Assembly (NCBI RefSeq): GCF_012163135.1 | Contig: NZ_JAAVUP010000002.1 | Coordinates: forward strand, 372,001-436,000 | From: Neoroseomonas oryzicola | GTDB lineage: Bacteria > Pseudomonadota > Alphaproteobacteria > Acetobacterales > Acetobacteraceae | Reading direction: 5' to 3' | DNA: 64,000 nt | Shown: positions 1-64,000 of the stretch, piece by piece | Layout of the letters: the number at the start of each line of letters is the position of its first letter | Numbering within the stretch: position 1 is the first letter of the stretch | Made by a program: the position numbers and the translations under genes | Notes under the pieces: generated by a model | The model's input: only the letters and a program-made list of their open reading frames with translations | Told to the model about the DNA's origin: nothing | Database searches by the model: none

Positions 1-655
1 GGCCGGTGCCGCGGGCGATCTCGGCGAGGACGCCGAAGGGTTCGGTGGCGCCGAGGCGCGCGGCCGACCAGGCGGCCCAGAAGCGGCATTCGGGATCGGG
101 GTCGGCGCGGGCTGCGAGGAGCTGCGGCAGCAGCGCGAGGCGGCCGAGCTGGCCGATGGTGCGGAAGGCGCGGGCGCGGGGCAGGGGTTCGGGGTCGGCG
201 GCGAAGGTGGCGAGGAGGTCGTCGGGGACGTTGGAACGGCGGGCGCCGATGGCGGCGATGGCAACGGCGCGGATGACCGGGTCGGGTGAGAGGAGGTGGG
301 CGTCGATGGCGGCGCGGGCGGGGGCGCGGTCGGACCAGGCGAGGGCCGCTACCGCACCGCTTGTCGCTAGGGCGACCGCGGCGGGAAGGACGGCAGTGAC
401 TAAGTTGCCACCCTCCAAGGCCATACTGACCGCTTCGAAGGCAGCTGCGGACGATCCCTCGGTCGGCTCGGACGCGCGATCGCCGGGTTGCCGGCGCCAT
501 CCGAGCGTCAGAGCCTCGAGAAAGGCAGTGATGCGCTCGTCGATGCGCGCAAGATCGCCAAGCCGGACATGTGGCGCGCGGACAAGAAAGCAGCGGCGCC
601 CCCAGAGGTCGATGGTCCCCTCCCTGAGTATCGCTGGATCAGTCGCCGTGATCAT
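1..655 (-). CDS. TIGR02270-like HEAT-repeat protein, T6SS-associated (partial, 3' end outside window)
   Basis: The reading frame starts at ATG 655 and stays open for 218 codons to the window edge, so the C-terminus is missing. The start overlaps the stop of the upstream gene as ATGA, implying translational coupling. Near residues 34-55 there is a segment reading LGDLARIDERITAFLEALTL, and beyond about residue 110 come alanine-rich helical repeats of HEAT type. Both fit the TIGR02270 family, which I know from type VI secretion accessory clusters; its biochemical role is not established. Neighbours (DUF2169, PAAR-like, DUF6484) support a T6SS-linked role. The family call is from recall of the N-terminal pattern; a generic HEAT-repeat protein is the alternative. 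Confidence 0.7.
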   Translation of the reverse strand, partial: MITATDPAILREGTIDLWGRRCFLVRAPHVRLGDLARIDERITAFLEALTLGWRRQPGDRASEPTEGSSAAAFEAVSMALEGGNLVTAVLPAAVALATSGAVAALAWSDRAPARAAIDAHLLSPDPVIRAVAIAAIGARRSNVPDDLLATFAADPEPLPRARAFRTIGQLGRLALLPQLLAARADPDPECRFWAAWSAARLGATEPFGVLAEIARGTG

Positions 656-1581
656 GCGTCGCCGCCGGATGGCATCTCACGTCGTTCCGGCACATCCAAC
701 ACGGGCATGGACCGCCACATCAATCCATCCTCCGTTACGGAGACCCTTTCGCCTCCGAAGCACCAGAGCCTTCCGAAGCCTGCGCTCAGGCTGCTGCACT
801 GCAACTGGCCGAGCTCTCGAAGCGCCGCGACTTCGCTCAGATCGCCGTCCTCGTCCATGACGAAGAGGCCATTCGACGTACCGCAATAGAGGCGGCCGTC
901 GAATGATTCGATGTCCCAGATGTCGTGGGCGAGCGGCGCGGTGTCGACAATCGCCCAGCCGGCCTTCTCGCGACGTATCAGAAGCCCAAGAATTCCTGAG
1001 GCGTAGAGGATCGCGTTATGCTCGGTCACGTGCGTCAGCAGCAGATTGCTGGGGCTGCTGAGACGCTGCCAGTGTTCAGTAAACTCCCAGATCTCGCCGC
1101 GGTATCCCACCGCTGCAAGGGTCCCATCCGCCGAGCCGCAGATCGAGGTGAGACCGGTCGCCATGCCTGACGACCTGTCGAGAAGCCCGGCATCAACCCT
1201 GGTCCAGTGTCCGAGATGGTCGCGGCAATAGGCCTGCCGGCCCATGCCGACAGCGAACACCCTTTCGCGAATTGCGCGAATCTCGCGAAGCGGCCCTTGG
1301 TCAGGTGGGCCGTCACTCGGCGGGTCGATCAATTCCAACTCATTGCCCGCAGACGAAATCTTCAGGGCTTCGCCATTCTCGCCCAAGGCGAAAATCGCTC
1401 CGGCGCCCGCGTCGATGGAGACGGCATGCCAATCCGTGCCAAAGACCATCGGGTCCGGCGCCATTCGGTAATCGACATACATTGTGCCCGGGATCCGCGT
1501 GCCATCGTCCGTCGCGACCTGCGCGACGATGAGAGCGCCGCCAGGGGTTGCGACACCTGTCGGGAACCTAAATTGCGGCAT
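652..1581 (-). CDS. Hypothetical protein, beta-propeller-like; possible immunity or accessory protein of the adjacent effector
   Basis: A protein of about 309 residues with no signal peptide or membrane segment. It is rich in short beta-strand-like repeats with Gly, Trp and Asp, such as IWEFTEHW and LYCGTSNGLFV, which suggests a WD/kelch-like propeller. I do not recognise the family. Start choice: an ATG at 1590 directly abuts the only Shine-Dalgarno (GGAGGG, 1591-1596), so the next ATG, at 1581, is preferred. The stop overlaps the start of the TIGR02270-like gene. It lies immediately downstream of the nuclease-like PAAR protein, the usual place for a cognate immunity gene, but that role is only positional inference. 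Base composition is unusual: I count 32 G+C in the 60 bases 1321-1380, far below the flanking genes, which suggests recent acquisition with the effector. Confidence 0.75.
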   Translation of the reverse strand: MPQFRFPTGVATPGGALIVAQVATDDGTRIPGTMYVDYRMAPDPMVFGTDWHAVSIDAGAGAIFALGENGEALKISSAGNELELIDPPSDGPPDQGPLREIRAIRERVFAVGMGRQAYCRDHLGHWTRVDAGLLDRSSGMATGLTSICGSADGTLAAVGYRGEIWEFTEHWQRLSSPSNLLLTHVTEHNAILYASGILGLLIRREKAGWAIVDTAPLAHDIWDIESFDGRLYCGTSNGLFVMDEDGDLSEVAALRELGQLQCSSLSAGFGRLWCFGGERVSVTEDGLMWRSMPVLDVPERREMPSGGDA

Positions 1582-1653
1582 TGAAGCCATCCCTCCAAAC
1601 CGGAATGGACGCCATCGGACAGGCCGGTGAGTGATGGCAATGCGCCAGCCCGC

Positions 1654-2790
1654 TCAGCCCCGATTGTCCCTCAGCCATCGTGAACCCTCCGGGTAGTGCT
1701 GGGATTCATCGAGCCGTATCGGCTCGTCCTTGGCCATCTTCGCCGGCCCGGTGTGGTAGGCGTCGAGTTGCGCCTTGGCGCACTTTTCGGTGCATTGCGG
1801 ATGCACCGTGTTCAGCGCCTTCGCGCCCGCGTTGGACGCGTCATTATAAGTCCACCGCGACGTGATGTCCTTGCCGGAGGCGTCCTTACCGAAGACATGC
1901 AGCACCGGCGCGCCGCGGAACCGGCGTTTCTCGCGTTCGGTCACTGCGTGCATCGCGCCGTGGTCGGTGTATCCGACAGCAGTATCCGCGCAGACTGTCG
2001 GCGCAGCATCCTGATTGTAGTCGCCCAGTCCGGGCAGGGCGATGGGCTTGCTAAAGGTGCCCTCTTGCCAGAAGGCCGGGCCGATCGTCGATGTGAAGCT
2101 CTTTGCGCTCATGCCCAGTACGTTACCAAGACCCTCGCGCCCCCCCGGCTCGGTGAAGTTATTCACCTCGACCAAATGATGACCGGTCTTGCCGGGGCAG
2201 CAGTTCGGTGAACCACTCCGGCCATAGGGGACGAGCTTGCATGCTTGTGCTGTCTGGCACGCCGCGTCGGCGCATTCTTTGGCGCGGTCGCCGCCGTGCG
2301 GACCGCAAGCGGTTTGCTCCGCCGCCTTCTCCGTGGCGCATGGGTCGTTTGCCACCGCCATGGCGTCGACATAGGGCCAGGGCGGCGTATTCGCAGGCTG
2401 GCACTGCTCATTGTGCATCGTCATATCGAGGTGCCGGTCGACATTCGCTCCCTCGACCTTCACGTCCATCGACCACATCGTGAAGCTCGCTTCGCCCTGG
2501 ATGGTGTGGGTCACCACACCCATCCCGAGCGATTTCGTCGCCGCCTCGTTGCCAGTGCTCGTCTTGAAGACCGACTTGTCCTTCAGCATGATCTCCTTTC
2601 CGGAGATCTGCACCGTCGTGCTGCCGTTCGTCGTGTCGCTGGCGTATGCGGTGTTGGGATACGGCAGCGGCACCGGCCCCGCTGGCGGGGATGGCGGGGA
2701 CAGGCACACATCCGGGAACGCCGCGACGGTCTTGCCCGCCGCAGCCTTGCAGGCGATCTCCCGGCCGTTGGCATAGACCTCGTTCGCCAT
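1654..2790 (-). CDS. PAAR-like (DUF4150) protein with C-terminal GHH/HNH nuclease-like toxin domain; T6SS effector candidate
   Basis: 378 residues. Residues 1-120 have the DUF4150 PAAR-like pattern: MANEVYANG start, a Pro-rich PLPYPNTAYASDT segment, then GKEIMLKDKSVFKTSTGNEA. PAAR-like proteins cap the T6SS spike and carry toxins. Residues about 135-195 are a Cys-rich linker. The C-terminal half contains CPGKTGHHLVEVNNF, the GHH signature of the Tox-GHH2 class of HNH/endonuclease VII-fold toxins, so a secreted DNase is the best guess. It overlaps the upstream ketosynthase-like gene by one base (TGATG) and sits last but two in the DUF6484-DUF2169 operon, where DUF2169 proteins often act as PAAR/effector adaptors. 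Nuclease activity is inferred from the motif. Codon use is less GC-biased than upstream genes. Confidence 0.82.
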   Translation of the reverse strand: MANEVYANGREIACKAAAGKTVAAFPDVCLSPPSPPAGPVPLPYPNTAYASDTTNGSTTVQISGKEIMLKDKSVFKTSTGNEAATKSLGMGVVTHTIQGEASFTMWSMDVKVEGANVDRHLDMTMHNEQCQPANTPPWPYVDAMAVANDPCATEKAAEQTACGPHGGDRAKECADAACQTAQACKLVPYGRSGSPNCCPGKTGHHLVEVNNFTEPGGREGLGNVLGMSAKSFTSTIGPAFWQEGTFSKPIALPGLGDYNQDAAPTVCADTAVGYTDHGAMHAVTEREKRRFRGAPVLHVFGKDASGKDITSRWTYNDASNAGAKALNTVHPQCTEKCAKAQLDAYHTGPAKMAKDEPIRLDESQHYPEGSRWLRDNRG

Positions 2791-3887
2791 CAGACCAACG
2801 CGCTCCGGCGCCGCTGGCCGAATGTCTCCTCCGCCCGCGTCTCCAGCGCGAGGGTCTGCGGCGTCGTCGCCCGCGCGACGAAGCTCGCGCGCTTGTCGTC
2901 GTCATTGCCGAGGTGCCCGAGGAACACCGGTCCCGGCAGGTAGTCCTTCCGCGCCCCCGCCAGCAGCATCGCCAACATTGCCGGCAGCGTCGCCGCGCCC
3001 ACCTCGCCGATGCAGTCCGCCGGATGCCACAGCCCGAACCACACCTTGCGGTCGCGAAGGATGCGCGTGATGGCGAGCGCGGCTTCCTTGAAGCGATACT
3101 GCTCGCCACTGACATCCGCGATCCGATGGTCGCAGTCCTTCAATCCGATGCCGGCATCGGCGAGCGCGGCGCGGATCGCCTGCACCAGGCCCTCCGCGCG
3201 CAGCGGCTTGCCGCTGCCGTAATGCGCTGCCTCACGCCCGAAGCCGAGGCCCGTCACCAGAAGCGGCGCCTGCGGTCCTTCGCTGTCCTGCAGGGCGAGC
3301 AGCACCGCGCCCGCCGCCTCGCCCGGGATGAAGCCGTTCGAGTTCGCCTTGGTCAGCAGCCGATCCTCGCCGTCATAGCCCATCAGCGTCTGCGCGATCA
3401 GGTAGCTGTCGACGCCGGCGACGATGACGCGCGCATGCCCGGCCGCCAGGAACTGCCGCGCATTCAGCAGCGCGATGGCCCCGCCCACCCGCCCCTGCGG
3501 CACGACGCGGGAGGATGGATGCAGATCGTGCCCGAGCAGCGCGGCGATCTCCTGCAGCAGCAGGCTGTCGAGGCCGCTCAGCCGGCCGGGCCGCTGCTCC
3601 TCGGCGACGCAGAGCAGCACCGGCACGCGTTCCGGCGCGACCGTCTCCGCCGCCGCCGCCAGGCATTCCGCGATCGCGCGCGCCGCCATGCGCGCGAGCT
3701 TCGCATGGCCGCGCCACGGTTCCTCGAGCGTCACCTCGCTCGCGATCAGCCACTCCCCGTCCTGGCCGATGAAGCGCGTCTCCTGGAAGTTGTTGATGCC
3801 GCAGCGGATCGCCGCGCAACTCTCCTCCGCCGTCAGCCCGAGCCCGCAGACGAGCCCCGAGGCCAGCACGGCAAGCGGCGCGCTCAC
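2790..3887 (-). CDS. Beta-ketoacyl synthase-like (thiolase-fold) protein of T6SS cluster, active-site residues apparently lost
   Basis: 365 residues from GTG 3887, which overlaps the DUF2169 stop (GTGA) and is preceded by AGGAG at 3896-3900. The frame is open further upstream, but that sequence lies inside the DUF2169 gene. Ketosynthase landmarks are visible: LASGLVCGLGLTAEES at the N-terminus, a segment AARVIVAG-type strand (HARVIVAGVDSYL), SNGFIPGEAAGAVLLAL and, near residue 290, CIGEVGAATLPAMLAML. Aligning by eye with FabF, the nucleophile Cys loop reads VPQGRVG and the GHLLGAAG histidine loop reads GEVGAAT, so Cys and the second His look absent. This is therefore probably a structural or binding protein rather than a condensing enzyme. 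Similar proteins accompany DUF2169/DUF4150 clusters in other proteobacteria. Its role in secretion is unknown. Confidence 0.78.
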   Translation of the reverse strand: MSAPLAVLASGLVCGLGLTAEESCAAIRCGINNFQETRFIGQDGEWLIASEVTLEEPWRGHAKLARMAARAIAECLAAAAETVAPERVPVLLCVAEEQRPGRLSGLDSLLLQEIAALLGHDLHPSSRVVPQGRVGGAIALLNARQFLAAGHARVIVAGVDSYLIAQTLMGYDGEDRLLTKANSNGFIPGEAAGAVLLALQDSEGPQAPLLVTGLGFGREAAHYGSGKPLRAEGLVQAIRAALADAGIGLKDCDHRIADVSGEQYRFKEAALAITRILRDRKVWFGLWHPADCIGEVGAATLPAMLAMLLAGARKDYLPGPVFLGHLGNDDDKRASFVARATTPQTLALETRAEETFGQRRRSALV

Positions 3888-4999
3888 GCCAAGGTCTCCT
3901 CTTGGCGCTTCTCCCGCACCGCGGCCGAGAGCGAGGGATAGTAGGTCTTGCCGAGCTCCATCGCGCGCCACCAGCCGCGCGACATGCGCCCGACCAGGAT
4001 CTGAACGATCTCGAAGATATCCCGCTCCAGCGGCAGGCTCGCCCGCCACACCATGCTGAAGCGCTCGGCGTCCGGCTCGAACAGCACCGTGTCCAGCGTC
4101 GCCTGCATCTCCGCCCGCTCCCCGCGACGGCGGAAGAAGACGACCGGCACCTCGACGCCCGGCAGCGCGAAGTCCCGCCGTCCGTCCTCGGTCATGCCGA
4201 CGATCAGCACGCGTTCCCCGCCGCGCGGCGTCTGCACCTGCTGGTCGGGCGGCGCGCACTGGAAATACGCTGGGTCGAAATCTTGCGGCAGGAAGGGAAA
4301 GACGTTGTCCTGCCAATGCTGGTCATAGGTGCCGGCGAGTGGGATGCGATGCTGCCAGTTTCGCCCCACCGCCCCGAACGCCATCGGCCGATGGTTCCCG
4401 TTCGGCCGTGTCACCGGATCGGACTGCTCCTCGGTGTTGGACACCGGCTTGCCGTCGACCAGTTCGCGCTGCGTCAGCCTGTGCCATCCGCGCCCGACGG
4501 GGTTCGGCAGGTAGCTGCGGTGCTCCTCCGCGAAGGGCGAGAAATCGTCCACCCCGCCGAAGGCGTTGTCGTAGGAGATCGGCAACCGCGTGAACGGCCG
4601 CGGCTGGCTTGGCGAGGCACCGGTCACACCGGCTTCCCAGACCCGGTCACCCCAGACCGTGAAGGCCTTCTGCATCGCGCCGAACTGCAGCCCGACGACG
4701 ACGCGCTGCGCCAGGCCGCCGCCGAGCGCATAGGCCGACCCGTTCAGCAGGATGTCGCAGCGCGGCTTCATCGGCACGAAGTCGCACTCGACGATCGTCG
4801 CCGACCGGCTAGGCTCGCCCGTGAAGGTGTCGGCGTCCGCCAGCGGCACCTGTTCCTCGAGCAGCCGCGGCGGCGCCGTGTCGCCGCGCCGTGGCAGGCT
4901 GAAGGTTCCTTTCACCGCGACGACGAGCCGCTCCCTCGCATCGGTGTCGAGGCCGAGCGTGTAGCCCGCTGCCATGCCGGAGGCGTTGAGGAGCTTCAT
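3884..4999 (-). CDS. DUF2169 family T6SS accessory protein
   Basis: 371 residues starting MKLLNASGMAAGYTLGLD at ATG 4999, with a strong GGGAGGAGG ribosome site 5-13 bases upstream. The start pattern, the KGTFSLPRRG segment, the central SYDNAFGG motif and NPVGRGWH are hallmarks of DUF2169, a family found beside PAAR-like and VgrG genes and thought to act as an adaptor or chaperone loading effectors on the T6SS spike. It has no signal peptide or membrane segment, so it should be cytoplasmic. It is the second gene of the minus-strand operon, 19 bases after DUF6484, and its stop overlaps the next start. Family assignment is confident; the adaptor role is known for the family and not shown here. 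Confidence 0.9.
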   Translation of the reverse strand: MKLLNASGMAAGYTLGLDTDARERLVVAVKGTFSLPRRGDTAPPRLLEEQVPLADADTFTGEPSRSATIVECDFVPMKPRCDILLNGSAYALGGGLAQRVVVGLQFGAMQKAFTVWGDRVWEAGVTGASPSQPRPFTRLPISYDNAFGGVDDFSPFAEEHRSYLPNPVGRGWHRLTQRELVDGKPVSNTEEQSDPVTRPNGNHRPMAFGAVGRNWQHRIPLAGTYDQHWQDNVFPFLPQDFDPAYFQCAPPDQQVQTPRGGERVLIVGMTEDGRRDFALPGVEVPVVFFRRRGERAEMQATLDTVLFEPDAERFSMVWRASLPLERDIFEIVQILVGRMSRGWWRAMELGKTYYPSLSAAVREKRQEETLA

Positions 5000-5018
5000 C
5001 GCGCCTCCTCCCGGCCGG

Positions 5019-5495
5019 TCAGTTGATGTGGACCGAGGCGCCGGTGATCCGCTGCATCCCCGAGGACCGCAGCGACACATAGGCCCCGCGCACCAGCACC
5101 TTGCCCGCGCGGGTGAGCGTGATGCTCGCCTTGCCGCATTGCAGGACGATCTCCTGCCGGGCCGAGAGGACCAGGCGTTCCTCGTCGCGCTGCACCACGA
5201 CGGCGGGGCTCGCCTCCGTCGTCGGCGCCTCGCGCAGCAGGCCGATGACGACCGGCCGCATCGGATCGCCGCCGAGGAAGGTGAGCGCGGCGCGCCGCCC
5301 GATCGCCGCGGCGTCGATTGCGGCGGTGAGCTCCGCCCGGACCGGGCCGCCGGCCGGGTTGAAGTCATGGTCGACGAAGACCTCGCCGGCCTCGTTCATC
5401 ATGGCGATGGTGCCGATCACGATCTCGGCCGCGGCGGGCGGGGCAGGGCCGGCGCTGCCGGATCGTGCGGATGACTTGGCCTTGAGCGACGACAT
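5019..5495 (-). CDS. DUF6484 domain-containing protein, first gene of T6SS accessory operon
   Basis: 158 residues from ATG 5495, with GGAGGG eight bases upstream; a longer open frame to 5672 lacks a ribosome site. The N-terminal 25 residues are a basic, Ala/Pro-rich tail. Then comes IVIGTIAMMNEAGEVFVDHD, followed by short beta repeats ending in a strand series like VgrG gp5 C-terminal needle repeats (KASITLTRAGKVLVRGAYV). This fits DUF6484, a family seen next to DUF2169 and VgrG genes. The protein probably contributes a beta-helical element to spike or effector handling, which is inference. The promoter should lie in the 190-base divergent gap to the Bug receptor gene. Confidence 0.8.
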   Translation of the reverse strand: MSSLKAKSSARSGSAGPAPPAAAEIVIGTIAMMNEAGEVFVDHDFNPAGGPVRAELTAAIDAAAIGRRAALTFLGGDPMRPVVIGLLREAPTTEASPAVVVQRDEERLVLSARQEIVLQCGKASITLTRAGKVLVRGAYVSLRSSGMQRITGASVHIN

Positions 5496-5689
5496 CCCGC
5501 GCACCCTCCGCTGCCGACCGGCCCGACAGGCGGCAGCCTCCGCCGCGCCGCGCCTCCATCCCGACGGCGAAAGGTTAGGCGCGTGGATCGTTGCGTTACA
5601 AGCGCGACCCGCGCTGAAGTCCCGGCGTTGCGTGACCCCCGTCACGCGATAAAAGGCGCGATGCCCGGACAACGGGGATGGAGGAACGC

Positions 5690-6658
5690 TTGATCACCCG
5701 ACGCTCGACCCTCGCCGCGGCCGGCGCCCTCGGCCTGGCGCGCCCCGCCCTGGCCCAGGACGCCTGGCCGAGCCGCCCCGTGACCCTCGTCGTCCCCTGG
5801 GCTGCCGGCGGGTCGACCGATGCCGTGGCGCGCATCTTCGCCCAGCGACTGTCCCAGGACACCGGCCGGTCCTTCGTGGTGGACAACCGCACCGGCGCCA
5901 ACGGCACGATCGGCTTCGCCTCGGTCGCGCGCGCCAGGCCCGACGGCTACACGCTGCTCGTCAGCACTGTCAGCACCTATGCGATGGCGCCTTGGCTCTA
6001 TCAGCTGCCCTATGACAACGAACGCGACCTGATCGGCATCGGGCTGCTCGCCGCCATGCCGATCATCATGGTGGTCAACAAGGACTTCCCGGCACGCACC
6101 CTGGCCGAGTTCGTCGAGTTGGCGCGCCGGCCCGACCACCGCATCACCTATGCGAATTCGGGCATCGGTTCCTCGACGCATCTCGCGACCGAGCTCTTCC
6201 TCCAGGAAGCGCGGCTGACCATCCCCGATGTCGGCTATCGCGGTGGCGGGCCGGCGGTGCAGGGGGTCATCGCCAACGAGACGCCGATGGTCTTCCAGGC
6301 GGCCTCGGGCATCCTGCCGCAGATCCAGGCGGGCACGCTGCGCGCGCTCGCCGTTGCCTCGCGTGAACGCAGCCCGCTCGCGCCCGAGATCCCGACCTTC
6401 GCCGAGCAGGGCTTCCCCGGCGTGGTGGTGGAGGAGCACATCGCCCTGCAGGCCCCGGCCGGCCTGCCGCCGGAGATCATCCGCCGCGCCAACGACGTCG
6501 CCCGCGCGGCGATGGAGGCGCAGGAGACCCGCCAGCGCCTTGCAGCCCTCGCGGTCGTGCCGATGGTGACCGGCCCCGATTCCTGGCCGGCCTATTTCGC
6601 GGCCGAGAACGCGAAGTGGCGGGACATCGTCCGGGCGCGGAACATCCGCGTGCAGTGA
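5690..6658 (+). CDS. Bug family tripartite tricarboxylate transporter substrate-binding protein
   Basis: 322 residues. I choose TTG 5690 rather than ATG 5678 because the GGAGGA at 5679-5684 is then a well-placed ribosome site instead of coding sequence. The N-terminus has a twin-arginine-like TRRSTLAAAGALGLARPALAQ signal, typical of periplasmic Bug/TctC proteins. Family marks are WPSRPVTLVVPWAAGGSTD, VDNRTGANGTIGFASVA, ITYANSGIGSSTH and the C-terminal WRDIVRA. Bug proteins bind small carboxylates for a TctAB membrane pair or for signalling; no TctAB genes are nearby, so the ligand is unknown. It stands alone and is followed by a good hairpin terminator. Confidence 0.92.
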   Translation: MITRRSTLAAAGALGLARPALAQDAWPSRPVTLVVPWAAGGSTDAVARIFAQRLSQDTGRSFVVDNRTGANGTIGFASVARARPDGYTLLVSTVSTYAMAPWLYQLPYDNERDLIGIGLLAAMPIIMVVNKDFPARTLAEFVELARRPDHRITYANSGIGSSTHLATELFLQEARLTIPDVGYRGGGPAVQGVIANETPMVFQAASGILPQIQAGTLRALAVASRERSPLAPEIPTFAEQGFPGVVVEEHIALQAPAGLPPEIIRRANDVARAAMEAQETRQRLAALAVVPMVTGPDSWPAYFAAENAKWRDIVRARNIRVQ

Positions 6659-6663
6659 GGCCG

Positions 6664-6692
6664 GGGGCGCGAAGGCGGTGCCTTCGTGCCCC
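6664..6692 (+). terminator. Hairpin terminator after Bug receptor gene
   Basis: Thirteen-base arms 6664-6676 and 6680-6692 (one G-T pair) around a three-base loop start six bases after the stop codon. There is no clear T-tract, as is common in very GC-rich genomes. Confidence 0.6.
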
Positions 6693-6895
6693 TCCGCGGA
6701 AAGCCCTCCTTCGGCGCTGCCGCGCGACGTGGGGGGCAAGCCTTTTGGCCCCGGGCACCGCATAGGCGTTGAGTGGTGCCTCGGCGACGGCGGACGTCAG
6801 CCTGCGGCCGGTTGCGGCGGCGCGGGCGCGGCTGCTTTCCTGCAACGAGTCCGCCGTCCTTCCGACGCGGCGGCGCAGAATGGAGGCACGGCGGG

Positions 6896-8152
6896 ATTCT
6901 GAGGCCGCATGTCCTGATCGCCCTGTCGCTGGCCGGCCTCGCCCTGCCCGCGACGGCCTTCGCGCAGCCGACGCGCGAGGCCGTCCAGGATGCCCGCCGC
7001 GCCGCCGAGGCCGAACGCGCCGCGGCGGCCGAGGCCGCACGCCTGGCGCAGGAAGCCGCCGAGCTCGAGCGCGGCCTTGCCCGCCAGCGCGTCGCCATGG
7101 CCGAGCGGGTCCAGCGTGCCGAGGCGGTGCTGGAAGCCGCGCAGGAGCGGGAACGCGCCGCCGCCGATGCCGCCCTCGCCGCGCGCGCCGAGGTCGAGCG
7201 CCGCGCCGCCGCGCTGGCGCCGCTGATGCCGGTGATGCGCCGGCTCTCGCTGTGGCCGGCCGAGACGCTGCTCGCCATCCCCCAGCCGCCGGAGGAGGCG
7301 CTGCGCGGCGTGCTGGTGCTGCAAGGCGTGGCGCGGCAGATCCGCCGTGACGTCGACGCCCTGCGCGCGGCCGACGAGGAAGCGTCCCGGCGGATGCGGG
7401 TCGCCGCCGCCGAGGCCGCCCTGGTCGCCGCGGCGCGGGAGGAGGCGGTGTCCACCGCGCGGGCCCTCGATGCCGAGATCGCCGCTGCCCGCATGCGCGA
7501 GGCCGAGGCCCGCCAGGCGGAGCGCGAGGCCGGCCGTCGCGCCCAGGAAGCCCTCGCGCGCGCCTCGGACCTCGCCGACATGCTCTCCCGACTCGAACGC
7601 GAACGCGCCCGTGAGGCCGCCGCCGCGGCCGCCCGCGAACGCGCCGAGGCCGCCGCCCGCGCGCGGGAGGAACGCGCCGCCCGCCGCGCCGGCCGCCCGG
7701 TGCCCGAACCGCCCCCGGCCGCCCCGCCGGCGCCGGAATCCGCCGCCGTCGCCGCCGCCCCCGGTGGGGCGCGGGCCCAGCCGGTCTCCGGGCGCGTCGT
7801 CCGCGGCTTCGGGGATGCCGCCGAGGGCGGGCCCGCCCGGGGCCTGACCGTGGCCGCCCCCTCGGGCGCCCGGGTGGTCAGCCCCTGCGCGGGGAGGGCC
7901 GTGTTCAGCGGTCCTTTCCGAAGTTATGGCCTGCTGCTGATTGTCGAGTGCAGCGACGGGCACCATGTGGTGCTGGCCGGTCTGGGCCGGCTCGACGCCA
8001 CGACCGGGGCCCGGTTGCTGGCGGGGGAGCCGGTCGGCGTCATGGCGGAAGGGGAGGGCGGCCGCGCGCGGCTCTACCTGGAACTCAGGCGCGAGGGCCG
8101 GCCCGTGGACCCCCAGCCCTGGCTCGGGCCGGCGCGGCCGGGCGCCGGCTAG
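6896..8152 (+). CDS. envC: EnvC-like murein hydrolase activator (degenerate M23/LytM domain)
   Basis: Periplasmic coiled-coil protein of about 418 residues. A signal peptide ending ALPATAFAQ is followed by a long Ala/Glu/Arg-rich coiled coil (about residues 25-285), a Pro-rich linker and a C-terminal LytM domain. That domain lacks the zinc ligands: the HxxxD position reads ARGLTVAAP and the HxH position reads LYLEL. EnvC-type proteins activate amidases rather than cut peptidoglycan. Start problem: the only usual start codons in frame are GTG 6773/6776 and TTG 6812, which add an unlikely Arg-rich leader and have no ribosome site. ATT 6896 or CTG 6899, behind GGAGG at 6882-6886, would place the signal peptide at the N-terminus; I use 6896 with low certainty. 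It heads the envC-ctpA-yibQ-rppH group. Confidence 0.85.
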   Translation: MLRPHVLIALSLAGLALPATAFAQPTREAVQDARRAAEAERAAAAEAARLAQEAAELERGLARQRVAMAERVQRAEAVLEAAQERERAAADAALAARAEVERRAAALAPLMPVMRRLSLWPAETLLAIPQPPEEALRGVLVLQGVARQIRRDVDALRAADEEASRRMRVAAAEAALVAAAREEAVSTARALDAEIAAARMREAEARQAEREAGRRAQEALARASDLADMLSRLERERAREAAAAAARERAEAAARAREERAARRAGRPVPEPPPAAPPAPESAAVAAAPGGARAQPVSGRVVRGFGDAAEGGPARGLTVAAPSGARVVSPCAGRAVFSGPFRSYGLLLIVECSDGHHVVLAGLGRLDATTGARLLAGEPVGVMAEGEGGRARLYLELRREGRPVDPQPWLGPARPGAG

Positions 8153-8278
8153 GCGGGGGCGCAGGTAACGGTCGTGTATCCGCGCGGTTTCGGGCTGCCT
8201 CGCCGCCCGGTTGCGCGGTAGGGTGCAATATCGCCGCCGGCGACCATCGGCCGGCCGGCAGGAATGGAAGGATCTGGC

Positions 8279-9664
8279 ATGCGGCGCAGGACCGGCACCT
8301 ACGCGGCGATCGGCGCGGCCTTTGCGGCTGGCATCGTGGCCGGGCCGCTCGTGGCGGCCTGGGCGCAGGACGGCAACCGGGCGGAGACCTACCGGCTGCT
8401 GAACCTGTTCGGCGACGTCTTCGAACGCATCCGCGCCGAGTATGTCGAACCGGTCAACGACCGCGACGCGATCGAGAACGCCATCCAGGGCATGCTCGCC
8501 GGCCTCGACCCGCATTCCTCCTACATGAACCCGCGCATGTACCGGGACATGCAGGTCCAGACGCGCGGCGAGTTCGGCGGCCTCGGCATCGAGGTCACGC
8601 AGGAAGGCGGCTACATCAAGGTCATCTCGCCGATCGACGAGACGCCGGCCGCGCGCGCCGGGGTGAAGCCGGGCGACCTGATAACCCATCTCAACGGCAA
8701 TTCCGTGCAGGGGCTGACGCTGCAGGAAGCGGTCGAGCAGATGCGCGGCGAGCGCGGCACCTCGATCCGCCTGACCATCCGGCGCGAGGGCACGGACCGC
8801 CCGGTCGAACTCACCCTGACGCGCGACGTCATCCGCCCGCAGGTGGTGCGCTTCCGCGTCGAGGGCGGCGACATCGGCTACATCCGCCTCACCTCCTTCA
8901 ACGAGCAGACCGAGGTGGGGCTGCGTCGCGCCATGCAGCAGATCCGCCAGCAGGCGGGGAACAACCTCAAGGGCATCGTGCTCGACCTGCGGAACAATCC
9001 GGGCGGGCTGCTCGACCAGGCGGTGCAGGTCTCGGACGACTTCCTCGACCAGGGCGAGATCGTCTCGACCCGCGCCCGGCGCTCGGAGGATTCGCAGCGC
9101 TGGAACGCGCGCGCGGGCGACATCGCGCAAGGGCTGCCGATCGTGGTGCTGATCAACGGCGGGTCGGCCAGCGCCAGCGAGATCGTCGCCGGCGCTCTGC
9201 AGGACCATCGCCGCGCGATCGTCCTCGGCACCAAGTCCTTCGGCAAGGGCAGCGTGCAGACCGTCATGCCCATCCCGGGCAACGGCGCCATCCGCCTGAC
9301 CACGGCGCGCTACTACACGCCCTCCGGCCGGTCCATCCAGGCGACCGGCATCGAGCCGGACGTCGAGGTGCGGGCGACGCGCGAGGAAGGCAACCAGGCC
9401 GCCGCGGCACGCCGCGACCGCGAGGCCGACCTGCGCCGCGCGCTGCGCAACGACAACAGCGGCCAGCAGCAGGCCGCCCCGCCGCTGCCGCCGCTGAACC
9501 TGCCGGCCGGCCTCGTCGAACGCGTGCAGCGCGACCCGGCCGAGGGCGCGCCCACCTTCGACCCCACCAAGCCCGAGACCGACCACCAGCTACAGCAGGC
9601 GCTTCAGCTGCTGCGCGGCATCGCGGCTTCGCCGAACCCGCAGCGTCGCGCCTCGGTGCGCTGA
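8279..9664 (+). CDS. ctpA: Carboxy-terminal processing protease CtpA (S41 family)
   Basis: 461 residues from ATG 8279, with GAAGGA six bases upstream; the in-frame ATG at 8264 would use that same element as coding sequence. An N-terminal membrane anchor (AAIGAAFAAGIVAGPLVAA) precedes the S41 N-terminal helix region, a PDZ domain (about residues 85-165, with GLGIEV and GDLITHLNG) and the S41 catalytic domain. The catalytic Ser lies in GGSASASEIVAG (around residue 300) and the general-base Lys in LGTKSFGKGS (around 320). CtpA enzymes trim periplasmic proteins and, in many bacteria, degrade cell-wall hydrolases, which fits its place next to envC. The C-terminus is Gln/Pro-rich and low in complexity. 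Confidence 0.95.
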   Translation: MRRRTGTYAAIGAAFAAGIVAGPLVAAWAQDGNRAETYRLLNLFGDVFERIRAEYVEPVNDRDAIENAIQGMLAGLDPHSSYMNPRMYRDMQVQTRGEFGGLGIEVTQEGGYIKVISPIDETPAARAGVKPGDLITHLNGNSVQGLTLQEAVEQMRGERGTSIRLTIRREGTDRPVELTLTRDVIRPQVVRFRVEGGDIGYIRLTSFNEQTEVGLRRAMQQIRQQAGNNLKGIVLDLRNNPGGLLDQAVQVSDDFLDQGEIVSTRARRSEDSQRWNARAGDIAQGLPIVVLINGGSASASEIVAGALQDHRRAIVLGTKSFGKGSVQTVMPIPGNGAIRLTTARYYTPSGRSIQATGIEPDVEVRATREEGNQAAAARRDREADLRRALRNDNSGQQQAAPPLPPLNLPAGLVERVQRDPAEGAPTFDPTKPETDHQLQQALQLLRGIAASPNPQRRASVR

Positions 9665-9687
9665 CGGCCCACGGGACGCGCGACGGG

Positions 9688-10827
9688 ATGCGCGTGCCAG
9701 GCTGGCGTTGGCTGGGGGTCTTCTGGGCCGTGGTCGCGCTGGGCGCGGCCGGCACGGTCTGGCGGCTGCACCAGCTCGGGCCGCCGGAGGCGCCTGCGCC
9801 GGCCCCGGGCGAGGCGCCGGCGCCGCAGGTCGGCCCCGCGCCGGCCACTCCTGAACCGCCGGCGCCCGCCCAGGCTGTTACCGCGCCTGCGCCACCCGCG
9901 GCCGAAGCGCGATCGGCGCCGATGCCCGCCGCGCCTGAACCTCCTCCTCTCGCCGCGGCGCCCGCGCCGGCCTCGGCCGCCGGGCGGCCGATCCCCGCGC
10001 CCGACCCGGCCTTGCTTGAGACCGGGCGCCACGGCGCGCTGCCGCGCATCGGCGCCGATGGCCGCACCTCCATCCGTGCCTATGCGCGGGAGTTCGACCG
10101 CCGCGATACCCGCCCACGAATCGGCATCATCGTCTCGGACATCGGCCTGTCCGCCACCCAGACCGACGACGCGATCCGCCGCCTGCCGCCCGCTGTGGCC
10201 CTGGCGCTGTCACCCTATGCCGTGCGCCCCGGCCAGGCGGCCGAACGCGCGCGCGAGCGGGGGATGGAGACGCTGATCGCCATCCCGATGGAACCCGCCG
10301 GCTACCCCACCAACGACCCCGGCGACCGCGCCCTGCTGACCGGGCGGCCGATGGCGGAGAACCTCGACCTGCTCGACTGGTCGCTGTCGCGCGCCCAGGG
10401 CTATGTCGGCGCCATCGGGGCGATCGGCGGCATGCGCGGGGAACGCTTCGCGGCGCTGCCCGACGCCGTCGGCGCGGTGCAGGACGTGCTGTTCCGCCGC
10501 GGCGTGCTCTATGTCGACCCGCGGCCCGGCGCCGCATCGCCTGCCCGCGCCTGGGGGCGCAGCGTCGACCTCGTGCTCGACGAACCGGGCGGCACGCGCG
10601 GGGAGATCGACCGGCGCCTGGCGGAACTCGAGGGCCTCGCGCGCGAGCGCGGCGCCGCGCTGGGCCTGTCGGGATCCGCCAGCCCCGTCGTGGTCGAGCG
10701 CATCGCCGCCTGGGCGCAGGGGCTCGATGCGCGGGGGCTGGTGCTCGCCCCCGTCTCGGCCATGATCCGCCGGCCGGAGGGCAGCGCCTCCGATTCCAAT
10801 CCCCTCCGTCCCGCGAGCGCGCCATGA
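9688..10827 (+). CDS. Divergent polysaccharide deacetylase family protein (YibQ/DUF610-like)
   Basis: 379 residues from ATG 9688. Residues 8-28 form a membrane anchor (WLGVFWAVVALGAAGTV), residues 35-110 are a Pro/Ala-rich linker, and the C-terminal 250 residues form the catalytic-fold domain beginning RPRIGIIVSDIGLS. Markers are AIRRLPPAVALALSPYA, LIAIPMEPAGYPTNDPG and GYVGAIGAIGG, typical of the divergent polysaccharide deacetylase family linked with envC and ctpA in proteobacteria. It should act in the periplasm; substrate and activity are not established. The stop overlaps the rppH start (ATGA). A frame open far upstream on this strand is the shadow of ctpA and envC. Confidence 0.88.
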   Translation: MRVPGWRWLGVFWAVVALGAAGTVWRLHQLGPPEAPAPAPGEAPAPQVGPAPATPEPPAPAQAVTAPAPPAAEARSAPMPAAPEPPPLAAAPAPASAAGRPIPAPDPALLETGRHGALPRIGADGRTSIRAYAREFDRRDTRPRIGIIVSDIGLSATQTDDAIRRLPPAVALALSPYAVRPGQAAERARERGMETLIAIPMEPAGYPTNDPGDRALLTGRPMAENLDLLDWSLSRAQGYVGAIGAIGGMRGERFAALPDAVGAVQDVLFRRGVLYVDPRPGAASPARAWGRSVDLVLDEPGGTRGEIDRRLAELEGLARERGAALGLSGSASPVVVERIAAWAQGLDARGLVLAPVSAMIRRPEGSASDSNPLRPASAP

Positions 10828-11306
10828 AGGACCTGCCCTACCGCGACAATGTCGGCGCGGTGCTGTTCAACCACGCCGGCCTGGTGCTGGTCGCGCGCCG
10901 CGCCGACCTGCCGAACGCCGAAGGCGCGCCGGGCGGCTGGCAATTGCCGCAGGGCGGCATGGACAAGGGCGAGGACCCCGCCGTCGCCGTCTTCCGCGAA
11001 CTGGAGGAAGAGATCGGCACCGCGCGCGCCGAGATCCTCGCCGAGCATCCGCGCTGGCTCACCTATGACCTGCCCTCCGACCTGATCGGCAAGGCGCTGG
11101 GCGGCAGGTATCGCGGCCAGCGGCAGAAATGGTTCGCGCTGCGCTTCACCGGCGCGGAGGCCGACATCCGCCTCGACCTCGACCCGCATCCCGAATTCGA
11201 CGCCTGGCGCTGGGCGCCGCTCGCGGAGCTGCCGGCGCTCGCGGTCGAGTTCAAGCGCGCGATCTACGAGGACCTCGCACGGGAATTCGCGCGCTTCGCG
11301 GGCTGA
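10824..11306 (+). CDS. rppH: RNA pyrophosphohydrolase RppH
   Basis: 160 residues, the usual RppH length. RppH removes pyrophosphate from the 5' end of mRNA, starting decay. The Nudix box is complete: GGMDKGEDPAVAVFRELEEE then IG, with the two catalytic Glu pairs. YRDNVGAVLFNHAG at the N-terminus and the C-terminal VEFKRAIYEDLAREFA are typical of the family, as is WRWAPLAELP. Start ATG 10824 overlaps the deacetylase stop by four bases, so the two are probably translationally coupled. The stop codon directly abuts that of the convergent Bug receptor gene with no base between. Confidence 0.95.
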   Translation: MKDLPYRDNVGAVLFNHAGLVLVARRADLPNAEGAPGGWQLPQGGMDKGEDPAVAVFRELEEEIGTARAEILAEHPRWLTYDLPSDLIGKALGGRYRGQRQKWFALRFTGAEADIRLDLDPHPEFDAWRWAPLAELPALAVEFKRAIYEDLAREFARFAG

Positions 11307-12254
11307 TCAGCGGCGCCAGGGCGTCGTGCGCCACAGCTCGCCGTAGTCGCGGGCCTGATCCTCCACGAAGCGCGTCATGGTGGCGCGGTCCATGTGGCGC
11401 ACGATCAGGAAGTCGCGTTCCGCGAGCGCCTTGAATTCGGGATCGGTCGCCGTGCGGCGGATGGCCTCCTCCCAGCGCGCGACGATCGGCGCCGGCGTCG
11501 CCGCGGGCAGGGCGAAGCCGCGGGCGGACCCGGCGGCGACCGGCACGCCCTGCTCGAAGCCCGTCGGCAGGTCGGGCGCCTTGTCCCAGCGTTCGCGTTC
11601 GAGGATGGCGACGACGCGCAGCGCGCCCTGGATATGCGCGCGCACGGTCAGGCTGACGGTCGAGATCGACCCCGCCACATGCCCGCCCTGGACCAGCTGC
11701 ATCGCCTGGCCCGCGCCCTGCGTCGGCACCCAGGTGAAGCGCACGCCGGCGGCGCGCTCGATCGCCATCAGCGCCAGGTGCGGCGCGCTGCCGACGCCCG
11801 CACCCGCGATGGTGATCGTCTCCGGCGCGTCGCGCGCGGCCGAGACGAGGTCGCGCAGCGTGCGGAAGGGCGTGCCCGTGCCGACGAAGACGGTGTAGGG
11901 CTCGTCCGTCAGCAGCCCCGCATAGGCGAAGGAATCGACGCGGTAGCGCGGCGTGTTGTCGTACAGCGCGGTGACGAGCGCGGGGAAGGAGACGAGCGCG
12001 ACGTTGCGCCCGTCGGGCGGCGCGGCCGCGACATCGTTCAGCATCAGCATCCCGCCGGCCCCGGGCTTGTTCACCACGATGATCGGCGTGCCGCCGAGAT
12101 GCTTCTCGAGGAAGGGTGCCGCCATGCGCGCGGCGAGGTCGATATTGCCGCCCGGCGCGAAGCCGACCTGGATCTGCACCGGACGGTCCTGCGCGCGGGC
12201 GCGCAGCGCGGGCAGGGCGAGGCCTGCGGCGAGAAGGATGCGACGCGTGCTCAC
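11307..12254 (-). CDS. Bug family tripartite tricarboxylate transporter substrate-binding protein
   Basis: 315 residues from GTG 12254, giving the signal sequence STRRILLAAGLALPALRARA; the upstream extension to 12311 has no signal character. Family signatures are VQIQVGFAPGGNIDLAARM, VVNKPGAGGMLMLND and ITIAGAGVGSAPHLALMAIE. It is divergent from the luciferase-like gene and convergent with rppH. No cognate membrane components are nearby, so the ligand is unknown. This is the second of three solitary Bug receptors in the window, and it has diverged from the other two (GNIDL in place of GGSTD/GGAAD), suggesting a different ligand. Confidence 0.9.
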   Translation of the reverse strand: MSTRRILLAAGLALPALRARAQDRPVQIQVGFAPGGNIDLAARMAAPFLEKHLGGTPIIVVNKPGAGGMLMLNDVAAAPPDGRNVALVSFPALVTALYDNTPRYRVDSFAYAGLLTDEPYTVFVGTGTPFRTLRDLVSAARDAPETITIAGAGVGSAPHLALMAIERAAGVRFTWVPTQGAGQAMQLVQGGHVAGSISTVSLTVRAHIQGALRVVAILERERWDKAPDLPTGFEQGVPVAAGSARGFALPAATPAPIVARWEEAIRRTATDPEFKALAERDFLIVRHMDRATMTRFVEDQARDYGELWRTTPWRR

Positions 12255-12374
12255 CGGCAGCCGATCCCCATGCTGACGCGGGAAGCCTAGCGCGGCGCGA
12301 TCCCGCCGCAAGCGCGAAGGTTGCGCGCCCGCGCCGTTCCGCTACGATTTCCGCATCCCCGCGGAGAGGCCCGG

Positions 12375-13442
12375 ATGCTGCGCTTCAGCAATTTCCTCTT
12401 TCCCGAGAGCCGCGACCCCGGTCGCGACGCGGAGGTGATCGCCGACTGCATCGAGGAAGCGAAGCTCTGCGACGAGCTCGGCGTCGAGGTGCTCTGGCTG
12501 GCCGAGCACCATTTCGACGGCAATTGCGCCTATGTCGATCCGGTCACCTTCGCCGCCGCCGTGCTCGCCGCGACGAAGCGCATCAAGGTCGGCTTCGCGG
12601 TGGCGCAGGTGTCGCTGCACCATCCGATGCGGCTCGCCGAGCAGATGTCGCTGCTCGACAACCTCGGCCGCGGGCGGGTGATCGTCGGCCTCGGCCGCGG
12701 CACCGCCTACAACGTCTACGAATACCAGGGCTACGGCATCCCGCACGAGGAAGCGCTCGAGCGCTACGAGGAGGCCGAGGGCATCATGCTCAAGGCCTGG
12801 ACCAGCCCCGAGGGCTTTAGCCACGAGGGCAAGCACTGGACGCTGAAGGTGCCGCGTTTGCGCCCGCAGCCCTTCACACAGCCGCATCCCTACCTGATCC
12901 GCGCGGCGTCCTCCGAGGCTGGCGCGTTGCACCTGGCGCGTCGCGGCGTGCCCTTCCTGATGAACGTGCAGTCGAACGAGACGACGGCGAAGCGCCTCGC
13001 GCTCTATCGCGCCGCGATGGCCGAGGCCGGCTTCGATGCGGCGCATATCGCGCGCTGCCTCGACGAATCCTGGGTGTGGCGGAACGTCGTCGTCGCCGAG
13101 ACCGACGCCGAGGCCGAGCGCATCGGCATCCCCGCCTTCGAGGCCATGCAGGAACACCGCAAGGCGCTGCGCGAACGCATCTATGCCGAGCAGGGCATCA
13201 TCATGAAGAAGGAGGAGGTGCCGCCCGCGCGCGTCAATCCGAGCCACGCGCTGATCGCGGGATCGCCCGCGACGGTCGCGGCGAAGATGGCCGAGATCGA
13301 GTCGACGGGCGTCGGCGGCGTGATCTGCTCCTTCCGGCTCGGCCCGATGCCGGCGGCGACGGCGGCGACCTCGATCCGCCGGTTCATGGAGGAGGTCGCG
13401 CCGCGCTTCGCGGCCCCGGCCGTGCCGGCGGCGGCGGAATAG
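12375..13442 (+). CDS. LLM class flavin-dependent oxidoreductase (luciferase-like)
   Basis: 355 residues from ATG 12375, with GGAGAGG five bases upstream. The TIM-barrel luciferase-like fold is indicated by CDELGVEVLWLAEHHF at the N-terminus, KRIKVGFAVAQVSLHHPMRL, GRGRVIVGLGRGT and the C-terminal GVGGVICSFRLG. Such enzymes use FMNH2 or F420-like flavins to oxygenate diverse substrates; the substrate here cannot be read. It is transcribed away from the Bug receptor, which may or may not share its physiology. A different luciferase-like protein ends the window (63356-64000). Confidence 0.88.
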   Translation: MLRFSNFLFPESRDPGRDAEVIADCIEEAKLCDELGVEVLWLAEHHFDGNCAYVDPVTFAAAVLAATKRIKVGFAVAQVSLHHPMRLAEQMSLLDNLGRGRVIVGLGRGTAYNVYEYQGYGIPHEEALERYEEAEGIMLKAWTSPEGFSHEGKHWTLKVPRLRPQPFTQPHPYLIRAASSEAGALHLARRGVPFLMNVQSNETTAKRLALYRAAMAEAGFDAAHIARCLDESWVWRNVVVAETDAEAERIGIPAFEAMQEHRKALRERIYAEQGIIMKKEEVPPARVNPSHALIAGSPATVAAKMAEIESTGVGGVICSFRLGPMPAATAATSIRRFMEEVAPRFAAPAVPAAAE

Positions 13443-13550
13443 GATCCGGCCTGTCGGAAGCGAGTCAGGCGCGCAGCCCCACCCGGCCCCCGACGACTGC
13501 ATCCGGAACGGGCGGGCGGGAGGGCCGGCGCCGCACCATCAACGAAGCCC

Positions 13551-15593
13551 CTAGGACGGCCCGGCGCGGACGCGCGACAGCGGCACGCGGATCTCGCAGA
13601 CCAGCCCCTCGTCGGGCCAGCGACGGTCGAGCGACCCGGCCAGCTGGCCCGCGATCGTCGCCTCCATGACGCGAGACCCGACGCCGCGGCGCGACGGCAT
13701 GCCGGGCGCCGGCCCGCCGCTCTCCGCCCAGCGGATCGTCAGCATTCCGGCATCCTCGTCCACCTGCCAGCTCGCCGCGACGCGGCCTTCGGGCGCCGAG
13801 AGCGCGCCGTGCTTCACCGCGTTGGTGGCGAGCTCGTGGAAGACGATGCTGAGCGGCTGCACCGCCTCCGCGCGCAGCCGCAGCGGCCCGCCGGTCAGGA
13901 CGAAGCGCTCGCGGGCCTCTCCCTTCGCCGGCCGCGTCGCGCCATAGGGCGCGAGCTCCTCGGCGATCACCGCGCGCAGCGGCGCGCCGGTCCAGCGTTC
14001 CGCGGCGAGCAGCGACTGCGCGCGCGCGAGCGCCGCGATGCGCCCTTCCACCACCCGCGCATAGGTCGCCGCATCCTCCGCCCGCGTCAGGCGCAGGATG
14101 GCCTGCACGATGGCGAGCGAGTTGCGCGCGCGGTGGTTCACCTCCTGCATCAGGATCTGGCGGCGTTCCTCGGCCTCCCGCCGCGCGGTGATGTCGCGCA
14201 CCATGCCGGAGACGCGTTCCGGCGCGCCGGTCAGCGGGTCGACGCCGACCACGGCGCCGGTGCTCTCGAGCCAGCGCCAGCGGCCATCGGCGCCGGCATA
14301 GCGGTATTCCTCGCGATAGCCGGGCGCGCGGCCCGTCCTGGCGCGGTCCCAGGCCTCGAGCACGCGCGGACGATCGGCGGGATGGATGCGCGTCACCCAA
14401 TCCTGGAACGGGGTCGTGGTCTGGTCGGGCTCCAGCGCCAGGATCTCGACCGTGCGGGCGGATCGCGTGGTCAGGCCGGTCCGCAGGCTGGTCTCCCAGG
14501 TGCCGAAGCGACCGGCGTCGATCGCCATGCGCAGCCGCTCCTCGCCCTCGCGCACCGAGGCGGTGCGCTCGGCCACGCGTTCCTCGAGCCCGGCGAGCGT
14601 CGCCTCGAGCGCGAGCTGCTGCCGGCGCACCACCCAGCCGAAGGCGCCGAGGGCAAGGATGGCCGGCACTCCGATCAGCAGCAGGGGCGTCGCGGCCTGC
14701 CACCAGCGCTCCACCACGACGTCGCGCGGCCGCGCCACCGCGACCGCGAGCGCGGGATGGCTGCCGAGCACGGCGAAGCGCACCAGCACCGGCTGCCCGT
14801 CGCGCGGCGTGCGGCCGTCCACCCGTCCTTCCGTCTGCCCGGTCGCGAGGGCGGCGATCAGCGGCTGGGACGGGCCGAGCGGCGGCGCCGGCGCGGGCAT
14901 CGGCGGCTGGCGGGCGAGGATCTGTCCGTCGGTCCGGATCAGCGCCGCGGAATCCTGGGGATTCCCCCGGGCGCGCCCGAGCCCGATGCCCATGCGGTTC
15001 GCGTCGAGCAGCACCGCGACCGTGCCCGGCGCGCCGATCCGCTCCTGCGCCAGCATCACCAGCGGCGGCCGCCCCGGTCCCGGCGCGAAGGCCGCGCTGA
15101 TCGCCTGGTAGGCGCCGACCGGGACGAGGCCCTCGCGCGGCAGCGACGGCAGCGGCAGCGCCGGTTCGCCGGTGGGGGTGGCGACGAACAGGGGCTCGCC
15201 CCCCGCGGCGGTCACCACGACCGCACGCGCGAGGGGCATCCCGGTGATCATGCGCGCCAGGCGATCGCGCAGCGCCGGCTCGGCCTCGCGCAGCGCGGCA
15301 TCGTCCATGCCGGCGATGCTCTCGGCGATGCGCGCCGACAGCCGGCCATGGCCCTCGAGGACGCGCAGGGCGAACTCGCGCGCCGCCTCGGCGCCGACCG
15401 TGAGCTCGCGGTCGGCCTCGGCCCAGACGGCGTGCCAGGCGCTGCGGCAGGCGGCGCCCAGGATCAGCGCCGGCACCAGCATCACCGCGCCGAGCAGCAG
15501 CAGCGGGCGCCGGTTGCGCCGCGGCGGGGGCGCGCGGCGGCTCGGTTCCGGAGGTGCCGCTTCCGCGAGCGGCTTCGGGGCGAACTGGTCCAT
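13551..15593 (-). CDS. Membrane HWE-type sensor histidine kinase with PAS domain
   Basis: 680 residues. Two membrane segments (about residues 30-50 and 300-320) flank a periplasmic sensing region of roughly 250 residues. A cytoplasmic coiled-coil linker and a PAS/PAC domain follow (about 355-465, with FGTWETSLRTGL and RWRWLESTGAVVGV). The HWE kinase core comes last: phospho-acceptor His near 487 in LMQEVNHRARNSLAIVQ, N-box HELATNAVKHGALS, and the family Trp-x-Glu in IRWAESGGPAP. No response regulator gene is adjacent, so it is an orphan kinase. HWE kinases often act in alphaproteobacterial general stress signalling, but the input and partner here are unknown. Confidence 0.92.
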   Translation of the reverse strand: MDQFAPKPLAEAAPPEPSRRAPPPRRNRRPLLLLGAVMLVPALILGAACRSAWHAVWAEADRELTVGAEAAREFALRVLEGHGRLSARIAESIAGMDDAALREAEPALRDRLARMITGMPLARAVVVTAAGGEPLFVATPTGEPALPLPSLPREGLVPVGAYQAISAAFAPGPGRPPLVMLAQERIGAPGTVAVLLDANRMGIGLGRARGNPQDSAALIRTDGQILARQPPMPAPAPPLGPSQPLIAALATGQTEGRVDGRTPRDGQPVLVRFAVLGSHPALAVAVARPRDVVVERWWQAATPLLLIGVPAILALGAFGWVVRRQQLALEATLAGLEERVAERTASVREGEERLRMAIDAGRFGTWETSLRTGLTTRSARTVEILALEPDQTTTPFQDWVTRIHPADRPRVLEAWDRARTGRAPGYREEYRYAGADGRWRWLESTGAVVGVDPLTGAPERVSGMVRDITARREAEERRQILMQEVNHRARNSLAIVQAILRLTRAEDAATYARVVEGRIAALARAQSLLAAERWTGAPLRAVIAEELAPYGATRPAKGEARERFVLTGGPLRLRAEAVQPLSIVFHELATNAVKHGALSAPEGRVAASWQVDEDAGMLTIRWAESGGPAPGMPSRRGVGSRVMEATIAGQLAGSLDRRWPDEGLVCEIRVPLSRVRAGPS

Positions 15594-15659
15594 CGGGGGG
15601 CTCGCCGAGGTATCCCGGCCTGCCCCCCGGCTGTCCAGTTACTTCCTCGGCAGATGCGA

Positions 15660-16679
15660 TCAGTCGATCTTGATCACCAGCTTGCCGAAGTTCTCGCCCT
15701 TCAGCAGGCCGATGAAGGCGCGCGGGGCGTTGCGCAGCCCGTCCACCACGTCCTCCCGCCAGCGCAGCCGGCCGGCGCGGATCCAGCCCTCCATCTCGGC
15801 GCGGAAGGTGGCGTAGCGGGACCAGCCGGTGTCGCTGACGATGAAGCCCTGGATACGCAGGCGCTTGCGCACCACGGGGCCGAGGTTCGGCCCAGGGGGC
15901 GCGCCCGAGGCATCGGCGCCCGGCGCTTCGTTGTACTGGGCGATCATGCCGCACATCACCATGCGGCCGAAGTCGCGGAAGCGCGGGAACACCGCGGCCT
16001 GGGTCTTGCCGCCGACATTCTCCCAGTAGACGTCGATGCCCTCGGGCGCCGCGGCGTCGAGTTGCGCCTCGAGGTCCCCGTGATGATCGAGGCAGGCGTC
16101 GAAGCCGAGCTCCTTGACCACGAAGTCGCACTTCTTCGCCCCGCCGGCGACGCCGACGACCTTGCAGCCGCGGATCTTGGCGATCTGCCCGACCACCTGG
16201 CCGACCGCGCCCGAGGCGGCCGAGACCACCACCGTCTCGCCCGCCTTGGGCTGGCCGATGTCCTCGAGCCCGGTCCAGGCGGTCAGCCCGGGCATCCCGA
16301 GCACGCCGAGGCTGCTCGACAGCGGCGGGTCGGCCTCGGGCACCTTGAACAGCCGCTCCGGCCCGACGACGGAGAAGCGCTGCCAGCCATAGCCGCCGAG
16401 CACGATGTCGCCCGGCTTGAAGCCGGGGTGGCGGGAGGCGACGACCTCGCCGGCCGTCTGGCCTTCCATCACGGCGCCGAGCGCGACGGGCTTGGCATAG
16501 GATTTCGCGTCCGCCATCCGCCCGCGCATGTACGGGTCGAGGGAGAGGTAGCGGGCGCGCACCAGCACCTGCCCGTCGCCGGGCTCGGGCACCGGGGTTT
16601 CGACGATGTCGAAATCGGCTTCCACGGGCGCGCCCACGGGGCGGCGCTTCAGCAGGATCTGCAGGTTGGTTTCGGCCAT
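15660..16679 (-). CDS. NADP-dependent oxidoreductase, MDR superfamily (CurA/prostaglandin reductase-like)
   Basis: 339 residues from ATG 16679, with GGAGGA five bases upstream; the open frame to 16775 has no ribosome site. Family marks are YLSLDPYMRGRM, the cofactor loop VVSAASGAVGQVVGQIAK, DVYWENVGGKT and the C-terminal KGENFGKLVIKID. There are no zinc ligands. These enzymes reduce alpha,beta-unsaturated ketones or aldehydes with NADPH and are often involved in detoxifying reactive carbonyls. It lies between the histidine kinase and a run of small stress-type genes on the same strand. Confidence 0.92.
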   Translation of the reverse strand: MAETNLQILLKRRPVGAPVEADFDIVETPVPEPGDGQVLVRARYLSLDPYMRGRMADAKSYAKPVALGAVMEGQTAGEVVASRHPGFKPGDIVLGGYGWQRFSVVGPERLFKVPEADPPLSSSLGVLGMPGLTAWTGLEDIGQPKAGETVVVSAASGAVGQVVGQIAKIRGCKVVGVAGGAKKCDFVVKELGFDACLDHHGDLEAQLDAAAPEGIDVYWENVGGKTQAAVFPRFRDFGRMVMCGMIAQYNEAPGADASGAPPGPNLGPVVRKRLRIQGFIVSDTGWSRYATFRAEMEGWIRAGRLRWREDVVDGLRNAPRAFIGLLKGENFGKLVIKID

Positions 16680-16772
16680 GACGGTCCTCCGATCTTTTCG
16701 GAGGATGGCATGGTCGTGGCGGCGCGACGAGGCGGGGTGCCGGGCAGGGCAGCCCGCGGAGGCCCGAAACGA

Positions 16773-16834
16773 CACCGGCCCGCACCCCTCATCCGGCCAG
16801 CCAAAGGCTTGCCGAATGGGGGTGCGGGCCGGTG
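16773..16834. repeat. Long perfect inverted repeat (16-bp arms), possible terminator or regulatory hairpin
   Basis: Arms 16773-16788 and 16819-16834 are perfect 16-base complements. An inner, nearly perfect stem (about 16794-16802 with 16806-16814) continues the helix. It lies 124 bases after the 61-residue protein gene and 94 bases before the oxidoreductase start on the minus strand. It could end the upstream small-gene transcript or fold in the oxidoreductase leader. The rest of 16680-16958 shows no gene. Confidence 0.6.
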
Positions 16835-16958
16835 CCGCCCGGGCGGAAGGTGCGCCGGTGCCGGCTTCATGTGCCCGCGCTTACGGCAACGACCCTGGCC
16901 CGTTGTTCGTGGGGGCATCTTCACCCGGTCGGGTGGGGCCACCCGGCCGGGACGCGCC

Positions 16959-17144
16959 CTAGCGGCGCGCCTTTCCCTTGGCGATCTCGCGCTCGATCGA
17001 GCTCCGTTCGGTCGCGCCGGACCGGCGGATGATCTCCCGCACGATGGCGGGCGAGATGCGGTGCCGCTTCGCGAGGTAGGCGATCTCGTCCTCGATGTTC
17101 GTCTCCGCCTTCGGGCTGGCGGCTGTGGCGTCCTGGTAGGTCAT
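16959..17144 (-). CDS. Small protein, DUF3606-like
   Basis: 61 residues, basic and helical, with AAAGGA placed about six bases before ATG 17144. The segment IEDEIAYLAKRHRISPAIV followed by a second helix (REIIRRSG) resembles the DUF3606 pattern, in which a short helical pair follows a basic tail; the match is by eye and moderate. Family function is unknown. It lies downstream of the DUF6481 gene on the same strand and may share its transcript. Confidence 0.65.
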   Translation of the reverse strand: MTYQDATAASPKAETNIEDEIAYLAKRHRISPAIVREIIRRSGATERSSIEREIAKGKARR

Positions 17145-17182
17145 GGACGGGTCCTTTCTCGCGGGAAGAGGGTGAGCGCGCC

Positions 17183-17638
17183 TTACTTGCGGCGCGCCTT
17201 CCGGGCGGCGTAGCGCGCGTCGCGCAGCGCCTTCTGTTCGGCGGCGAGCGCGAGCGCGCGGGCCTTCTTGTCGGCTTCGAGGAGGGCGGCGCGCTCCTCC
17301 TGCTGCATCGCGGCCTCGGCGGCGGCGCGGGCGGCTTCGGCGTCGCGCCGGGCCTGGGCAGCGGCTTCCGCGGCGGCGGCGGCGACGCGCTCGGCTTCCT
17401 CCTGCGCCAGGCGGGCGGCCTCGGCGGCGGCGGCCTCGGCGGCGGCGGCACGCTCGGCCTCGCGCTGGGCGCGGCGCACCTCGCGTGCCTCGGCGACGGC
17501 GCGCTGCTGGGCAAGCCGCTCCTGCACCACGGGGTCGTCCGGCTTCGGCTGCGCGCGGAAGCGGTCCATCATCGCCTTGCGGGCGGCTGCCGCGGCGTCG
17601 CGGCGGGAATTGAAATCGTCGCGCTTCAGGCCTTGCAT
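17183..17638 (-). CDS. DUF6481 family coiled-coil protein
   Basis: 151 residues beginning MQGLKRDDFNSRRDAAAAAR, with a long Ala/Glu/Arg coiled coil from about residue 40 to 130 and a basic end (ARYAARKARRK). This matches the small DUF6481 family of alphaproteobacteria, of unknown function; it is cytoplasmic with no signal or membrane segment. It is neighboured by cspA and other small genes on the same strand, which suggests a stress-related set, but that is inference. It is highly biased in composition, so unrelated coiled coils will match spuriously. Confidence 0.75.
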   Translation of the reverse strand: MQGLKRDDFNSRRDAAAAARKAMMDRFRAQPKPDDPVVQERLAQQRAVAEAREVRRAQREAERAAAAEAAAAEAARLAQEEAERVAAAAAEAAAQARRDAEAARAAAEAAMQQEERAALLEADKKARALALAAEQKALRDARYAARKARRK

Positions 17639-17693
17639 CTTTGCTTACTGTTGTCCTGTGTCTTGGGGTTGGCTCACTGCGCCGACCGTCGCG

Positions 17694-17837
17694 TCATCCG
17701 AGGATGTCGAGGACGATCTGGCGGATCTCCGCCGGCGTGAGGCCGGTGGACGGGCGCTGGGCCGGAGTGGCCTGCGCCGTGAGGAGAGGCCGCGCCGGCG
17801 CATCGCGCTGGCTGCGGGTTTCGGTGGTGGGTCGCAT
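17694..17837 (-). CDS. Small hypothetical protein (47 residues)
   Basis: ATG 17837 opens a 47-residue frame ending in the amphipathic segment LTPAEIRQIVLDILG, with a Thr/Gln-rich first half. The ribosome site is weak (GAGA about 6 bases upstream). It lies between the DUF6481 and cspA genes on the same strand, in a gap otherwise without coding sequence. The helix-like ending looks protein-like, but no family is recognised and it could be chance. Confidence 0.4.
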   Translation of the reverse strand: MRPTTETRSQRDAPARPLLTAQATPAQRPSTGLTPAEIRQIVLDILG

Positions 17838-17941
17838 CACTGTTCTCGTTCTTGCTTGGCGACGCCGCCCGGTCCGGGTGGCGCCGCATGCGTCCTTGCG
17901 GACGGGGCCGGCGACTGCCGCCGGCCCGTTGGGGAGGACCC

Positions 17942-18148
17942 TCAGGCCCTCTTGAGGTTGGTGGCCGACATCTTGCCCTGCTGGCCACGCTGCAGGTCGT
18001 ATTCGATCTTGTCGCCTTCCTGGGGCGTGCCGATCCCCGAGCGCTCGACGTCGGAGATGTGCACGAAGACGTCCTTGGTGCCGTCCTCGGGCTGGATGAA
18101 GCCATAGCCCTTGGTCGAGTTGAACCACTTGATGGTGCCATTGGACAT
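17942..18148 (-). CDS. cspA: Cold-shock protein CspA family
   Basis: 68 residues from ATG 18148 (MSNGTIKWFNSTKGYGFI). The RNA-binding motifs RNP1 (KGYGFIQ) and RNP2 (DVFVHIS) are intact, and the length is typical of the single-domain OB-fold family. These proteins bind single-stranded RNA and DNA and melt mRNA structure at low temperature or in stationary phase. An in-frame ATG at 18169 would add seven residues but has no ribosome site. The 5' untranslated region appears long, as is usual for csp genes, and has a perfect 7-base inverted repeat at 18181-18196. Confidence 0.96.
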   Translation of the reverse strand: MSNGTIKWFNSTKGYGFIQPEDGTKDVFVHISDVERSGIGTPQEGDKIEYDLQRGQQGKMSATNLKRA

Positions 18149-18411
18149 GGGAATGTTCCGTTCGGACATGGTGCTGCCGCCGCACGGGACCGTGCGCCGG
18201 ATCAATCTTGTGTAGGGGGCGGGCAGCGGGCTCGGGGCTCCATGCAGGAGCGGAGAGGGCGCAGCAGGACCGAACAAAGCTGACGCGATGCAGATAGGGC
18301 GTCGGAGGCCGAAATGGAAGGAATGATTTTCGGCCGGCTCCGGAACGGTCCGGGATATGGACTTCGCGGGCCGACGCCACGAAATTTCCCGGCGTGCCTT
18401 CTCGGAGCGAA
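18149..18411. promoter_or_regulatory. Divergent regulatory region between cspA and acyl ligase fusion gene
   Basis: A 263-base gap holding both promoters. Visible elements are a perfect inverted repeat with arms 18181-18187 and 18190-18196 in the cspA leader, and GAAATTTCCC at 18381-18390 just upstream of the ligase start. The latter resembles the half-site of the carA palindromes at 38973-39027. I cannot place -35/-10 boxes with confidence. Confidence 0.45.
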
Positions 18412-21063
18412 ATGATGGATGCGACGGTCCGCACCGCGGGCGGCCTCTGGACGCCGGCGCGGCTGATCGCCGCCCTCGCCGCGCGCGGGGACGCGCCGGC
18501 GGTCGTCACGATGCGGGACGGGACCCCGACCGCCTGGCCGGCGGCGGAACTGGCGCGGCAGGCCGAACGGCTCGCCGCCGGGCTGATCGCCGCCGGGATC
18601 GGCCGCGGGGAGGTGGTGGCGATCCATGCGCCGAATTCGCCGGACTGGATCGTGGTGCGCCTGGCCCTCGGCGCCGCCGGGGCGCTGCCGCTCGCCATCG
18701 ACGACCTGACCGAGACCCATCTCGCCGAAGGCATCGTGGCCGAGGCGCGGTGCCGCTGGCTTTTCACCTCCGTCGCCCATGCCACGAACCTGTCGATGCC
18801 CGAGGGGCTGCGCGTGGTCCTGGTCGACCGGCCCGACGCGCCCGATGGCTGGCACGCGCTGCGGGCCGAGGCCCCGGTGCCGCTGCCCGACCTCGCGGCG
18901 GAGGAGGAGGCGCTGATCGTCGCGACCTCCGGCACCACGGGCGCGCCAAAGCTGTTCGCGCTGACGCATGGAATGCTGACCGCGAACCTCGAGGGCGTGC
19001 TGGCGCAGGGGCTGATCGGGGCGGGGGACCGGATGATGGTCCCGCTGCCGCTGCACCACGTCTATCCCTTCCTGGTCGGGCTGATGACGCCGTTTGCCGC
19101 CGGCGCGACCATCATCCTGCCCGAGGCGGTGACCGGCCCGCAGATCGTCCAGGCGCTGAAGGCCGGCCGGGCGAGCATCATGATCGGCGTGCCGCGGCTC
19201 TATGTCGCGCTGCTGGGCGGGCTGCAGGCGCGGGTCGCGTCGCGCGGGCGCATCGCCTCGACGGTCTTCGCCGGGCTGCTGGAACTCGCGACCAGCCTGC
19301 GCAAGGGCGGCATCGACGTCGGGCGGCGGCTGTTCGGATCGCTGCACGCGCAGATGGCCCCCGACCTGCGGCTGATGGTCTCGGGCGGGGCGAAGCTCGA
19401 TCCCGACGCGACCTGGATGCTCGAGGCGCTCGGCTGGAAGGTGGCCTCCGGCTACGGCCTCGCCGAGACCGCCTCGCTCTTCACCGGCAACACGCCGGAT
19501 GCGCAGCGCATCGGGTCCGAGGGCCGGCCGATCGCCGCCGGCACCTCGATCCGCATCGCCCATCCGGACGCGCTCGGCATCGGGGAGATCCTGCTGCGCG
19601 GCCCCAACGTCTTTGCCGGCTACCGCAACAACCCCGAGGCCAATGCGGCGGCCTTTACCGAGGATGGCTGGTTCCGCACCGGCGACCTCGGGCGCCTCGA
19701 CACGGACGGCTTCCTCTACGTTACCGGGCGCAGCAAGGAGCTGATCGTCCTCGGCGGCGGCAAGAACGTGATGCCGGAGGAGGTCGAGGCCGCCTACGGC
19801 GTCAATCCGGTCATCAAGGAAGTCGCGGTGCTGGAGCGCGAGGGCGCGCTCGTCGCCATCGTGCTGCCCGACCTCGTTGCCGTGCGCGCGACCGGCAGCA
19901 CGCGCGTCGAGGACGTGGTCCGCGTCGCGCTGGCCGAGGTGGCGCAGACGCTGCCGTCCTACCAGCGCCTCGCCGGCTACGTGCTGGCGCGGGAGCCGGT
20001 GCCGCGCACGCGGCTGGGCAAGATCCAGCGCTTCCAGCTGCCGAAGCTCTACGAGGAACTGCTCGCCGGCCGCGGCCCGCGCGAGGCGGCGCCGATCACC
20101 GAGGAGGAGGCGGCGCTGATCGCCACCCCGGGTGCCGCGGAGGTCTGGGCGATCCTCGAGGCACGCTATGCGGGCAAGCCGCTCTCGCCCTCGGCCAGTC
20201 CGTCGCTCGACCTCGGCATCGACAGCCTCGAATGGGTCTCCCTCGCGCTCGAGATCGAGAACCGCATCGGCCTCCGCCTGACCGAGGAGGAGATGGCCGA
20301 GATGGCAAGCGTGCGCGCCCTGCTGGAACGCGCCGCGGCCGCCGGGGGCGGCACCCCGCCGCCCCGGCGCAGCGCCGAGGAGGTTGCCGCCGCCATCGCG
20401 CGGGCCACCGCGCCGCGATCCCCGGCGCTGCTGCCCTTGCGCTGGGCCGGCTGGGGCCTTGCGCGCGGGATCGGGCGGGTGATGTTCGACCTGCGCGCGA
20501 CCGGCACCGAGGCCATCCCGCGCGAGGGCCCCTTCGTCATCGTCGCCAATCACGTGAGCGACCTCGACCCCGGCCTGGTCGCCGCGGCGCTGCCCTTCGC
20601 CGGCTCCCGGCGCCTGTGGTGGAGCGGCGCGGTGGAACGGTTGTTCGGCAACCCGGTCAGCCGCGGCTTCGCCCACACCTTCCAGGTCTTCCCGGTGGAT
20701 GAGCGCCAGCCGGGACAGGCGGTGACCATGGCCCGCGCGGTGCTGGAACGCGGGCAGGGGCTGGTCTGGTTCCCGGAATCCTGGCGGTCCCCGGACGGGC
20801 GGCTGCAGCGCTTCCTGCCCGGGATCGGCTTCGTGCTGGACGGCCTGCCCGATGTGCGGGTGATCCCCGCCCATATCGCCGGCGCCTTCGAGGCCATGCC
20901 CCGCGACGCCCATCTGCCCCGCCGCCATCCGGTGCGGATCACCTTCGGGGAGGCCTTCGCCGTCGCCGCCATCGTCCCCGAGGAGCCCGACCCGCGCCGC
21001 CGCGCCGAGGCCATGGCCGAGGCCCTGCACGCCCGGGTCGCCGCCCTGGTCCCGCCAGGCTGA
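18412..21063 (+). CDS. Fused acyl-AMP ligase, acyl carrier protein and PlsC-type acyltransferase
   Basis: 883 residues from ATG 18412, with GGAG 5 bases upstream (18415 ATG is also possible). Domain 1 (about 10-560) is an ANL adenylating enzyme: P-loop ATSGTTGAPK near 170, GYGLAETASLF, DGWFRTGDLG and the catalytic Lys in RTRLGKIQR near 535. Domain 2 (about 570-640) is an acyl carrier protein with the phosphopantetheine Ser in DLGIDSLEW near 603. Domain 3 (about 670-883) is a lysophospholipid-type acyltransferase with NHVSDLD (HX4D) near 712 and FPESWRSPDG. The likely chemistry is activation of a fatty acid, loading on the internal ACP and transfer to a glycerolipid or similar acceptor. It resembles Aas in logic, with a built-in carrier. 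The acceptor is unknown; the AsmA and MBOAT genes downstream point to envelope lipids. Confidence 0.9.
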   Translation: MMDATVRTAGGLWTPARLIAALAARGDAPAVVTMRDGTPTAWPAAELARQAERLAAGLIAAGIGRGEVVAIHAPNSPDWIVVRLALGAAGALPLAIDDLTETHLAEGIVAEARCRWLFTSVAHATNLSMPEGLRVVLVDRPDAPDGWHALRAEAPVPLPDLAAEEEALIVATSGTTGAPKLFALTHGMLTANLEGVLAQGLIGAGDRMMVPLPLHHVYPFLVGLMTPFAAGATIILPEAVTGPQIVQALKAGRASIMIGVPRLYVALLGGLQARVASRGRIASTVFAGLLELATSLRKGGIDVGRRLFGSLHAQMAPDLRLMVSGGAKLDPDATWMLEALGWKVASGYGLAETASLFTGNTPDAQRIGSEGRPIAAGTSIRIAHPDALGIGEILLRGPNVFAGYRNNPEANAAAFTEDGWFRTGDLGRLDTDGFLYVTGRSKELIVLGGGKNVMPEEVEAAYGVNPVIKEVAVLEREGALVAIVLPDLVAVRATGSTRVEDVVRVALAEVAQTLPSYQRLAGYVLAREPVPRTRLGKIQRFQLPKLYEELLAGRGPREAAPITEEEAALIATPGAAEVWAILEARYAGKPLSPSASPSLDLGIDSLEWVSLALEIENRIGLRLTEEEMAEMASVRALLERAAAAGGGTPPPRRSAEEVAAAIARATAPRSPALLPLRWAGWGLARGIGRVMFDLRATGTEAIPREGPFVIVANHVSDLDPGLVAAALPFAGSRRLWWSGAVERLFGNPVSRGFAHTFQVFPVDERQPGQAVTMARAVLERGQGLVWFPESWRSPDGRLQRFLPGIGFVLDGLPDVRVIPAHIAGAFEAMPRDAHLPRRHPVRITFGEAFAVAAIVPEEPDPRRRAEAMAEALHARVAALVPPG

Positions 21064-21131
21064 CCCCTTCGCCCTTCGCCTGCCGCCCCGCACTGGTGTA
21101 AGCGGGACCGCATGCACGGACGCAGGGTCAG

Positions 21132-22988
21132 ATGAGCCGCCGCAGCAAGATCATCCTGGGCATCCTGGTGGGCCTGCCGCTGCTGGCGCTGCTCGCCGCC
21201 ATGGTCGTGGTGCCGCGCATCGAGCTCGGCCCCACCGTGGCCGCCCGTGCGACCGCGGCGCTGGGGCGCGAGGTGACGGTCGCGAGCCTGCGCGTCTCGC
21301 CGGGCCTGTCGATCGGCGTGGCGCTGCGCGGCGCGCGGCTCGCGAACATCGAGGGCGGCACGCGCCCGGCCATGGCCGAGGTCGCGAGCCTCGACGCCAC
21401 CATCGACCTGCTGCCGCTGCTGCGCGGGGAGGTCGTCCTGCGCGACGCGGCGGCCGACGGCTTCGTGCTCTACCTCGAACGCGCGCCGGGGCGGCGGGCC
21501 AATTGGCATTTCGGCGAGCGGCCGCCGGCCCCTGCCACGCCGGCCCCGCCCGACCGCAGCGGCCTGCCCATGGTCCATGCCCTGCGCCTGACGCGCAGCG
21601 AGGTCGTCTTTCGCACCACCAGCGGCAACGAGCTGCGCACCGCGCTGGACGAGGTGACGCTCGCGGCTGCTGCGCTCGACCAGCCGGCGGCGTTGCGTGC
21701 CGCGGGCAGCTACAACGCCGTGCCGCTGGCGCTCGAGGCCGCGCTCGGCAGCATCGCGACGCTGCGGGACGCCTCGGTGCCCTTCCCGATGACGCTGAAC
21801 GCAACCGCGGAAGGCACCAGGCTGCGCTTCGAGGGCACCTCCACCGACCCGCTGAACGTGGACGGCATGGATGGGCGGCTGACCCTCACGGCCAGCAGCC
21901 CGCAGGCGATCCTCGCCATGGCCGGCGCCGAGGGCGGGCCCGCCCTGCCGGTCGAGGTCGCCGGCAAGTTCACCCGCCAGGGCGATGTCTGGCGGCTCGC
22001 GGAGGCGCAGGGAAAGCTCGACGGCGGGGATTTCACGGCGCCGCTGCTGGAACTGACCGAAGGCAATACGGGGCAGCCCGATGCCGTCGTCGCGCAGATG
22101 GCCTTCGCGCGGCTCGACCTTGAGCGGCTGGTCGGCGATCCGGGTGCTTCCGAGGGCGGGCCCGACGCGCCGCTCGCCGTGCCGGCGCGGCCCGATCCGC
22201 TGATCCGCGCCGAGGTCACTGCGCGCGAATTCGTCCATCCGGCGATCTCGGGTACCGAGGCCTCGGTGAAGGCGCAGGTCGCGCCGTCCCGGATCACCCT
22301 CGAGACGCATTTCGTCACCTCCTTCGGCGCCCGCTTCGGCGCGGCGGGCGAAGCGGTGCCGGCCGCCCGCGGCGCGCGCATCGCCGCCGACTTCGAACTG
22401 CGCGACGCCGACGTCGATGGCCTCCGCCGCGCCTTCGGCGTGCATTCAGTGCCGGTGACCGGGCGGATGTCGGTCGACGCCGCGCTGACGCTGGAAGCCG
22501 CGACGGCCTCCGCCGCGCGCCGCAATGCGCGGATCTCCGCCGTCGCGAGCATCGTCAACGGCAGCATCTCGCGGGAGGTGATCGAGATGGCCTCGACCGA
22601 CATCCGCGCGCTGTTCCGCACCTCCCAGGGGATGACGCGCGTGACCTGCCTGCTCGCCGCCGTCGACGTGAACAGCGGGCGGGGGGAAGCGGCGCCGCTT
22701 CGGATCCGCGCCGGGACGGGCACCATCGCGGGCCTCGCGACCTTCGATCTCAACCGCAAGCGGCTCGACCTCGTCATCGGCAGCGAGCGCGCCTCGACCG
22801 ACTTCTTCGCCCTCGACATCCCGGTGCGGGTCAGCGGGTCCTTCGCCGATCCGAGCATCGAGCCGGCGCGCTGGTCGCGCGAAGGGCGCGCGCGGCTCGA
22901 GCGTGGCGGCATGGCGCCGCTGCCGCCGAACCTGATGGAGATCGCGCGGCGCAACACCTGCTTCGCCGGGCGCAGCCTGCGGCGCTGA
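21132..22988 (+). CDS. AsmA family protein
   Basis: 618 residues. An N-terminal membrane anchor (IILGILVGLPLLALLAAMVVV) is followed by the AsmA N-terminal pattern (LGREVTVASLRVSPGLSIGV) and a long beta-rich periplasmic region. The C-terminal AsmA repeat region includes ISREVIEMASTDIRALF and GLATFDLNRKRLDLVIGS. AsmA-type proteins are bridge-like or chaperone-like factors for outer-membrane lipid and protein homeostasis. It sits between the acyl ligase fusion (68 bases upstream) and the MBOAT gene (3 bases downstream), so it probably belongs to one lipid/envelope operon. Confidence 0.9.
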   Translation: MSRRSKIILGILVGLPLLALLAAMVVVPRIELGPTVAARATAALGREVTVASLRVSPGLSIGVALRGARLANIEGGTRPAMAEVASLDATIDLLPLLRGEVVLRDAAADGFVLYLERAPGRRANWHFGERPPAPATPAPPDRSGLPMVHALRLTRSEVVFRTTSGNELRTALDEVTLAAAALDQPAALRAAGSYNAVPLALEAALGSIATLRDASVPFPMTLNATAEGTRLRFEGTSTDPLNVDGMDGRLTLTASSPQAILAMAGAEGGPALPVEVAGKFTRQGDVWRLAEAQGKLDGGDFTAPLLELTEGNTGQPDAVVAQMAFARLDLERLVGDPGASEGGPDAPLAVPARPDPLIRAEVTAREFVHPAISGTEASVKAQVAPSRITLETHFVTSFGARFGAAGEAVPAARGARIAADFELRDADVDGLRRAFGVHSVPVTGRMSVDAALTLEAATASAARRNARISAVASIVNGSISREVIEMASTDIRALFRTSQGMTRVTCLLAAVDVNSGRGEAAPLRIRAGTGTIAGLATFDLNRKRLDLVIGSERASTDFFALDIPVRVSGSFADPSIEPARWSREGRARLERGGMAPLPPNLMEIARRNTCFAGRSLRR

Positions 22989-22991
22989 GGC

Positions 22992-24371
22992 ATGCTGTTC
23001 AATTCCCAGGCGCTGGTTCTCGGCCTGCTGCCGCTTGCCCTGCTCGGCTGGTATCTCGCGCCCAGCCGGCCGGCGCGGCAGTGGTGGGTCGTCATCGCCT
23101 CGCTGACCTTCTATGCCTTCTGGGACGTGCGCTTCGTGCCGGTGCTGGTCGGCCTCACGCTGGTCAACTGGTTCGTCGCGCGCGCCCATGCCGCCAGCCC
23201 GCGCGGCTGGTGGGCCGATCTCGGCATCGTCCTGAACCTCGCGGTGCTGGGCTGGGTGAAGTACGCGAACTTCATTGCCGACAACGTCGCCTGGATCCTG
23301 GGCGGGCGGCACGAGGCGTGGAACATCATCCTGCCCCTCGGCGTGTCCTTCTACGTCTTCCAGAAGGTCTCCTACCTGGTCGACCTCAAGCGCGGGCACG
23401 CCAAGACCTATCCGCTGACGGACTTCTTCCTCTTCGTCACCTTCTTCCCGCAGCTCGTCGCCGGGCCGCTGGTCCGCCACAACGAGGTGATCTGGCAGTT
23501 CGCGCTCGACCCGCGGCGGCCGGAAATGGCCGAGAACCTGGCGCGCGGCCTGGTGCTGTTCACCATCGGCGTGGTGAAGAAGGTGGGCATCGCTGACACC
23601 ATCGCGCCGGTGGCGGATGCCGCCTTCGCCCGCGCGGCGGGTGCCGAGGCCTTTGGCGCGGGAGACGCCTGGCTCGGGGCGATCGCCTACACGCTGCAGA
23701 TCTATTTCGACTTCTCCGGCTATTCGGACATGGCGATCGGCCTCGCGCTGATGTTCGGACTGCGGCTGCCGATGAACTTCGACGCGCCGTATCGCGCGGC
23801 CTCGATCCGTGAGTTCTGGCGGCGGTGGCACATGACGCTGTCGCGCTTCCTGCGCGACTACCTCTATGTGCCGCTGGGCGGGAACCGGTCGGGCGCGGCG
23901 CGCCAGGCGGTGAACGTCATCGTCACCATGCTGCTCGGCGGGCTGTGGCACGGCGCGGCCTGGACCTTCGTGGTGTGGGGCGGGCTGCACGGCATCGCCC
24001 TCGCCCTCAACGGCGCGTGGAACCGTGCCGGGCTGCGCATGCCCTGGGTGATCGGCTGGGCGCTGACGATGCTCTTCGTGATCGTCGGCTGGGTGCTGTT
24101 CCGCGCGCCGGACTTCGCGACCGCCGCGCGCGTGCTGGAAGCGATGATCGGCCTGCCGCTGCGCACGGCGCTCGAGACCGACACGACGCAGCAGGTCGCG
24201 CTGGCCGCCGGGATCGTCGTCGCTGTGCTCGGGCCGACCTCGCAGGGTGCGGCGCTCGAACGGCTGCGGCCGCGGCCCTGGGTGGGCGCGGCGGTCGGGC
24301 TGGTGCTGTTCCTCATGCTGCTGGTGATCGGCGGACGCGTCCCGAATGAATTCATCTACTTCCAGTTCTGA
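22992..24371 (+). CDS. MBOAT family O-acyltransferase (AlgI-like)
   Basis: 459 residues with about ten membrane segments. It starts LFNSQALVLGLLPLALLGWY, contains YFDFSGYSDMAIGLALMFG, the RRWHMTLSRFLRDYLYVPLG region and the active-site His in GLWHGAAWTFVVWGGLHG, all hallmarks of AlgI/PatA/DltB-like membrane-bound O-acyltransferases. These move acyl, often acetyl, groups across the membrane onto extracellular polysaccharide or other periplasmic acceptors. It overlaps the next gene by 26 bases, and that gene looks like the periplasmic SGNH-type partner expected for such systems. Confidence 0.95.
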   Translation: MLFNSQALVLGLLPLALLGWYLAPSRPARQWWVVIASLTFYAFWDVRFVPVLVGLTLVNWFVARAHAASPRGWWADLGIVLNLAVLGWVKYANFIADNVAWILGGRHEAWNIILPLGVSFYVFQKVSYLVDLKRGHAKTYPLTDFFLFVTFFPQLVAGPLVRHNEVIWQFALDPRRPEMAENLARGLVLFTIGVVKKVGIADTIAPVADAAFARAAGAEAFGAGDAWLGAIAYTLQIYFDFSGYSDMAIGLALMFGLRLPMNFDAPYRAASIREFWRRWHMTLSRFLRDYLYVPLGGNRSGAARQAVNVIVTMLLGGLWHGAAWTFVVWGGLHGIALALNGAWNRAGLRMPWVIGWALTMLFVIVGWVLFRAPDFATAARVLEAMIGLPLRTALETDTTQQVALAAGIVVAVLGPTSQGAALERLRPRPWVGAAVGLVLFLMLLVIGGRVPNEFIYFQF

Positions 24372-25392
24372 GGACCCGGTCCGCTGGGCGCGCTTCCTGC
24401 GCGCGCTGCTCGGCTTCGCCGCCGTGCCCTTGGCGCTGGCCTATGCCTTCATCGCGCTGGTCGATCCCTGGGGCGTGCTGCCGGTGTCGCTGCCGGGCGA
24501 TCGTGTGCCGATCTCGACCAACCAGCGCTATTCCTACGTCATGCTGGCGCGCGACCGGCGCTTCGATTCCGCGGTGATCGGCACCTCCACCTCCCGCCTG
24601 CTGCGGCCCGGGGTGCTGGATGCCGCCTTCGGCGGGCGCTTCGTGAACCTGTCGATCAATGCGGGCACGGCGTGGGAACAGTCGCAGCTCCTCGCGCAAT
24701 TCGCGCGCAGCCATCCGGCGCCGCGGCGCGTCATCCTTGGGCTCGACCAGGTGTGGTGCGAGACGGGGCCGCTGCGCCGCCTGACGCCGCGGCCCTTCCC
24801 GGAATGGATGTATGGCGACAGCCCCTGGCGCGGCTATGGCGAGATCCTGAACCTCTACGCCGCCGAGGAAGCGGGCAAGCAGGCCATGGCGCTGCTCGGC
24901 ATCGGGCGGGCGCGCTACGGGCGGGACGGCTACACCAACTTCCTGCCCGATGATTCGCTCTACGACGCGGCGCGCATCCTGCCGACGCTGGTGCCGCCGC
25001 CCTCGCCGCCGGCGCAGCACCCGCCGCCGCGCTTCGACTTCGCGCCGCATGTGCTGCTGCGGGATGCGCTGGCGATGCTGCCGCGCGAGACGGAGGTGCT
25101 GGTCTACCTCGCGCCCTATCACTGGTCGCTGCAGGCCCAGCCCGGCACCATCGGCGAGCAGCAATGGGCTGCCTGCAAGGATGCGATCGCGGAGATCGTC
25201 CGCCGCCGCCCCGGCGCTGTGCTGGCCGACTTCATGATCCCGAGCGCCATCACGCGCGAGGACACGAACTACTGGGACCAGCAGCACTATCGCGTCGCGG
25301 TCGCCGAGCGGCTGGTCGCGGACCTCGCCGAAGCCGCCGCCGGCCGCCAGGGCGCCGACTTCGTCCTGCTGGTGCCGCCGCCGGGGCATTGA
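24346..25392 (+). CDS. SGNH-like periplasmic/membrane-anchored protein, partner of MBOAT
   Basis: 348 residues. One membrane segment near the N-terminus (FAAVPLALAYAFIALVDPWG) is followed by a probable periplasmic domain. Possible SGNH-hydrolase blocks are VIGTSTSRLLRPG (nucleophile Ser), LSINAGTAWEQS, and near the C-terminus DTNYWDQQHYR with the Asp-x-x-His arrangement. Proteins of this type (AlgJ/AlgX-like) complete acyl transfer to polysaccharide after MBOAT export. The 26-base overlap with the MBOAT gene supports a shared pathway. The SGNH assignment is by eye and needs structural comparison. Confidence 0.75.
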   Translation: MNSSTSSSEDPVRWARFLRALLGFAAVPLALAYAFIALVDPWGVLPVSLPGDRVPISTNQRYSYVMLARDRRFDSAVIGTSTSRLLRPGVLDAAFGGRFVNLSINAGTAWEQSQLLAQFARSHPAPRRVILGLDQVWCETGPLRRLTPRPFPEWMYGDSPWRGYGEILNLYAAEEAGKQAMALLGIGRARYGRDGYTNFLPDDSLYDAARILPTLVPPPSPPAQHPPPRFDFAPHVLLRDALAMLPRETEVLVYLAPYHWSLQAQPGTIGEQQWAACKDAIAEIVRRRPGAVLADFMIPSAITREDTNYWDQQHYRVAVAERLVADLAEAAAGRQGADFVLLVPPPGH

Positions 25393-25443
25393 TCCCGCGG
25401 GGACTGCGTCGCAGGCTGCGCGCCGAATCCAGGAGCCCGACGC

Positions 25444-26055
25444 ATGAGCGACACGATCCTTTTCCCCGGCACCGTCGAATGGTCGGGCGAGAATCCCGGC
25501 ATTTCGCTGAAGGAGGACCCGTCGGGGCCCTTCACCACGCTCGCCTCCTTCTTCCGCGTCGTGCTCTCGCCGCACGGGCGCGGCCACGCCCTGGTGCTGA
25601 TGCTCTCCCCGCACGAGGAAGCGCCGCCGGCCGATCGCGCCAATGTCTGCTACACGGACAACGAGCCGCTCGCGCGCTGGCTGGTCGCAGAGTACGTCTC
25701 CCATTTCGGGGCCTGGCGCGGGCTGCCGGGGCTGAAGGGGCTGCACTACCGCAGGCTCGACAGCGTGAAGACCAGCGGCGACGCCATCACCACTTACAGC
25801 GAGACGGTGCGTGCGGGCGACGCGACCATCGCGCTGACCTGGTCGGGCCTCGGCAAGCCCTTCTGCTTCGCGCTGACGCCGGCGAATTCGGCGACCGGCA
25901 AGCACCACATGCCCACCCTTTTCGTCGGCTGCGAGACCGCGACGGTCACGGTGAACGGCCGCGTGCGGCCCGGCGCGCCGATCCCGCGCGACATCGCTGG
26001 GCAGCGCATCTCGACCGCGATGCTCGCCTTCTCGGAGACCTGGATCCGGAGCTGA
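25444..26055 (+). CDS. Hypothetical protein (203 residues)
   Basis: It begins SDTILFPGTVEWSGENPG after AGGAG eight bases upstream, so the start is firm. There is no signal peptide or membrane segment; the sequence is mixed alpha/beta with conserved-looking ALTWSGLGKPFCFALTP and HMPTLFVGCETATVTVNG. I do not recognise a family. It follows the MBOAT/SGNH pair by 51 bases on the same strand and may be the last gene of that cluster or a separate unit. A role in carbohydrate or lipid metabolism would be guesswork. Confidence 0.75.
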   Translation: MSDTILFPGTVEWSGENPGISLKEDPSGPFTTLASFFRVVLSPHGRGHALVLMLSPHEEAPPADRANVCYTDNEPLARWLVAEYVSHFGAWRGLPGLKGLHYRRLDSVKTSGDAITTYSETVRAGDATIALTWSGLGKPFCFALTPANSATGKHHMPTLFVGCETATVTVNGRVRPGAPIPRDIAGQRISTAMLAFSETWIRS

Positions 26056-26098
26056 CGGCCCTGGTCAGGCGACGGCGCGCGCCTACATCGCTATCGCC

Positions 26099-26563
26099 AT
26101 GACCGATGCGCCCATTCCTTCCGCCGCCCTGCGGCTCGGCCTCGCCGGACTGATCCCGACCGTCGCGATGCTGGCCGCCATGGCGATGCTGCCGGACTGG
26201 CGGTTGCTCGCGGCCGGGATCGGCATCGCCTATGGCGCGGTGATCCTGTCCTTCGTCGGCGGGGCCTGGTGGGGCATCGCGGCGGCACGGGCCGAGGGGC
26301 CGGCGCAGGGGCGGCTACTCGCGATCGCGGTGCTGCCGTCCTTCCCGGCCTGGCTCGCGCTGCTGCTGCCGCCGGTGCCGGCGCTGGTGCTCCTCGGCCT
26401 GTCCTTCCTCGCGCTGCTGCCGGCCGATGTGCGGCTTGCGCGAGAGGGGCTGGCGCCGGGCTGGTGGTTCGCCCTACGGCGCGTGCTGTCCGTCGCCATG
26501 GCGGCGCTGCACCTCGCCATGGCGGGACTGCTGATGGTCAGCGGGCCTGCGCTTCCCGGTTGA
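26099..26563 (+). CDS. DUF3429 family membrane protein
   Basis: 154 residues with four to five hydrophobic segments. The family mark is YGAVILSFVGGAWWGIAAA in the first half, with a basic C-terminal loop (ADVRLAREGLAPGWWF). DUF3429 proteins are small inner-membrane proteins of unknown function common in proteobacteria. The last 26 bases overlap the end of the convergent HdeD-like gene, so the two transcripts are antisense at their 3' ends. Confidence 0.88.
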   Translation: MTDAPIPSAALRLGLAGLIPTVAMLAAMAMLPDWRLLAAGIGIAYGAVILSFVGGAWWGIAAARAEGPAQGRLLAIAVLPSFPAWLALLLPPVPALVLLGLSFLALLPADVRLAREGLAPGWWFALRRVLSVAMAALHLAMAGLLMVSGPALPG

Positions 26564-27113
26564 GCCGGCGCAGCCGGAAGCCGAGGACGAGCAGGATGAT
26601 CCCCATCACGGCAGCCTCCAGCGCCACGATCCACGCAATGGCGATGAGGCCCGAGCCCGGATAGGCGAGCAGCATGCCGCCGAACAGCACGGTGACCGCC
26701 CCGAAGGCGCCGAGCATCACGTCGGCCGCCCGGAAGGCGAGCACCAGGCGGATGACCCCGGTCGCGATCGCGAAGGCGCCGGCCATCAGCACCAGCATGA
26801 ACAGCGACAGCCCCGGGGCGAGGAGCAGCGCCAGCGCGGCGGCCAGCGAGAGCAGCCCGTCCAGCCAGTTCCAGGCCCCGTGCGGCCCCTTGCCGGTGAT
26901 CGCCTGGGCGATCGTCGCCACGCCGTCGACCGCCAGCCAGGCGGCCAGGAAGGCGAGCAGCACGAAGAGGCTGAGGCCAGGGTTCATGATCGTCAGCGCC
27001 GCGAAGACGATCGCCGCCGCCCCGCGCAGCGCGAAGGCCCACCAGTGATGCGCCATGGCGCGCATGATCTCGACGGTCTTGTGGCCGGGCAGGCCATGCG
27101 GCGCTTCGGACAT
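26538..27113 (-). CDS. HdeD/DUF308 family membrane protein
   Basis: 191 residues with six membrane segments in three repeat pairs. The start (HHWWAFALRGAAAIVFAALT) is typical of the HdeD-like DUF308 family, linked in enterobacteria to acid resistance; its role here is unknown. An internal repeat pattern is visible (LRGAAAIVFAALTIMNPG compared with LLSLAAALALLLAPG). It is convergent with DUF3429 and divergent from the YopT-like gene. Confidence 0.88.
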   Translation of the reverse strand: MSEAPHGLPGHKTVEIMRAMAHHWWAFALRGAAAIVFAALTIMNPGLSLFVLLAFLAAWLAVDGVATIAQAITGKGPHGAWNWLDGLLSLAAALALLLAPGLSLFMLVLMAGAFAIATGVIRLVLAFRAADVMLGAFGAVTVLFGGMLLAYPGSGLIAIAWIVALEAAVMGIILLVLGFRLRRLNREAQAR

Positions 27114-27299
27114 GCGCGGTGCTCCCCTCGTGTTGCGCCGAGGCTAGGCCGAAGGGGGCGCCGCGGGAAAGGATCGCGCGCGGTGTCCTGTATCCGGATT
27201 CAGCGTGACCGTTTGGCAATTCGACGCCGTGGCGGCTTGCCGCTGCCACCGTCCGGCCGCAACATGCATCCAAACGCACTCGTAACGGGAAAGGCTCGC

Positions 27300-28034
27300 A
27301 TGGACGTCCTCAACAGCATCATCGCAGCGCGCGTGAAGTCGGTGCAGGCCAGCGCCAAGGGCTACAGTGGCAGCTGCACCTACGCCTTCTCTCAGATGAC
27401 CAACCCGGTCGCCGACATCATCGGGACCGACAAGACCACCAAGGATGGCATCTGCGAGATGCTCTCCGCGCGCTGGATGGTCGAGAATTCGCGCGGCCGC
27501 TCGTTGCAGGCCTGGCTTTCCGCAGGTGGCGGGAACGGCATCGATGCGAGCAAGATCCGGCTGCTCATGCAGCTCTTCATCATCGGCGAGTCGATGCGGC
27601 CGTCGCGGATGATCGACGAATCGGACAACGCGGCCGTGCGGCGCGGGGCCCAGGATCAGGACGCCGCAACGCAGAACTTCCTGCTCTCGAATGGCCTGGT
27701 GCCGGTGCCCGGCAACAGCGGGGGCTGGGGCAGGGGCGACAGCAGCGGCGGCGACAAGATCAAGCATCTGATCGCGCGCGACCTGTGCGACGGGCGCGGG
27801 GGCGGGCGTCGGTGGCGGATGATCGGCATCTGGGGGTCTGTCGGCGGCCACGCCATGGCCTTTTCCAGCGATGACAGCGGCTGCGCCTTCTTCGATCCCA
27901 ACTACGGCGCCTTCGCCTTCTCCTCGAAGTCGAAGTTCCGCGACTGGTTCACGCACGCCTTCTACCCGATGGCCTTCTACACGAAGCTCCTCGGCAAGCG
28001 GTACGAGCTGCTGGATTACCAGAAGGCCGGCTGA
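27300..28034 (+). CDS. YopT/AvrPphB-type cysteine protease (peptidase C58-like)
   Basis: 244 residues from ATG 27300, with AAAGG about five bases upstream; an earlier in-frame ATG at 27264 has no ribosome site. A papain-like triad can be laid out: Cys52 in [12 protein letters not shown], His184 in VGGHAMAF and Asp199 in FFDPNYG. The His-Asp spacing of 15 equals that in AvrPphB (His212/Asp227), and the Cys loop followed by Trp plus the DPNYG ending are C58 marks. C58 proteases are best known as type III effectors cleaving host GTPases or kinases, but free-living bacteria also carry homologues. There is no signal peptide and no secretion genes adjoin it. Composition is milder than its surroundings (36 G+C in 27361-27420), consistent with transfer. 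The target is unknown. Confidence 0.8.
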
Positions 28035-28047
28035 GGCCACGCTCGCG

Positions 28048-28072
28048 GCGGCGGAGGGACACCCTCCGCCGC
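28048..28072 (+). terminator. Hairpin terminator after YopT-like gene
   Basis: Perfect 11-base arms 28048-28058 and 28062-28072 around a three-base loop, 13 bases after the stop codon. There is no T-tract. It also faces the end of the convergent tRNA-Ala gene and could serve both. Confidence 0.65.
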
Positions 28073-28152
28073 AAGCGCGATCCAACGTCGCCGGCACCCG
28101 GCGGGCGGCGTTGCGATACGCTGTGGAAATGTCGGCTGAATCTCGCGGGCGG

Positions 28153-28228
28153 TGGTGGAGCTGAGGGGAATCGAACCCCTGACCTCCTCATTGCGAACGA
28201 GGCGCTCTCCCAACTGAGCTACAGCCCC
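28153..28228 (-). tRNA. tRNA-Ala (anticodon CGC)
   Basis: A 76-base cloverleaf on the minus strand. The acceptor is GGGGCTG paired with CAGCTCC, including the G3-T70 pair that is the alanine identity element. The D-arm is GCTCAGTTGGGAGAGC, the anticodon stem CCTCG/TGAGG has loop TTCGCAA giving anticodon CGC (codon GCG), and the T-loop is GGTTCGATTCC. The 3' CCA is encoded at 28153-28155. There is no close partner; YggT begins 116 bases away in the opposite direction. Confidence 0.96.
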
Positions 28229-28344
28229 AACCCGCGCGAGGCGCGCTGAGTGCCCCAGCCCAGGCAGGAAGTCAACCCGCCTTCCGCGCGCCTTGTTCGA
28301 CCGGCGGCCCGCCACTAGGTTCCCCGCACTTCCGAGGAGGGCCC

Positions 28345-28647
28345 ATGCGCGCGCTGTTCTGGCTGCTGGATTCGGCGATCAGCCTCTATGTCTGGGCGCT
28401 GATCATCGCCGCGGTGCTCTCGCTGCTGCTGGCCTTCAATGTGCTCGATTCGCGCAACCGCTTCGTCTGGGCGGTGGCGGACTTCTTCTACCGGGTGACC
28501 GAACCGGTCCTGCGTCCGATCCGCCGGCGCCTGCCGGACCTCGGCGGCGTCGATCTCTCGCCGCTGGTGGTCATCCTGGTGCTGCAGGCGCTGCGGATAT
28601 TCCTCGCGACCACCCTCGCGCCGGCCCTCGGCGTCTACGCCTATTGA
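28345..28647 (+). CDS. YggT family membrane protein
   Basis: 100 residues with two membrane-spanning hairpin regions. It starts [19 protein letters not shown] after GAGGAGG, a firm ribosome site. The family signature is [19 protein letters not shown], followed by [13 protein letters not shown]. YggT proteins resemble one half of a mechanosensitive-like or osmotic membrane module and are usually next to DUF167 (YggU), as here. It overlaps the DUF167 start by one base (TGATG). Confidence 0.95.
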
Positions 28648-28949
28648 TGACCTTCTGGCGGACCGAACCGGATGCCGTGCTGGTCCGCGTGAAGGTGCAG
28701 CCCAAGGCCCGCCGGCGCGGCCTCGGCGGCGTGAAGCCGGCCGCCGACGGGCCGCGCCTGGCAATTGCGGTCGCCGAGGCGCCGGAGGACGGCCGGGCCA
28801 CCCGCGCGGCCTGCGACGCGCTGGCCGAGGCGCTCGGCATTGCCGCATCCGCGGTGGCCCTGGCGCAGGGCGCCGCATCGCGGGAAAAGACGCTCCGCGT
28901 GGCCGGGGACCCGGCCATCCTCGTTCTGCGACTGGAGGCGCTGGCATGA
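28647..28949 (+). CDS. DUF167 (YggU) family protein
   Basis: 100 residues. The core [15 protein letters not shown] and [13 protein letters not shown] segments are the DUF167/YggU hallmarks; the fold is a small alpha/beta protein of unknown function. It is coupled at both ends: its start overlaps the yggT stop by one base and its stop overlaps folD by four bases (ATGA). This yggT-yggU-folD order recurs in alphaproteobacteria. Confidence 0.92.
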
Positions 28950-29794
28950 CCGCGCGAATCCTCGACGGCAAGGCGATCGCCGCGCGCATCCGCGCCGGCC
29001 TTGCCGCCCGCACCGCCACCCTGTCCTTCCGCCCCGGCCTGCGCGTCGTGCGGGTGGGGGAGGACCCGGCCTCCGGCGTCTATGTCCGCAACAAGGACAA
29101 GGCGGCGAAGGAGGTCGGCTTCGACAGCGCGACCGTCCACCTGCCGGAATCGACGACCGAGGCGGACCTGCTCGCGACCATCGCCGCGCTGAATGCGGAC
29201 CCGGCGGTTGACGGCATCCTGGTGCAGCTGCCGCTGCCCGCGCATATCCGCACCGAGGCCGCGATCGCCGCCGTCGATCCGGCGAAGGACGTGGACGGCT
29301 TCCATCCGCTGAACGCCGGCCGCCTCGCCGCCGGCCAGCCGGGCCTCGTGCCCTGCACACCCCGCGGGGTGATGCACATCCTGGCCGAATCCGGCGCGAC
29401 GCTGCGGGGCGCCCGGGCGGTCGTGCTGGGGCGGTCGCAGATCGTCGGGCGGCCGATGGCGCAGCTGCTGCTGGGGGCGGATTGCACCGTGACCATCGCC
29501 CATTCGCGCACGCGCGACCTGCCGGCCGAATGCCGCCGCGCCGAAATCCTGGTCGCCGCCGTCGGCCGGCCGGAGATGGTGCGCGGCGACTGGATCGCGC
29601 CTGGCGCGGTCGTGGTCGATGTCGGCATCAACCGCCTGCCGGACGGCAAGCTCGTGGGCGACGTGGCCTTCGCCGAGGCCTCCGCCGTCGCCGGCGCCAT
29701 CACGCCGGTGCCGGGCGGCGTCGGGCCCATGACCATCGCCTGCCTGCTCGAGAACACGCTGGACGCCGCGCTGGCGCGCCGGGGGGCGGCATGA
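28946..29794 (+). CDS. folD: Bifunctional methylene-tetrahydrofolate dehydrogenase/methenyl-tetrahydrofolate cyclohydrolase FolD
   Basis: 282 residues, the normal length. FolD interconverts 5,10-methylene- and 10-formyl-tetrahydrofolate using NADP. Visible signatures: [17 protein letters not shown] with the catalytic Lys, [23 protein letters not shown], the NADP-site [17 protein letters not shown], and [21 protein letters not shown] followed by VGPMT. Start and stop overlap the neighbouring genes by four bases each, so it is translated in a tight operon with DUF167 and a small membrane protein. Confidence 0.97.
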
Positions 29795-30054
29795 TCCTCG
29801 CGCGCATCCTGCAGGTGGTGGGCGTCGCGGGGCTGCTCGCCTGCGCGCATCTCGCCTGGCAGGCCACACCTTGGGGCGGAGAGGGCTGGGCCCGCGCCCG
29901 GCTGCTCTACGCCGGCGCCGGGGCCATCCCGGCGCTCGCGCTGCTCGGCATCGCGGGGCTTGCCGCCGCGCTGCGACGGCAGGCGGCGGAGATCGCGGAA
30001 CTGAAGGCGCTGGTCGCGCGCCTCGCGGCGGATCAGCCGCGGCGGACCACGTAG
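29791..30054 (+). CDS. Small membrane protein (87 residues) downstream of folD
   Basis: Two hydrophobic segments ([18 protein letters not shown] and [17 protein letters not shown]) are followed by a short coiled coil ([17 protein letters not shown]). It starts by ATGA overlap with folD, which makes translation likely. No family is recognised. Its last 22 bases overlap the end of the convergent threonine deaminase gene. Confidence 0.7.
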
Positions 30055-31277
30055 TCCGCCGCTTCCATCGCCGCGATCAGGGCGTCGCCCTGGGCGGCGT
30101 CCTTCACCTCGATCATCAGGTGCAGCTCGGTGCTCTGCACCGTGGGCGCGCCGAACAGCTGCTGGTGCTTCACCTCGATGACGTTGCCGCCGACGTCCGA
30201 GATGCGCTTGGCGATGTCGGCCAGCACGCCCGGCCGGTCGGGGATGTCGAAATGCAGGCGCATGATGCGCCCGTCGCGCAGCAGCTGCCGCAGCAGCACG
30301 TTGGACAGCGCGCGGGCGTCGATGTTGCCGCCGCAGACCGTGGTGCCGACCACGCGGTTGCGGAAGCGCTCTGGATAGGTCAGCACGGCGGCGAGGCCGG
30401 CGGCGCCCGCACCTTCCGCCACCACCTTGGCACCCTCGGCCAGCAGGGCCACGGCCTGCTCCACAGCACGCTCGGGGACCAGCAGGACCTCGCTGTGGCA
30501 GCGGCGCAGGATGTTCAGCGGCAATTCGCCGACGTCGCGCACCGCGATGCCCTCGGCGATGGTCGGGCCGCCGACCGAGACCGGCTCGCCGGCCAGGCGC
30601 TGCGCCATGGCGGGATAGCCCTGCACCTCGACGCCATAGACCGGCATTCCGGGACGCAGCGAGGCCGCCGCGGTCGCGACCCCGGCGCACAGGCCGCCGC
30701 CGCCAATCGGGATGACCAGGGCCTCGATCTCGGGCGCGTCCTCGAGCATCTCGAGCGCCATGGTGCCCTGGCCGGCGATCACGCCGGGGTCGTCATAGGG
30801 ATGGATGAAGACGAGGCCCTCGCGCAGGGACAACTCATGCGCGTGGGCGGCGGCCTCGGCCAGCGTCTCCCCGAACAGCACCACGCGGGCGCCCCAGGAT
30901 TCGGTCCGCACCACCTTCGTCGCCGGGGTGAACTTCGGCATGACGATGGTGGCCTTCACGCCGGCCAGCTGGGCGTGGCGAGCGACGGCCTGGGCATGGT
31001 TGCCGGCCGACATGGCGATCACGCCGGCTTCCCGTTCCCTGGGCGTCAGCAGCGCGAGGCGGTTCGCCGCGCCGCGTTCCTTGAAGGCTCCGGTGGCCTG
31101 CAGGTTGTCGAGCTTGAGGAAGACGCGCGTGCCCGCCACCCGGTTCACCGCCGGGTTCTCGATGGTCGGGGTGCGCAGGATCGAGCCGCGAATTCGCTCC
31201 GCCGCCGCGCGGATGTCGGCGAGCGTGACGCTCGGCGCGACAGGGGCCTCGGGGCGGATGGCGTTCACGGCGGACAT
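30033..31277 (-). CDS. ilvA: Threonine ammonia-lyase with C-terminal ACT domain
   Basis: 414 residues. It deaminates L-threonine to 2-oxobutanoate, the first step to isoleucine or a catabolic step. The pyridoxal phosphate Lys is in ATGAFKERGA; SAGNHAQAVA and the phosphate loop IPIGGGGLCAGV are typical. Residues about 330-414 form a single ACT-like domain (FDIPDRPGVLADIAKRIS), as in the medium-length biosynthetic/tdcB-like type; this is shorter than the two-domain E. coli IlvA. GAGGAA precedes ATG 31277. No other ile/val genes are adjacent, so catabolic or biosynthetic use cannot be separated. Confidence 0.93.
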   Translation of the reverse strand: MSAVNAIRPEAPVAPSVTLADIRAAAERIRGSILRTPTIENPAVNRVAGTRVFLKLDNLQATGAFKERGAANRLALLTPREREAGVIAMSAGNHAQAVARHAQLAGVKATIVMPKFTPATKVVRTESWGARVVLFGETLAEAAAHAHELSLREGLVFIHPYDDPGVIAGQGTMALEMLEDAPEIEALVIPIGGGGLCAGVATAAASLRPGMPVYGVEVQGYPAMAQRLAGEPVSVGGPTIAEGIAVRDVGELPLNILRRCHSEVLLVPERAVEQAVALLAEGAKVVAEGAGAAGLAAVLTYPERFRNRVVGTTVCGGNIDARALSNVLLRQLLRDGRIMRLHFDIPDRPGVLADIAKRISDVGGNVIEVKHQQLFGAPTVQSTELHLMIEVKDAAQGDALIAAMEAADYVVRRG

Positions 31278-31298
31278 CGGTGTTCCTCGTGGTGGGTG

Positions 31299-31336
31299 AA
31301 AAGACGAAGGGCGCTCCGGGTGACCCCGGGGCGCCC
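31299..31336 (-). terminator. Rho-independent terminator of greA
   Basis: On the minus strand, 27 bases after the greA stop, arms 31324-31336 and 31309-31320 form a GC-rich hairpin with loop TCA. A stretch GTCTTTTC follows. The hairpin sits between greA and the ilvA start, so it insulates ilvA. Confidence 0.8.
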
Positions 31337-31362
31337 TGGCCGCTCGGCGGTTTGGCCGGCGG

Positions 31363-31836
31363 TCAGGCGTATCTGACGGCGGTAATCTCCACCGACCGGG
31401 CGCCGCCCGGCGCCGGGACCTCGACCGAATCGCCGACCTTCTTGCCCATCAGCGCCTTGGCCAGGGGGGAGGTGACGGAAATCGAGCCGTTCTTCATGTC
31501 CGCCTCGTACTGGCCGACGATGCGGTAGGTCTTCTCGTCGTCGCTTTCCTCGTCGACGATCGTGACCTTGGCGCCGAAACGGACCTGGTCGCCGGTGATG
31601 CGGGCGACGTCGATGACCTCGACGGAGGGGATGATGCCCTCGAGCTCGGCGATGCGGCCTTCGATGAAGGACTGGCGCTCGCGCGCGGCGTGGTATTCCG
31701 CGTTCTCCGACAGGTCGCCATGCGCGCGCGCTTCGGCGATCGCCCGGATGATCGCCGGACGCTCCTCGCTCTTCAGGACCTTCAGTTCCTCCTCGAGACG
31801 CGCAAGGCCTTCGGCGGTCATCGGGAACTTCTGCAC
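31363..31836 (-). CDS. greA: Transcription elongation factor GreA
   Basis: 157 residues, the standard length. GreA enters the RNA polymerase secondary channel and stimulates cleavage of backtracked RNA. The coiled-coil tip [15 protein letters not shown] with the acidic Asp-Glu pair is intact, and the C-terminal [19 protein letters not shown] is characteristic. It follows carB by 114 bases, the order seen in many alphaproteobacteria, but a terminator lies between them, so it probably has its own promoter. Confidence 0.97.
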
Positions 31837-31911
31837 GGCGTACCCTTCCCAGTAACAGCGTCCCCCGCCGGCCCTCGGTCCGGGGTTCAGCCAGGCCTGT
31901 CGGACGGTGGG

Positions 31912-31944
31912 GAAAAGACGCCACGGGGGCCCGAAAGGGCCCCC
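31912..31944 (-). terminator. Rho-independent terminator of carB
   Basis: Seven bases after the carB stop on the minus strand, arms 31937-31944 and 31925-31932 pair perfectly around a TTTC loop. A run ending CTTTT (complement of 31913-31917) follows. Confidence 0.85.
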
Positions 31945-31950
31945 ATGCGG

Positions 31951-35196
<3,246 letters not shown>

Positions 35197-35258
35197 GGTC
35201 TCAGGCCTCGGGGGAAGAAGGGGCGGCGGGGCCGCGAAGGTTGGTCCGCGTCATGGCC

Positions 35259-35543
35259 CTAGGGCCTCCCGGCGCGGTTCAGGGCGTAGCCGAGCAGCGG
35301 CAGCAGCAGGATCAGCGGAAACATGGTCGGCGCGTAGAGGAAGACGCCGAGCGGCAGGAGCAGCCAGACCGCATCGGGGCCCTCGGCCAGCAGCAGGGGC
35401 AGGGCCGGCGCGCCGAAGCAGGCGGCGACGCCGGCAAGGAAGCCGAGGATGCTCGCGACGAAGAGCGGCCGCCGCGGCCGCAGCCACAGGAAGACCGCGA
35501 GCGCGACCGCATAGCCGAGCAGCGAGGGCAGGAGGCGGATCAT
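35259..35543 (-). CDS. Small membrane protein, carA-carB interval (94 residues)
   Basis: Three hydrophobic segments (LLGYAVALAVFLWL, LFVASILGFLAGVAACFG and MFPLILLLPLLGYAL). It starts by ATGA overlap with the preceding membrane-protein gene and ends 63 bases before carB. No family is recognised. Composition and overlap make translation likely; function is unknown. Confidence 0.72.
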   Translation of the reverse strand: MIRLLPSLLGYAVALAVFLWLRPRRPLFVASILGFLAGVAACFGAPALPLLLAEGPDAVWLLLPLGVFLYAPTMFPLILLLPLLGYALNRAGRP

Positions 35544-35845
35544 GCCGACCGCCGCGGCAGCGCGAGCAGGATGAGGAAGGCGATGAGCGCGAAGATGCCG
35601 CCGCCGATCAGCGCGCCGGCCACCGCCTCATCGGCGAAGCCTCCGCGTTCGAAGTTGATCGCCCAGGTGCCGGCCACGGCGATCATGACGCCATAGGCGG
35701 CGCTGGTCGCGACGAAGGGCCGCAGCGCCCGGTGGCCGCCGGCGAGCAGCGGCGTCATCCACCAGAACAGGCCAAGCGCCGGCGGCAGCGCAACCAGCGC
35801 TGCGGTCGCGCCATGCGCCAGCGCATCGATGCCGTAGTACATCAT
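35540..35845 (-). CDS. Small membrane protein, carA-carB interval (101 residues)
   Basis: Three membrane segments, with a central YGVMIAVAGTWAINFERGGF and a charged tail. It overlaps genes on both sides by four bases, so it is part of a tightly coupled run with LysE and SDR. No family is recognised; the three small proteins together could form a membrane complex, but this is conjecture. Confidence 0.72.
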   Translation of the reverse strand: MMYYGIDALAHGATAALVALPPALGLFWWMTPLLAGGHRALRPFVATSAAYGVMIAVAGTWAINFERGGFADEAVAGALIGGGIFALIAFLILLALPRRSA

Positions 35846-36111
35846 GGACGCGCCCCGGCCGCCGACTGCCGCCAGGCGCTCCAGAGCAGCAGCGGCAGCA
35901 GGATGAGATGCGGGATGCCCCAGAAGGCCAGCGCCGCCATGGCATGCTCGCCCGCCATCAGCGTCGTGGCGCCGTGCACCGCCACCGAGAGCACGAAGGC
36001 CGTCACGGCCGCGCGCATCGGCGGATAGATCCGGCGCAGGCTGGACGCCAGCACGAAGAGCACGAGCCCCGAATAGGCGAGGGCGAACAGGCCGGCCACA
36101 CCCTCGATCAT
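35842..36111 (-). CDS. Small membrane protein, carA-carB interval (89 residues)
   Basis: Starts at ATG 36111 by ATGA overlap with the LysE stop. Three hydrophobic segments are visible (VAGLFALAYSGLVLFVLASS, AVTAFVLSVAVHGATTLM and ALAFWGIPHLILLPLLLW). An upstream-extended frame to 36765 is the shadow of lysE. Family unknown; gene order suggests a link to the exporter. Confidence 0.68.
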   Translation of the reverse strand: MIEGVAGLFALAYSGLVLFVLASSLRRIYPPMRAAVTAFVLSVAVHGATTLMAGEHAMAALAFWGIPHLILLPLLLWSAWRQSAAGARP

Positions 36112-36740
36112 GCGCGGCTCTCCGTCGCCAGCTTGACCGCGAGCAGCGCGAGCGCCCCGCCCAGGATCCAGCGCTGCGCCGCCATCCAGCCCGGCCGCGT
36201 GCCGAGGAAGCGCGCCACCCCCGCCGCGCCCATCACCAGCGCCCCGTCGAAGACGATGGCGACCGCGATCTGCACGGCGCCGAGGATCGCACCCTGCGTG
36301 AAGACGTCGCCGCGCGCCGGGTCGATGAAGGGCGGCAGCACCGCGACGTAGAACAGTGCCACCTTCGGGTTCAGCGCCGCGGTGGCGAAGCCGACGGAGA
36401 ACAGCCGCACCGCCGGTTCCTGCGGCATGGCGCGGACCGCGAAGATCGGCTGCCCGCCTGGCCGCACGCATTGCCAGGCGAGGAACAACAGATAGGCCGC
36501 ACCGCCGAGCCGCAGGATGTCCCACGCATAGGGCACCGCGAACAGCGCCGCGGTCAGTCCCGCCGCGGCGCAGAGCATGATGACCAGCGAGCCGAACTGG
36601 CACCCCACCAGCGAAATCATGCCCGCCCCCGTCCCCTGCGCGAGGGCGCGCGAGACGAGGTAGAGCATGTTCGGCCCCGGCGTCGCCGCGAGGCCGAAGG
36701 ACAGCGCGGCGAAGACCAGCAGGGTCTCGAGCGGTGGCAT
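36108..36740 (-). CDS. LysE family translocator (amino-acid exporter)
   Basis: 210 residues with six membrane segments, the usual RhtB/LysE size. Family markers are the N-terminal ATPGPNMLYLVSRALAQG and the central NPKVALFYVAVLPPFIDP. These carriers export amino acids such as lysine, arginine, homoserine or threonine. It starts by TGATG overlap with the SDR stop. An arginine or other amino-acid exporter between the two carbamoyl-phosphate genes would make physiological sense, but substrate specificity cannot be read. Confidence 0.92.
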   Translation of the reverse strand: MPPLETLLVFAALSFGLAATPGPNMLYLVSRALAQGTGAGMISLVGCQFGSLVIMLCAAAGLTAALFAVPYAWDILRLGGAAYLLFLAWQCVRPGGQPIFAVRAMPQEPAVRLFSVGFATAALNPKVALFYVAVLPPFIDPARGDVFTQGAILGAVQIAVAIVFDGALVMGAAGVARFLGTRPGWMAAQRWILGGALALLAVKLATESRA

Positions 36741-37498
36741 CAGCCGTGCACCGAGAACCCGCCATCGACGGGGATGGACACGCCCGTGATGAAGGACGAC
36801 GCGTCGGAGGCGAGGAAGGCCGCGACGCCCTCGAAGTCGCGCGGATCGCCCCAGCGCTTGGAGGGCGTCCGGCGCAGCACGTCCTCGTGCAGCGTCGCCA
36901 TGTCCTGCCGTGCCTTCCGGGTCAGGTCGGTGTCGATCCAGCCCGGCAGGATGACGTTCACCGTGATCCCGTCCGGCGCCCAGGCGACGGCGAGCGACTT
37001 CGTCAGCTGCACCACCCCGCCCTTGGACGCGCCATAGGCCGCATGGAAGGGCAGGCCGAAGATCGACAGCATCGACCCGTTGTTGATGACCCGCCCGACG
37101 CCGCCCTTCTTCAGCCAGGGATGCGCCGCCTGGCTCGCGATCATGGTGCTGGTCAGGTTGGTCGCGAGCACCGTGTGCCAGTCCTCCATCCGGTATTCCT
37201 CCGGACGGCGGCGGATATTGGTGCCGGCGTTGTTCACCAGGATGTCGAGGCGGCCGAAGCGCTCGGCCGTGGTCGCGACCATGGCGCGGATCGAGGCATC
37301 CTGCGTCACGTCCACCTCGACCGCATCGGCGGTGGCGCCAAGCGCCTGGAGCTCCGCGACCGCGGCCGCGTTCTTCGCCGCATTGCGCCCCGCCACCATG
37401 ACGGTCGCGCCGGCCTTGGCGAGGCCGCGGGCGAAGCCGAGGCCGATGCCCCCGTTGCCGCCGGTGACGAGCGCGACGCGCCCCTTCAGGTCGAACAT
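36740..37498 (-). CDS. SDR family oxidoreductase
   Basis: 252 residues of the classical short-chain dehydrogenase type. The cofactor loop is TGGNGGIGLGFA, followed by NNAG (VNNAGTNIRR), the catalytic Ser in NNGSMLSIFG, the YGASKGG active-site Tyr/Lys, and a C-terminal ITGVSIPVDGGFSVHG. It looks like a gluconate 5-dehydrogenase or 2-deoxy-D-gluconate 3-dehydrogenase type by general appearance, though the substrate is uncertain. It is the first gene of the five-gene block between carA and carB; a long hairpin at 37520-37572 separates it from carA. Confidence 0.93.
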   Translation of the reverse strand: MFDLKGRVALVTGGNGGIGLGFARGLAKAGATVMVAGRNAAKNAAAVAELQALGATADAVEVDVTQDASIRAMVATTAERFGRLDILVNNAGTNIRRRPEEYRMEDWHTVLATNLTSTMIASQAAHPWLKKGGVGRVINNGSMLSIFGLPFHAAYGASKGGVVQLTKSLAVAWAPDGITVNVILPGWIDTDLTRKARQDMATLHEDVLRRTPSKRWGDPRDFEGVAAFLASDASSFITGVSIPVDGGFSVHG

Positions 37499-37519
37499 GC
37501 CGTTTCCCTCTCTTGTGCT

Positions 37520-37572
37520 GCGCGTCCGATCCGGACCTTCGCGCCCTTCGGCGCTCCGGTCATCGGACGCGC
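37520..37572 (-). terminator. Long hairpin after carA, possible terminator or attenuator
   Basis: Arms 37562-37572 and 37520-37530 are perfect 11-base complements, extended inward past a bulge by CCGGA/TCCGG and an inner GCGCCGAAGGGCGC-type stem-loop. It begins ten bases after the carA stop on the minus strand. There is no strong T-run, so partial termination before the SDR block is possible. Confidence 0.6.
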
Positions 37573-37581
37573 GGCCGGCGT

Positions 37582-38958
37582 TCAGGCGCCGGCCTTGTGC
37601 GCCTCGATCATCTCCACGAAGCGGTGGAAGAGGTAGTGGCTGTCGGACGGCCCCGGGCTCGCCTCGGGGTGGTACTGCACCGAGAAGGCCGGGCGGTCGG
37701 TCGCCGCGATGCCCTCATTGGTGCCGTCGAACAGCGAGACATGCGTGACCGTGGCGTTCGCGGGCAGGGTCTTGGGGTCCACCGCGAAGCCGTGGTTCTG
37801 GGACGTGATCTCGACCTTGCCGGTGGTCAGGTCCTTCACCGGCTGGTTCGCGCCGCGATGCCCGCGCGCGAGCTTGTAGGTCTTGGCACCCAGCGAGAGC
37901 GCCAGTAGCTGGTGGCCGAGGCAGATGCCGAAGACCGGCAGCTTCGTCTCGAGCACGCCCTGGATCGCCGGGATGGCGTATTCCCCTGTCGCCGCGGGAT
38001 CGCCGGGGCCGTTCGAGAGGAACACGCCGTCCGGCTTGTGGGCCAGGATCTCCTCGGCGGTTGCCGTTGCCGGCACCACCACCACCTCGCAGCCAGCGGA
38101 GGCCAGGCAGCGCAGAATGTTGCGCTTCGCGCCGTAGTCGACCGCGACGACCTTGTGCTTCGGCGCAGTCTGCCGGCCGAAGCCTTCCGGCCACGCCCAT
38201 TCCGTCTCGTCCCAGGCGAAGGTCTGGCGGCAGGTGACCTCCTTCGCGAGGTCCATGCCCTCGAGCCCCGGCCAGGCCGCCGCCTGCGCCTTGAGCGCGG
38301 CGATGTCGAAGCGCCCGTCGGCCTGGTGGCAGATGACGCCGTTCGGCGCGCCTGCGTCGCGGATGCGCGCCGTGAGCGCGCGCGTGTCGATGCCGGCGAG
38401 CCCCGGGATGCCGTGCGACTTCAGCCAGGCGTCGAGATGCTTCGTCGACCGCCAGTTGGCCGGCTCCGTCACGTCCTGCTTGACGATCAGGCCGCGCGCG
38501 GCGGGGGTGATCGTCTCGATGTCCTCGGCATTGGTGCCGACATTGCCGATATGCGGGAAGGTGAAGGTGATGACCTGCCCTGCATAGGACGGGTCGGTCA
38601 GCGTCTCCTGATAGCCCGTCATGCCGGTGTTGAAGCAGATCTCGCCGGCCTTGGCGGTTTCGGCGCCGAAGCCTCGGCCCCAGAAGATCGTCCCGTCGGC
38701 CAGCACCAGGCAGCCCGTGGCGCCGTCAGGGGGGGTCTCGGCAGAGGCCATGGCCGGCTCCGTCTTCTGGGTTTCCGTGGGCGCGCCGGGAAGGTCGGAC
38801 AAAGCGAGGCCGGTGGCGGCCAGGACGGCGGGCCAGTGCTTGGCCGGGATGGCCTTGGCCTGCCGCCATTTGCGGATGGCCTCGGTGCCGACGCCGCAAC
38901 GGGTCGCTGCCGCCTCGGGGCCGCCGAGCAGGCTGATGATCTCTTCCACGGTGCGCAT
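37582..38958 (-). CDS. carA: Carbamoyl-phosphate synthase small subunit with N-terminal Cro/YdaS-like HTH domain
   Basis: 458 residues from ATG 38958. Residues 1-60 ([19 protein letters not shown], then [19 protein letters not shown]) read as a helix-turn-helix of the Cro/YdaS type, joined by a short linker to normal CarA. The CarA part begins near residue 78 ([15 protein letters not shown]). It contains the glutaminase with Cys in [15 protein letters not shown] and the His/Glu in [13 protein letters not shown]. It releases ammonia from glutamine for CarB. An internal ATG at 38751 has GGAG six bases upstream, so a short HTH-less form may also be made. The promoter has a palindrome between -35 and -10, and the predicted start site falls on the ATG (leaderless). 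Auto-repression by the fused HTH is inferred; the enzyme identity is certain. Confidence 0.95.
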
Positions 38959-38964
38959 GGCCCC

Positions 38965-38994
38965 CTGATACCGGGAAATGATTTCCCAGGGCAA
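38965..38994 (-). promoter_or_regulatory. carA promoter with palindromic operator A
   Basis: Minus strand: -35 TTGCCC (38994-38989), an 18-base spacer and -10 TATCAG (38970-38965). The spacer holds the perfect 15-base palindrome GGGAAATGATTTCCC (38973-38987). Transcription would start about seven bases on, at the carA ATG (38958). The palindrome placement is that of a classical repressor site, and the fused HTH domain of CarA is the nearest candidate ligand. Confidence 0.7.
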
Positions 38995-39008
38995 GGTGAA
39001 TCCCGTGG

Positions 39009-39046
39009 CTGGGAAATTTCCTCCCAGACGATCGGCGCGCTATAGG
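39009..39046 (+). promoter_or_regulatory. Palindromic operator B and yqeY promoter
   Basis: CTGGGA at 39009-39014 and TCCCAG at 39022-39027 form an inverted repeat. They share the CTGGGAAAT half-site with operator A, 38 bases away centre to centre, and contain the perfect decamer GGAAATTTCC (39012-39021). A plausible yqeY -10 (TATAGG, 39041-39046) lies downstream, with the weak -35 inside the repeat. Two sites could let one regulator loop or cooperate across the divergent promoters. Confidence 0.6.
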
Positions 39047-39075
39047 GGTGCCCGATCAGACCGAGGATCCCCGCC

Positions 39076-39528
39076 ATGTCGCTGCGCGACCGTTTCATGG
39101 ATGAGCTCAAGACCGCGATGCGCGCCGGCGACAGCGCCCGCGTGTCCACCCTGCGCATGATCCAGGCCAAGCTGAAGGACACCGACATCGCCGCCCGTCC
39201 GGGTCCGCCGGTGGACGAGGCCGGGATCGTCGCGATGCTGCGCGGCATGGCGAAGTCGCGGGCGGAATCGGTCGCGCTGTACCGCCAAGGCGGGCGCGAG
39301 GAACTGGCCGCGAAGGAGGAAGCCGAGATCGCGGTGATCGACAGCTTCCTGCCCCAGCAGATGGACGAGGCCGCGATGGCCGCCGCCGTGGACGCCGCCG
39401 TGGCCGAGACCGGCGCCGCCTCGATCAAGGACATGGGCAAGGTCATGGCGGCGCTGAAGGGCAAGTACGCCGCGGTGCTGGACATGGCCAAGGCCGGGCC
39501 GATGGTGAAGGCGCGCCTCGGCGGCTGA
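39076..39528 (+). CDS. GatB/YqeY domain-containing protein
   Basis: 150 residues starting SLRDRFMDELKTAMRAGD, with GAGGA eight bases before ATG 39076. Typical segments are TLRMIQAKLKDTDIAAR, AIDSFLP-type (AVIDSFLPQQMDEAA) and GKVMAALKGKYAAVLDM. The family is related to the tRNA-binding tail of GatB and may affect tRNA-dependent amidation; its precise role is unsettled. Its placement divergent from carA and upstream of dnaG-rpoD is conserved in alphaproteobacteria. Confidence 0.95.
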   Translation: MSLRDRFMDELKTAMRAGDSARVSTLRMIQAKLKDTDIAARPGPPVDEAGIVAMLRGMAKSRAESVALYRQGGREELAAKEEAEIAVIDSFLPQQMDEAAMAAAVDAAVAETGAASIKDMGKVMAALKGKYAAVLDMAKAGPMVKARLGG

Positions 39529-39570
39529 GTCCCGTTGTCGGCGGCTCCGGCCGGGGGGTAGGCTCGCGGC

Positions 39571-40032
39571 ATGGCCGCGCCAGCCCCCGCGCCGAAGCGC
39601 GACACGTCGCGCTGGGTCTTCCTCGCCTTCTTCGCGGGGCTCGGCGTGCTGTTCGGATATTTCGCCTGGTCGCAGGCCGCGGGCCATCTCGCGCTCGCCG
39701 CGCGCGGCCAGCGGGCCGAGGCGACCATCCTGCGCTACGAGGAAGTCCGCGGCCGGCGCAGCACCAGCTGGTATCCGGTCTTCCAGTTCGCGACGGCCGA
39801 GGGCCGCAAGGTCGAGGCGACCTCGGGCGTCTCGGCCGATCCGGCGGCGCTGCCGCGCGGGCGGCGCCTTGCGGTGCTGTATGATCCCTCCGATCCGTCC
39901 ACGGTCCGCCAGGCCGTGGCGGTCGAGGCCGGGATGGGCGTGACGCCCTGGATCCTGGGCGGTCTCGCGGTGCTGATGTTCGCCGGCGCCGCGGTGTTCG
40001 CGATGCCGGCGCGCGCACCCAGGACCGGGTGA
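39571..40032 (+). CDS. DUF3592 domain-containing membrane protein
   Basis: 153 residues with membrane segments near the N-terminus (WVFLAFFAGLGVLFGYFAW) and the C-terminus (WILGGLAVLMFAGAAVFA). Between them is a small beta domain reading AEATILRYEEVRG, TSWYPVFQFATAEGRKVEA and LAVLYDPSDPSTVRQ, the DUF3592 pattern. Function is unknown. It follows yqeY by 42 bases and may be read with it. Confidence 0.88.
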   Translation: MAAPAPAPKRDTSRWVFLAFFAGLGVLFGYFAWSQAAGHLALAARGQRAEATILRYEEVRGRRSTSWYPVFQFATAEGRKVEATSGVSADPAALPRGRRLAVLYDPSDPSTVRQAVAVEAGMGVTPWILGGLAVLMFAGAAVFAMPARAPRTG

Positions 40033-40091
40033 GGCTTCGCAGCCGCCGTCAGGCGGGCCATGCTCCCGGCCAAGAAATCCCGGAGGAAACG

Positions 40092-41054
40092 ATGCGCCGC
40101 CTGATCCTTGGCCTTGCCCTGGCGCTCGCCGCCTTGCCGGCACGCGCGCAGCCCGCCTATCCGGACCGGCCCCTGCGCATGGTCATTCCCTTCGCACCCG
40201 GCGGTGCGGCGGACGTCGTCGGGCGTATCGTCGCGCAGGGCATGAGCGAGGATCTCGGCCAGCCCGTGGTGGTGGAGAACCGCGGCGGCAGCGGCGGGGT
40301 GATCGGATCCCAGGCGGCGCTGCAAGCCCCGGCGGATGGCTACACCATCGTGCTGCACACGTTGTCCTCGGGCGTGATGAACGCGGGGCTCTACAGCAAC
40401 ATGCCCTTCGACCTCCGTCGCGCCTTCGCGCCGGTGGGCCTGGTCGGCACGGTGCCGAACATCATCGTGGTGAACCCGCGGCTGCAGGCGCAGACGCTGC
40501 AGGAGCTGATCGCGCTCGTGCGCGCCAATCCGGGGCGCATCACCTATGCCAGCTCGGGGCCCGGAACCATCGTCCACCTGTCCGGGCAGATGCTGGCCAA
40601 CATGATCGGCGCGCCGATGGTGCACGTCCCCTACCGGGGCTCGGGGCCGGCTTTGAACGACCTCGTGGCCGGCACGGTGGACGTGATGGTGGACACGCTG
40701 CCGCCCTATGTCGCCCTGGTCCGCGAAGGGCGGGTGCGGGCGTTGGCCATGGCGACGCGCAGCCGCAGCGCCGCCCTGCCGGACGTCCCGACTGCCGAGG
40801 AGGGCGGGCTGCCGGGCTACGAGACCTACAACTGGCACGCCATCTTCGTCGCGACCGGCACGCCGGCGCCGATCGTCGCGCGGCTCGAGCGGGCGCTGCG
40901 CAATGCGATCGCGTCGCCCACGACGCGCGGCCGCCTGGTCGAGCTGGGCGTCGAGCCGCGCGGCACCGGGGCGGCGGACCTCGAGGCGTTCTGGGACGAT
41001 CAGTTCCGGATCTGGATCCCGATCATCCGGGCGTCGGGCGCGACGGCGAACTGA
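40092..41054 (+). CDS. Bug family tripartite tricarboxylate transporter substrate-binding protein
   Basis: 320 residues with a Sec signal (RRLILGLALALAALPARAQ) after CGGAGGAAACG, a strong ribosome site. Markers are YPDRPLRMVIPFAPGGAAD, VENRGGSGGVIGSQAAL, ITYASSGPGTIVHLSGQML and VPYRGSGPALNDLVAG. It is a periplasmic carboxylate-binding protein without adjacent TctAB genes. This third solitary copy is inserted between yqeY/DUF3592 and the dnaG-rpoD pair and is followed by its own terminator. Confidence 0.93.
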   Translation: MRRLILGLALALAALPARAQPAYPDRPLRMVIPFAPGGAADVVGRIVAQGMSEDLGQPVVVENRGGSGGVIGSQAALQAPADGYTIVLHTLSSGVMNAGLYSNMPFDLRRAFAPVGLVGTVPNIIVVNPRLQAQTLQELIALVRANPGRITYASSGPGTIVHLSGQMLANMIGAPMVHVPYRGSGPALNDLVAGTVDVMVDTLPPYVALVREGRVRALAMATRSRSAALPDVPTAEEGGLPGYETYNWHAIFVATGTPAPIVARLERALRNAIASPTTRGRLVELGVEPRGTGAADLEAFWDDQFRIWIPIIRASGATAN

Positions 41055-41067
41055 CCGCGCCCGTGGC

Positions 41068-41088
41068 GGGGGAGGGCGCGCCTCCCCC
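41068..41088. terminator. Bidirectional hairpin terminator
   Basis: Perfect 8-base GC-rich arms 41068-41075 and 41081-41088 with a five-base loop lie between the convergent Bug receptor and DUF3126 genes. The element can serve both directions. There is no T-tract. Confidence 0.65.
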
Positions 41089-41097
41089 GGGGCCGTG

Positions 41098-41316
41098 TCA
41101 GTTCGGCATCTCGAGGTCTTCGGAGAGCACCACGATCTGGATGGCGTAGGAGACCTCGCCGTCCTCCGCATCGCGGTGGACCGTGCCGATGAACTCGTCG
41201 CCGACCTTGAGCTCGACGGAACCGCCCTTGCGCTCGGGGGGCATGACGGCGATGCGGTTGTTGCCGAAGAGGCGGCGGAGATGCGCCTGCACGGCGGCGC
41301 GTTCGGCCGGGGTCAT
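41098..41316 (-). CDS. DUF3126 family protein
   Basis: 72 residues, the usual length for this small alphaproteobacterial family. It starts TPAERAAVQAHLRRLFGNNR and ends with LKVGDEFIGTVHRDAEDG and SYAIQIVVLSEDLE, a compact alpha/beta protein of unknown function. Start ATG 41316 has only a distant AAGGA (about 13 bases upstream). It is divergent from dnaG, as seen in related genomes. Confidence 0.88.
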   Translation of the reverse strand: MTPAERAAVQAHLRRLFGNNRIAVMPPERKGGSVELKVGDEFIGTVHRDAEDGEVSYAIQIVVLSEDLEMPN

Positions 41317-41412
41317 GAGAATGGCGTGTCCTTGTCCGGAAAGGCGCGCTGATAGCCCCGGCAGGCAGGGCGCGCAAATCGCATCCTGGTGCGCTATGAG
41401 AGCCGACCCGCC

Positions 41413-43209
41413 ATGGCCCTCCCGCCCGCCTTCCTCGACGAGCTGCGCGCCCGCACGCCGCTGCCCTCCCTGATCGGGCGGAAGACGCGGCTGGCGAAGT
41501 CCGGGCGCAACTGGAAGGGCTGCTGCCCCTTCCACGGGGAGAAGACGCCGTCCTTCTACGTCTACGACGACCATTTCCATTGCTTCGGCTGCGGCGCCCA
41601 CGGGGATGCCATCACCTTCGTCATGCGCGCCGATGGCGCCTCCTTCCCCGAGGCGGTCGAGCGCCTGGCCGCCGAGGCGGGCATGGAGGTGCCCAAGCCC
41701 ACCCCGCAGGAGGCCGCGCGGGACCGCCGCGCGCGGGACCTGCACGCCGTCATGGCCGCCGCCGCCGAGGCCTATCACCGCCGGCTGTTCCTGCCCGAGG
41801 GCCGGCCGGCGCTGGACTATCTGCTGCGCCGGCGGCTGAGCGAGGAGACGATCCGCGCCTTCATGCTGGGCTGGGCGCCATCCGGCCGCGGGGCCATCGC
41901 GGCCGACCTGCGCGGGGAGGGCGTGACCGAGGAGCAACTGGTCGAGGCCGGCCTCCTGCGCCCCGGCGAGGCCGGGGATCCGCCGCGCGACTTCTTCTAT
42001 GCCCGGGTGATGTTCCCGATCCGCGACCGGCGCGGGCGGGTCATCGCCTTCGGCGGGCGCATCCTGGGCGATGGCCAGCCGAAATACGTGAACAGCCCGG
42101 AGACGCCGCTGTTCCGCAAGCGGATGGGGCTCTATGGCCTGGACCTGGCGCGGGAAGGAGCCTTCCGTGGCGGCGCCGTCGTGGCCGTCGAGGGCTACAT
42201 GGACGTGATCGCCCTGCATCAGGCGGGGTTCACGGGGGCGGTCGCGCCGCTCGGCACGGCGCTGACGGCCGAGCAGCTCGAGGAGCTCTGGCGCCTCAGC
42301 CCCGAGCCGGTGCTCTGCTTCGATGGCGATGCCGCCGGCGCGCGGGCCGCCGCCCGGGCGGCCGAGACCGCCCTGCCGCTGATCACGACCGAACGCACCC
42401 TGCGCTTCGCGACGCTGCCCTCGGGCGAGGATCCCGACACGCTGGTCGCCAAGGGCGGACCGGCGGCCTTCCAGGCGGTGCTCGATGCCGCCCTGCCGAT
42501 GTCCGAGGCGCTGTTCGGCCTGGTTGCCGGCGGCCGGCCCGCCACCACCCCGGAACAGCGCGCCGCGTTGCGGAACCGCCTGACCGGCGCGGCCGGGGCG
42601 ATCGCCGACAAGGCGCTGGCGGCGGAATATCGGCGGGTGTTGCTCGACCGCTTCTTCGCCGCCTCCCGCCTGCCACAGGGGGGGCGTCCGGCGGTGCGGC
42701 GGCCCGCCCGACCGGCCATCCTGGAAGGCCCGGTCCGCGCCGAACGGGCCCGGATGCTCTTCGCCATCCTGCTGCGCCACCCCTGGATCCTGCCCCAGGT
42801 GGAGGAGGCGATCGGGCTGCTCGACCTGCCCGATGGGCCGGCCGCGCACCTGCGGGCCGCGATTCTCGCATGGCATGGGACCGCGGAACGGCTTGACTCC
42901 GAAGGGTTGATCGCCCACCTCGCGGAGTGCGGACTGGAGGATGCCGTCGCCTGGGCCCTGGTGCCCGCCGGCCTCCCCCTCGCGGCACGGCCCGAGGCCC
43001 TGCCCGGGGAGGTCGAGGAGGGTTTCTGGCACTTCTTCCTCCGCCTGCGCGGCGAGGCGGACTTGATCGAGGACCAGCAGGAAGCCCGGCGGATCCTGGC
43101 CGAGACGAATGATCCCGCGGCCCAGCGCCGGCTGATCCTGCTGTCGGAAGCGCTGGACGCCATCCGCCGCGGGGAGAATACCGCGGGGGCGTCAGGCGAC
43201 GCCGCATAG
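41413..43209 (+). CDS. dnaG: DNA primase DnaG
   Basis: 598 residues from ATG 41413 ([20 protein letters not shown]). DnaG makes RNA primers for replication. The N-terminal zinc ribbon is [12 protein letters not shown]...[10 protein letters not shown] (CxxH/CxxC). The catalytic TOPRIM core includes [30 protein letters not shown] and [11 protein letters not shown]. The C-terminal helicase-binding region (about residues 435-598) is shorter and more divergent, as is usual. It precedes rpoD by 70 bases in the conserved macromolecular-synthesis gene pair, with a hairpin in the gap. Confidence 0.97.
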
Positions 43210-43226
43210 GGTAGAGGCAGTTTTCT

Positions 43227-43252
43227 CGGGCATCCGGTCGCACGGATGCCCG
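43227..43252 (+). promoter_or_regulatory. Perfect hairpin in dnaG-rpoD gap
   Basis: Ten-base perfect arms 43227-43236 and 43243-43252 with a six-base loop, 28 bases before rpoD. TTTT precedes rather than follows it on the coding strand, so it is not a classical rpoD-direction terminator. An RNA processing or stabilising hairpin between the two genes is plausible. Confidence 0.5.
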
Positions 43253-43279
43253 AAACCGTTGGACGGAGCGACAGAGCGC

Positions 43280-45202
<1,923 letters not shown>

Positions 45203-45261
45203 GTTGACCGTCGCCCGCCGGCCCCGCGAGAGTCGCGGGGCGGGGAGGGAGGCGATCGCGC

Positions 45262-45825
45262 ATGGCTGAACCGGTGCAGCAGGTGACGGTGGACGTCACC
45301 TTTCTCCGCATGGACGCCCCGCCGGCCGACCCGGCCCGGCCGCTGCCGGGGCATGTGCGGGTGGACCAGGTCCTGCACTGCTCGGTGCCCTTCTACCGCT
45401 ACCTCTATGACACCGTGGGCGAGCCCTGGCTGTGGTGGATGCGGCGCACCGCGTCCGACGCCGAGCTCGCGGCGCTGCTCTCGCTGCCGGCCGTCTCCAT
45501 CCATGTGCTGGTCAAGGATGGCGAGCCGGCGGGGTTCTACGAGCTCGACCGGCGCCATCCGCAGGTGGTGAACCTCGCCTATTTCGGGCTGATGCCCTGG
45601 GCGATCGGGACGGGGCTGGGCCGCGCCTTCCTGCGCCATGCGGTGGACACCGCCTGGGCGGCGGGGCGGGCGGCGGTCACGGTGAACACCTGCACGGCGG
45701 ACCATCCGCGCGCGCTGCCGGCCTATGTCGCGGCGGGGTTCGAGCGGCTGCGGACGGTGCGGGAGGTCTGGCCGGTGCCGACGCGGCTGGGGCTCAAGGT
45801 GCCGGCGCATCTGGCGCAGGGCTGA
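45262..45825 (+). CDS. GNAT family N-acetyltransferase
   Basis: 187 residues with GGAGG upstream of ATG 45262. The acetyl-CoA loop is [20 protein letters not shown], followed by [20 protein letters not shown] and [14 protein letters not shown], the standard GNAT layout. The substrate cannot be deduced. It is the last gene before a strong bidirectional terminator shared with the hppA gene. Confidence 0.9.
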
Positions 45826-45849
45826 GCCGGAACGACACGGGACATGAAA

Positions 45850-45877
45850 AAGGCCGGCGGATCGCTCCGCCGGCCTT
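45850..45877. terminator. Strong bidirectional rho-independent terminator
   Basis: Twelve-base perfect arms 45850-45861 and 45866-45877 with loop TCGC. They are flanked by AAAA on the left and TTT on the right, so it can terminate both the GNAT and the convergent hppA transcripts. Confidence 0.85.
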
Positions 45878-45901
45878 TCTCGTTGGCGCCGGACGGCGCG
45901 G

Positions 45902-48025
<2,124 letters not shown>

Positions 48026-48183
48026 ATCGCGGACTCCCCCTGGAAAAACAGCGCGGACCTAGCCGCAACGGCCCGTCTTGCGCGGGTCGCGGGGGAGGCT
48101 AGAGGGGGAAGGGCCGGGCGCGCAACCGGGGCCGGGCCAGGCGGTCGCCCGCCGGCCTCGGCCCGCTGGCCAGGAATCGGTGT

Positions 48184-48237
48184 CCAGAGGCCCTTCGGCC
48201 TCTGGCGGGGTGGTCCGGAGGGGCGGCGCCCCTCCGG
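48184..48237 (-). terminator. Two tandem hairpins after ppa
   Basis: Perfect 10-base arms 48228-48237 and 48215-48224, then 9-base arms 48197-48205 and 48184-48192 with tetraloop. They start eight bases after the ppa stop on the minus strand and would separate ppa from hppA expression. Confidence 0.7.
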
Positions 48238-48244
48238 TTGTTCG

Positions 48245-48775
48245 CTACTTCGCCTTGGCGCGCGCGATCGCGTCCTGGATCAGCTTGCGCGCCTCGTCCG
48301 CGCCGCCCCAGCCCAGGACCTTCACCCACTTGCCGGGCTCGAGGTCCTTGTAGTGCTCGAAGAAGTGCTGGATCTGCTGCAGGGTGATCTGCGGCAGGTC
48401 CGTGTGGTTCTTCACATGGGCGTAGCGCTGGGTGAGCTTCGGGGTCGGGACGGCGATGATCTTCTCGTCCCCGCCGCCGTCATCCTCCATCTTCAGCACG
48501 CCGACCGGGCGGACGTTGATCACCGCGCCCGGAATGATCGGGCGGGTGTTCGCCACCAGCACGTCGATCGGGTCGCCGTCCTCGGAGAGGGTGTGGGGGA
48601 CGAAGCCGTAATTCCCCGGATAGCGCATCGGCGTGTAGAGGAAGCGGTCGACGATGAGCGTGCCGGCCTCCTTGTCCATCTCGTACTTGATGGGCTCGCC
48701 GCCGACCGGGACCTCGATGATGACGTTCACGTCCTCGGGCGGGTTCTTGCCGATCGGGATGGCGTCGATGCGCAT
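48245..48775 (-). CDS. ppa: Inorganic pyrophosphatase (family I, soluble)
   Basis: 176 residues, the normal size. It hydrolyses pyrophosphate released in biosynthesis. Markers: [20 protein letters not shown], the catalytic signature DGDPIDVLV, and [16 protein letters not shown] at the C-terminus. ATG 48775 has GGAG eight bases upstream. It is immediately upstream of the membrane H+-pyrophosphatase gene on the same strand, an unusual pairing of a heat-wasting and an energy-saving enzyme for the same substrate. Confidence 0.97.
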
Positions 48776-48887
48776 GGACTGGCACTCCAGGAAGGGTCGG
48801 CGCGGCTGGTAGCAGAGTGGCGGGCCGGGGCCAATCGCAGCGCAGCATGGCTTGCGCCCGGGGCCGGCCCCGCCCAGGGTTCCGGCC

Positions 48888-50150
48888 ATGTCGAGCCCCG
48901 CCGAAAACCGCGCCGCCTTCGCCGCCGCCGCCCGCGCCCGCGCGCCGGAGGTCACCAGCCTGACCCGCCGGCTGATGGCGGTGCCGTCCCCCAATCCGCC
49001 CGGCGACGTGCGCGCCTGCGCCGAGGCCGCCGCGGCCCTGCTGCGGGCCCTCGCCCCGGGTGCCGAGGTGTCCCTGCACGCCACCTCGCCCGAGGTCACC
49101 AATGTCGTCGCGCGCGTCACGGGCGCCGGGCCGGGGCGGGTGCTGGCCTTCAACGGCCATCTCGACACCTATCCGGTGAACGAGGCGCTGCCCTGGACCG
49201 TGGACCCGCTGGCCGGCGAGGTCCGCGACGGCCGGCTCTACGGCCGCGGGGCAGGGGACATGAAGGGCGGCATCGCGGCCTCGATCCTCGCCTTCGCGCT
49301 GTTGGCGGAACACCGTGCGGCCTGGCGGGGAGAGGCGATCCTGACGCTGGCGGGGGATGAGGAATCGATGGGCCCGCTCGGCACCAAATGGCTGCTGGAC
49401 AATGTCCCGGGCCTTGGCACGGCCGGGGCGGTGATCATCGGCGACGCCGGCAGCCCGCGCGTGCTGCGCTTCGGGGAGAAGGGCTTCCTCTGGGTCGAGG
49501 TCGAGGCGACGGGCCGCGCCGCCCATGGCGCGCATGTCCATCTGGGCGACAATGCGATCGACCGGCTGCGCGCGGCGCTCGATGCCGTGGCACGCCTGGC
49601 GGCGCTGCCGGTCGTCGCGCCCCCGGCCGTCACGGCGGCAATCGCCGTGGCGCAGGGCATCAGCGAGCCGCTCGCCGGGGAGGGCGAGGCGCGCGTCCTC
49701 GGGGCCGTCACGGTGAACATCGGGCGCGTCGAAGGCGGCACGGCGCCGAACCTGGTGCCGGCCTCGGCGCGGGCGGCCTGCGACATTCGCCTGCCGGTCG
49801 GCGTGACCTGCGCCGCGGCGGAAGCCGCGCTGCAGCATGGCCTCGACGGGCTGCCGGGCATCGACTGGCGCGTCCTGCGCCGCTTCGAGCCGAACCACAC
49901 CGACCCGGCCGCCGACATCGTCCGCCTGGCTCATGCGGCGGCTGAGGAGGTCCTCGGCGGCGCCGTCGCGGTGAACATGCGGGTCGGCGGGTCCGATGCG
50001 CGCTGGTTCCGCATGGCGGGGCTGCCGACCGTCGTCTACGGCCCGACGCCGCACAACATGGGCGGCGCCGACGAATGGGCGGATATCGCGGAACTGGAGG
50101 CGGTGACCCGGGTGCATGCACTCGCCGCGTTTGATTTCCTCGCGGCCTGA
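48888..50150 (+). CDS. M20 family metallopeptidase (ArgE/DapE/ACY1-like)
   Basis: 420 residues from ATG 48888 ([11 protein letters not shown]). The dizinc site reads [26 protein letters not shown] and [12 protein letters not shown], with the later IGDAG and the C-terminal [16 protein letters not shown] providing remaining ligands. The dimerisation domain lies at about 190-300. Such enzymes remove acyl or peptide groups from amino acids; acetylornithine or succinyl-diaminopimelate deacylation is possible, but the exact substrate is uncertain. It is divergent from ppa. Confidence 0.92.
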
Positions 50151-50170
50151 GGGCAATCAGGCGGCGTCGT

Positions 50171-50243
50171 GGGCCTGTAGCTCAATGGTCAGAGCGGACC
50201 GCTCATAACGGTTTGGTTGCAGGTTCGAGTCCTGCCGGGCCCA
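50171..50243 (+). tRNA. tRNA-Ile2 (anticodon CAT, lysidine-modified) most likely
   Basis: A 73-base cloverleaf: acceptor GGGCCTG with CGGGCCC and discriminator A, D-arm GCTCAATGGTCAGAGC, anticodon arm GACCG/CGGTT with loop CTCATAA (anticodon CAT) and T-arm GCAGG/CCTGC. The 3' CCA is not encoded. The GGGCCTG acceptor and the TGGTT variable loop match the Ile2 type rather than elongator Met or initiator tRNA (no run of G-C pairs in the anticodon stem, no C1-A72 mismatch). Tile TilS activity would be required for AUA reading. Confidence 0.85.
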
Positions 50244-50316
50244 TGACCTTCGCACGCAGGTGCCTGCGGAGGTCATCCTCCGGCGGACGGCGGCCCAGCC
50301 GAGCGGGCGTGGCAGG

Positions 50317-50568
50317 TCAGCGCGACCTCCGTAGCAGCATCACGACCCCCAGCAGCACCGCCCCCGCGGCCCACAGCACCAGCAGCGCGCCGAGCCCGAG
50401 GCCGGTGCCCACCAGCGTGCCGGTCCGCACGCTGTCGGATTCGGCGCCGGCGTATTGGCGGACCGCATCCGCGAAGCTCACCAGGAACCAAATGCCCATC
50501 GCGGCATTGAAGACGAGGAACAGGCGTCGCAGCAGGCGCGGGCGTGACGGGGCGGCTCGGGTGTCCAT
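50317..50568 (-). CDS. Hypothetical small membrane protein (83 residues)
   Basis: Two membrane segments: RLFLVFNAAMGIWFLVSFA and GLGALLVLWAAGAVLLGVVM, with basic ends (RPRLLRR, LLRRSR). The overlapping start area is plausible, although I see no strong ribosome site. No family is recognised. It lies between the tRNA-Ile2 gene and the MFS exporter on the minus strand. Confidence 0.65.
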   Translation of the reverse strand: MDTRAAPSRPRLLRRLFLVFNAAMGIWFLVSFADAVRQYAGAESDSVRTGTLVGTGLGLGALLVLWAAGAVLLGVVMLLRRSR

Positions 50569-50655
50569 CGGTTGCTCCGGGCGATCCTGCCGTTGTCTGG
50601 ACCGCCCGCGGCCCGGCGCCGAGGAAATGCTTCGCCGCCCCGCCGCCCCGCCGCG

Positions 50656-51942
50656 TTACGCCGTCGAGGCCGTCGCCGCCGGCGGCACCGGCCGCCGCGC
50701 GCCCAGGGCCAGCACCGCCGCCACCAGGCAGGCCGCGCCCGCCAGGTAGAAGGCCGGCAAGTAGGAGGCCAGGACGTCGCGGCTCAGCCCACCGAGGCCC
50801 GCGGCCAGCGCGGCGCCAAGCTGGTGCGCGGTGAAGACCCAGCCGAAGACGATCGGCGCCTTCTCCCGCCCGAAGGCCGCGCCGGCGAGCTTCACCGTCG
50901 GCGGCACCGTCGCCACCCAGTCGAGCCCGTAGAACACCGCGAAGAAGGCGAGGCCAAAGAGGCTGAAGCTCGACGACGGCAGCCACAGCAGGGACAGCCC
51001 GCGCAGCCCGTAATACCAGAACAGCAGCTTGCGGTTGTCGTAGCGGTCCGACAGCCAGCCCGACCCTATCGTGCCCATGAAGTCGAACACGCCGATCAGC
51101 GCGAGCACGGAGGCTGCCTGCACCTCCGCCATGCCGAAATCGGCGCAGAGCGGGATGAAATGCGTCTGGATCAGCCCGTTGGTGGACAGGCCGCAGATCA
51201 TGAAGGTGACGAACAGGATCCAGAAGACGCGGGTCTGCGCGGCCTCGGCCAGCACGGCGAAGGCGGTGCGGACGGGATTGGCGCCGGGGGGCGCGGGCGG
51301 GGCGACGCGATCCTCGCCATAGGCCGGCAGGCCGAGTTCCGACGGGTGGTTGCGACCGAACAGGACCATCAGCAGCGCCGCGACGGCGCAGGCGGCGAGG
51401 CCCGGCAGGATGGCGACGCGCCAGCCCTCGTTCTGCGCCAGCCAGGCGCCGAGCGGCAGGAAGGCGAGCTGCCCCGTGGCATTCGCCGCCGTCAGGAAAC
51501 CCAGCACCAAGCCGCGCCGCGCGACGAACCAGCGGTTCGCCACGGTGGCGCCCAGCACCATCGCCGTCATGCCGGTGCCGATGCCGGTGATCGCACCCCA
51601 GTAGAGCCAGAGCTCCCACACCCGCGTCATGTTCATCGACAGCAGCAGCCCGGCCGCGACGACGGTCAGCGCGATCGCGACCATCCGCCGCAGCCCGTAG
51701 CGCTGCAGCAGCGCGGCGGCGAAGGGCGCCATCAGGCCGAACAGCAGCAACCGCAGCGCCAGCGCGCCCGAGATGGCGGAGATGTCCCACCCCGTCTCCC
51801 GCTGCAGCGGCAGCATCAGCGCGCCGAGCACGCCGAGCGCCCCGGCCGAGGAGACCGCGATGAGAAAGGTGAGGGCGACCATCACCCAGCCGTAATGGAT
51901 GCCGCGGCGGGCAAGGGCGGCGGCAAGCGGAGCGGCGAACAT
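50656..51942 (-). CDS. MFS transporter, monocarboxylate/oxalate-antiporter-like
   Basis: 428 residues with 12 membrane segments. It begins ARRGIHYGWVMVALTFLIAV and has the conserved loop LLQRYGLRRMVAIALTVVAAG, a second-half counterpart GSGWLSDRYDNRKLLFWYYG and GMTAMVLGATVANRWFVARR. It resembles the oxalate/formate-like MFS group. The substrate is unknown. The stop of the MarR gene is 18 bases upstream on the same strand, so the MarR regulator and this transporter form an operon. Confidence 0.9.
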   Translation of the reverse strand: MFAAPLAAALARRGIHYGWVMVALTFLIAVSSAGALGVLGALMLPLQRETGWDISAISGALALRLLLFGLMAPFAAALLQRYGLRRMVAIALTVVAAGLLLSMNMTRVWELWLYWGAITGIGTGMTAMVLGATVANRWFVARRGLVLGFLTAANATGQLAFLPLGAWLAQNEGWRVAILPGLAACAVAALLMVLFGRNHPSELGLPAYGEDRVAPPAPPGANPVRTAFAVLAEAAQTRVFWILFVTFMICGLSTNGLIQTHFIPLCADFGMAEVQAASVLALIGVFDFMGTIGSGWLSDRYDNRKLLFWYYGLRGLSLLWLPSSSFSLFGLAFFAVFYGLDWVATVPPTVKLAGAAFGREKAPIVFGWVFTAHQLGAALAAGLGGLSRDVLASYLPAFYLAGAACLVAAVLALGARRPVPPAATASTA

Positions 51943-51960
51943 CGGGCGGTCCTTCCGGGA

Positions 51961-52386
51961 TCAGGCGAGGTCGGTGGCGAGGAGTTCGGCCAGCATCACG
52001 CGTAGCGCCTGGGTCCGTTCGGGGCCGAAGCGGGCGTCGAGATCCTCCTGCGCCGCACGCCAGAGGGGGCGCGCGGCGGCGAGCCGCGCCTCGCCCTCGG
52101 GCGTGAGGGCGAGGAGGCGGCTGCGGCGATCGGCCGGGTCCGGTCCGATGGCGAGCAGGCCGTCGCGTTCCAGCGGTTGCAGATTCCGCCCCAGCGTCGT
52201 GCGGTCCATCGCCATCGTCGCGGCGAAGGCCCCGATCCCGATGGGCCCGCGCGCGGCGAGATGGGCGAGCAGCGCATACTGCCCGATGTTCAGCCCGACC
52301 GGCGCGAGGCGCTGGTCGTAGAACTGGGTCAGGTGGCGCGTCGCCTTGCGCAGGCCGTGGCAACTGCAGCGGTCGGTCCGGAGCAT
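51961..52386 (-). CDS. MarR family transcriptional regulator
   Basis: 141 residues. The winged helix is visible: helix-turn-helix in IGAFAATMAMDRTTLGRNLQ and the wing in DPADRRSRLLALTPEGEARL. It starts LRTDRCSCHGLRKATRHLTQ, a Cys-containing N-terminus found in one MarR subgroup that may sense oxidants. ATG 52386 falls exactly at the start site predicted from the promoter, which would give a leaderless mRNA. It precedes the MFS exporter gene in one operon and probably represses both. Confidence 0.93.
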   Translation of the reverse strand: MLRTDRCSCHGLRKATRHLTQFYDQRLAPVGLNIGQYALLAHLAARGPIGIGAFAATMAMDRTTLGRNLQPLERDGLLAIGPDPADRRSRLLALTPEGEARLAAARPLWRAAQEDLDARFGPERTQALRVMLAELLATDLA

Positions 52387-52393
52387 GGCGGGG

Positions 52394-52421
52394 AAGATAA
52401 GTGTATATACGCATAATTCAA
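52394..52421 (-). promoter_or_regulatory. marR promoter with palindromic operator
   Basis: Minus strand: -35 TTGAAT (52421-52416), a 16-base spacer and -10 TATCTT (52399-52394). The spacer contains the perfect palindrome GTATATAC (52403-52410) within GTGTATATACGC, typical of MarR sites. Start of transcription, seven bases after the -10, coincides with the marR ATG at 52386. Auto-repression is strongly suggested. Confidence 0.78.
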
Positions 52422-52496
52422 GCGCCAGCCTTGGCGTGCGGGGCGGCGGGCCGTAGAACCCCGGGCAACCCTCTCCCTTCGCAGGTTCCCCGCCCC

Positions 52497-54176
<1,680 letters not shown>

Positions 54177-54186
54177 TCGCCCGTCG

Positions 54187-54711
54187 ATGAGTGCCGCGAT
54201 GCAGCCGCTGCGCTCGAGCCGGATCGTCACCACCGAAAGGCTGATGATGATCCCGCCGGGCAAGGAGAACCTGCCGGACCTCGTTCGCCTCAAGGGCGAC
54301 GAGCGGGTCTTCGGCTGGATGCTCCATGGCGTGCGGTCGGCCGAGCGCGCGGCGGAGGAACTCGAGGACGACATCGATTTCTGGGAGGTGCGCGGCTACG
54401 GCACCTGGTGCGTCTTCGAGCGCGAGAGCGGCGCCTTCCTCGGCATCTGCGGCTTCATGGAGCGCCCGGACGGGCGGGGCGTGGCGTTGCGCTACGCGTT
54501 GTGGCCGGAGTGCCGCGGCAAGGGCTATGCGCGGGAGGCGGCGCGGGCCTCGCTCGCCTTCGGGCATCGCACGGGCCTGAAGCGCATCATCGCGGTGGCG
54601 CGAGACGAGAACGTCGCCTCCCGCGCCGTGCTGACCGACATCGGCATGACCCTGGCGGGCGAGTTCCGCAACCAGGGCCACAGGATGCTGCTGTTCGAAA
54701 GCCGCGGCTGA
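54187..54711 (+). CDS. GNAT family N-acetyltransferase (RimJ/RimL-like)
   Basis: 174 residues starting ATG 54187, ten bases after ettA. The N-terminal IVTTERLMMIPPGKENLPDL and the acetyl-CoA loop YALWPECRGKGYAREAARAS, with the C-terminal RIIAVARDENVASRAVLTDI and GMTLAGEFR, show the RimJ/RimL subgroup that acetylates N-termini of ribosomal or other proteins. The target is unknown. Probably read with ettA. The tandem repeat array begins 21 bases after its stop. Confidence 0.92.
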   Translation: MSAAMQPLRSSRIVTTERLMMIPPGKENLPDLVRLKGDERVFGWMLHGVRSAERAAEELEDDIDFWEVRGYGTWCVFERESGAFLGICGFMERPDGRGVALRYALWPECRGKGYAREAARASLAFGHRTGLKRIIAVARDENVASRAVLTDIGMTLAGEFRNQGHRMLLFESRG

Positions 54712-54731
54712 CGCGAGGCAAACCGCTAAGG

Positions 54732-55168
54732 CGGCCCGATGCCGTGCATCGGGCCGTGAGCGCGAAGCGCGACCGCGCCCAGACCACCAGCGGCCGCCGG
54801 CGCACCAGTGCATGGCGCGCAAGCCAAGCCCGCGGACGCGGGCGCCGGCGCCTGAGGCACAAAGACATATCGGCCCGAGGCCTTGCCTCGGGCCGTGAGC
54901 GCGAAGCGCGATCGCGCCCAGACCACCAGTGGCCGCCGGCGCACCAGTGCACGGCGCGCAAGCCAAGCCCGCGGATGCGGGCGCCGGCGCGCCTGAGGCA
55001 CAAAGACATATCGGCCCGATGCCCCGCATCGGGCCGTGAGCGCGAAGCGCGACCGCGCCCAGACCACCAGTGGCCGCCAGCGCACCAGCGCGTGGCGCGC
55101 AGGCCAAGCCCGCGCATGCGGGCGCCGGCGCTTGAGGACCAAAAAAACTTCGCCGGCGCTTGAGGCCT
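54732..55168. repeat. Three-copy structured tandem repeat, ~140 bp unit
   Basis: Three direct copies start at 54732, 54871 and 55012 (periods 139 and 141), the third ending in an A-rich tail and a short partial unit. Each begins with an 11-bp-stem hairpin (CGGCCCGATGC / GCATCGGGCCG). In copy 2 the T-A pair is replaced by G-C on both arms, a compensatory change. A second stem, CCCGC/GCGGG, is conserved with a variable loop. Open frames over it on the minus strand are repeat-driven and unlikely to be coding. The role is unknown: transcribed structured RNA or a 3'-end element of ettA-GNAT are possible. It fills the gap between the GNAT gene and the convergent gene ending at 55167. Confidence 0.85.
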
Positions 55169-55619
55169 AATCCAGACTCGACGGCCAGCCGATGAAGATG
55201 CCGACATCCCCGGGCATGCCGCCGGGGAAGTCGATGATGCGGGCGGAGAAGGTGAAGCCGCCCGGCTGCAACTCCGTTTCCCACCAGTGGTAGATCTTGT
55301 GGAAGACGCCGGGCAGCGTGTCCTGCCAGCCTTCCAGCTGGTTGTTGATGCGCCGCCCGCCATCTTCGCACAGGGTCGAGGGGAACTTGATGAGCATGAG
55401 CTCCCGCTCGCCGGCCTCGAAGGCACGGCGGATGCGCGACAGGGCGCGCTCGCGGTCCTCCTCGGTGATCTCGTAGGTCTGCACGCGCTCGGAGAAGGCG
55501 GCGAGTTCGGCCTTCTTGTGCTCCTCGGCTTCCCGCTCCTCGGCCCGCCGTTTCGCCGCGGCGGCGTCCTTGGCGGCGAAGAGGTCGCGCAGGTTGAGAG
55601 AGGGTGCCCGCTCGGTCAT
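55167..55619 (-). CDS. Conserved hypothetical protein (150 residues)
   Basis: It begins TERAPSLNLRDLFAAKDAAA, with a coiled-coil charged segment (residues 15-55), then EITEEDRERALSRIRRAF and ELMLIKFPSTLCEDGGRRIN. The C-terminal domain contains WQDTLPGVFHKIYHWWETEL and FPGGMPGDVGIFIGWPS, which looks folded and conserved. I do not recognise a named family. No signal or membrane segment. It is downstream of mlaC on the same strand and converges on the repeat array. Confidence 0.75.
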   Translation of the reverse strand: MTERAPSLNLRDLFAAKDAAAAKRRAEEREAEEHKKAELAAFSERVQTYEITEEDRERALSRIRRAFEAGERELMLIKFPSTLCEDGGRRINNQLEGWQDTLPGVFHKIYHWWETELQPGGFTFSARIIDFPGGMPGDVGIFIGWPSSLD

Positions 55620-55703
55620 CGGTCCAGTCCCCGTCCGGATTGCGAAATGAAGACTAGCCGCAGCGGCCCGCCCTGGTCTTGATCCGCGTCAAGACGCCCG
55701 GTG

Positions 55704-56336
55704 TCAGCCGCGGCCTTCGCGGGCCGCGAGCTGGGCGATCTGGTTGCGCATGGCCTCGAGCAGCGAGGCGACGCGCCCGCCATTGCGCTGGATCACCGCG
55801 GAATACTCGGAACGGGTGGTCAGCCGCAGGGAGGTGCCCTCGGCGATCACGTCCACCACCTTGGGCTGGCCGCCGATCTCGCTGACGCGCCAGTCGAGGG
55901 AGAAGGGCGGCGTGCTCGGCCGCTCGATGATGGTGTTGACCAGCGCGTCCTCCTCGGTCCGCTGCTGGCTGCGGCCGAGGGAGAACTTCACCCCCCGGTA
56001 CTCGCCGAAGCGCGCCGAGAGGTTGCGGACGATGATGTCGTCGAACAGCCGGTTGTATTCCGCGATCTCAGCCGGGCTCGCCTGGCGGACGTAGCGGCCG
56101 AGGATGAAGCGGCCCGTCCCTTCGATGTCGATGGTCCGCCGCAGGATCTGGGCAACCTTGTCCCGCCGGGCATTGAGGTCGAGCCGCGGGTCGTTGATGG
56201 CCGCGACCAGGTCATTGCCCGCGGTCTGGACGAAGCTCGTCGCCCGGTTCAGGTCCATCTCGGCCAGCCCTGCCTCCGGCAGGGCCAGCGCGGCGGCGGC
56301 GAAGAAGGGGGAGGAGATCAGGAACCGACGTTGCAT
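55704..56336 (-). CDS. mlaC: MlaC-type phospholipid-binding periplasmic protein (Ttg2D)
   Basis: 210 residues from ATG 56336 (an ATG at 56345 would add three residues). The signal sequence RRFLISSPFFAAAALALPEA precedes a mature MlaC fold: ILRRTIDIEGTGRFILGRYV, FDDIIVRNLSARFGEYRGV and GTSLRLTTRSEYSAVIQRN. MlaC ferries phospholipid between the outer-membrane MlaA and the inner-membrane MlaFEDB complex. It directly follows mlaA; mlaFED are not in view. Confidence 0.93.
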   Translation of the reverse strand: MQRRFLISSPFFAAAALALPEAGLAEMDLNRATSFVQTAGNDLVAAINDPRLDLNARRDKVAQILRRTIDIEGTGRFILGRYVRQASPAEIAEYNRLFDDIIVRNLSARFGEYRGVKFSLGRSQQRTEEDALVNTIIERPSTPPFSLDWRVSEIGGQPKVVDVIAEGTSLRLTTRSEYSAVIQRNGGRVASLLEAMRNQIAQLAAREGRG

Positions 56337-56372
56337 GGGCGGCATATAGGGGTCTCTGGCGGCAATTCCGAG

Positions 56373-57206
56373 TCACCGGGCCGGGGCCTGGGCGGGCGCC
56401 GGTTCCGGTTCCGGTTGGGTGACGCCCTGGCCGAAGCCGGTAACGCCGGATGGACCCACAACGCGGCCACGGTCCTCTTCGTTGCGGATCTCGTAGCCGC
56501 GGCGCTGGCGATAGGCCGAACGCAGGGTCGAATAGGGGTCGAGGGAGGTCGCGCGGAGCTGGTCGATCGGCTCGAGCAGCGCCTCGCGCGTGTCGACCAC
56601 GGTCAGGCCGAGCCGGCTCCAGCCCGCGGCGTCGACCAGGATGCCCTGGCCGAGCCAGGTGAGCGGGTTGAACATGAAGTCGACGCCCTGGCCGGCCACG
56701 TCGCGGGGGGAGGAGGGGCCGAGCAGGGGGACGAACATGTAGAAGCCCTCCCCGGCACCCCAGACCGCGAGCGTCTGGCCGAAATCCTCCGAATGGCCGG
56801 GCACGCCCCAATCGCGCGCGACGTCGAGCAGCCCGCCCAGGCCGAGGGTGGTGTTCACCATGAACCGCGCCAGGGTGATCCGCGCCCGGGAAATGTTCCC
56901 CTGCAGCAGGTCGTTGGTGAGGATCACCGGGGCGCGGAGGTTGCCGAGCAGGTTGCGGATGCCCGTGCGGACCGGCTGGGGCAGGACGTCGCGATAGGCC
57001 TCGGCGATGGGCTGGAGGACAGCGCGGTCGATCGCCTCATGCACCTCGAACATCACGCGGTTCGTGGGTTCGAAGGGGTCGTTGGCCTCCCGGTACTCGG
57101 CCTGGCCCTCGGGGTCGTCGTCGCCCGGGCGGGTCGCGCAGGCACCAAGCGCCAGGGCCAGGGCGAGCGCGCAGATGCCAAGTCGGTGAGCGATGGGCAG
57201 GGGCAT
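56373..57206 (-). CDS. mlaA: MlaA (VacJ) family outer-membrane lipoprotein
   Basis: 277 residues with a lipoprotein signal ending LALGAC (lipobox, Cys near 22). MlaA forms a ring in the outer membrane that removes mislocalised phospholipid. Signatures: REANDPFEPTNRVMFEVHE, FMVNTTLGLGGLLDVARDWG, DFGQTLAVWGAGEGFYMFVP and LLGPSSPRDVAG. The C-terminal Pro/Gln-rich tail is extra. It is the first gene of the mlaAC pair, divergent from metF with a 195-base gap to the metF leader peptide. Confidence 0.94.
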   Translation of the reverse strand: MPLPIAHRLGICALALALALGACATRPGDDDPEGQAEYREANDPFEPTNRVMFEVHEAIDRAVLQPIAEAYRDVLPQPVRTGIRNLLGNLRAPVILTNDLLQGNISRARITLARFMVNTTLGLGGLLDVARDWGVPGHSEDFGQTLAVWGAGEGFYMFVPLLGPSSPRDVAGQGVDFMFNPLTWLGQGILVDAAGWSRLGLTVVDTREALLEPIDQLRATSLDPYSTLRSAYRQRRGYEIRNEEDRGRVVGPSGVTGFGQGVTQPEPEPAPAQAPAR

Positions 57207-57401
57207 GGCGGCGGAATACAGCCTTCGGTCCAGGCTTGGAACGGGTCCCGACAGGAATCAGCATCTCGTGTTGCGAATCGGGATGTGAAGTGTAGCCGTC
57301 GGGGCCGTGCCGTCTGTGTCCGGCTTCACGGCCAAGCGTAACGAAGCCTTGCCAGCCGGCCCGCGGCAGGCCAGAGGAGCCGCCCCGGCCGGAGCGGGAC
57401 C

Positions 57402-57428
57402 ATGATGAACGAGGACGAGGCGCGATGA
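57402..57428 (+). CDS. Putative leader peptide (8 residues) overlapping metF start
   Basis: ATG 57402, with GGAG seven bases upstream, encodes Met-Met-Asn-Glu-Asp-Glu-Ala-Arg and ends in TGA that overlaps the metF ATG (ATGA). Such a coupled mini-frame could control metF translation. It is short enough to be coincidence. The remaining 57207-57401 shows no other gene and no riboswitch I recognise. Confidence 0.35.
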   Translation: MMNEDEAR

Positions 57429-58357
57429 ACCACCCGATGAGCGGAACCCTGGCCCGCTGGCTGACCGGCCCGAGGGTGGCCGGGCTGCCCGCGCCGTCGG
57501 ACCTGCCGGCGCCGGGCCTGTCCTTCGAGTTCTTCCCGCCCAAGACCGAGAAGCTCGAGGAGCAGCTCTGGACCTGCATCCGGCGGCTGGAGCCGCTGGC
57601 CCCGCGATTCGTCTCGGTCACCTACGGAGCGGGCGGGTCGACCCAGGAACGGACCCACCAGACGGTCGCGCGCCTGGTCGCCGAGACCTCCCTGACGCCC
57701 GCCGCCCACCTCACCTGCGTCGGCGCGACGCGGGAGGAAGTGGACGAGGTGGCCCGCCGCTACTGGGAGGCGGGGGTGCGCCATATCGTGGCCCTGCGCG
57801 GGGATCCGCCGGCGGGCGCGACCACCTACACCCCCCATCCGGGCGGATATGCCCAGGCCGAGGACCTGGTCCGGGGCCTGAAGCGGATCGCCGATTTCGA
57901 GATCAGCGTCGGCGCCTACCCCGAGGTGCATCCGGCGGCGGTCTCGGCCGATGCGGACCTCGATTTCCTCAAGCGCAAGATCGATGCCGGGGCGACGCGG
58001 GCGATCACCCAGTATTTCTTCGATTCCGAACTCTATCTCCGCTTCATCGACCGCTGCCTGGCCAAGGGCATCACGGTGCCGATCGTCCCGGGCATCCTGC
58101 CGGTGTCGAACTTCCAGCAGGTGGTGAAGTTCTCGGCGATGTGCGGTGCGAGCGTGCCCGCCTGGATGGGGCACCTGTTCGAGGGGCTCGAGGAGGATGC
58201 CGAGACCCGGCGCATGGTGGCCGCCGTCGTGGCGGCCGAGCAGGTGCGGCTGCTGCAGGCGAACGGGGTGGACGAGTTCCACTTCTACACGCTGAACCGG
58301 CCGGACCTGACCTATGCGATCGCGCATATCCTGGGGGCGCGGCCGAAGAAGGGCTGA
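57425..58357 (+). CDS. metF: Methylenetetrahydrofolate reductase
   Basis: 310 residues. MetF reduces 5,10-methylene-THF to 5-methyl-THF for methionine synthesis, using FAD and NADH. Visible motifs: LSFEFFPPKTEKLEEQLW, FVSVTYGAGGSTQERT, AHLTCVGATREEVDEV, ALRGDPPAG, GAYPEVHP and ITQYFFD. Start ATG 57425 overlaps the stop of an eight-codon leader frame. FolD (28946) supplies its substrate elsewhere in the window. The stop lies 15 bases from that of the convergent transporter. Confidence 0.96.
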   Translation: MNHPMSGTLARWLTGPRVAGLPAPSDLPAPGLSFEFFPPKTEKLEEQLWTCIRRLEPLAPRFVSVTYGAGGSTQERTHQTVARLVAETSLTPAAHLTCVGATREEVDEVARRYWEAGVRHIVALRGDPPAGATTYTPHPGGYAQAEDLVRGLKRIADFEISVGAYPEVHPAAVSADADLDFLKRKIDAGATRAITQYFFDSELYLRFIDRCLAKGITVPIVPGILPVSNFQQVVKFSAMCGASVPAWMGHLFEGLEEDAETRRMVAAVVAAEQVRLLQANGVDEFHFYTLNRPDLTYAIAHILGARPKKG

Positions 58358-58372
58358 CGGGCGCCGGCCGGT

Positions 58373-59344
58373 CTAGGCGCGCCTCAGCCGCGCATAGACC
58401 GGCCGCAGCACGAAAGGCCCCACGAACATCGGGATCTGCCCGATGGCGAAGAACAGCAGGATCGACGGATCGGCGGCCGCCGGCAGGACGGCCAGGAACA
58501 CCGCCTGGTTGCGGTTCCCCGCCAGCAGCCCGGCCGTCAGCGCCGTCCGGCGGTCCAGGAACGGCGCCAGGGCGAGCGCCGTCAGCCCGTTGAGGCCGAA
58601 ATTCACCCCGAAGGCCGCGACCAGCCCGCCCGCCACCCAGAGCGGATCGGCCAGCAGCCGCGCCTGGACCCCGTCCATCACCCCGAAGGCAAAGACCACC
58701 AGCACCAGCACCGCCGCGCCGTCGAGCGGCTTCCCCACCGCCTCGAGCCGCGCCGCCCCCACCCAGCGCCGGATGGCGAGTGCCAGCAGCGCCGGCACCC
58801 CGATGATCAGCGCGAGCCGCAGCATCAGCCCGCCGACCGAGATCGCCAGGTCGAGGCCGAGCAGCCCAAGCGCCAGCGGGGGCGCGGTGAAGGGCAGCAG
58901 GGCGGTGGTCGCCACCGCGACGATCAGGCTGATCTCGGCATCGAGGCCCACCAGCCGGGCGAAGGCCGGCGCCGAGGTCACGGCGCAACTGGCGGCCACC
59001 AGCACGATCCCCGCCCCCAGCGGACCGTCCAGCCCCACCGCCCGCGTGACGCCGAAGGCGACCAGCGGCGCCACCAGCAGCACCCAGGCCGACAGGAAGG
59101 CCACCATCCAGCGTCGCCGCAGCCAGGCCATGACCTGCGCGGGGTCGATGCGCAGCAGCACCAGCGTCATCAGCAGCGCGACCGCCGGGGTGACCACGCC
59201 GCGCATGGTGGACGCCAACGGCGCCAGCGCCACGCCCACGAAGATGCTGCCCGCCAGCAGCGCGCTGCCATGCCGGGCCGACCATTCGAGGAAGCGCAGC
59301 GGGAACAGGGTCAGGCGGTCCGGCGGTTGGAGGAGTTCGCGCAA
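58373..59344 (-). CDS. Bile acid:sodium symporter (SBF/BASS-like) family transporter
   Basis: About 323 residues with nine to ten membrane segments. Pattern ARHGSALLAGSIFVGVALAP, LVAASCAVTSAPAFARLVGL, FGVNFGLNGLTALALAPFLD and TAGLLAGNRNQAVFLAVLP resembles the SBF/BASS fold of sodium-coupled carriers, often for organic anions. Start is uncertain: TTG 59344 has a nearby GGGGG, but GTG 59368 in the same frame lies in the palindromic GTGCAC shared with the opposite gene's start. Substrate unknown. Confidence 0.75.
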   Translation of the reverse strand: MRELLQPPDRLTLFPLRFLEWSARHGSALLAGSIFVGVALAPLASTMRGVVTPAVALLMTLVLLRIDPAQVMAWLRRRWMVAFLSAWVLLVAPLVAFGVTRAVGLDGPLGAGIVLVAASCAVTSAPAFARLVGLDAEISLIVAVATTALLPFTAPPLALGLLGLDLAISVGGLMLRLALIIGVPALLALAIRRWVGAARLEAVGKPLDGAAVLVLVVFAFGVMDGVQARLLADPLWVAGGLVAAFGVNFGLNGLTALALAPFLDRRTALTAGLLAGNRNQAVFLAVLPAAADPSILLFFAIGQIPMFVGPFVLRPVYARLRRA

Positions 59345-59362
59345 GGTTCTATATCCCCCGCC

Positions 59363-59863
59363 GTGCACACGCCATCCTCGCTGCCCTCCCTCGTTGCGGG
59401 GCTGGTCCTCCTCGCCGGGCCGGCCTTCGCCGGCTGCAACGATCCGCCCGCGCCGGGTGTCGAATGGCGACGCTGCCTGCTGGATGCGAGCGACTTGTCG
59501 GGCGCGGACCTCTCGGGTGCGCAGCTGCGCGATGCCTCCTTCCAGCGGGCGACGCTCTCCGGGGCGAAACTCGCGGGCGTCGAGGCGGTGGAGGCGCGCT
59601 TCGTCTCGGCCGACCTGTCGGGCGCGGATCTCTCGGGCGCTATCCTGCGCAATGTCGACTTCACGCGGACCAACCTGCAGGGCGCGACGCTGACCGGCGC
59701 CGATCTGCGGCGCGCGACCCTGTTCCGCGCAGACCTTACCGGCGCCGACCTGTCGGGCGCGAACCTGACGGGGGCGAACCTGTCGGGCGCGGTGCTCGGC
59801 GGCGCGCGCTGGACCGATGGGCGGCGCGTTTGTGCCGCCGGATCGGTGGGGAACTGCCAATGA
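59363..59863 (+). CDS. Pentapeptide repeat protein with signal peptide
   Basis: 166 residues if it begins at GTG 59363, whose first 25 residues form a signal peptide (SSLPSLVAGLVLLAGPAFAG). The mature part is a right-handed quadrilateral beta-helix of A(D/N)LxG pentapeptides, such as SDLSGADLSGAQL and TGADLSGANLTGANLSGAVL. Most pentapeptide proteins are cytoplasmic; a secreted copy is less common, and its role is unknown. The ATGA overlap links it to uvrD. No ribosome site precedes the GTG; TATATC (59351-59356) would give a leaderless start. Confidence 0.8.
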   Translation: MHTPSSLPSLVAGLVLLAGPAFAGCNDPPAPGVEWRRCLLDASDLSGADLSGAQLRDASFQRATLSGAKLAGVEAVEARFVSADLSGADLSGAILRNVDFTRTNLQGATLTGADLRRATLFRADLTGADLSGANLTGANLSGAVLGGARWTDGRRVCAAGSVGNCQ

Positions 59864-62055
59864 GCGGCGCCGACTACCTGGTCCGGCTGAATCCGGAACA
59901 GCGCGCGGCGGTCGAGGCGGTGGACGGGCCGCTGCTGGTCCTCGCCGGCGCGGGCACCGGCAAGACGCGCGTGCTGACCACGCGCTTCGCGCACATCCTG
60001 CTGCAGGGGAAGGCGTATCCGTCCCAGGTGCTGGCGGTCACCTTCACCAACAAGGCGGCGCGGGAGATGCGCGAGCGCGTCTCCGCCATCCTCGGCCAGC
60101 CGGCGGAAGGGCTGTGGCTCGGCACCTTCCATGCTCTCGCCGCGCGGATGCTGCGGCGGCATGCCGACCAGCTCGGCCTGTCGTCGAACTTCACCATCCT
60201 CGATGCCGACGACCAGACGCGGCTCCTGAAGCAGGTGATGGAGGCGTCGCGCGTCGACACCAAGCGCTGGCCGGTCAACGGCCTGATGGCGGTGATCCAG
60301 CGCTGGAAGGATCGCGGCCTGTCGCCCGAGGCCGTCACGCCCGCCGAGGATTCCGACTATGCAGGCGGCCGCGCCACCGAGATCTATGCCGGCTACCAGG
60401 ATCGGCTGAAGGCGCTGAACGCCTGCGACTTCGGCGACCTGCTGCTGCATGTGGTGACGCTGCTGCGCAACCACCCCGACATCCTCGCGGAATACCACCG
60501 CCGCTTCCGCTACATCCTGGTCGACGAGTACCAGGACACCAACCTGGTGCAGTACTACTGGCTGCGGCTGCTGGCGCAGGCGCACAAGAACATCTGCTGC
60601 GTCGGCGACGACGACCAGTCGATCTATTCCTGGCGCGGCGCGGAGATCGAGAACATCCTGCGCTTCGAGAAGGATTTTCCCGGCGCGCAGATCGTGCGGC
60701 TGGAATCCAACTACCGCTCGACGCGACCCATCCTCGCCGCCGCCTCGGCGCTGATCGCGCACAATACGGGGCGGCTGGGCAAGACGCTGCGCCCCGGACG
60801 CGTGGATGCGGATGGGGAGAAGGTGCGCGTGGTCTCGCTGTGGGACAGCGAGGAGGAGGCACGCATGGTCGGCGAGCGGATCGAGGCCGCGCGCCGGTCC
60901 GGATTCTCGCTCGGCGAGGTCGCGATCCTGGTGCGTGCGGGCTTCCAGACGCGCTCCTTCGAGGAACGGCTGATCGTCCTCGGGATCCCCTATCGCGTTG
61001 TCGGCGGCGCGCGCTTCTACGAGCGGGCCGAGATCCGCGATGCGATGGCGTATCTGCGCGTCGTCGCGCAGCCGGCCGACGATCTGGCCTTCGAGCGGAT
61101 CGTGAACACGCCGAAGCGCGGCCTGGGCGACACCGCAATGCAGGCGATGCACGCCATCGCGCGGGCGGAATCGCTGCCCCTGTCCCTCGCCGCGGCAAGG
61201 GCGCTCGAGACCGGCGCCATCAAGCAGGCCAAGGCGCGCGAGGCGCTGCGCGAACTGCTGCAAGGCTTCGAGCGCTGGCGCGCGCAGAACGCCACCGAGG
61301 GCCATGTTGTCATGGTCGCCACGCTGCTCGACGAGTCCGGCTATGCCGAGATGTGGAAGCAGGACAAGTCGCCGGAGGCGCCGGGGCGGCTCGAGAACCT
61401 CAAGGAACTCGTCCGCGCCATGGCCGAGTTCGAGAACCTCGCCGGCTTCCTCGAGCACGTCTCCCTGGTGATGGAGAATGACGAGGCGGCGGAAGGCGAG
61501 CGCGTCTCGTTGATGACGCTGCATGCGGCCAAGGGGCTCGAATTCGACATGGTCTTCCTGCCGGGCTGGGAGGAAGGGCTGTTCCCGTCGCAGCGGAGCC
61601 TCGACGAGGGCGGGGAGAAGGCGCTCGAGGAGGAACGACGCCTCGCCTATGTCGGCATCACGCGGGCGCGGCGCGTGGCCGTCATCAGCCATGCGGCGAA
61701 CCGGCGCATCTACGGCAACTGGCAGGCCTCGATCCCCTCGCGCTTCCTCGACGAACTGCCGGTCGGCGAGATCATCCGCGAAGGCGGCGCGCAGCGGGAG
61801 GCGCGGTCCCATGCCTCGGTCTTCGGCGGCGGCGGGCTCTATGCGCAGCGGCCACGGCGGACGATCGAAGCCGCTGCCTGGGACGTGAAGGAACGCCCCG
61901 CCGCGACCGGCAACTTCGCGATCGGCGAGCGCATCTTCCACCAGAAGTTCGGCTATGGCCGCATCACCGGCATCGAGGAGAACCGCCTCGATATCGAGTT
62001 CGAGAAGGCGGGATCGAAGCGCCTGCTCGACAGTTTCGTGGAGAAGACCCGATGA
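59860..62055 (+). CDS. uvrD: ATP-dependent DNA helicase UvrD/PcrA
   Basis: 731 residues, the usual UvrD/PcrA length. Motif Q and I are NPEQRAAVEAVDGPLLVLAG and AGTGKTRVL, then TFTNKAAREM (Ia), GTFHALAARML (Ib), VDEYQDTN (II), GDDDQSIYSWRGAEI (III), LESNYRSTRPIL (IV), SLMTLHAAKGLEFDMV (V) and YVGITRARR (VI). The C-terminal Tudor-like segment GERIFHQKFGYGRITGIEEN is present. It unwinds DNA in nucleotide-excision and mismatch repair. ATGA overlaps join it to both the pentapeptide gene and prmA. Confidence 0.97.
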   Translation: MSGADYLVRLNPEQRAAVEAVDGPLLVLAGAGTGKTRVLTTRFAHILLQGKAYPSQVLAVTFTNKAAREMRERVSAILGQPAEGLWLGTFHALAARMLRRHADQLGLSSNFTILDADDQTRLLKQVMEASRVDTKRWPVNGLMAVIQRWKDRGLSPEAVTPAEDSDYAGGRATEIYAGYQDRLKALNACDFGDLLLHVVTLLRNHPDILAEYHRRFRYILVDEYQDTNLVQYYWLRLLAQAHKNICCVGDDDQSIYSWRGAEIENILRFEKDFPGAQIVRLESNYRSTRPILAAASALIAHNTGRLGKTLRPGRVDADGEKVRVVSLWDSEEEARMVGERIEAARRSGFSLGEVAILVRAGFQTRSFEERLIVLGIPYRVVGGARFYERAEIRDAMAYLRVVAQPADDLAFERIVNTPKRGLGDTAMQAMHAIARAESLPLSLAAARALETGAIKQAKAREALRELLQGFERWRAQNATEGHVVMVATLLDESGYAEMWKQDKSPEAPGRLENLKELVRAMAEFENLAGFLEHVSLVMENDEAAEGERVSLMTLHAAKGLEFDMVFLPGWEEGLFPSQRSLDEGGEKALEEERRLAYVGITRARRVAVISHAANRRIYGNWQASIPSRFLDELPVGEIIREGGAQREARSHASVFGGGGLYAQRPRRTIEAAAWDVKERPAATGNFAIGERIFHQKFGYGRITGIEENRLDIEFEKAGSKRLLDSFVEKTR

Positions 62056-62978
62056 GGCCCTCCGGCCCCGATGCGCCCGGCGCGCTGTCCCGCCGCCGCG
62101 CCGAACCGCTGGAAGCCCTGGTGATCGACGGGCTGCCCGAGCACGCCGTGCCGGTCTTCGAAGCCGCGCTCGAGCAGGTCTGCACCACCGTCGCCTATTT
62201 CCGCGACGAGCCGACCGACACCTGGCGCATCGAGGGCGTGCGCGAGGCCGGCGCGCTCGATGAAGAACTGGATGCGGCGCTAGCGCTGGCCGCCGCGGTC
62301 GCGGGCATCGACCCCCCGGCGCTGCAGGCCGCGCCGGTGGAAGCCGATGGCTGGCTCGCCCGCACCGTCCAGGCCTTCCCGGAGATGCCGATCGGCCGGC
62401 ACTTCCTGATCCGGCCGACGCATGTGCCGAACCCGGCGACCTATGGGCGCGTGGTGCTGAAGCTCGATGCGGGGCTGGCCTTCGGGTCGGGGGAGCATGC
62501 CTCCACGCAGGGGTGCCTGCGGGCCTATGAGGCGATCGCGCATCGGCGTCCGCGCAGCGTCTGCGACCTCGGCAGCGGGTCGGGGATCCTCGCGATGGCC
62601 GCGGCGAAGACGGTGCCGTGCCGTGTGCTGGCGACCGACATCGAGCCCTGGTCGGTGCGCGTCTGCGACCAGAATGCGCGGATGAACGGGCTCGGGCCGC
62701 TGCGCATGCGCTCGATCCTGGCCGATGGCTGGAAGCCGCGGCTGATGAAGGGCGTGCGCTACGACCTGATCTTCGCGAACATCCTCGCACGACCGCTCTG
62801 CGCCATGGCGCAGGATCTGGCGTTGCACCTCGCTCCGCGCGGCACGGCGATCCTGGCGGGTCTGCTGGGCACGCAGGCGCGGATGGTGCTGGTGGCGCAC
62901 CGGCGTGCGGGGCTGGTGCTGGAACGGCGGATCGACGTGGGTCCGTGGACGACGCTGGTGCTCAGGCGCCGCGCCTGA
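62052..62978 (+). CDS. prmA: Ribosomal protein L11 methyltransferase PrmA
   Basis: 308 residues. PrmA trimethylates Lys and the N-terminus of ribosomal protein L11 using S-adenosylmethionine. The SAM-binding motif is CDLGSGSGILAMAAAKTVP, preceded by GLAFGSGEHASTQGCLRA, with RYDLIFANILARPLCAMAQD and the last TTLVLRR strand. Start overlaps the uvrD stop (ATGA). Its C-terminal 17 codons overlap the convergent small flagellar-like gene. Confidence 0.94.
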   Translation: MRPSGPDAPGALSRRRAEPLEALVIDGLPEHAVPVFEAALEQVCTTVAYFRDEPTDTWRIEGVREAGALDEELDAALALAAAVAGIDPPALQAAPVEADGWLARTVQAFPEMPIGRHFLIRPTHVPNPATYGRVVLKLDAGLAFGSGEHASTQGCLRAYEAIAHRRPRSVCDLGSGSGILAMAAAKTVPCRVLATDIEPWSVRVCDQNARMNGLGPLRMRSILADGWKPRLMKGVRYDLIFANILARPLCAMAQDLALHLAPRGTAILAGLLGTQARMVLVAHRRAGLVLERRIDVGPWTTLVLRRRA

Positions 62979-63237
62979 CCAACTCCGCGTTGCGTTCGAG
63001 CGCCCTGGCGTTCGCTTCGTAGGCTCGCCGCGCCTGGATGGCGTCGACAATGGCGCGTTCGATGTCGCCGCTGGCCTGCGCCGCGGTCAGCGCCTGGTTG
63101 CCACGGGGCGGCGCCGGCGAGGGATCGGCGACGCGCGCGCTGCCCGGCGTGGGATCGGCGATGATCGTCGCCGCATCGGCGAGGCGTTCGCCCGCGCGCT
63201 GCATCCCCTGGACCGAGGCATTGAGGGCGACCTGCAT
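62962..63237 (-). CDS. Miniature flagellar rod/hook-like protein
   Basis: 91 residues. The N-terminus (QVALNASVQGMQRAGERLAD) follows the heptad pattern of the rod-protein N-terminal helix, and the C-terminus (IVDAIQARRAYEANARALER followed by NAEL) is nearly the consensus of the FlgC/FlgG-type C-terminal helix. The central domain of a normal rod protein is missing and replaced by a Pro-rich linker. No other flagellar genes are in the window. It could be a remnant, a structural adaptor, or a coincidental coiled coil. It overlaps the end of prmA by 17 bases. Confidence 0.7.
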   Translation of the reverse strand: MQVALNASVQGMQRAGERLADAATIIADPTPGSARVADPSPAPPRGNQALTAAQASGDIERAIVDAIQARRAYEANARALERNAELVRRGA

Positions 63238-63326
63238 CGTCTCAGCCTGCGGCGCATTCGTTGATCTTCGGTGAACGCCCCGTCCGGCGCGCCCGCGCAG
63301 GTGGCCAAAGAAGGAGGTGGGGGTGC

Positions 63327-63350
63327 GGGGGCGGAGTTCCCTCCGCCCCC
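63327..63350. terminator. GC-rich hairpin between flagellar-like and luciferase-like genes
   Basis: Perfect 10-base arms 63327-63336 and 63341-63350 with loop TTCC, placed just after the partial luciferase-like gene stop on the minus strand. It probably terminates that transcript. There is no T-run. Confidence 0.6.
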
Positions 63351-63355
63351 GATGT

Positions 63356-64000
63356 TCATTCCGCGGCCTTGGCCATCGCTTCCGCGTGCTGCCGCAGCTT
63401 CGGCATCACCTCCTCCGCGAGGTGCTTCATCGTCTCCGCCTCCCAGGCCGCGTTGACGCCGGACCAGTCGAGCCCCGGCATCAGCAGGTGCCCGAAGGGC
63501 CCGACCTCCTCGCGCAGCGCCACGAGGCGATCGAGCACGGTCTTCGGGCTGCCGGCGATGACGCAGGCCTCGATCATGTCCTCGGTGGTAGCGCTCGCCG
63601 GGTCCATCTCCTCGCGCGGCGTCATGGTGCCGGCGAGGCCGGCGCGCTTGGCCAGGCTGCCGAGGTAGTCGAAGTAGTAGCGCGTGGCCCCTTCCGGGGC
63701 GGTGGCGCGGGCGCGTGCGTCGGCGTCGGTCGCGGCGATCACCATGTTCCGCGCGACGCGCCAGTTGGATCCGTCCACGGGGCGGCCGGCATCGGCGAGC
63801 CCCTTCGCCATCCCCTGCCAATGCCCGGCGAGCACCCGGTGCGCCACGAAGTTGGCGCTGATGACGCCCCAGCCGCGCGCGGCGGCGACGGTGACGCTGA
63901 AGCTGTTGGGCTGGCGCGCGGAGATGTGGACCGACGGCCCGCCAGGCCGGAAGGGCTTGGGCATGTAGCCGACGCCGTAGTCGGGCAGCACGGTGCGCGT
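63356..64000 (-). CDS. LLM class flavin-dependent oxidoreductase (partial, 5' end outside window)
   Basis: The C-terminal 214 residues of a luciferase-like monooxygenase; the frame runs off the window without a start. Visible parts include GPSVHISARQPNSFSVTVAA, GWGVISANFVAHRVLAGHW, YYFDYLGSLAKRAGLAG, CVIAGSPKTVLDRLVALREE and GPFGHLLMPGLDW, fitting this flavin enzyme family. Substrate unknown. It is a distinct gene from 12375-13442. Confidence 0.88.
   Translation of the reverse strand, partial: TRTVLPDYGVGYMPKPFRPGGPSVHISARQPNSFSVTVAAARGWGVISANFVAHRVLAGHWQGMAKGLADAGRPVDGSNWRVARNMVIAATDADARARATAPEGATRYYFDYLGSLAKRAGLAGTMTPREEMDPASATTEDMIEACVIAGSPKTVLDRLVALREEVGPFGHLLMPGLDWSGVNAAWEAETMKHLAEEVMPKLRQHAEAMAKAAE

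Follow-up and report, generated by a model that had tools for sequence, protein, structure and literature searches.

A Cro-type helix-turn-helix domain on CarA and matching palindromes at carA promoters of Acetobacteraceae

The window analysed here is a 64-kb stretch of DNA (64,000 nucleotides) from Neoroseomonas oryzicola. It holds carA, the gene for the small subunit of carbamoyl-phosphate synthase (CPSase), with an additional helix-turn-helix (HTH) domain at its N-terminus, and two candidate operators between carA and its divergent neighbour yqeY. The features of the locus are the following.

31951..35196, minus strand: carB-like ORF downstream of carA (ORF; name by eye)
37582..38958, minus strand: carA with N-terminal Cro-type HTH, 458 codons in one frame (translation and NCBIfam profiles)
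38713..38790, minus strand: linker, residues 57-82, partly disordered in the AlphaFold2 model (low confidence, pLDDT <50, at residues 62-70)
38749..38751, minus strand: internal in-frame ATG, which would give a CarA of 389 residues without HTH (sequence; linker counts in the family)
38758..38761, minus strand: GGAG, possible ribosome site of the internal start (sequence)
38791..38949, minus strand: HTH domain (NF046037, carph-isopro), residues 4-56 (NCBIfam, AlphaFold2)
38857..38886, minus strand: predicted recognition helix, residues 25-34, with residue 33 at its end (AlphaFold2 and position scan)
38965..38970, minus strand: likely carA -10, TATCAG, 6 nt before the ATG (by eye)
38973..38987, no strand: operator O1, the perfect palindrome GGGAAATGATTTCCC, within the -35/-10 spacer of carA (sequence, genome scan, family matrix)
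38989..38994, minus strand: likely carA -35, TTGCCC (by eye; TTG position in the family)
39011..39025, no strand: operator O2 (GGGAAATTTCCTCCC), between carA and yqeY (15-mer in the register of O1; full repeat 39009-39027)
39076..39528, plus strand: yqeY, divergent neighbour (ORF; name by eye)

The carA locus of Neoroseomonas oryzicola

The reading frame at 37582-38958 (minus strand) leads from a Cro-like segment (residues 1-56) through the linker into a full CarA. It matches the CarA family TIGR01368 of NCBIfam with 469.6 bits (cut-off 307.35), and Pfam found CPSase_sm_chain and GATase. The residues C346, H430 and E432 are invariant across 30 CarA sequences, and the enzyme part thus appears intact by sequence. 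This is the sole CarA that we found in the genome, the other matches being partial (about 30-37%).

An extra HTH in one continuous frame with CarA had been proposed in a sequence-only reading of this DNA, and the proposal is borne out by an NCBIfam profile, by the predicted fold and by matches to Cro profiles. The profile NF046037 covers residues 4-56 with 65 bits, over its threshold of 38, and exceeds this cut-off at only one place in the genome. Modelled alone by AlphaFold2, the domain reached a mean pLDDT of 90.7 and showed four helices (4-10, 14-21, 25-34 and 39-49). Sequence and fold searches with the HTH led to Cro proteins, including N15 Cro on operator DNA (6on0), with modest scores. 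The Pfam families P22_Cro (PF14549; 20.4 bits with the whole protein, 24.5 with the N-terminus) and YdaS_toxin (PF15943; 19.1 and 23 bits) stayed below their gathering thresholds of 30.2 and 30, respectively. The closest named match of the domain is found in Neoroseomonas marina, with 100% over 59 residues.

Judged by eye, TTGCCC (38994-38989) and TATCAG (38970-38965) are separated by a spacer of 18 nt, a layout that recurs in Acetobacteraceae; a simple sigma-70 model gave no promoter in 38900-39110. Since the -10 lies only 6 nt before the ATG, the carA mRNA is probably leaderless. Both the perfect 15-bp palindrome and the related repeat described earlier are present, their centres 38 bp apart. 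The genome-wide search that had been suggested for the palindrome, carried out with GGGAAATNATTTCCC, returned one perfect copy in 5.3 Mb, located at carA, together with one place with one mismatch (L006), which lies within a coding frame, and one with two mismatches. The reversed pattern was found 0 times in the same genome. We could rule out a chance palindrome by this control and by the upstream sites of the whole family in comparison with shuffles (see below). When the window was scanned with the operator matrix of the family, O1 and O2 were the top two places, and the third-best, at 60667, lies inside a UvrD-like coding frame (name by eye).

The sequence-only reading had also considered control of yqeY and of the downstream block, and the comparisons did not support control of yqeY or a wider regulon. 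By eye, O2 overlaps the likely -35 of yqeY, yet 5 of 30 loci (L008-L037) retain both sites without a recognised divergent yqeY; in the other 25 a similar divergent ORF was recognised. The exact operator was found 50 times in 100 Acetobacteraceae genomes, 28 times at carA promoters, 21 times elsewhere and once unplaced (G016), while the reversed pattern gave 12 (places matched by hand). We do not claim a wider regulon, because the exact operator is mostly at carA and the other places are not far above the control. At the carB-like ORF, the matrix scan of the window found no operator-like site over 7 bits.

Distribution of the fusion and of its operators

We found the NF046037 domain in 191 of 200 Acetobacteraceae genomes, in 189 of them over the cut-off. 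The N-terminal segment is conserved in the family and predicted to fold as an HTH. Among 131 places read, 130 are CarA fusions. The remaining one (L143, genome G038) carries the domain on a protein that by eye resembles the TetR/COQ9 type. In a larger draw, a related CarA domain was matched in 373 of 397 Acetobacteraceae genomes. In the class sample of 142 genomes, CarA was found at E<=1e-30 in 113, and the alignment started from residue 1 or 2 only in two Acetobacteraceae. In this sample the 111 CarA from outside the family were all without fusion, and the fusion appears to be characteristic of Acetobacteraceae.

We searched for carA in 20 Acetobacteraceae genomes taken as lacking a domain match (12 and 8; G116, G075 and G069 among the 12 had a domain match earlier). 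Three of them (G029, G116 and G590) have a complete CarA without HTH; in the rest, several carA ended at contig ends and others had no clear carA, mostly in fragmented assemblies. The NF046037 match of G116 (E 7.9e-13) lies elsewhere in its genome, outside the carA locus. The three domain-less CarAs (L170, L171 and L347) come from small genomes of 1.7-2.1 Mb. A CarB-like ORF follows directly after carA in L171 and L347, and in the window about 2.4 kb lie between the two.

The operators accompany the fusion. Of 131 loci, 128 have GGGAAA-N3-TTTCCC with at most 2 mismatches in the 250 nt before the domain, 98 of them two or more times; shuffled sequences gave 27 of 2620, and coding windows 0 of 131. 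This set still included the non-CarA locus L143, which is without site and was then dropped, leaving 130 fusions. A matrix built from the upstream sites detected a site in all 130 fusions and at least two in 121 (shuffles: 39 of 2600). After addition of 40 further genomes, and using a matrix without the outer bases, a site was found in 170 of 170 fusion promoters (179 loci minus eight duplicate genomes and L143); 158 of them have two sites and 12 a single one. The comparison comprised 31 carA loci, of which 28 are non-fused and belong to other families, and none of these 28 has a site within 2 mismatches. The other three are L203, a fused member of the Acetobacteraceae, which has the site, and the domain-less L170 and L171. 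A site was absent from all three domain-less Acetobacteraceae loci (L170, L171 and L347). In L170 and L171 a divergent yqeY-like ORF still stands beside carA although domain and sites are absent, whereas G590 (L347) has no such ORF, so that its upstream region changed as a whole. The co-loss of domain and sites is thus suggestive, not a matter of statistics, because only two lineages are concerned.

The place of the sites is also conserved. In the 121 two-site promoters, the spacing is 37-40 bp in 95 and 48-55 bp in 13, and the near site ends 13-14 nt 5' of the start codon in 82 of 130. A TTG stands exactly 7 nt before the near site in 78 of 86 promoters with a short gap (12-16 nt), and the third base after the site is A in 94% of these 86, a pattern which fits a -10 element. 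The fixed TTG and the -10-like bases indicate that the near site fills the spacer and that transcription probably starts at the ATG or right beside it. Leaderless transcripts have been mapped in Gluconobacter oxydans (62 of 1344 5' ends); carA is not mentioned in the accessible part of that report (PMC5756330).

Moreover, the operator varies with the predicted recognition helix. Among all variable positions of the HTH, residue 33 is the best predictor of the outer operator base (eta2 0.53; z 14.8 against permutations, kinship ignored), and the next-best positions 24, 35 and 22 are all in or beside helix 25-34. Promoters of the Gln33 type (137 of 170) have an outer G in 456 of 528 cases, those with Ser33 (24 of 170) an outer C in 81 of 92 and those with Ala33 (2 of 170) an outer C in 6 of 8; Thr33 (5 promoters) and His33 (2) go with a mixed outer base. 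The first, unselected set contained 120 Gln33 and 5 Ser33, and the later 40 loci were Ser-enriched by design: 28 had been selected for their resemblance to a Ser33 domain, and residue 33 had been noticed before testing. On the tree, residue 33 changed 8 times, giving 2 well-supported independent pairs and 6 in all. Over 200 pairings, the operators differed the same way in a mean of 1.3 pairs, the other way in 0.1 and not at all in 0.6. Tried twice, the covariation on the tree was not significant once kinship was counted, because there are too few independent changes.

The second start at 38751 had been noted together with its own ribosome site, and this agrees with the GGAG in the window and with an enrichment throughout the family. 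In 73 of 130 genes the linker contains an in-frame ATG together with a sequence resembling a ribosome site; the same was seen in 12 of 650 equally long windows of the core and in 5 of 260 out-of-frame readings. In the short-gap group the counts are 52 of 89 genes versus 9 of 445, and a ribosome site ahead of the first ATG is missing in 84 of the 89 (L121, which is without ATG, was left out). Ribosome sites distributed in this way are as expected if the first start is leaderless and the second an ordinary one. Linkers without any ATG make up 41 of 130, and two pools of CarA would therefore not be universal.

CarA as a candidate repressor of its own gene

From these comparisons we infer, with high confidence, that CarA is a trigger enzyme that would repress its own promoter through the fused Cro-type HTH. 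The HTHs of two CarA chains would bind each 15-bp palindrome through helix 3, and a dimer on O1 would cover the -35/-10 spacer and block the access of RNA polymerase to the promoter of carA. O2, about 38 bp further upstream, would take up a second dimer, which would raise occupancy and may reach the yqeY promoter as well. As HTH-CarA accumulates, carA would then be turned down, with enzyme, sensor and repressor being one polypeptide in a one-gene feedback loop. The second start, present in about half of the genes, would contribute CarA without HTH and leave only a part of the pool able to repress. The earlier proposal of a trigger enzyme is supported in part, by the conserved operator at the target promoter (170 of 170 fusions, 0 of 28 controls), the spacer-filling near site, the Cro-type HTH and the enriched internal start; sequence-specific DNA binding is a prediction from the fold and from the covariation of helix and operator (2 well-supported independent pairs). 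The wider regulon and the control of yqeY were not supported.

As to the signal, our guess is that it enters via the assembly of CPSase or via CarA without bound CarB. The E. coli enzyme is described in the accessible part of one source as a single alpha-beta unit with UMP and as a tetramer with ornithine (PMC6245113). An excess of pyrimidines is expected to repress, but UMP favours the smallest unit, and free CarA or another CPSase assembly may thus be the repressor form.

It appears improbable that the palindromes belong to a separate transcription factor while the HTH of CarA is inert or acts elsewhere. Binding by CarA is a prediction, and 21 of the 50 exact operators lie away from carA (reversed control: 12), which would suit such a factor. 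However, the sites accompany the fusion and are missing from the 28 controls and the 3 domain-less Acetobacteraceae loci, the operator bases track residues of the CarA HTH, and the NF046037 domain occurs once in the genome. We regard it as very unlikely that HTH-CarA binds the sites and activates carA (or yqeY). MerR-type regulators do activate from a position within the spacer; the carA spacer, however, has 17-18 nt, which is near the sigma-70 optimum, so that a re-alignment would not be needed, and the site fills the spacer, a classic place for a repressor. It is hardly credible that the HTH serves only to anchor CPSase on DNA or to keep its subunits together, with left-over palindromes of no regulatory effect. 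The linker is flexible in the model, and Cro-like domains also occur on membrane proteins whose promoters show no excess of palindromes (2 of 32 at p<=0.05), but the near site has a fixed place between the -35 and the -10 (78 of 86 promoters), for which a mere anchor has no need.

If CarA is an autorepressor, Acetobacteraceae would control the entry to pyrimidine and arginine synthesis without a separate regulator, and the level of CarA, its assembly or its partner binding could be read directly at the promoter. One mRNA of carA may give both an enzyme and a repressor-enzyme. The system would provide a compact and testable model of feedback, with natural losses and a natural series of HTH-operator specificity (Gln33 versus Ser33).

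Known systems and related enzyme fusions

The sequence-only reading knew of no description of this arrangement. In fact, the domain and its N-terminal position on CarA are catalogued as NF046037, where 'isopro' perhaps stands for isopropylmalate; the entry names the domain only, and operators, promoter position and internal start are apparently not part of it. Our literature search, with limited coverage of subscription papers, found no description of HTH-CarA and no paper naming NF046037. Thus, the domain and the idea of a trigger enzyme are already known, while the operator system, the covariation, the internal start and the possible class discussed below appear to be new as far as our searches show.

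PutA has a ribbon-helix-helix domain and uses the redox state. In contrast, CarA carries a Cro-type HTH on the glutamine amidotransferase subunit of a biosynthetic enzyme, and Pfam found neither a ribbon-helix-helix nor a proline dehydrogenase domain in the CarA of the window. The likeness is that PutA of enteric bacteria is also a metabolic enzyme with its own DNA-binding domain, described in the available part of one source as a proline dehydrogenase that represses its own put operon (PMC6978683). BirA, other trigger enzymes and PepA at E. coli carAB are enzymes doubling as repressors, as proposed for HTH-CarA. PepA is itself an enzyme and, according to the part of the source available, represses promoter P1 of carAB (PMC6245113); it is unrelated to CPSase, whereas in the window the DNA-binding part sits on CarA itself. 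The Cro proteins of the phages N15, P22 and Xfaso 1 match in fold and profile and are likewise small HTHs on short palindromes. They are free proteins, however, and the HTH of CarA is fused and below the gathering scores of P22_Cro and YdaS_toxin.

In other families of the Alphaproteobacteria, Cro-type or related HTH domains were found on other enzymes, namely crotonyl-CoA carboxylase/reductase, phosphoglycerate dehydrogenase (SerA), HisZ, ArgB, PyrB and PdhA, and further on CoaBC, NAD(P)H-hydrate enzyme, GlmU and prephenate dehydratase (L066, L368, L369, L372, L376-L382, L384, L385, L389-L400 and L402, with L382 being a membrane-protein fusion). The domains on crotonyl-CoA carboxylase/reductase, phosphoglycerate dehydrogenase, HisZ and PyrB passed the NF046037 cut-off; those on ArgB (34.8) and PdhA (31.9) are below it, and the fusions of CoaBC, GlmU, NAD(P)H-hydrate enzyme and prephenate dehydratase are weak matches in the genome scan. 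With input sequences trimmed to 420 or 330 residues, HisZ, GlmU and prephenate dehydratase did not reach their curated enzyme cut-offs.

We lean towards the view that these fusions form an undescribed class, in which Cro-type HTHs were repeatedly placed N-terminally on biosynthetic enzymes of Alphaproteobacteria, each with its own operators in a one-gene feedback loop. Its members would be CarA, PyrB, ArgB, HisZ, SerA, CoaBC and crotonyl-CoA carboxylase/reductase and, more weakly matched, PdhA, GlmU and PheA. The operators would often measure 15 bp and sometimes lie inside a leaderless promoter, and a second internal start could supply repressor-free enzyme. If the class holds, the same small module gave many biosynthetic enzymes their own feedback, and regulation could be read from enzyme sequences alone.

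For HisZ of one family, the operator TTCATATNATATGAA was present within 2 mismatches in 14 of 23 promoters and in 4 of 460 shuffles, the pattern having been taken from two of the 23 (L429 not included). Upstream palindromes resembling TTCATATNATATGAA occur at HTH-HisZ genes of two different families (L377, L380, L381, L391, L392 and L406-L428). The HTH-ArgB operator TTACT-N5-AGTAA has two sites in 3 of 4 genomes and is weak in the fourth, with the pattern derived from the same sequences. In L430-L432 the two 15-bp sites are 34 bp apart, one of them between TTGAC and TAAATT directly before the ATG, which is the layout of carA with a site in the -35/-10 spacer. The promoter of the PyrB fusion contains TTGCG-N5-CGCAA (one genome), and promoter palindromes are also found at HisZ of another family and at CoaBC; the SerA fusion (L372) has no promoter palindrome.

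Testing single promoters for palindromes (p<=0.05) gave 8 of 27 fusions with other enzymes, 2 of 32 membrane-protein fusions and 7 of 26 carA, and the low count for carA shows that even real operators are poorly detected in this way. The test did not include L387 (short upstream region), L401, L405 and the stand-alone L373-L375, nor L043 and L062 of the membrane group. Outside the Acetobacteraceae, the best NF046037 matches showed no promoter palindromes over chance (L038-L061, L063-L065, L370, L371, L382, L383, L403 and L404). They are mostly long proteins with a membrane stretch and a coiled coil, which by eye we take to be mitofilin-like.
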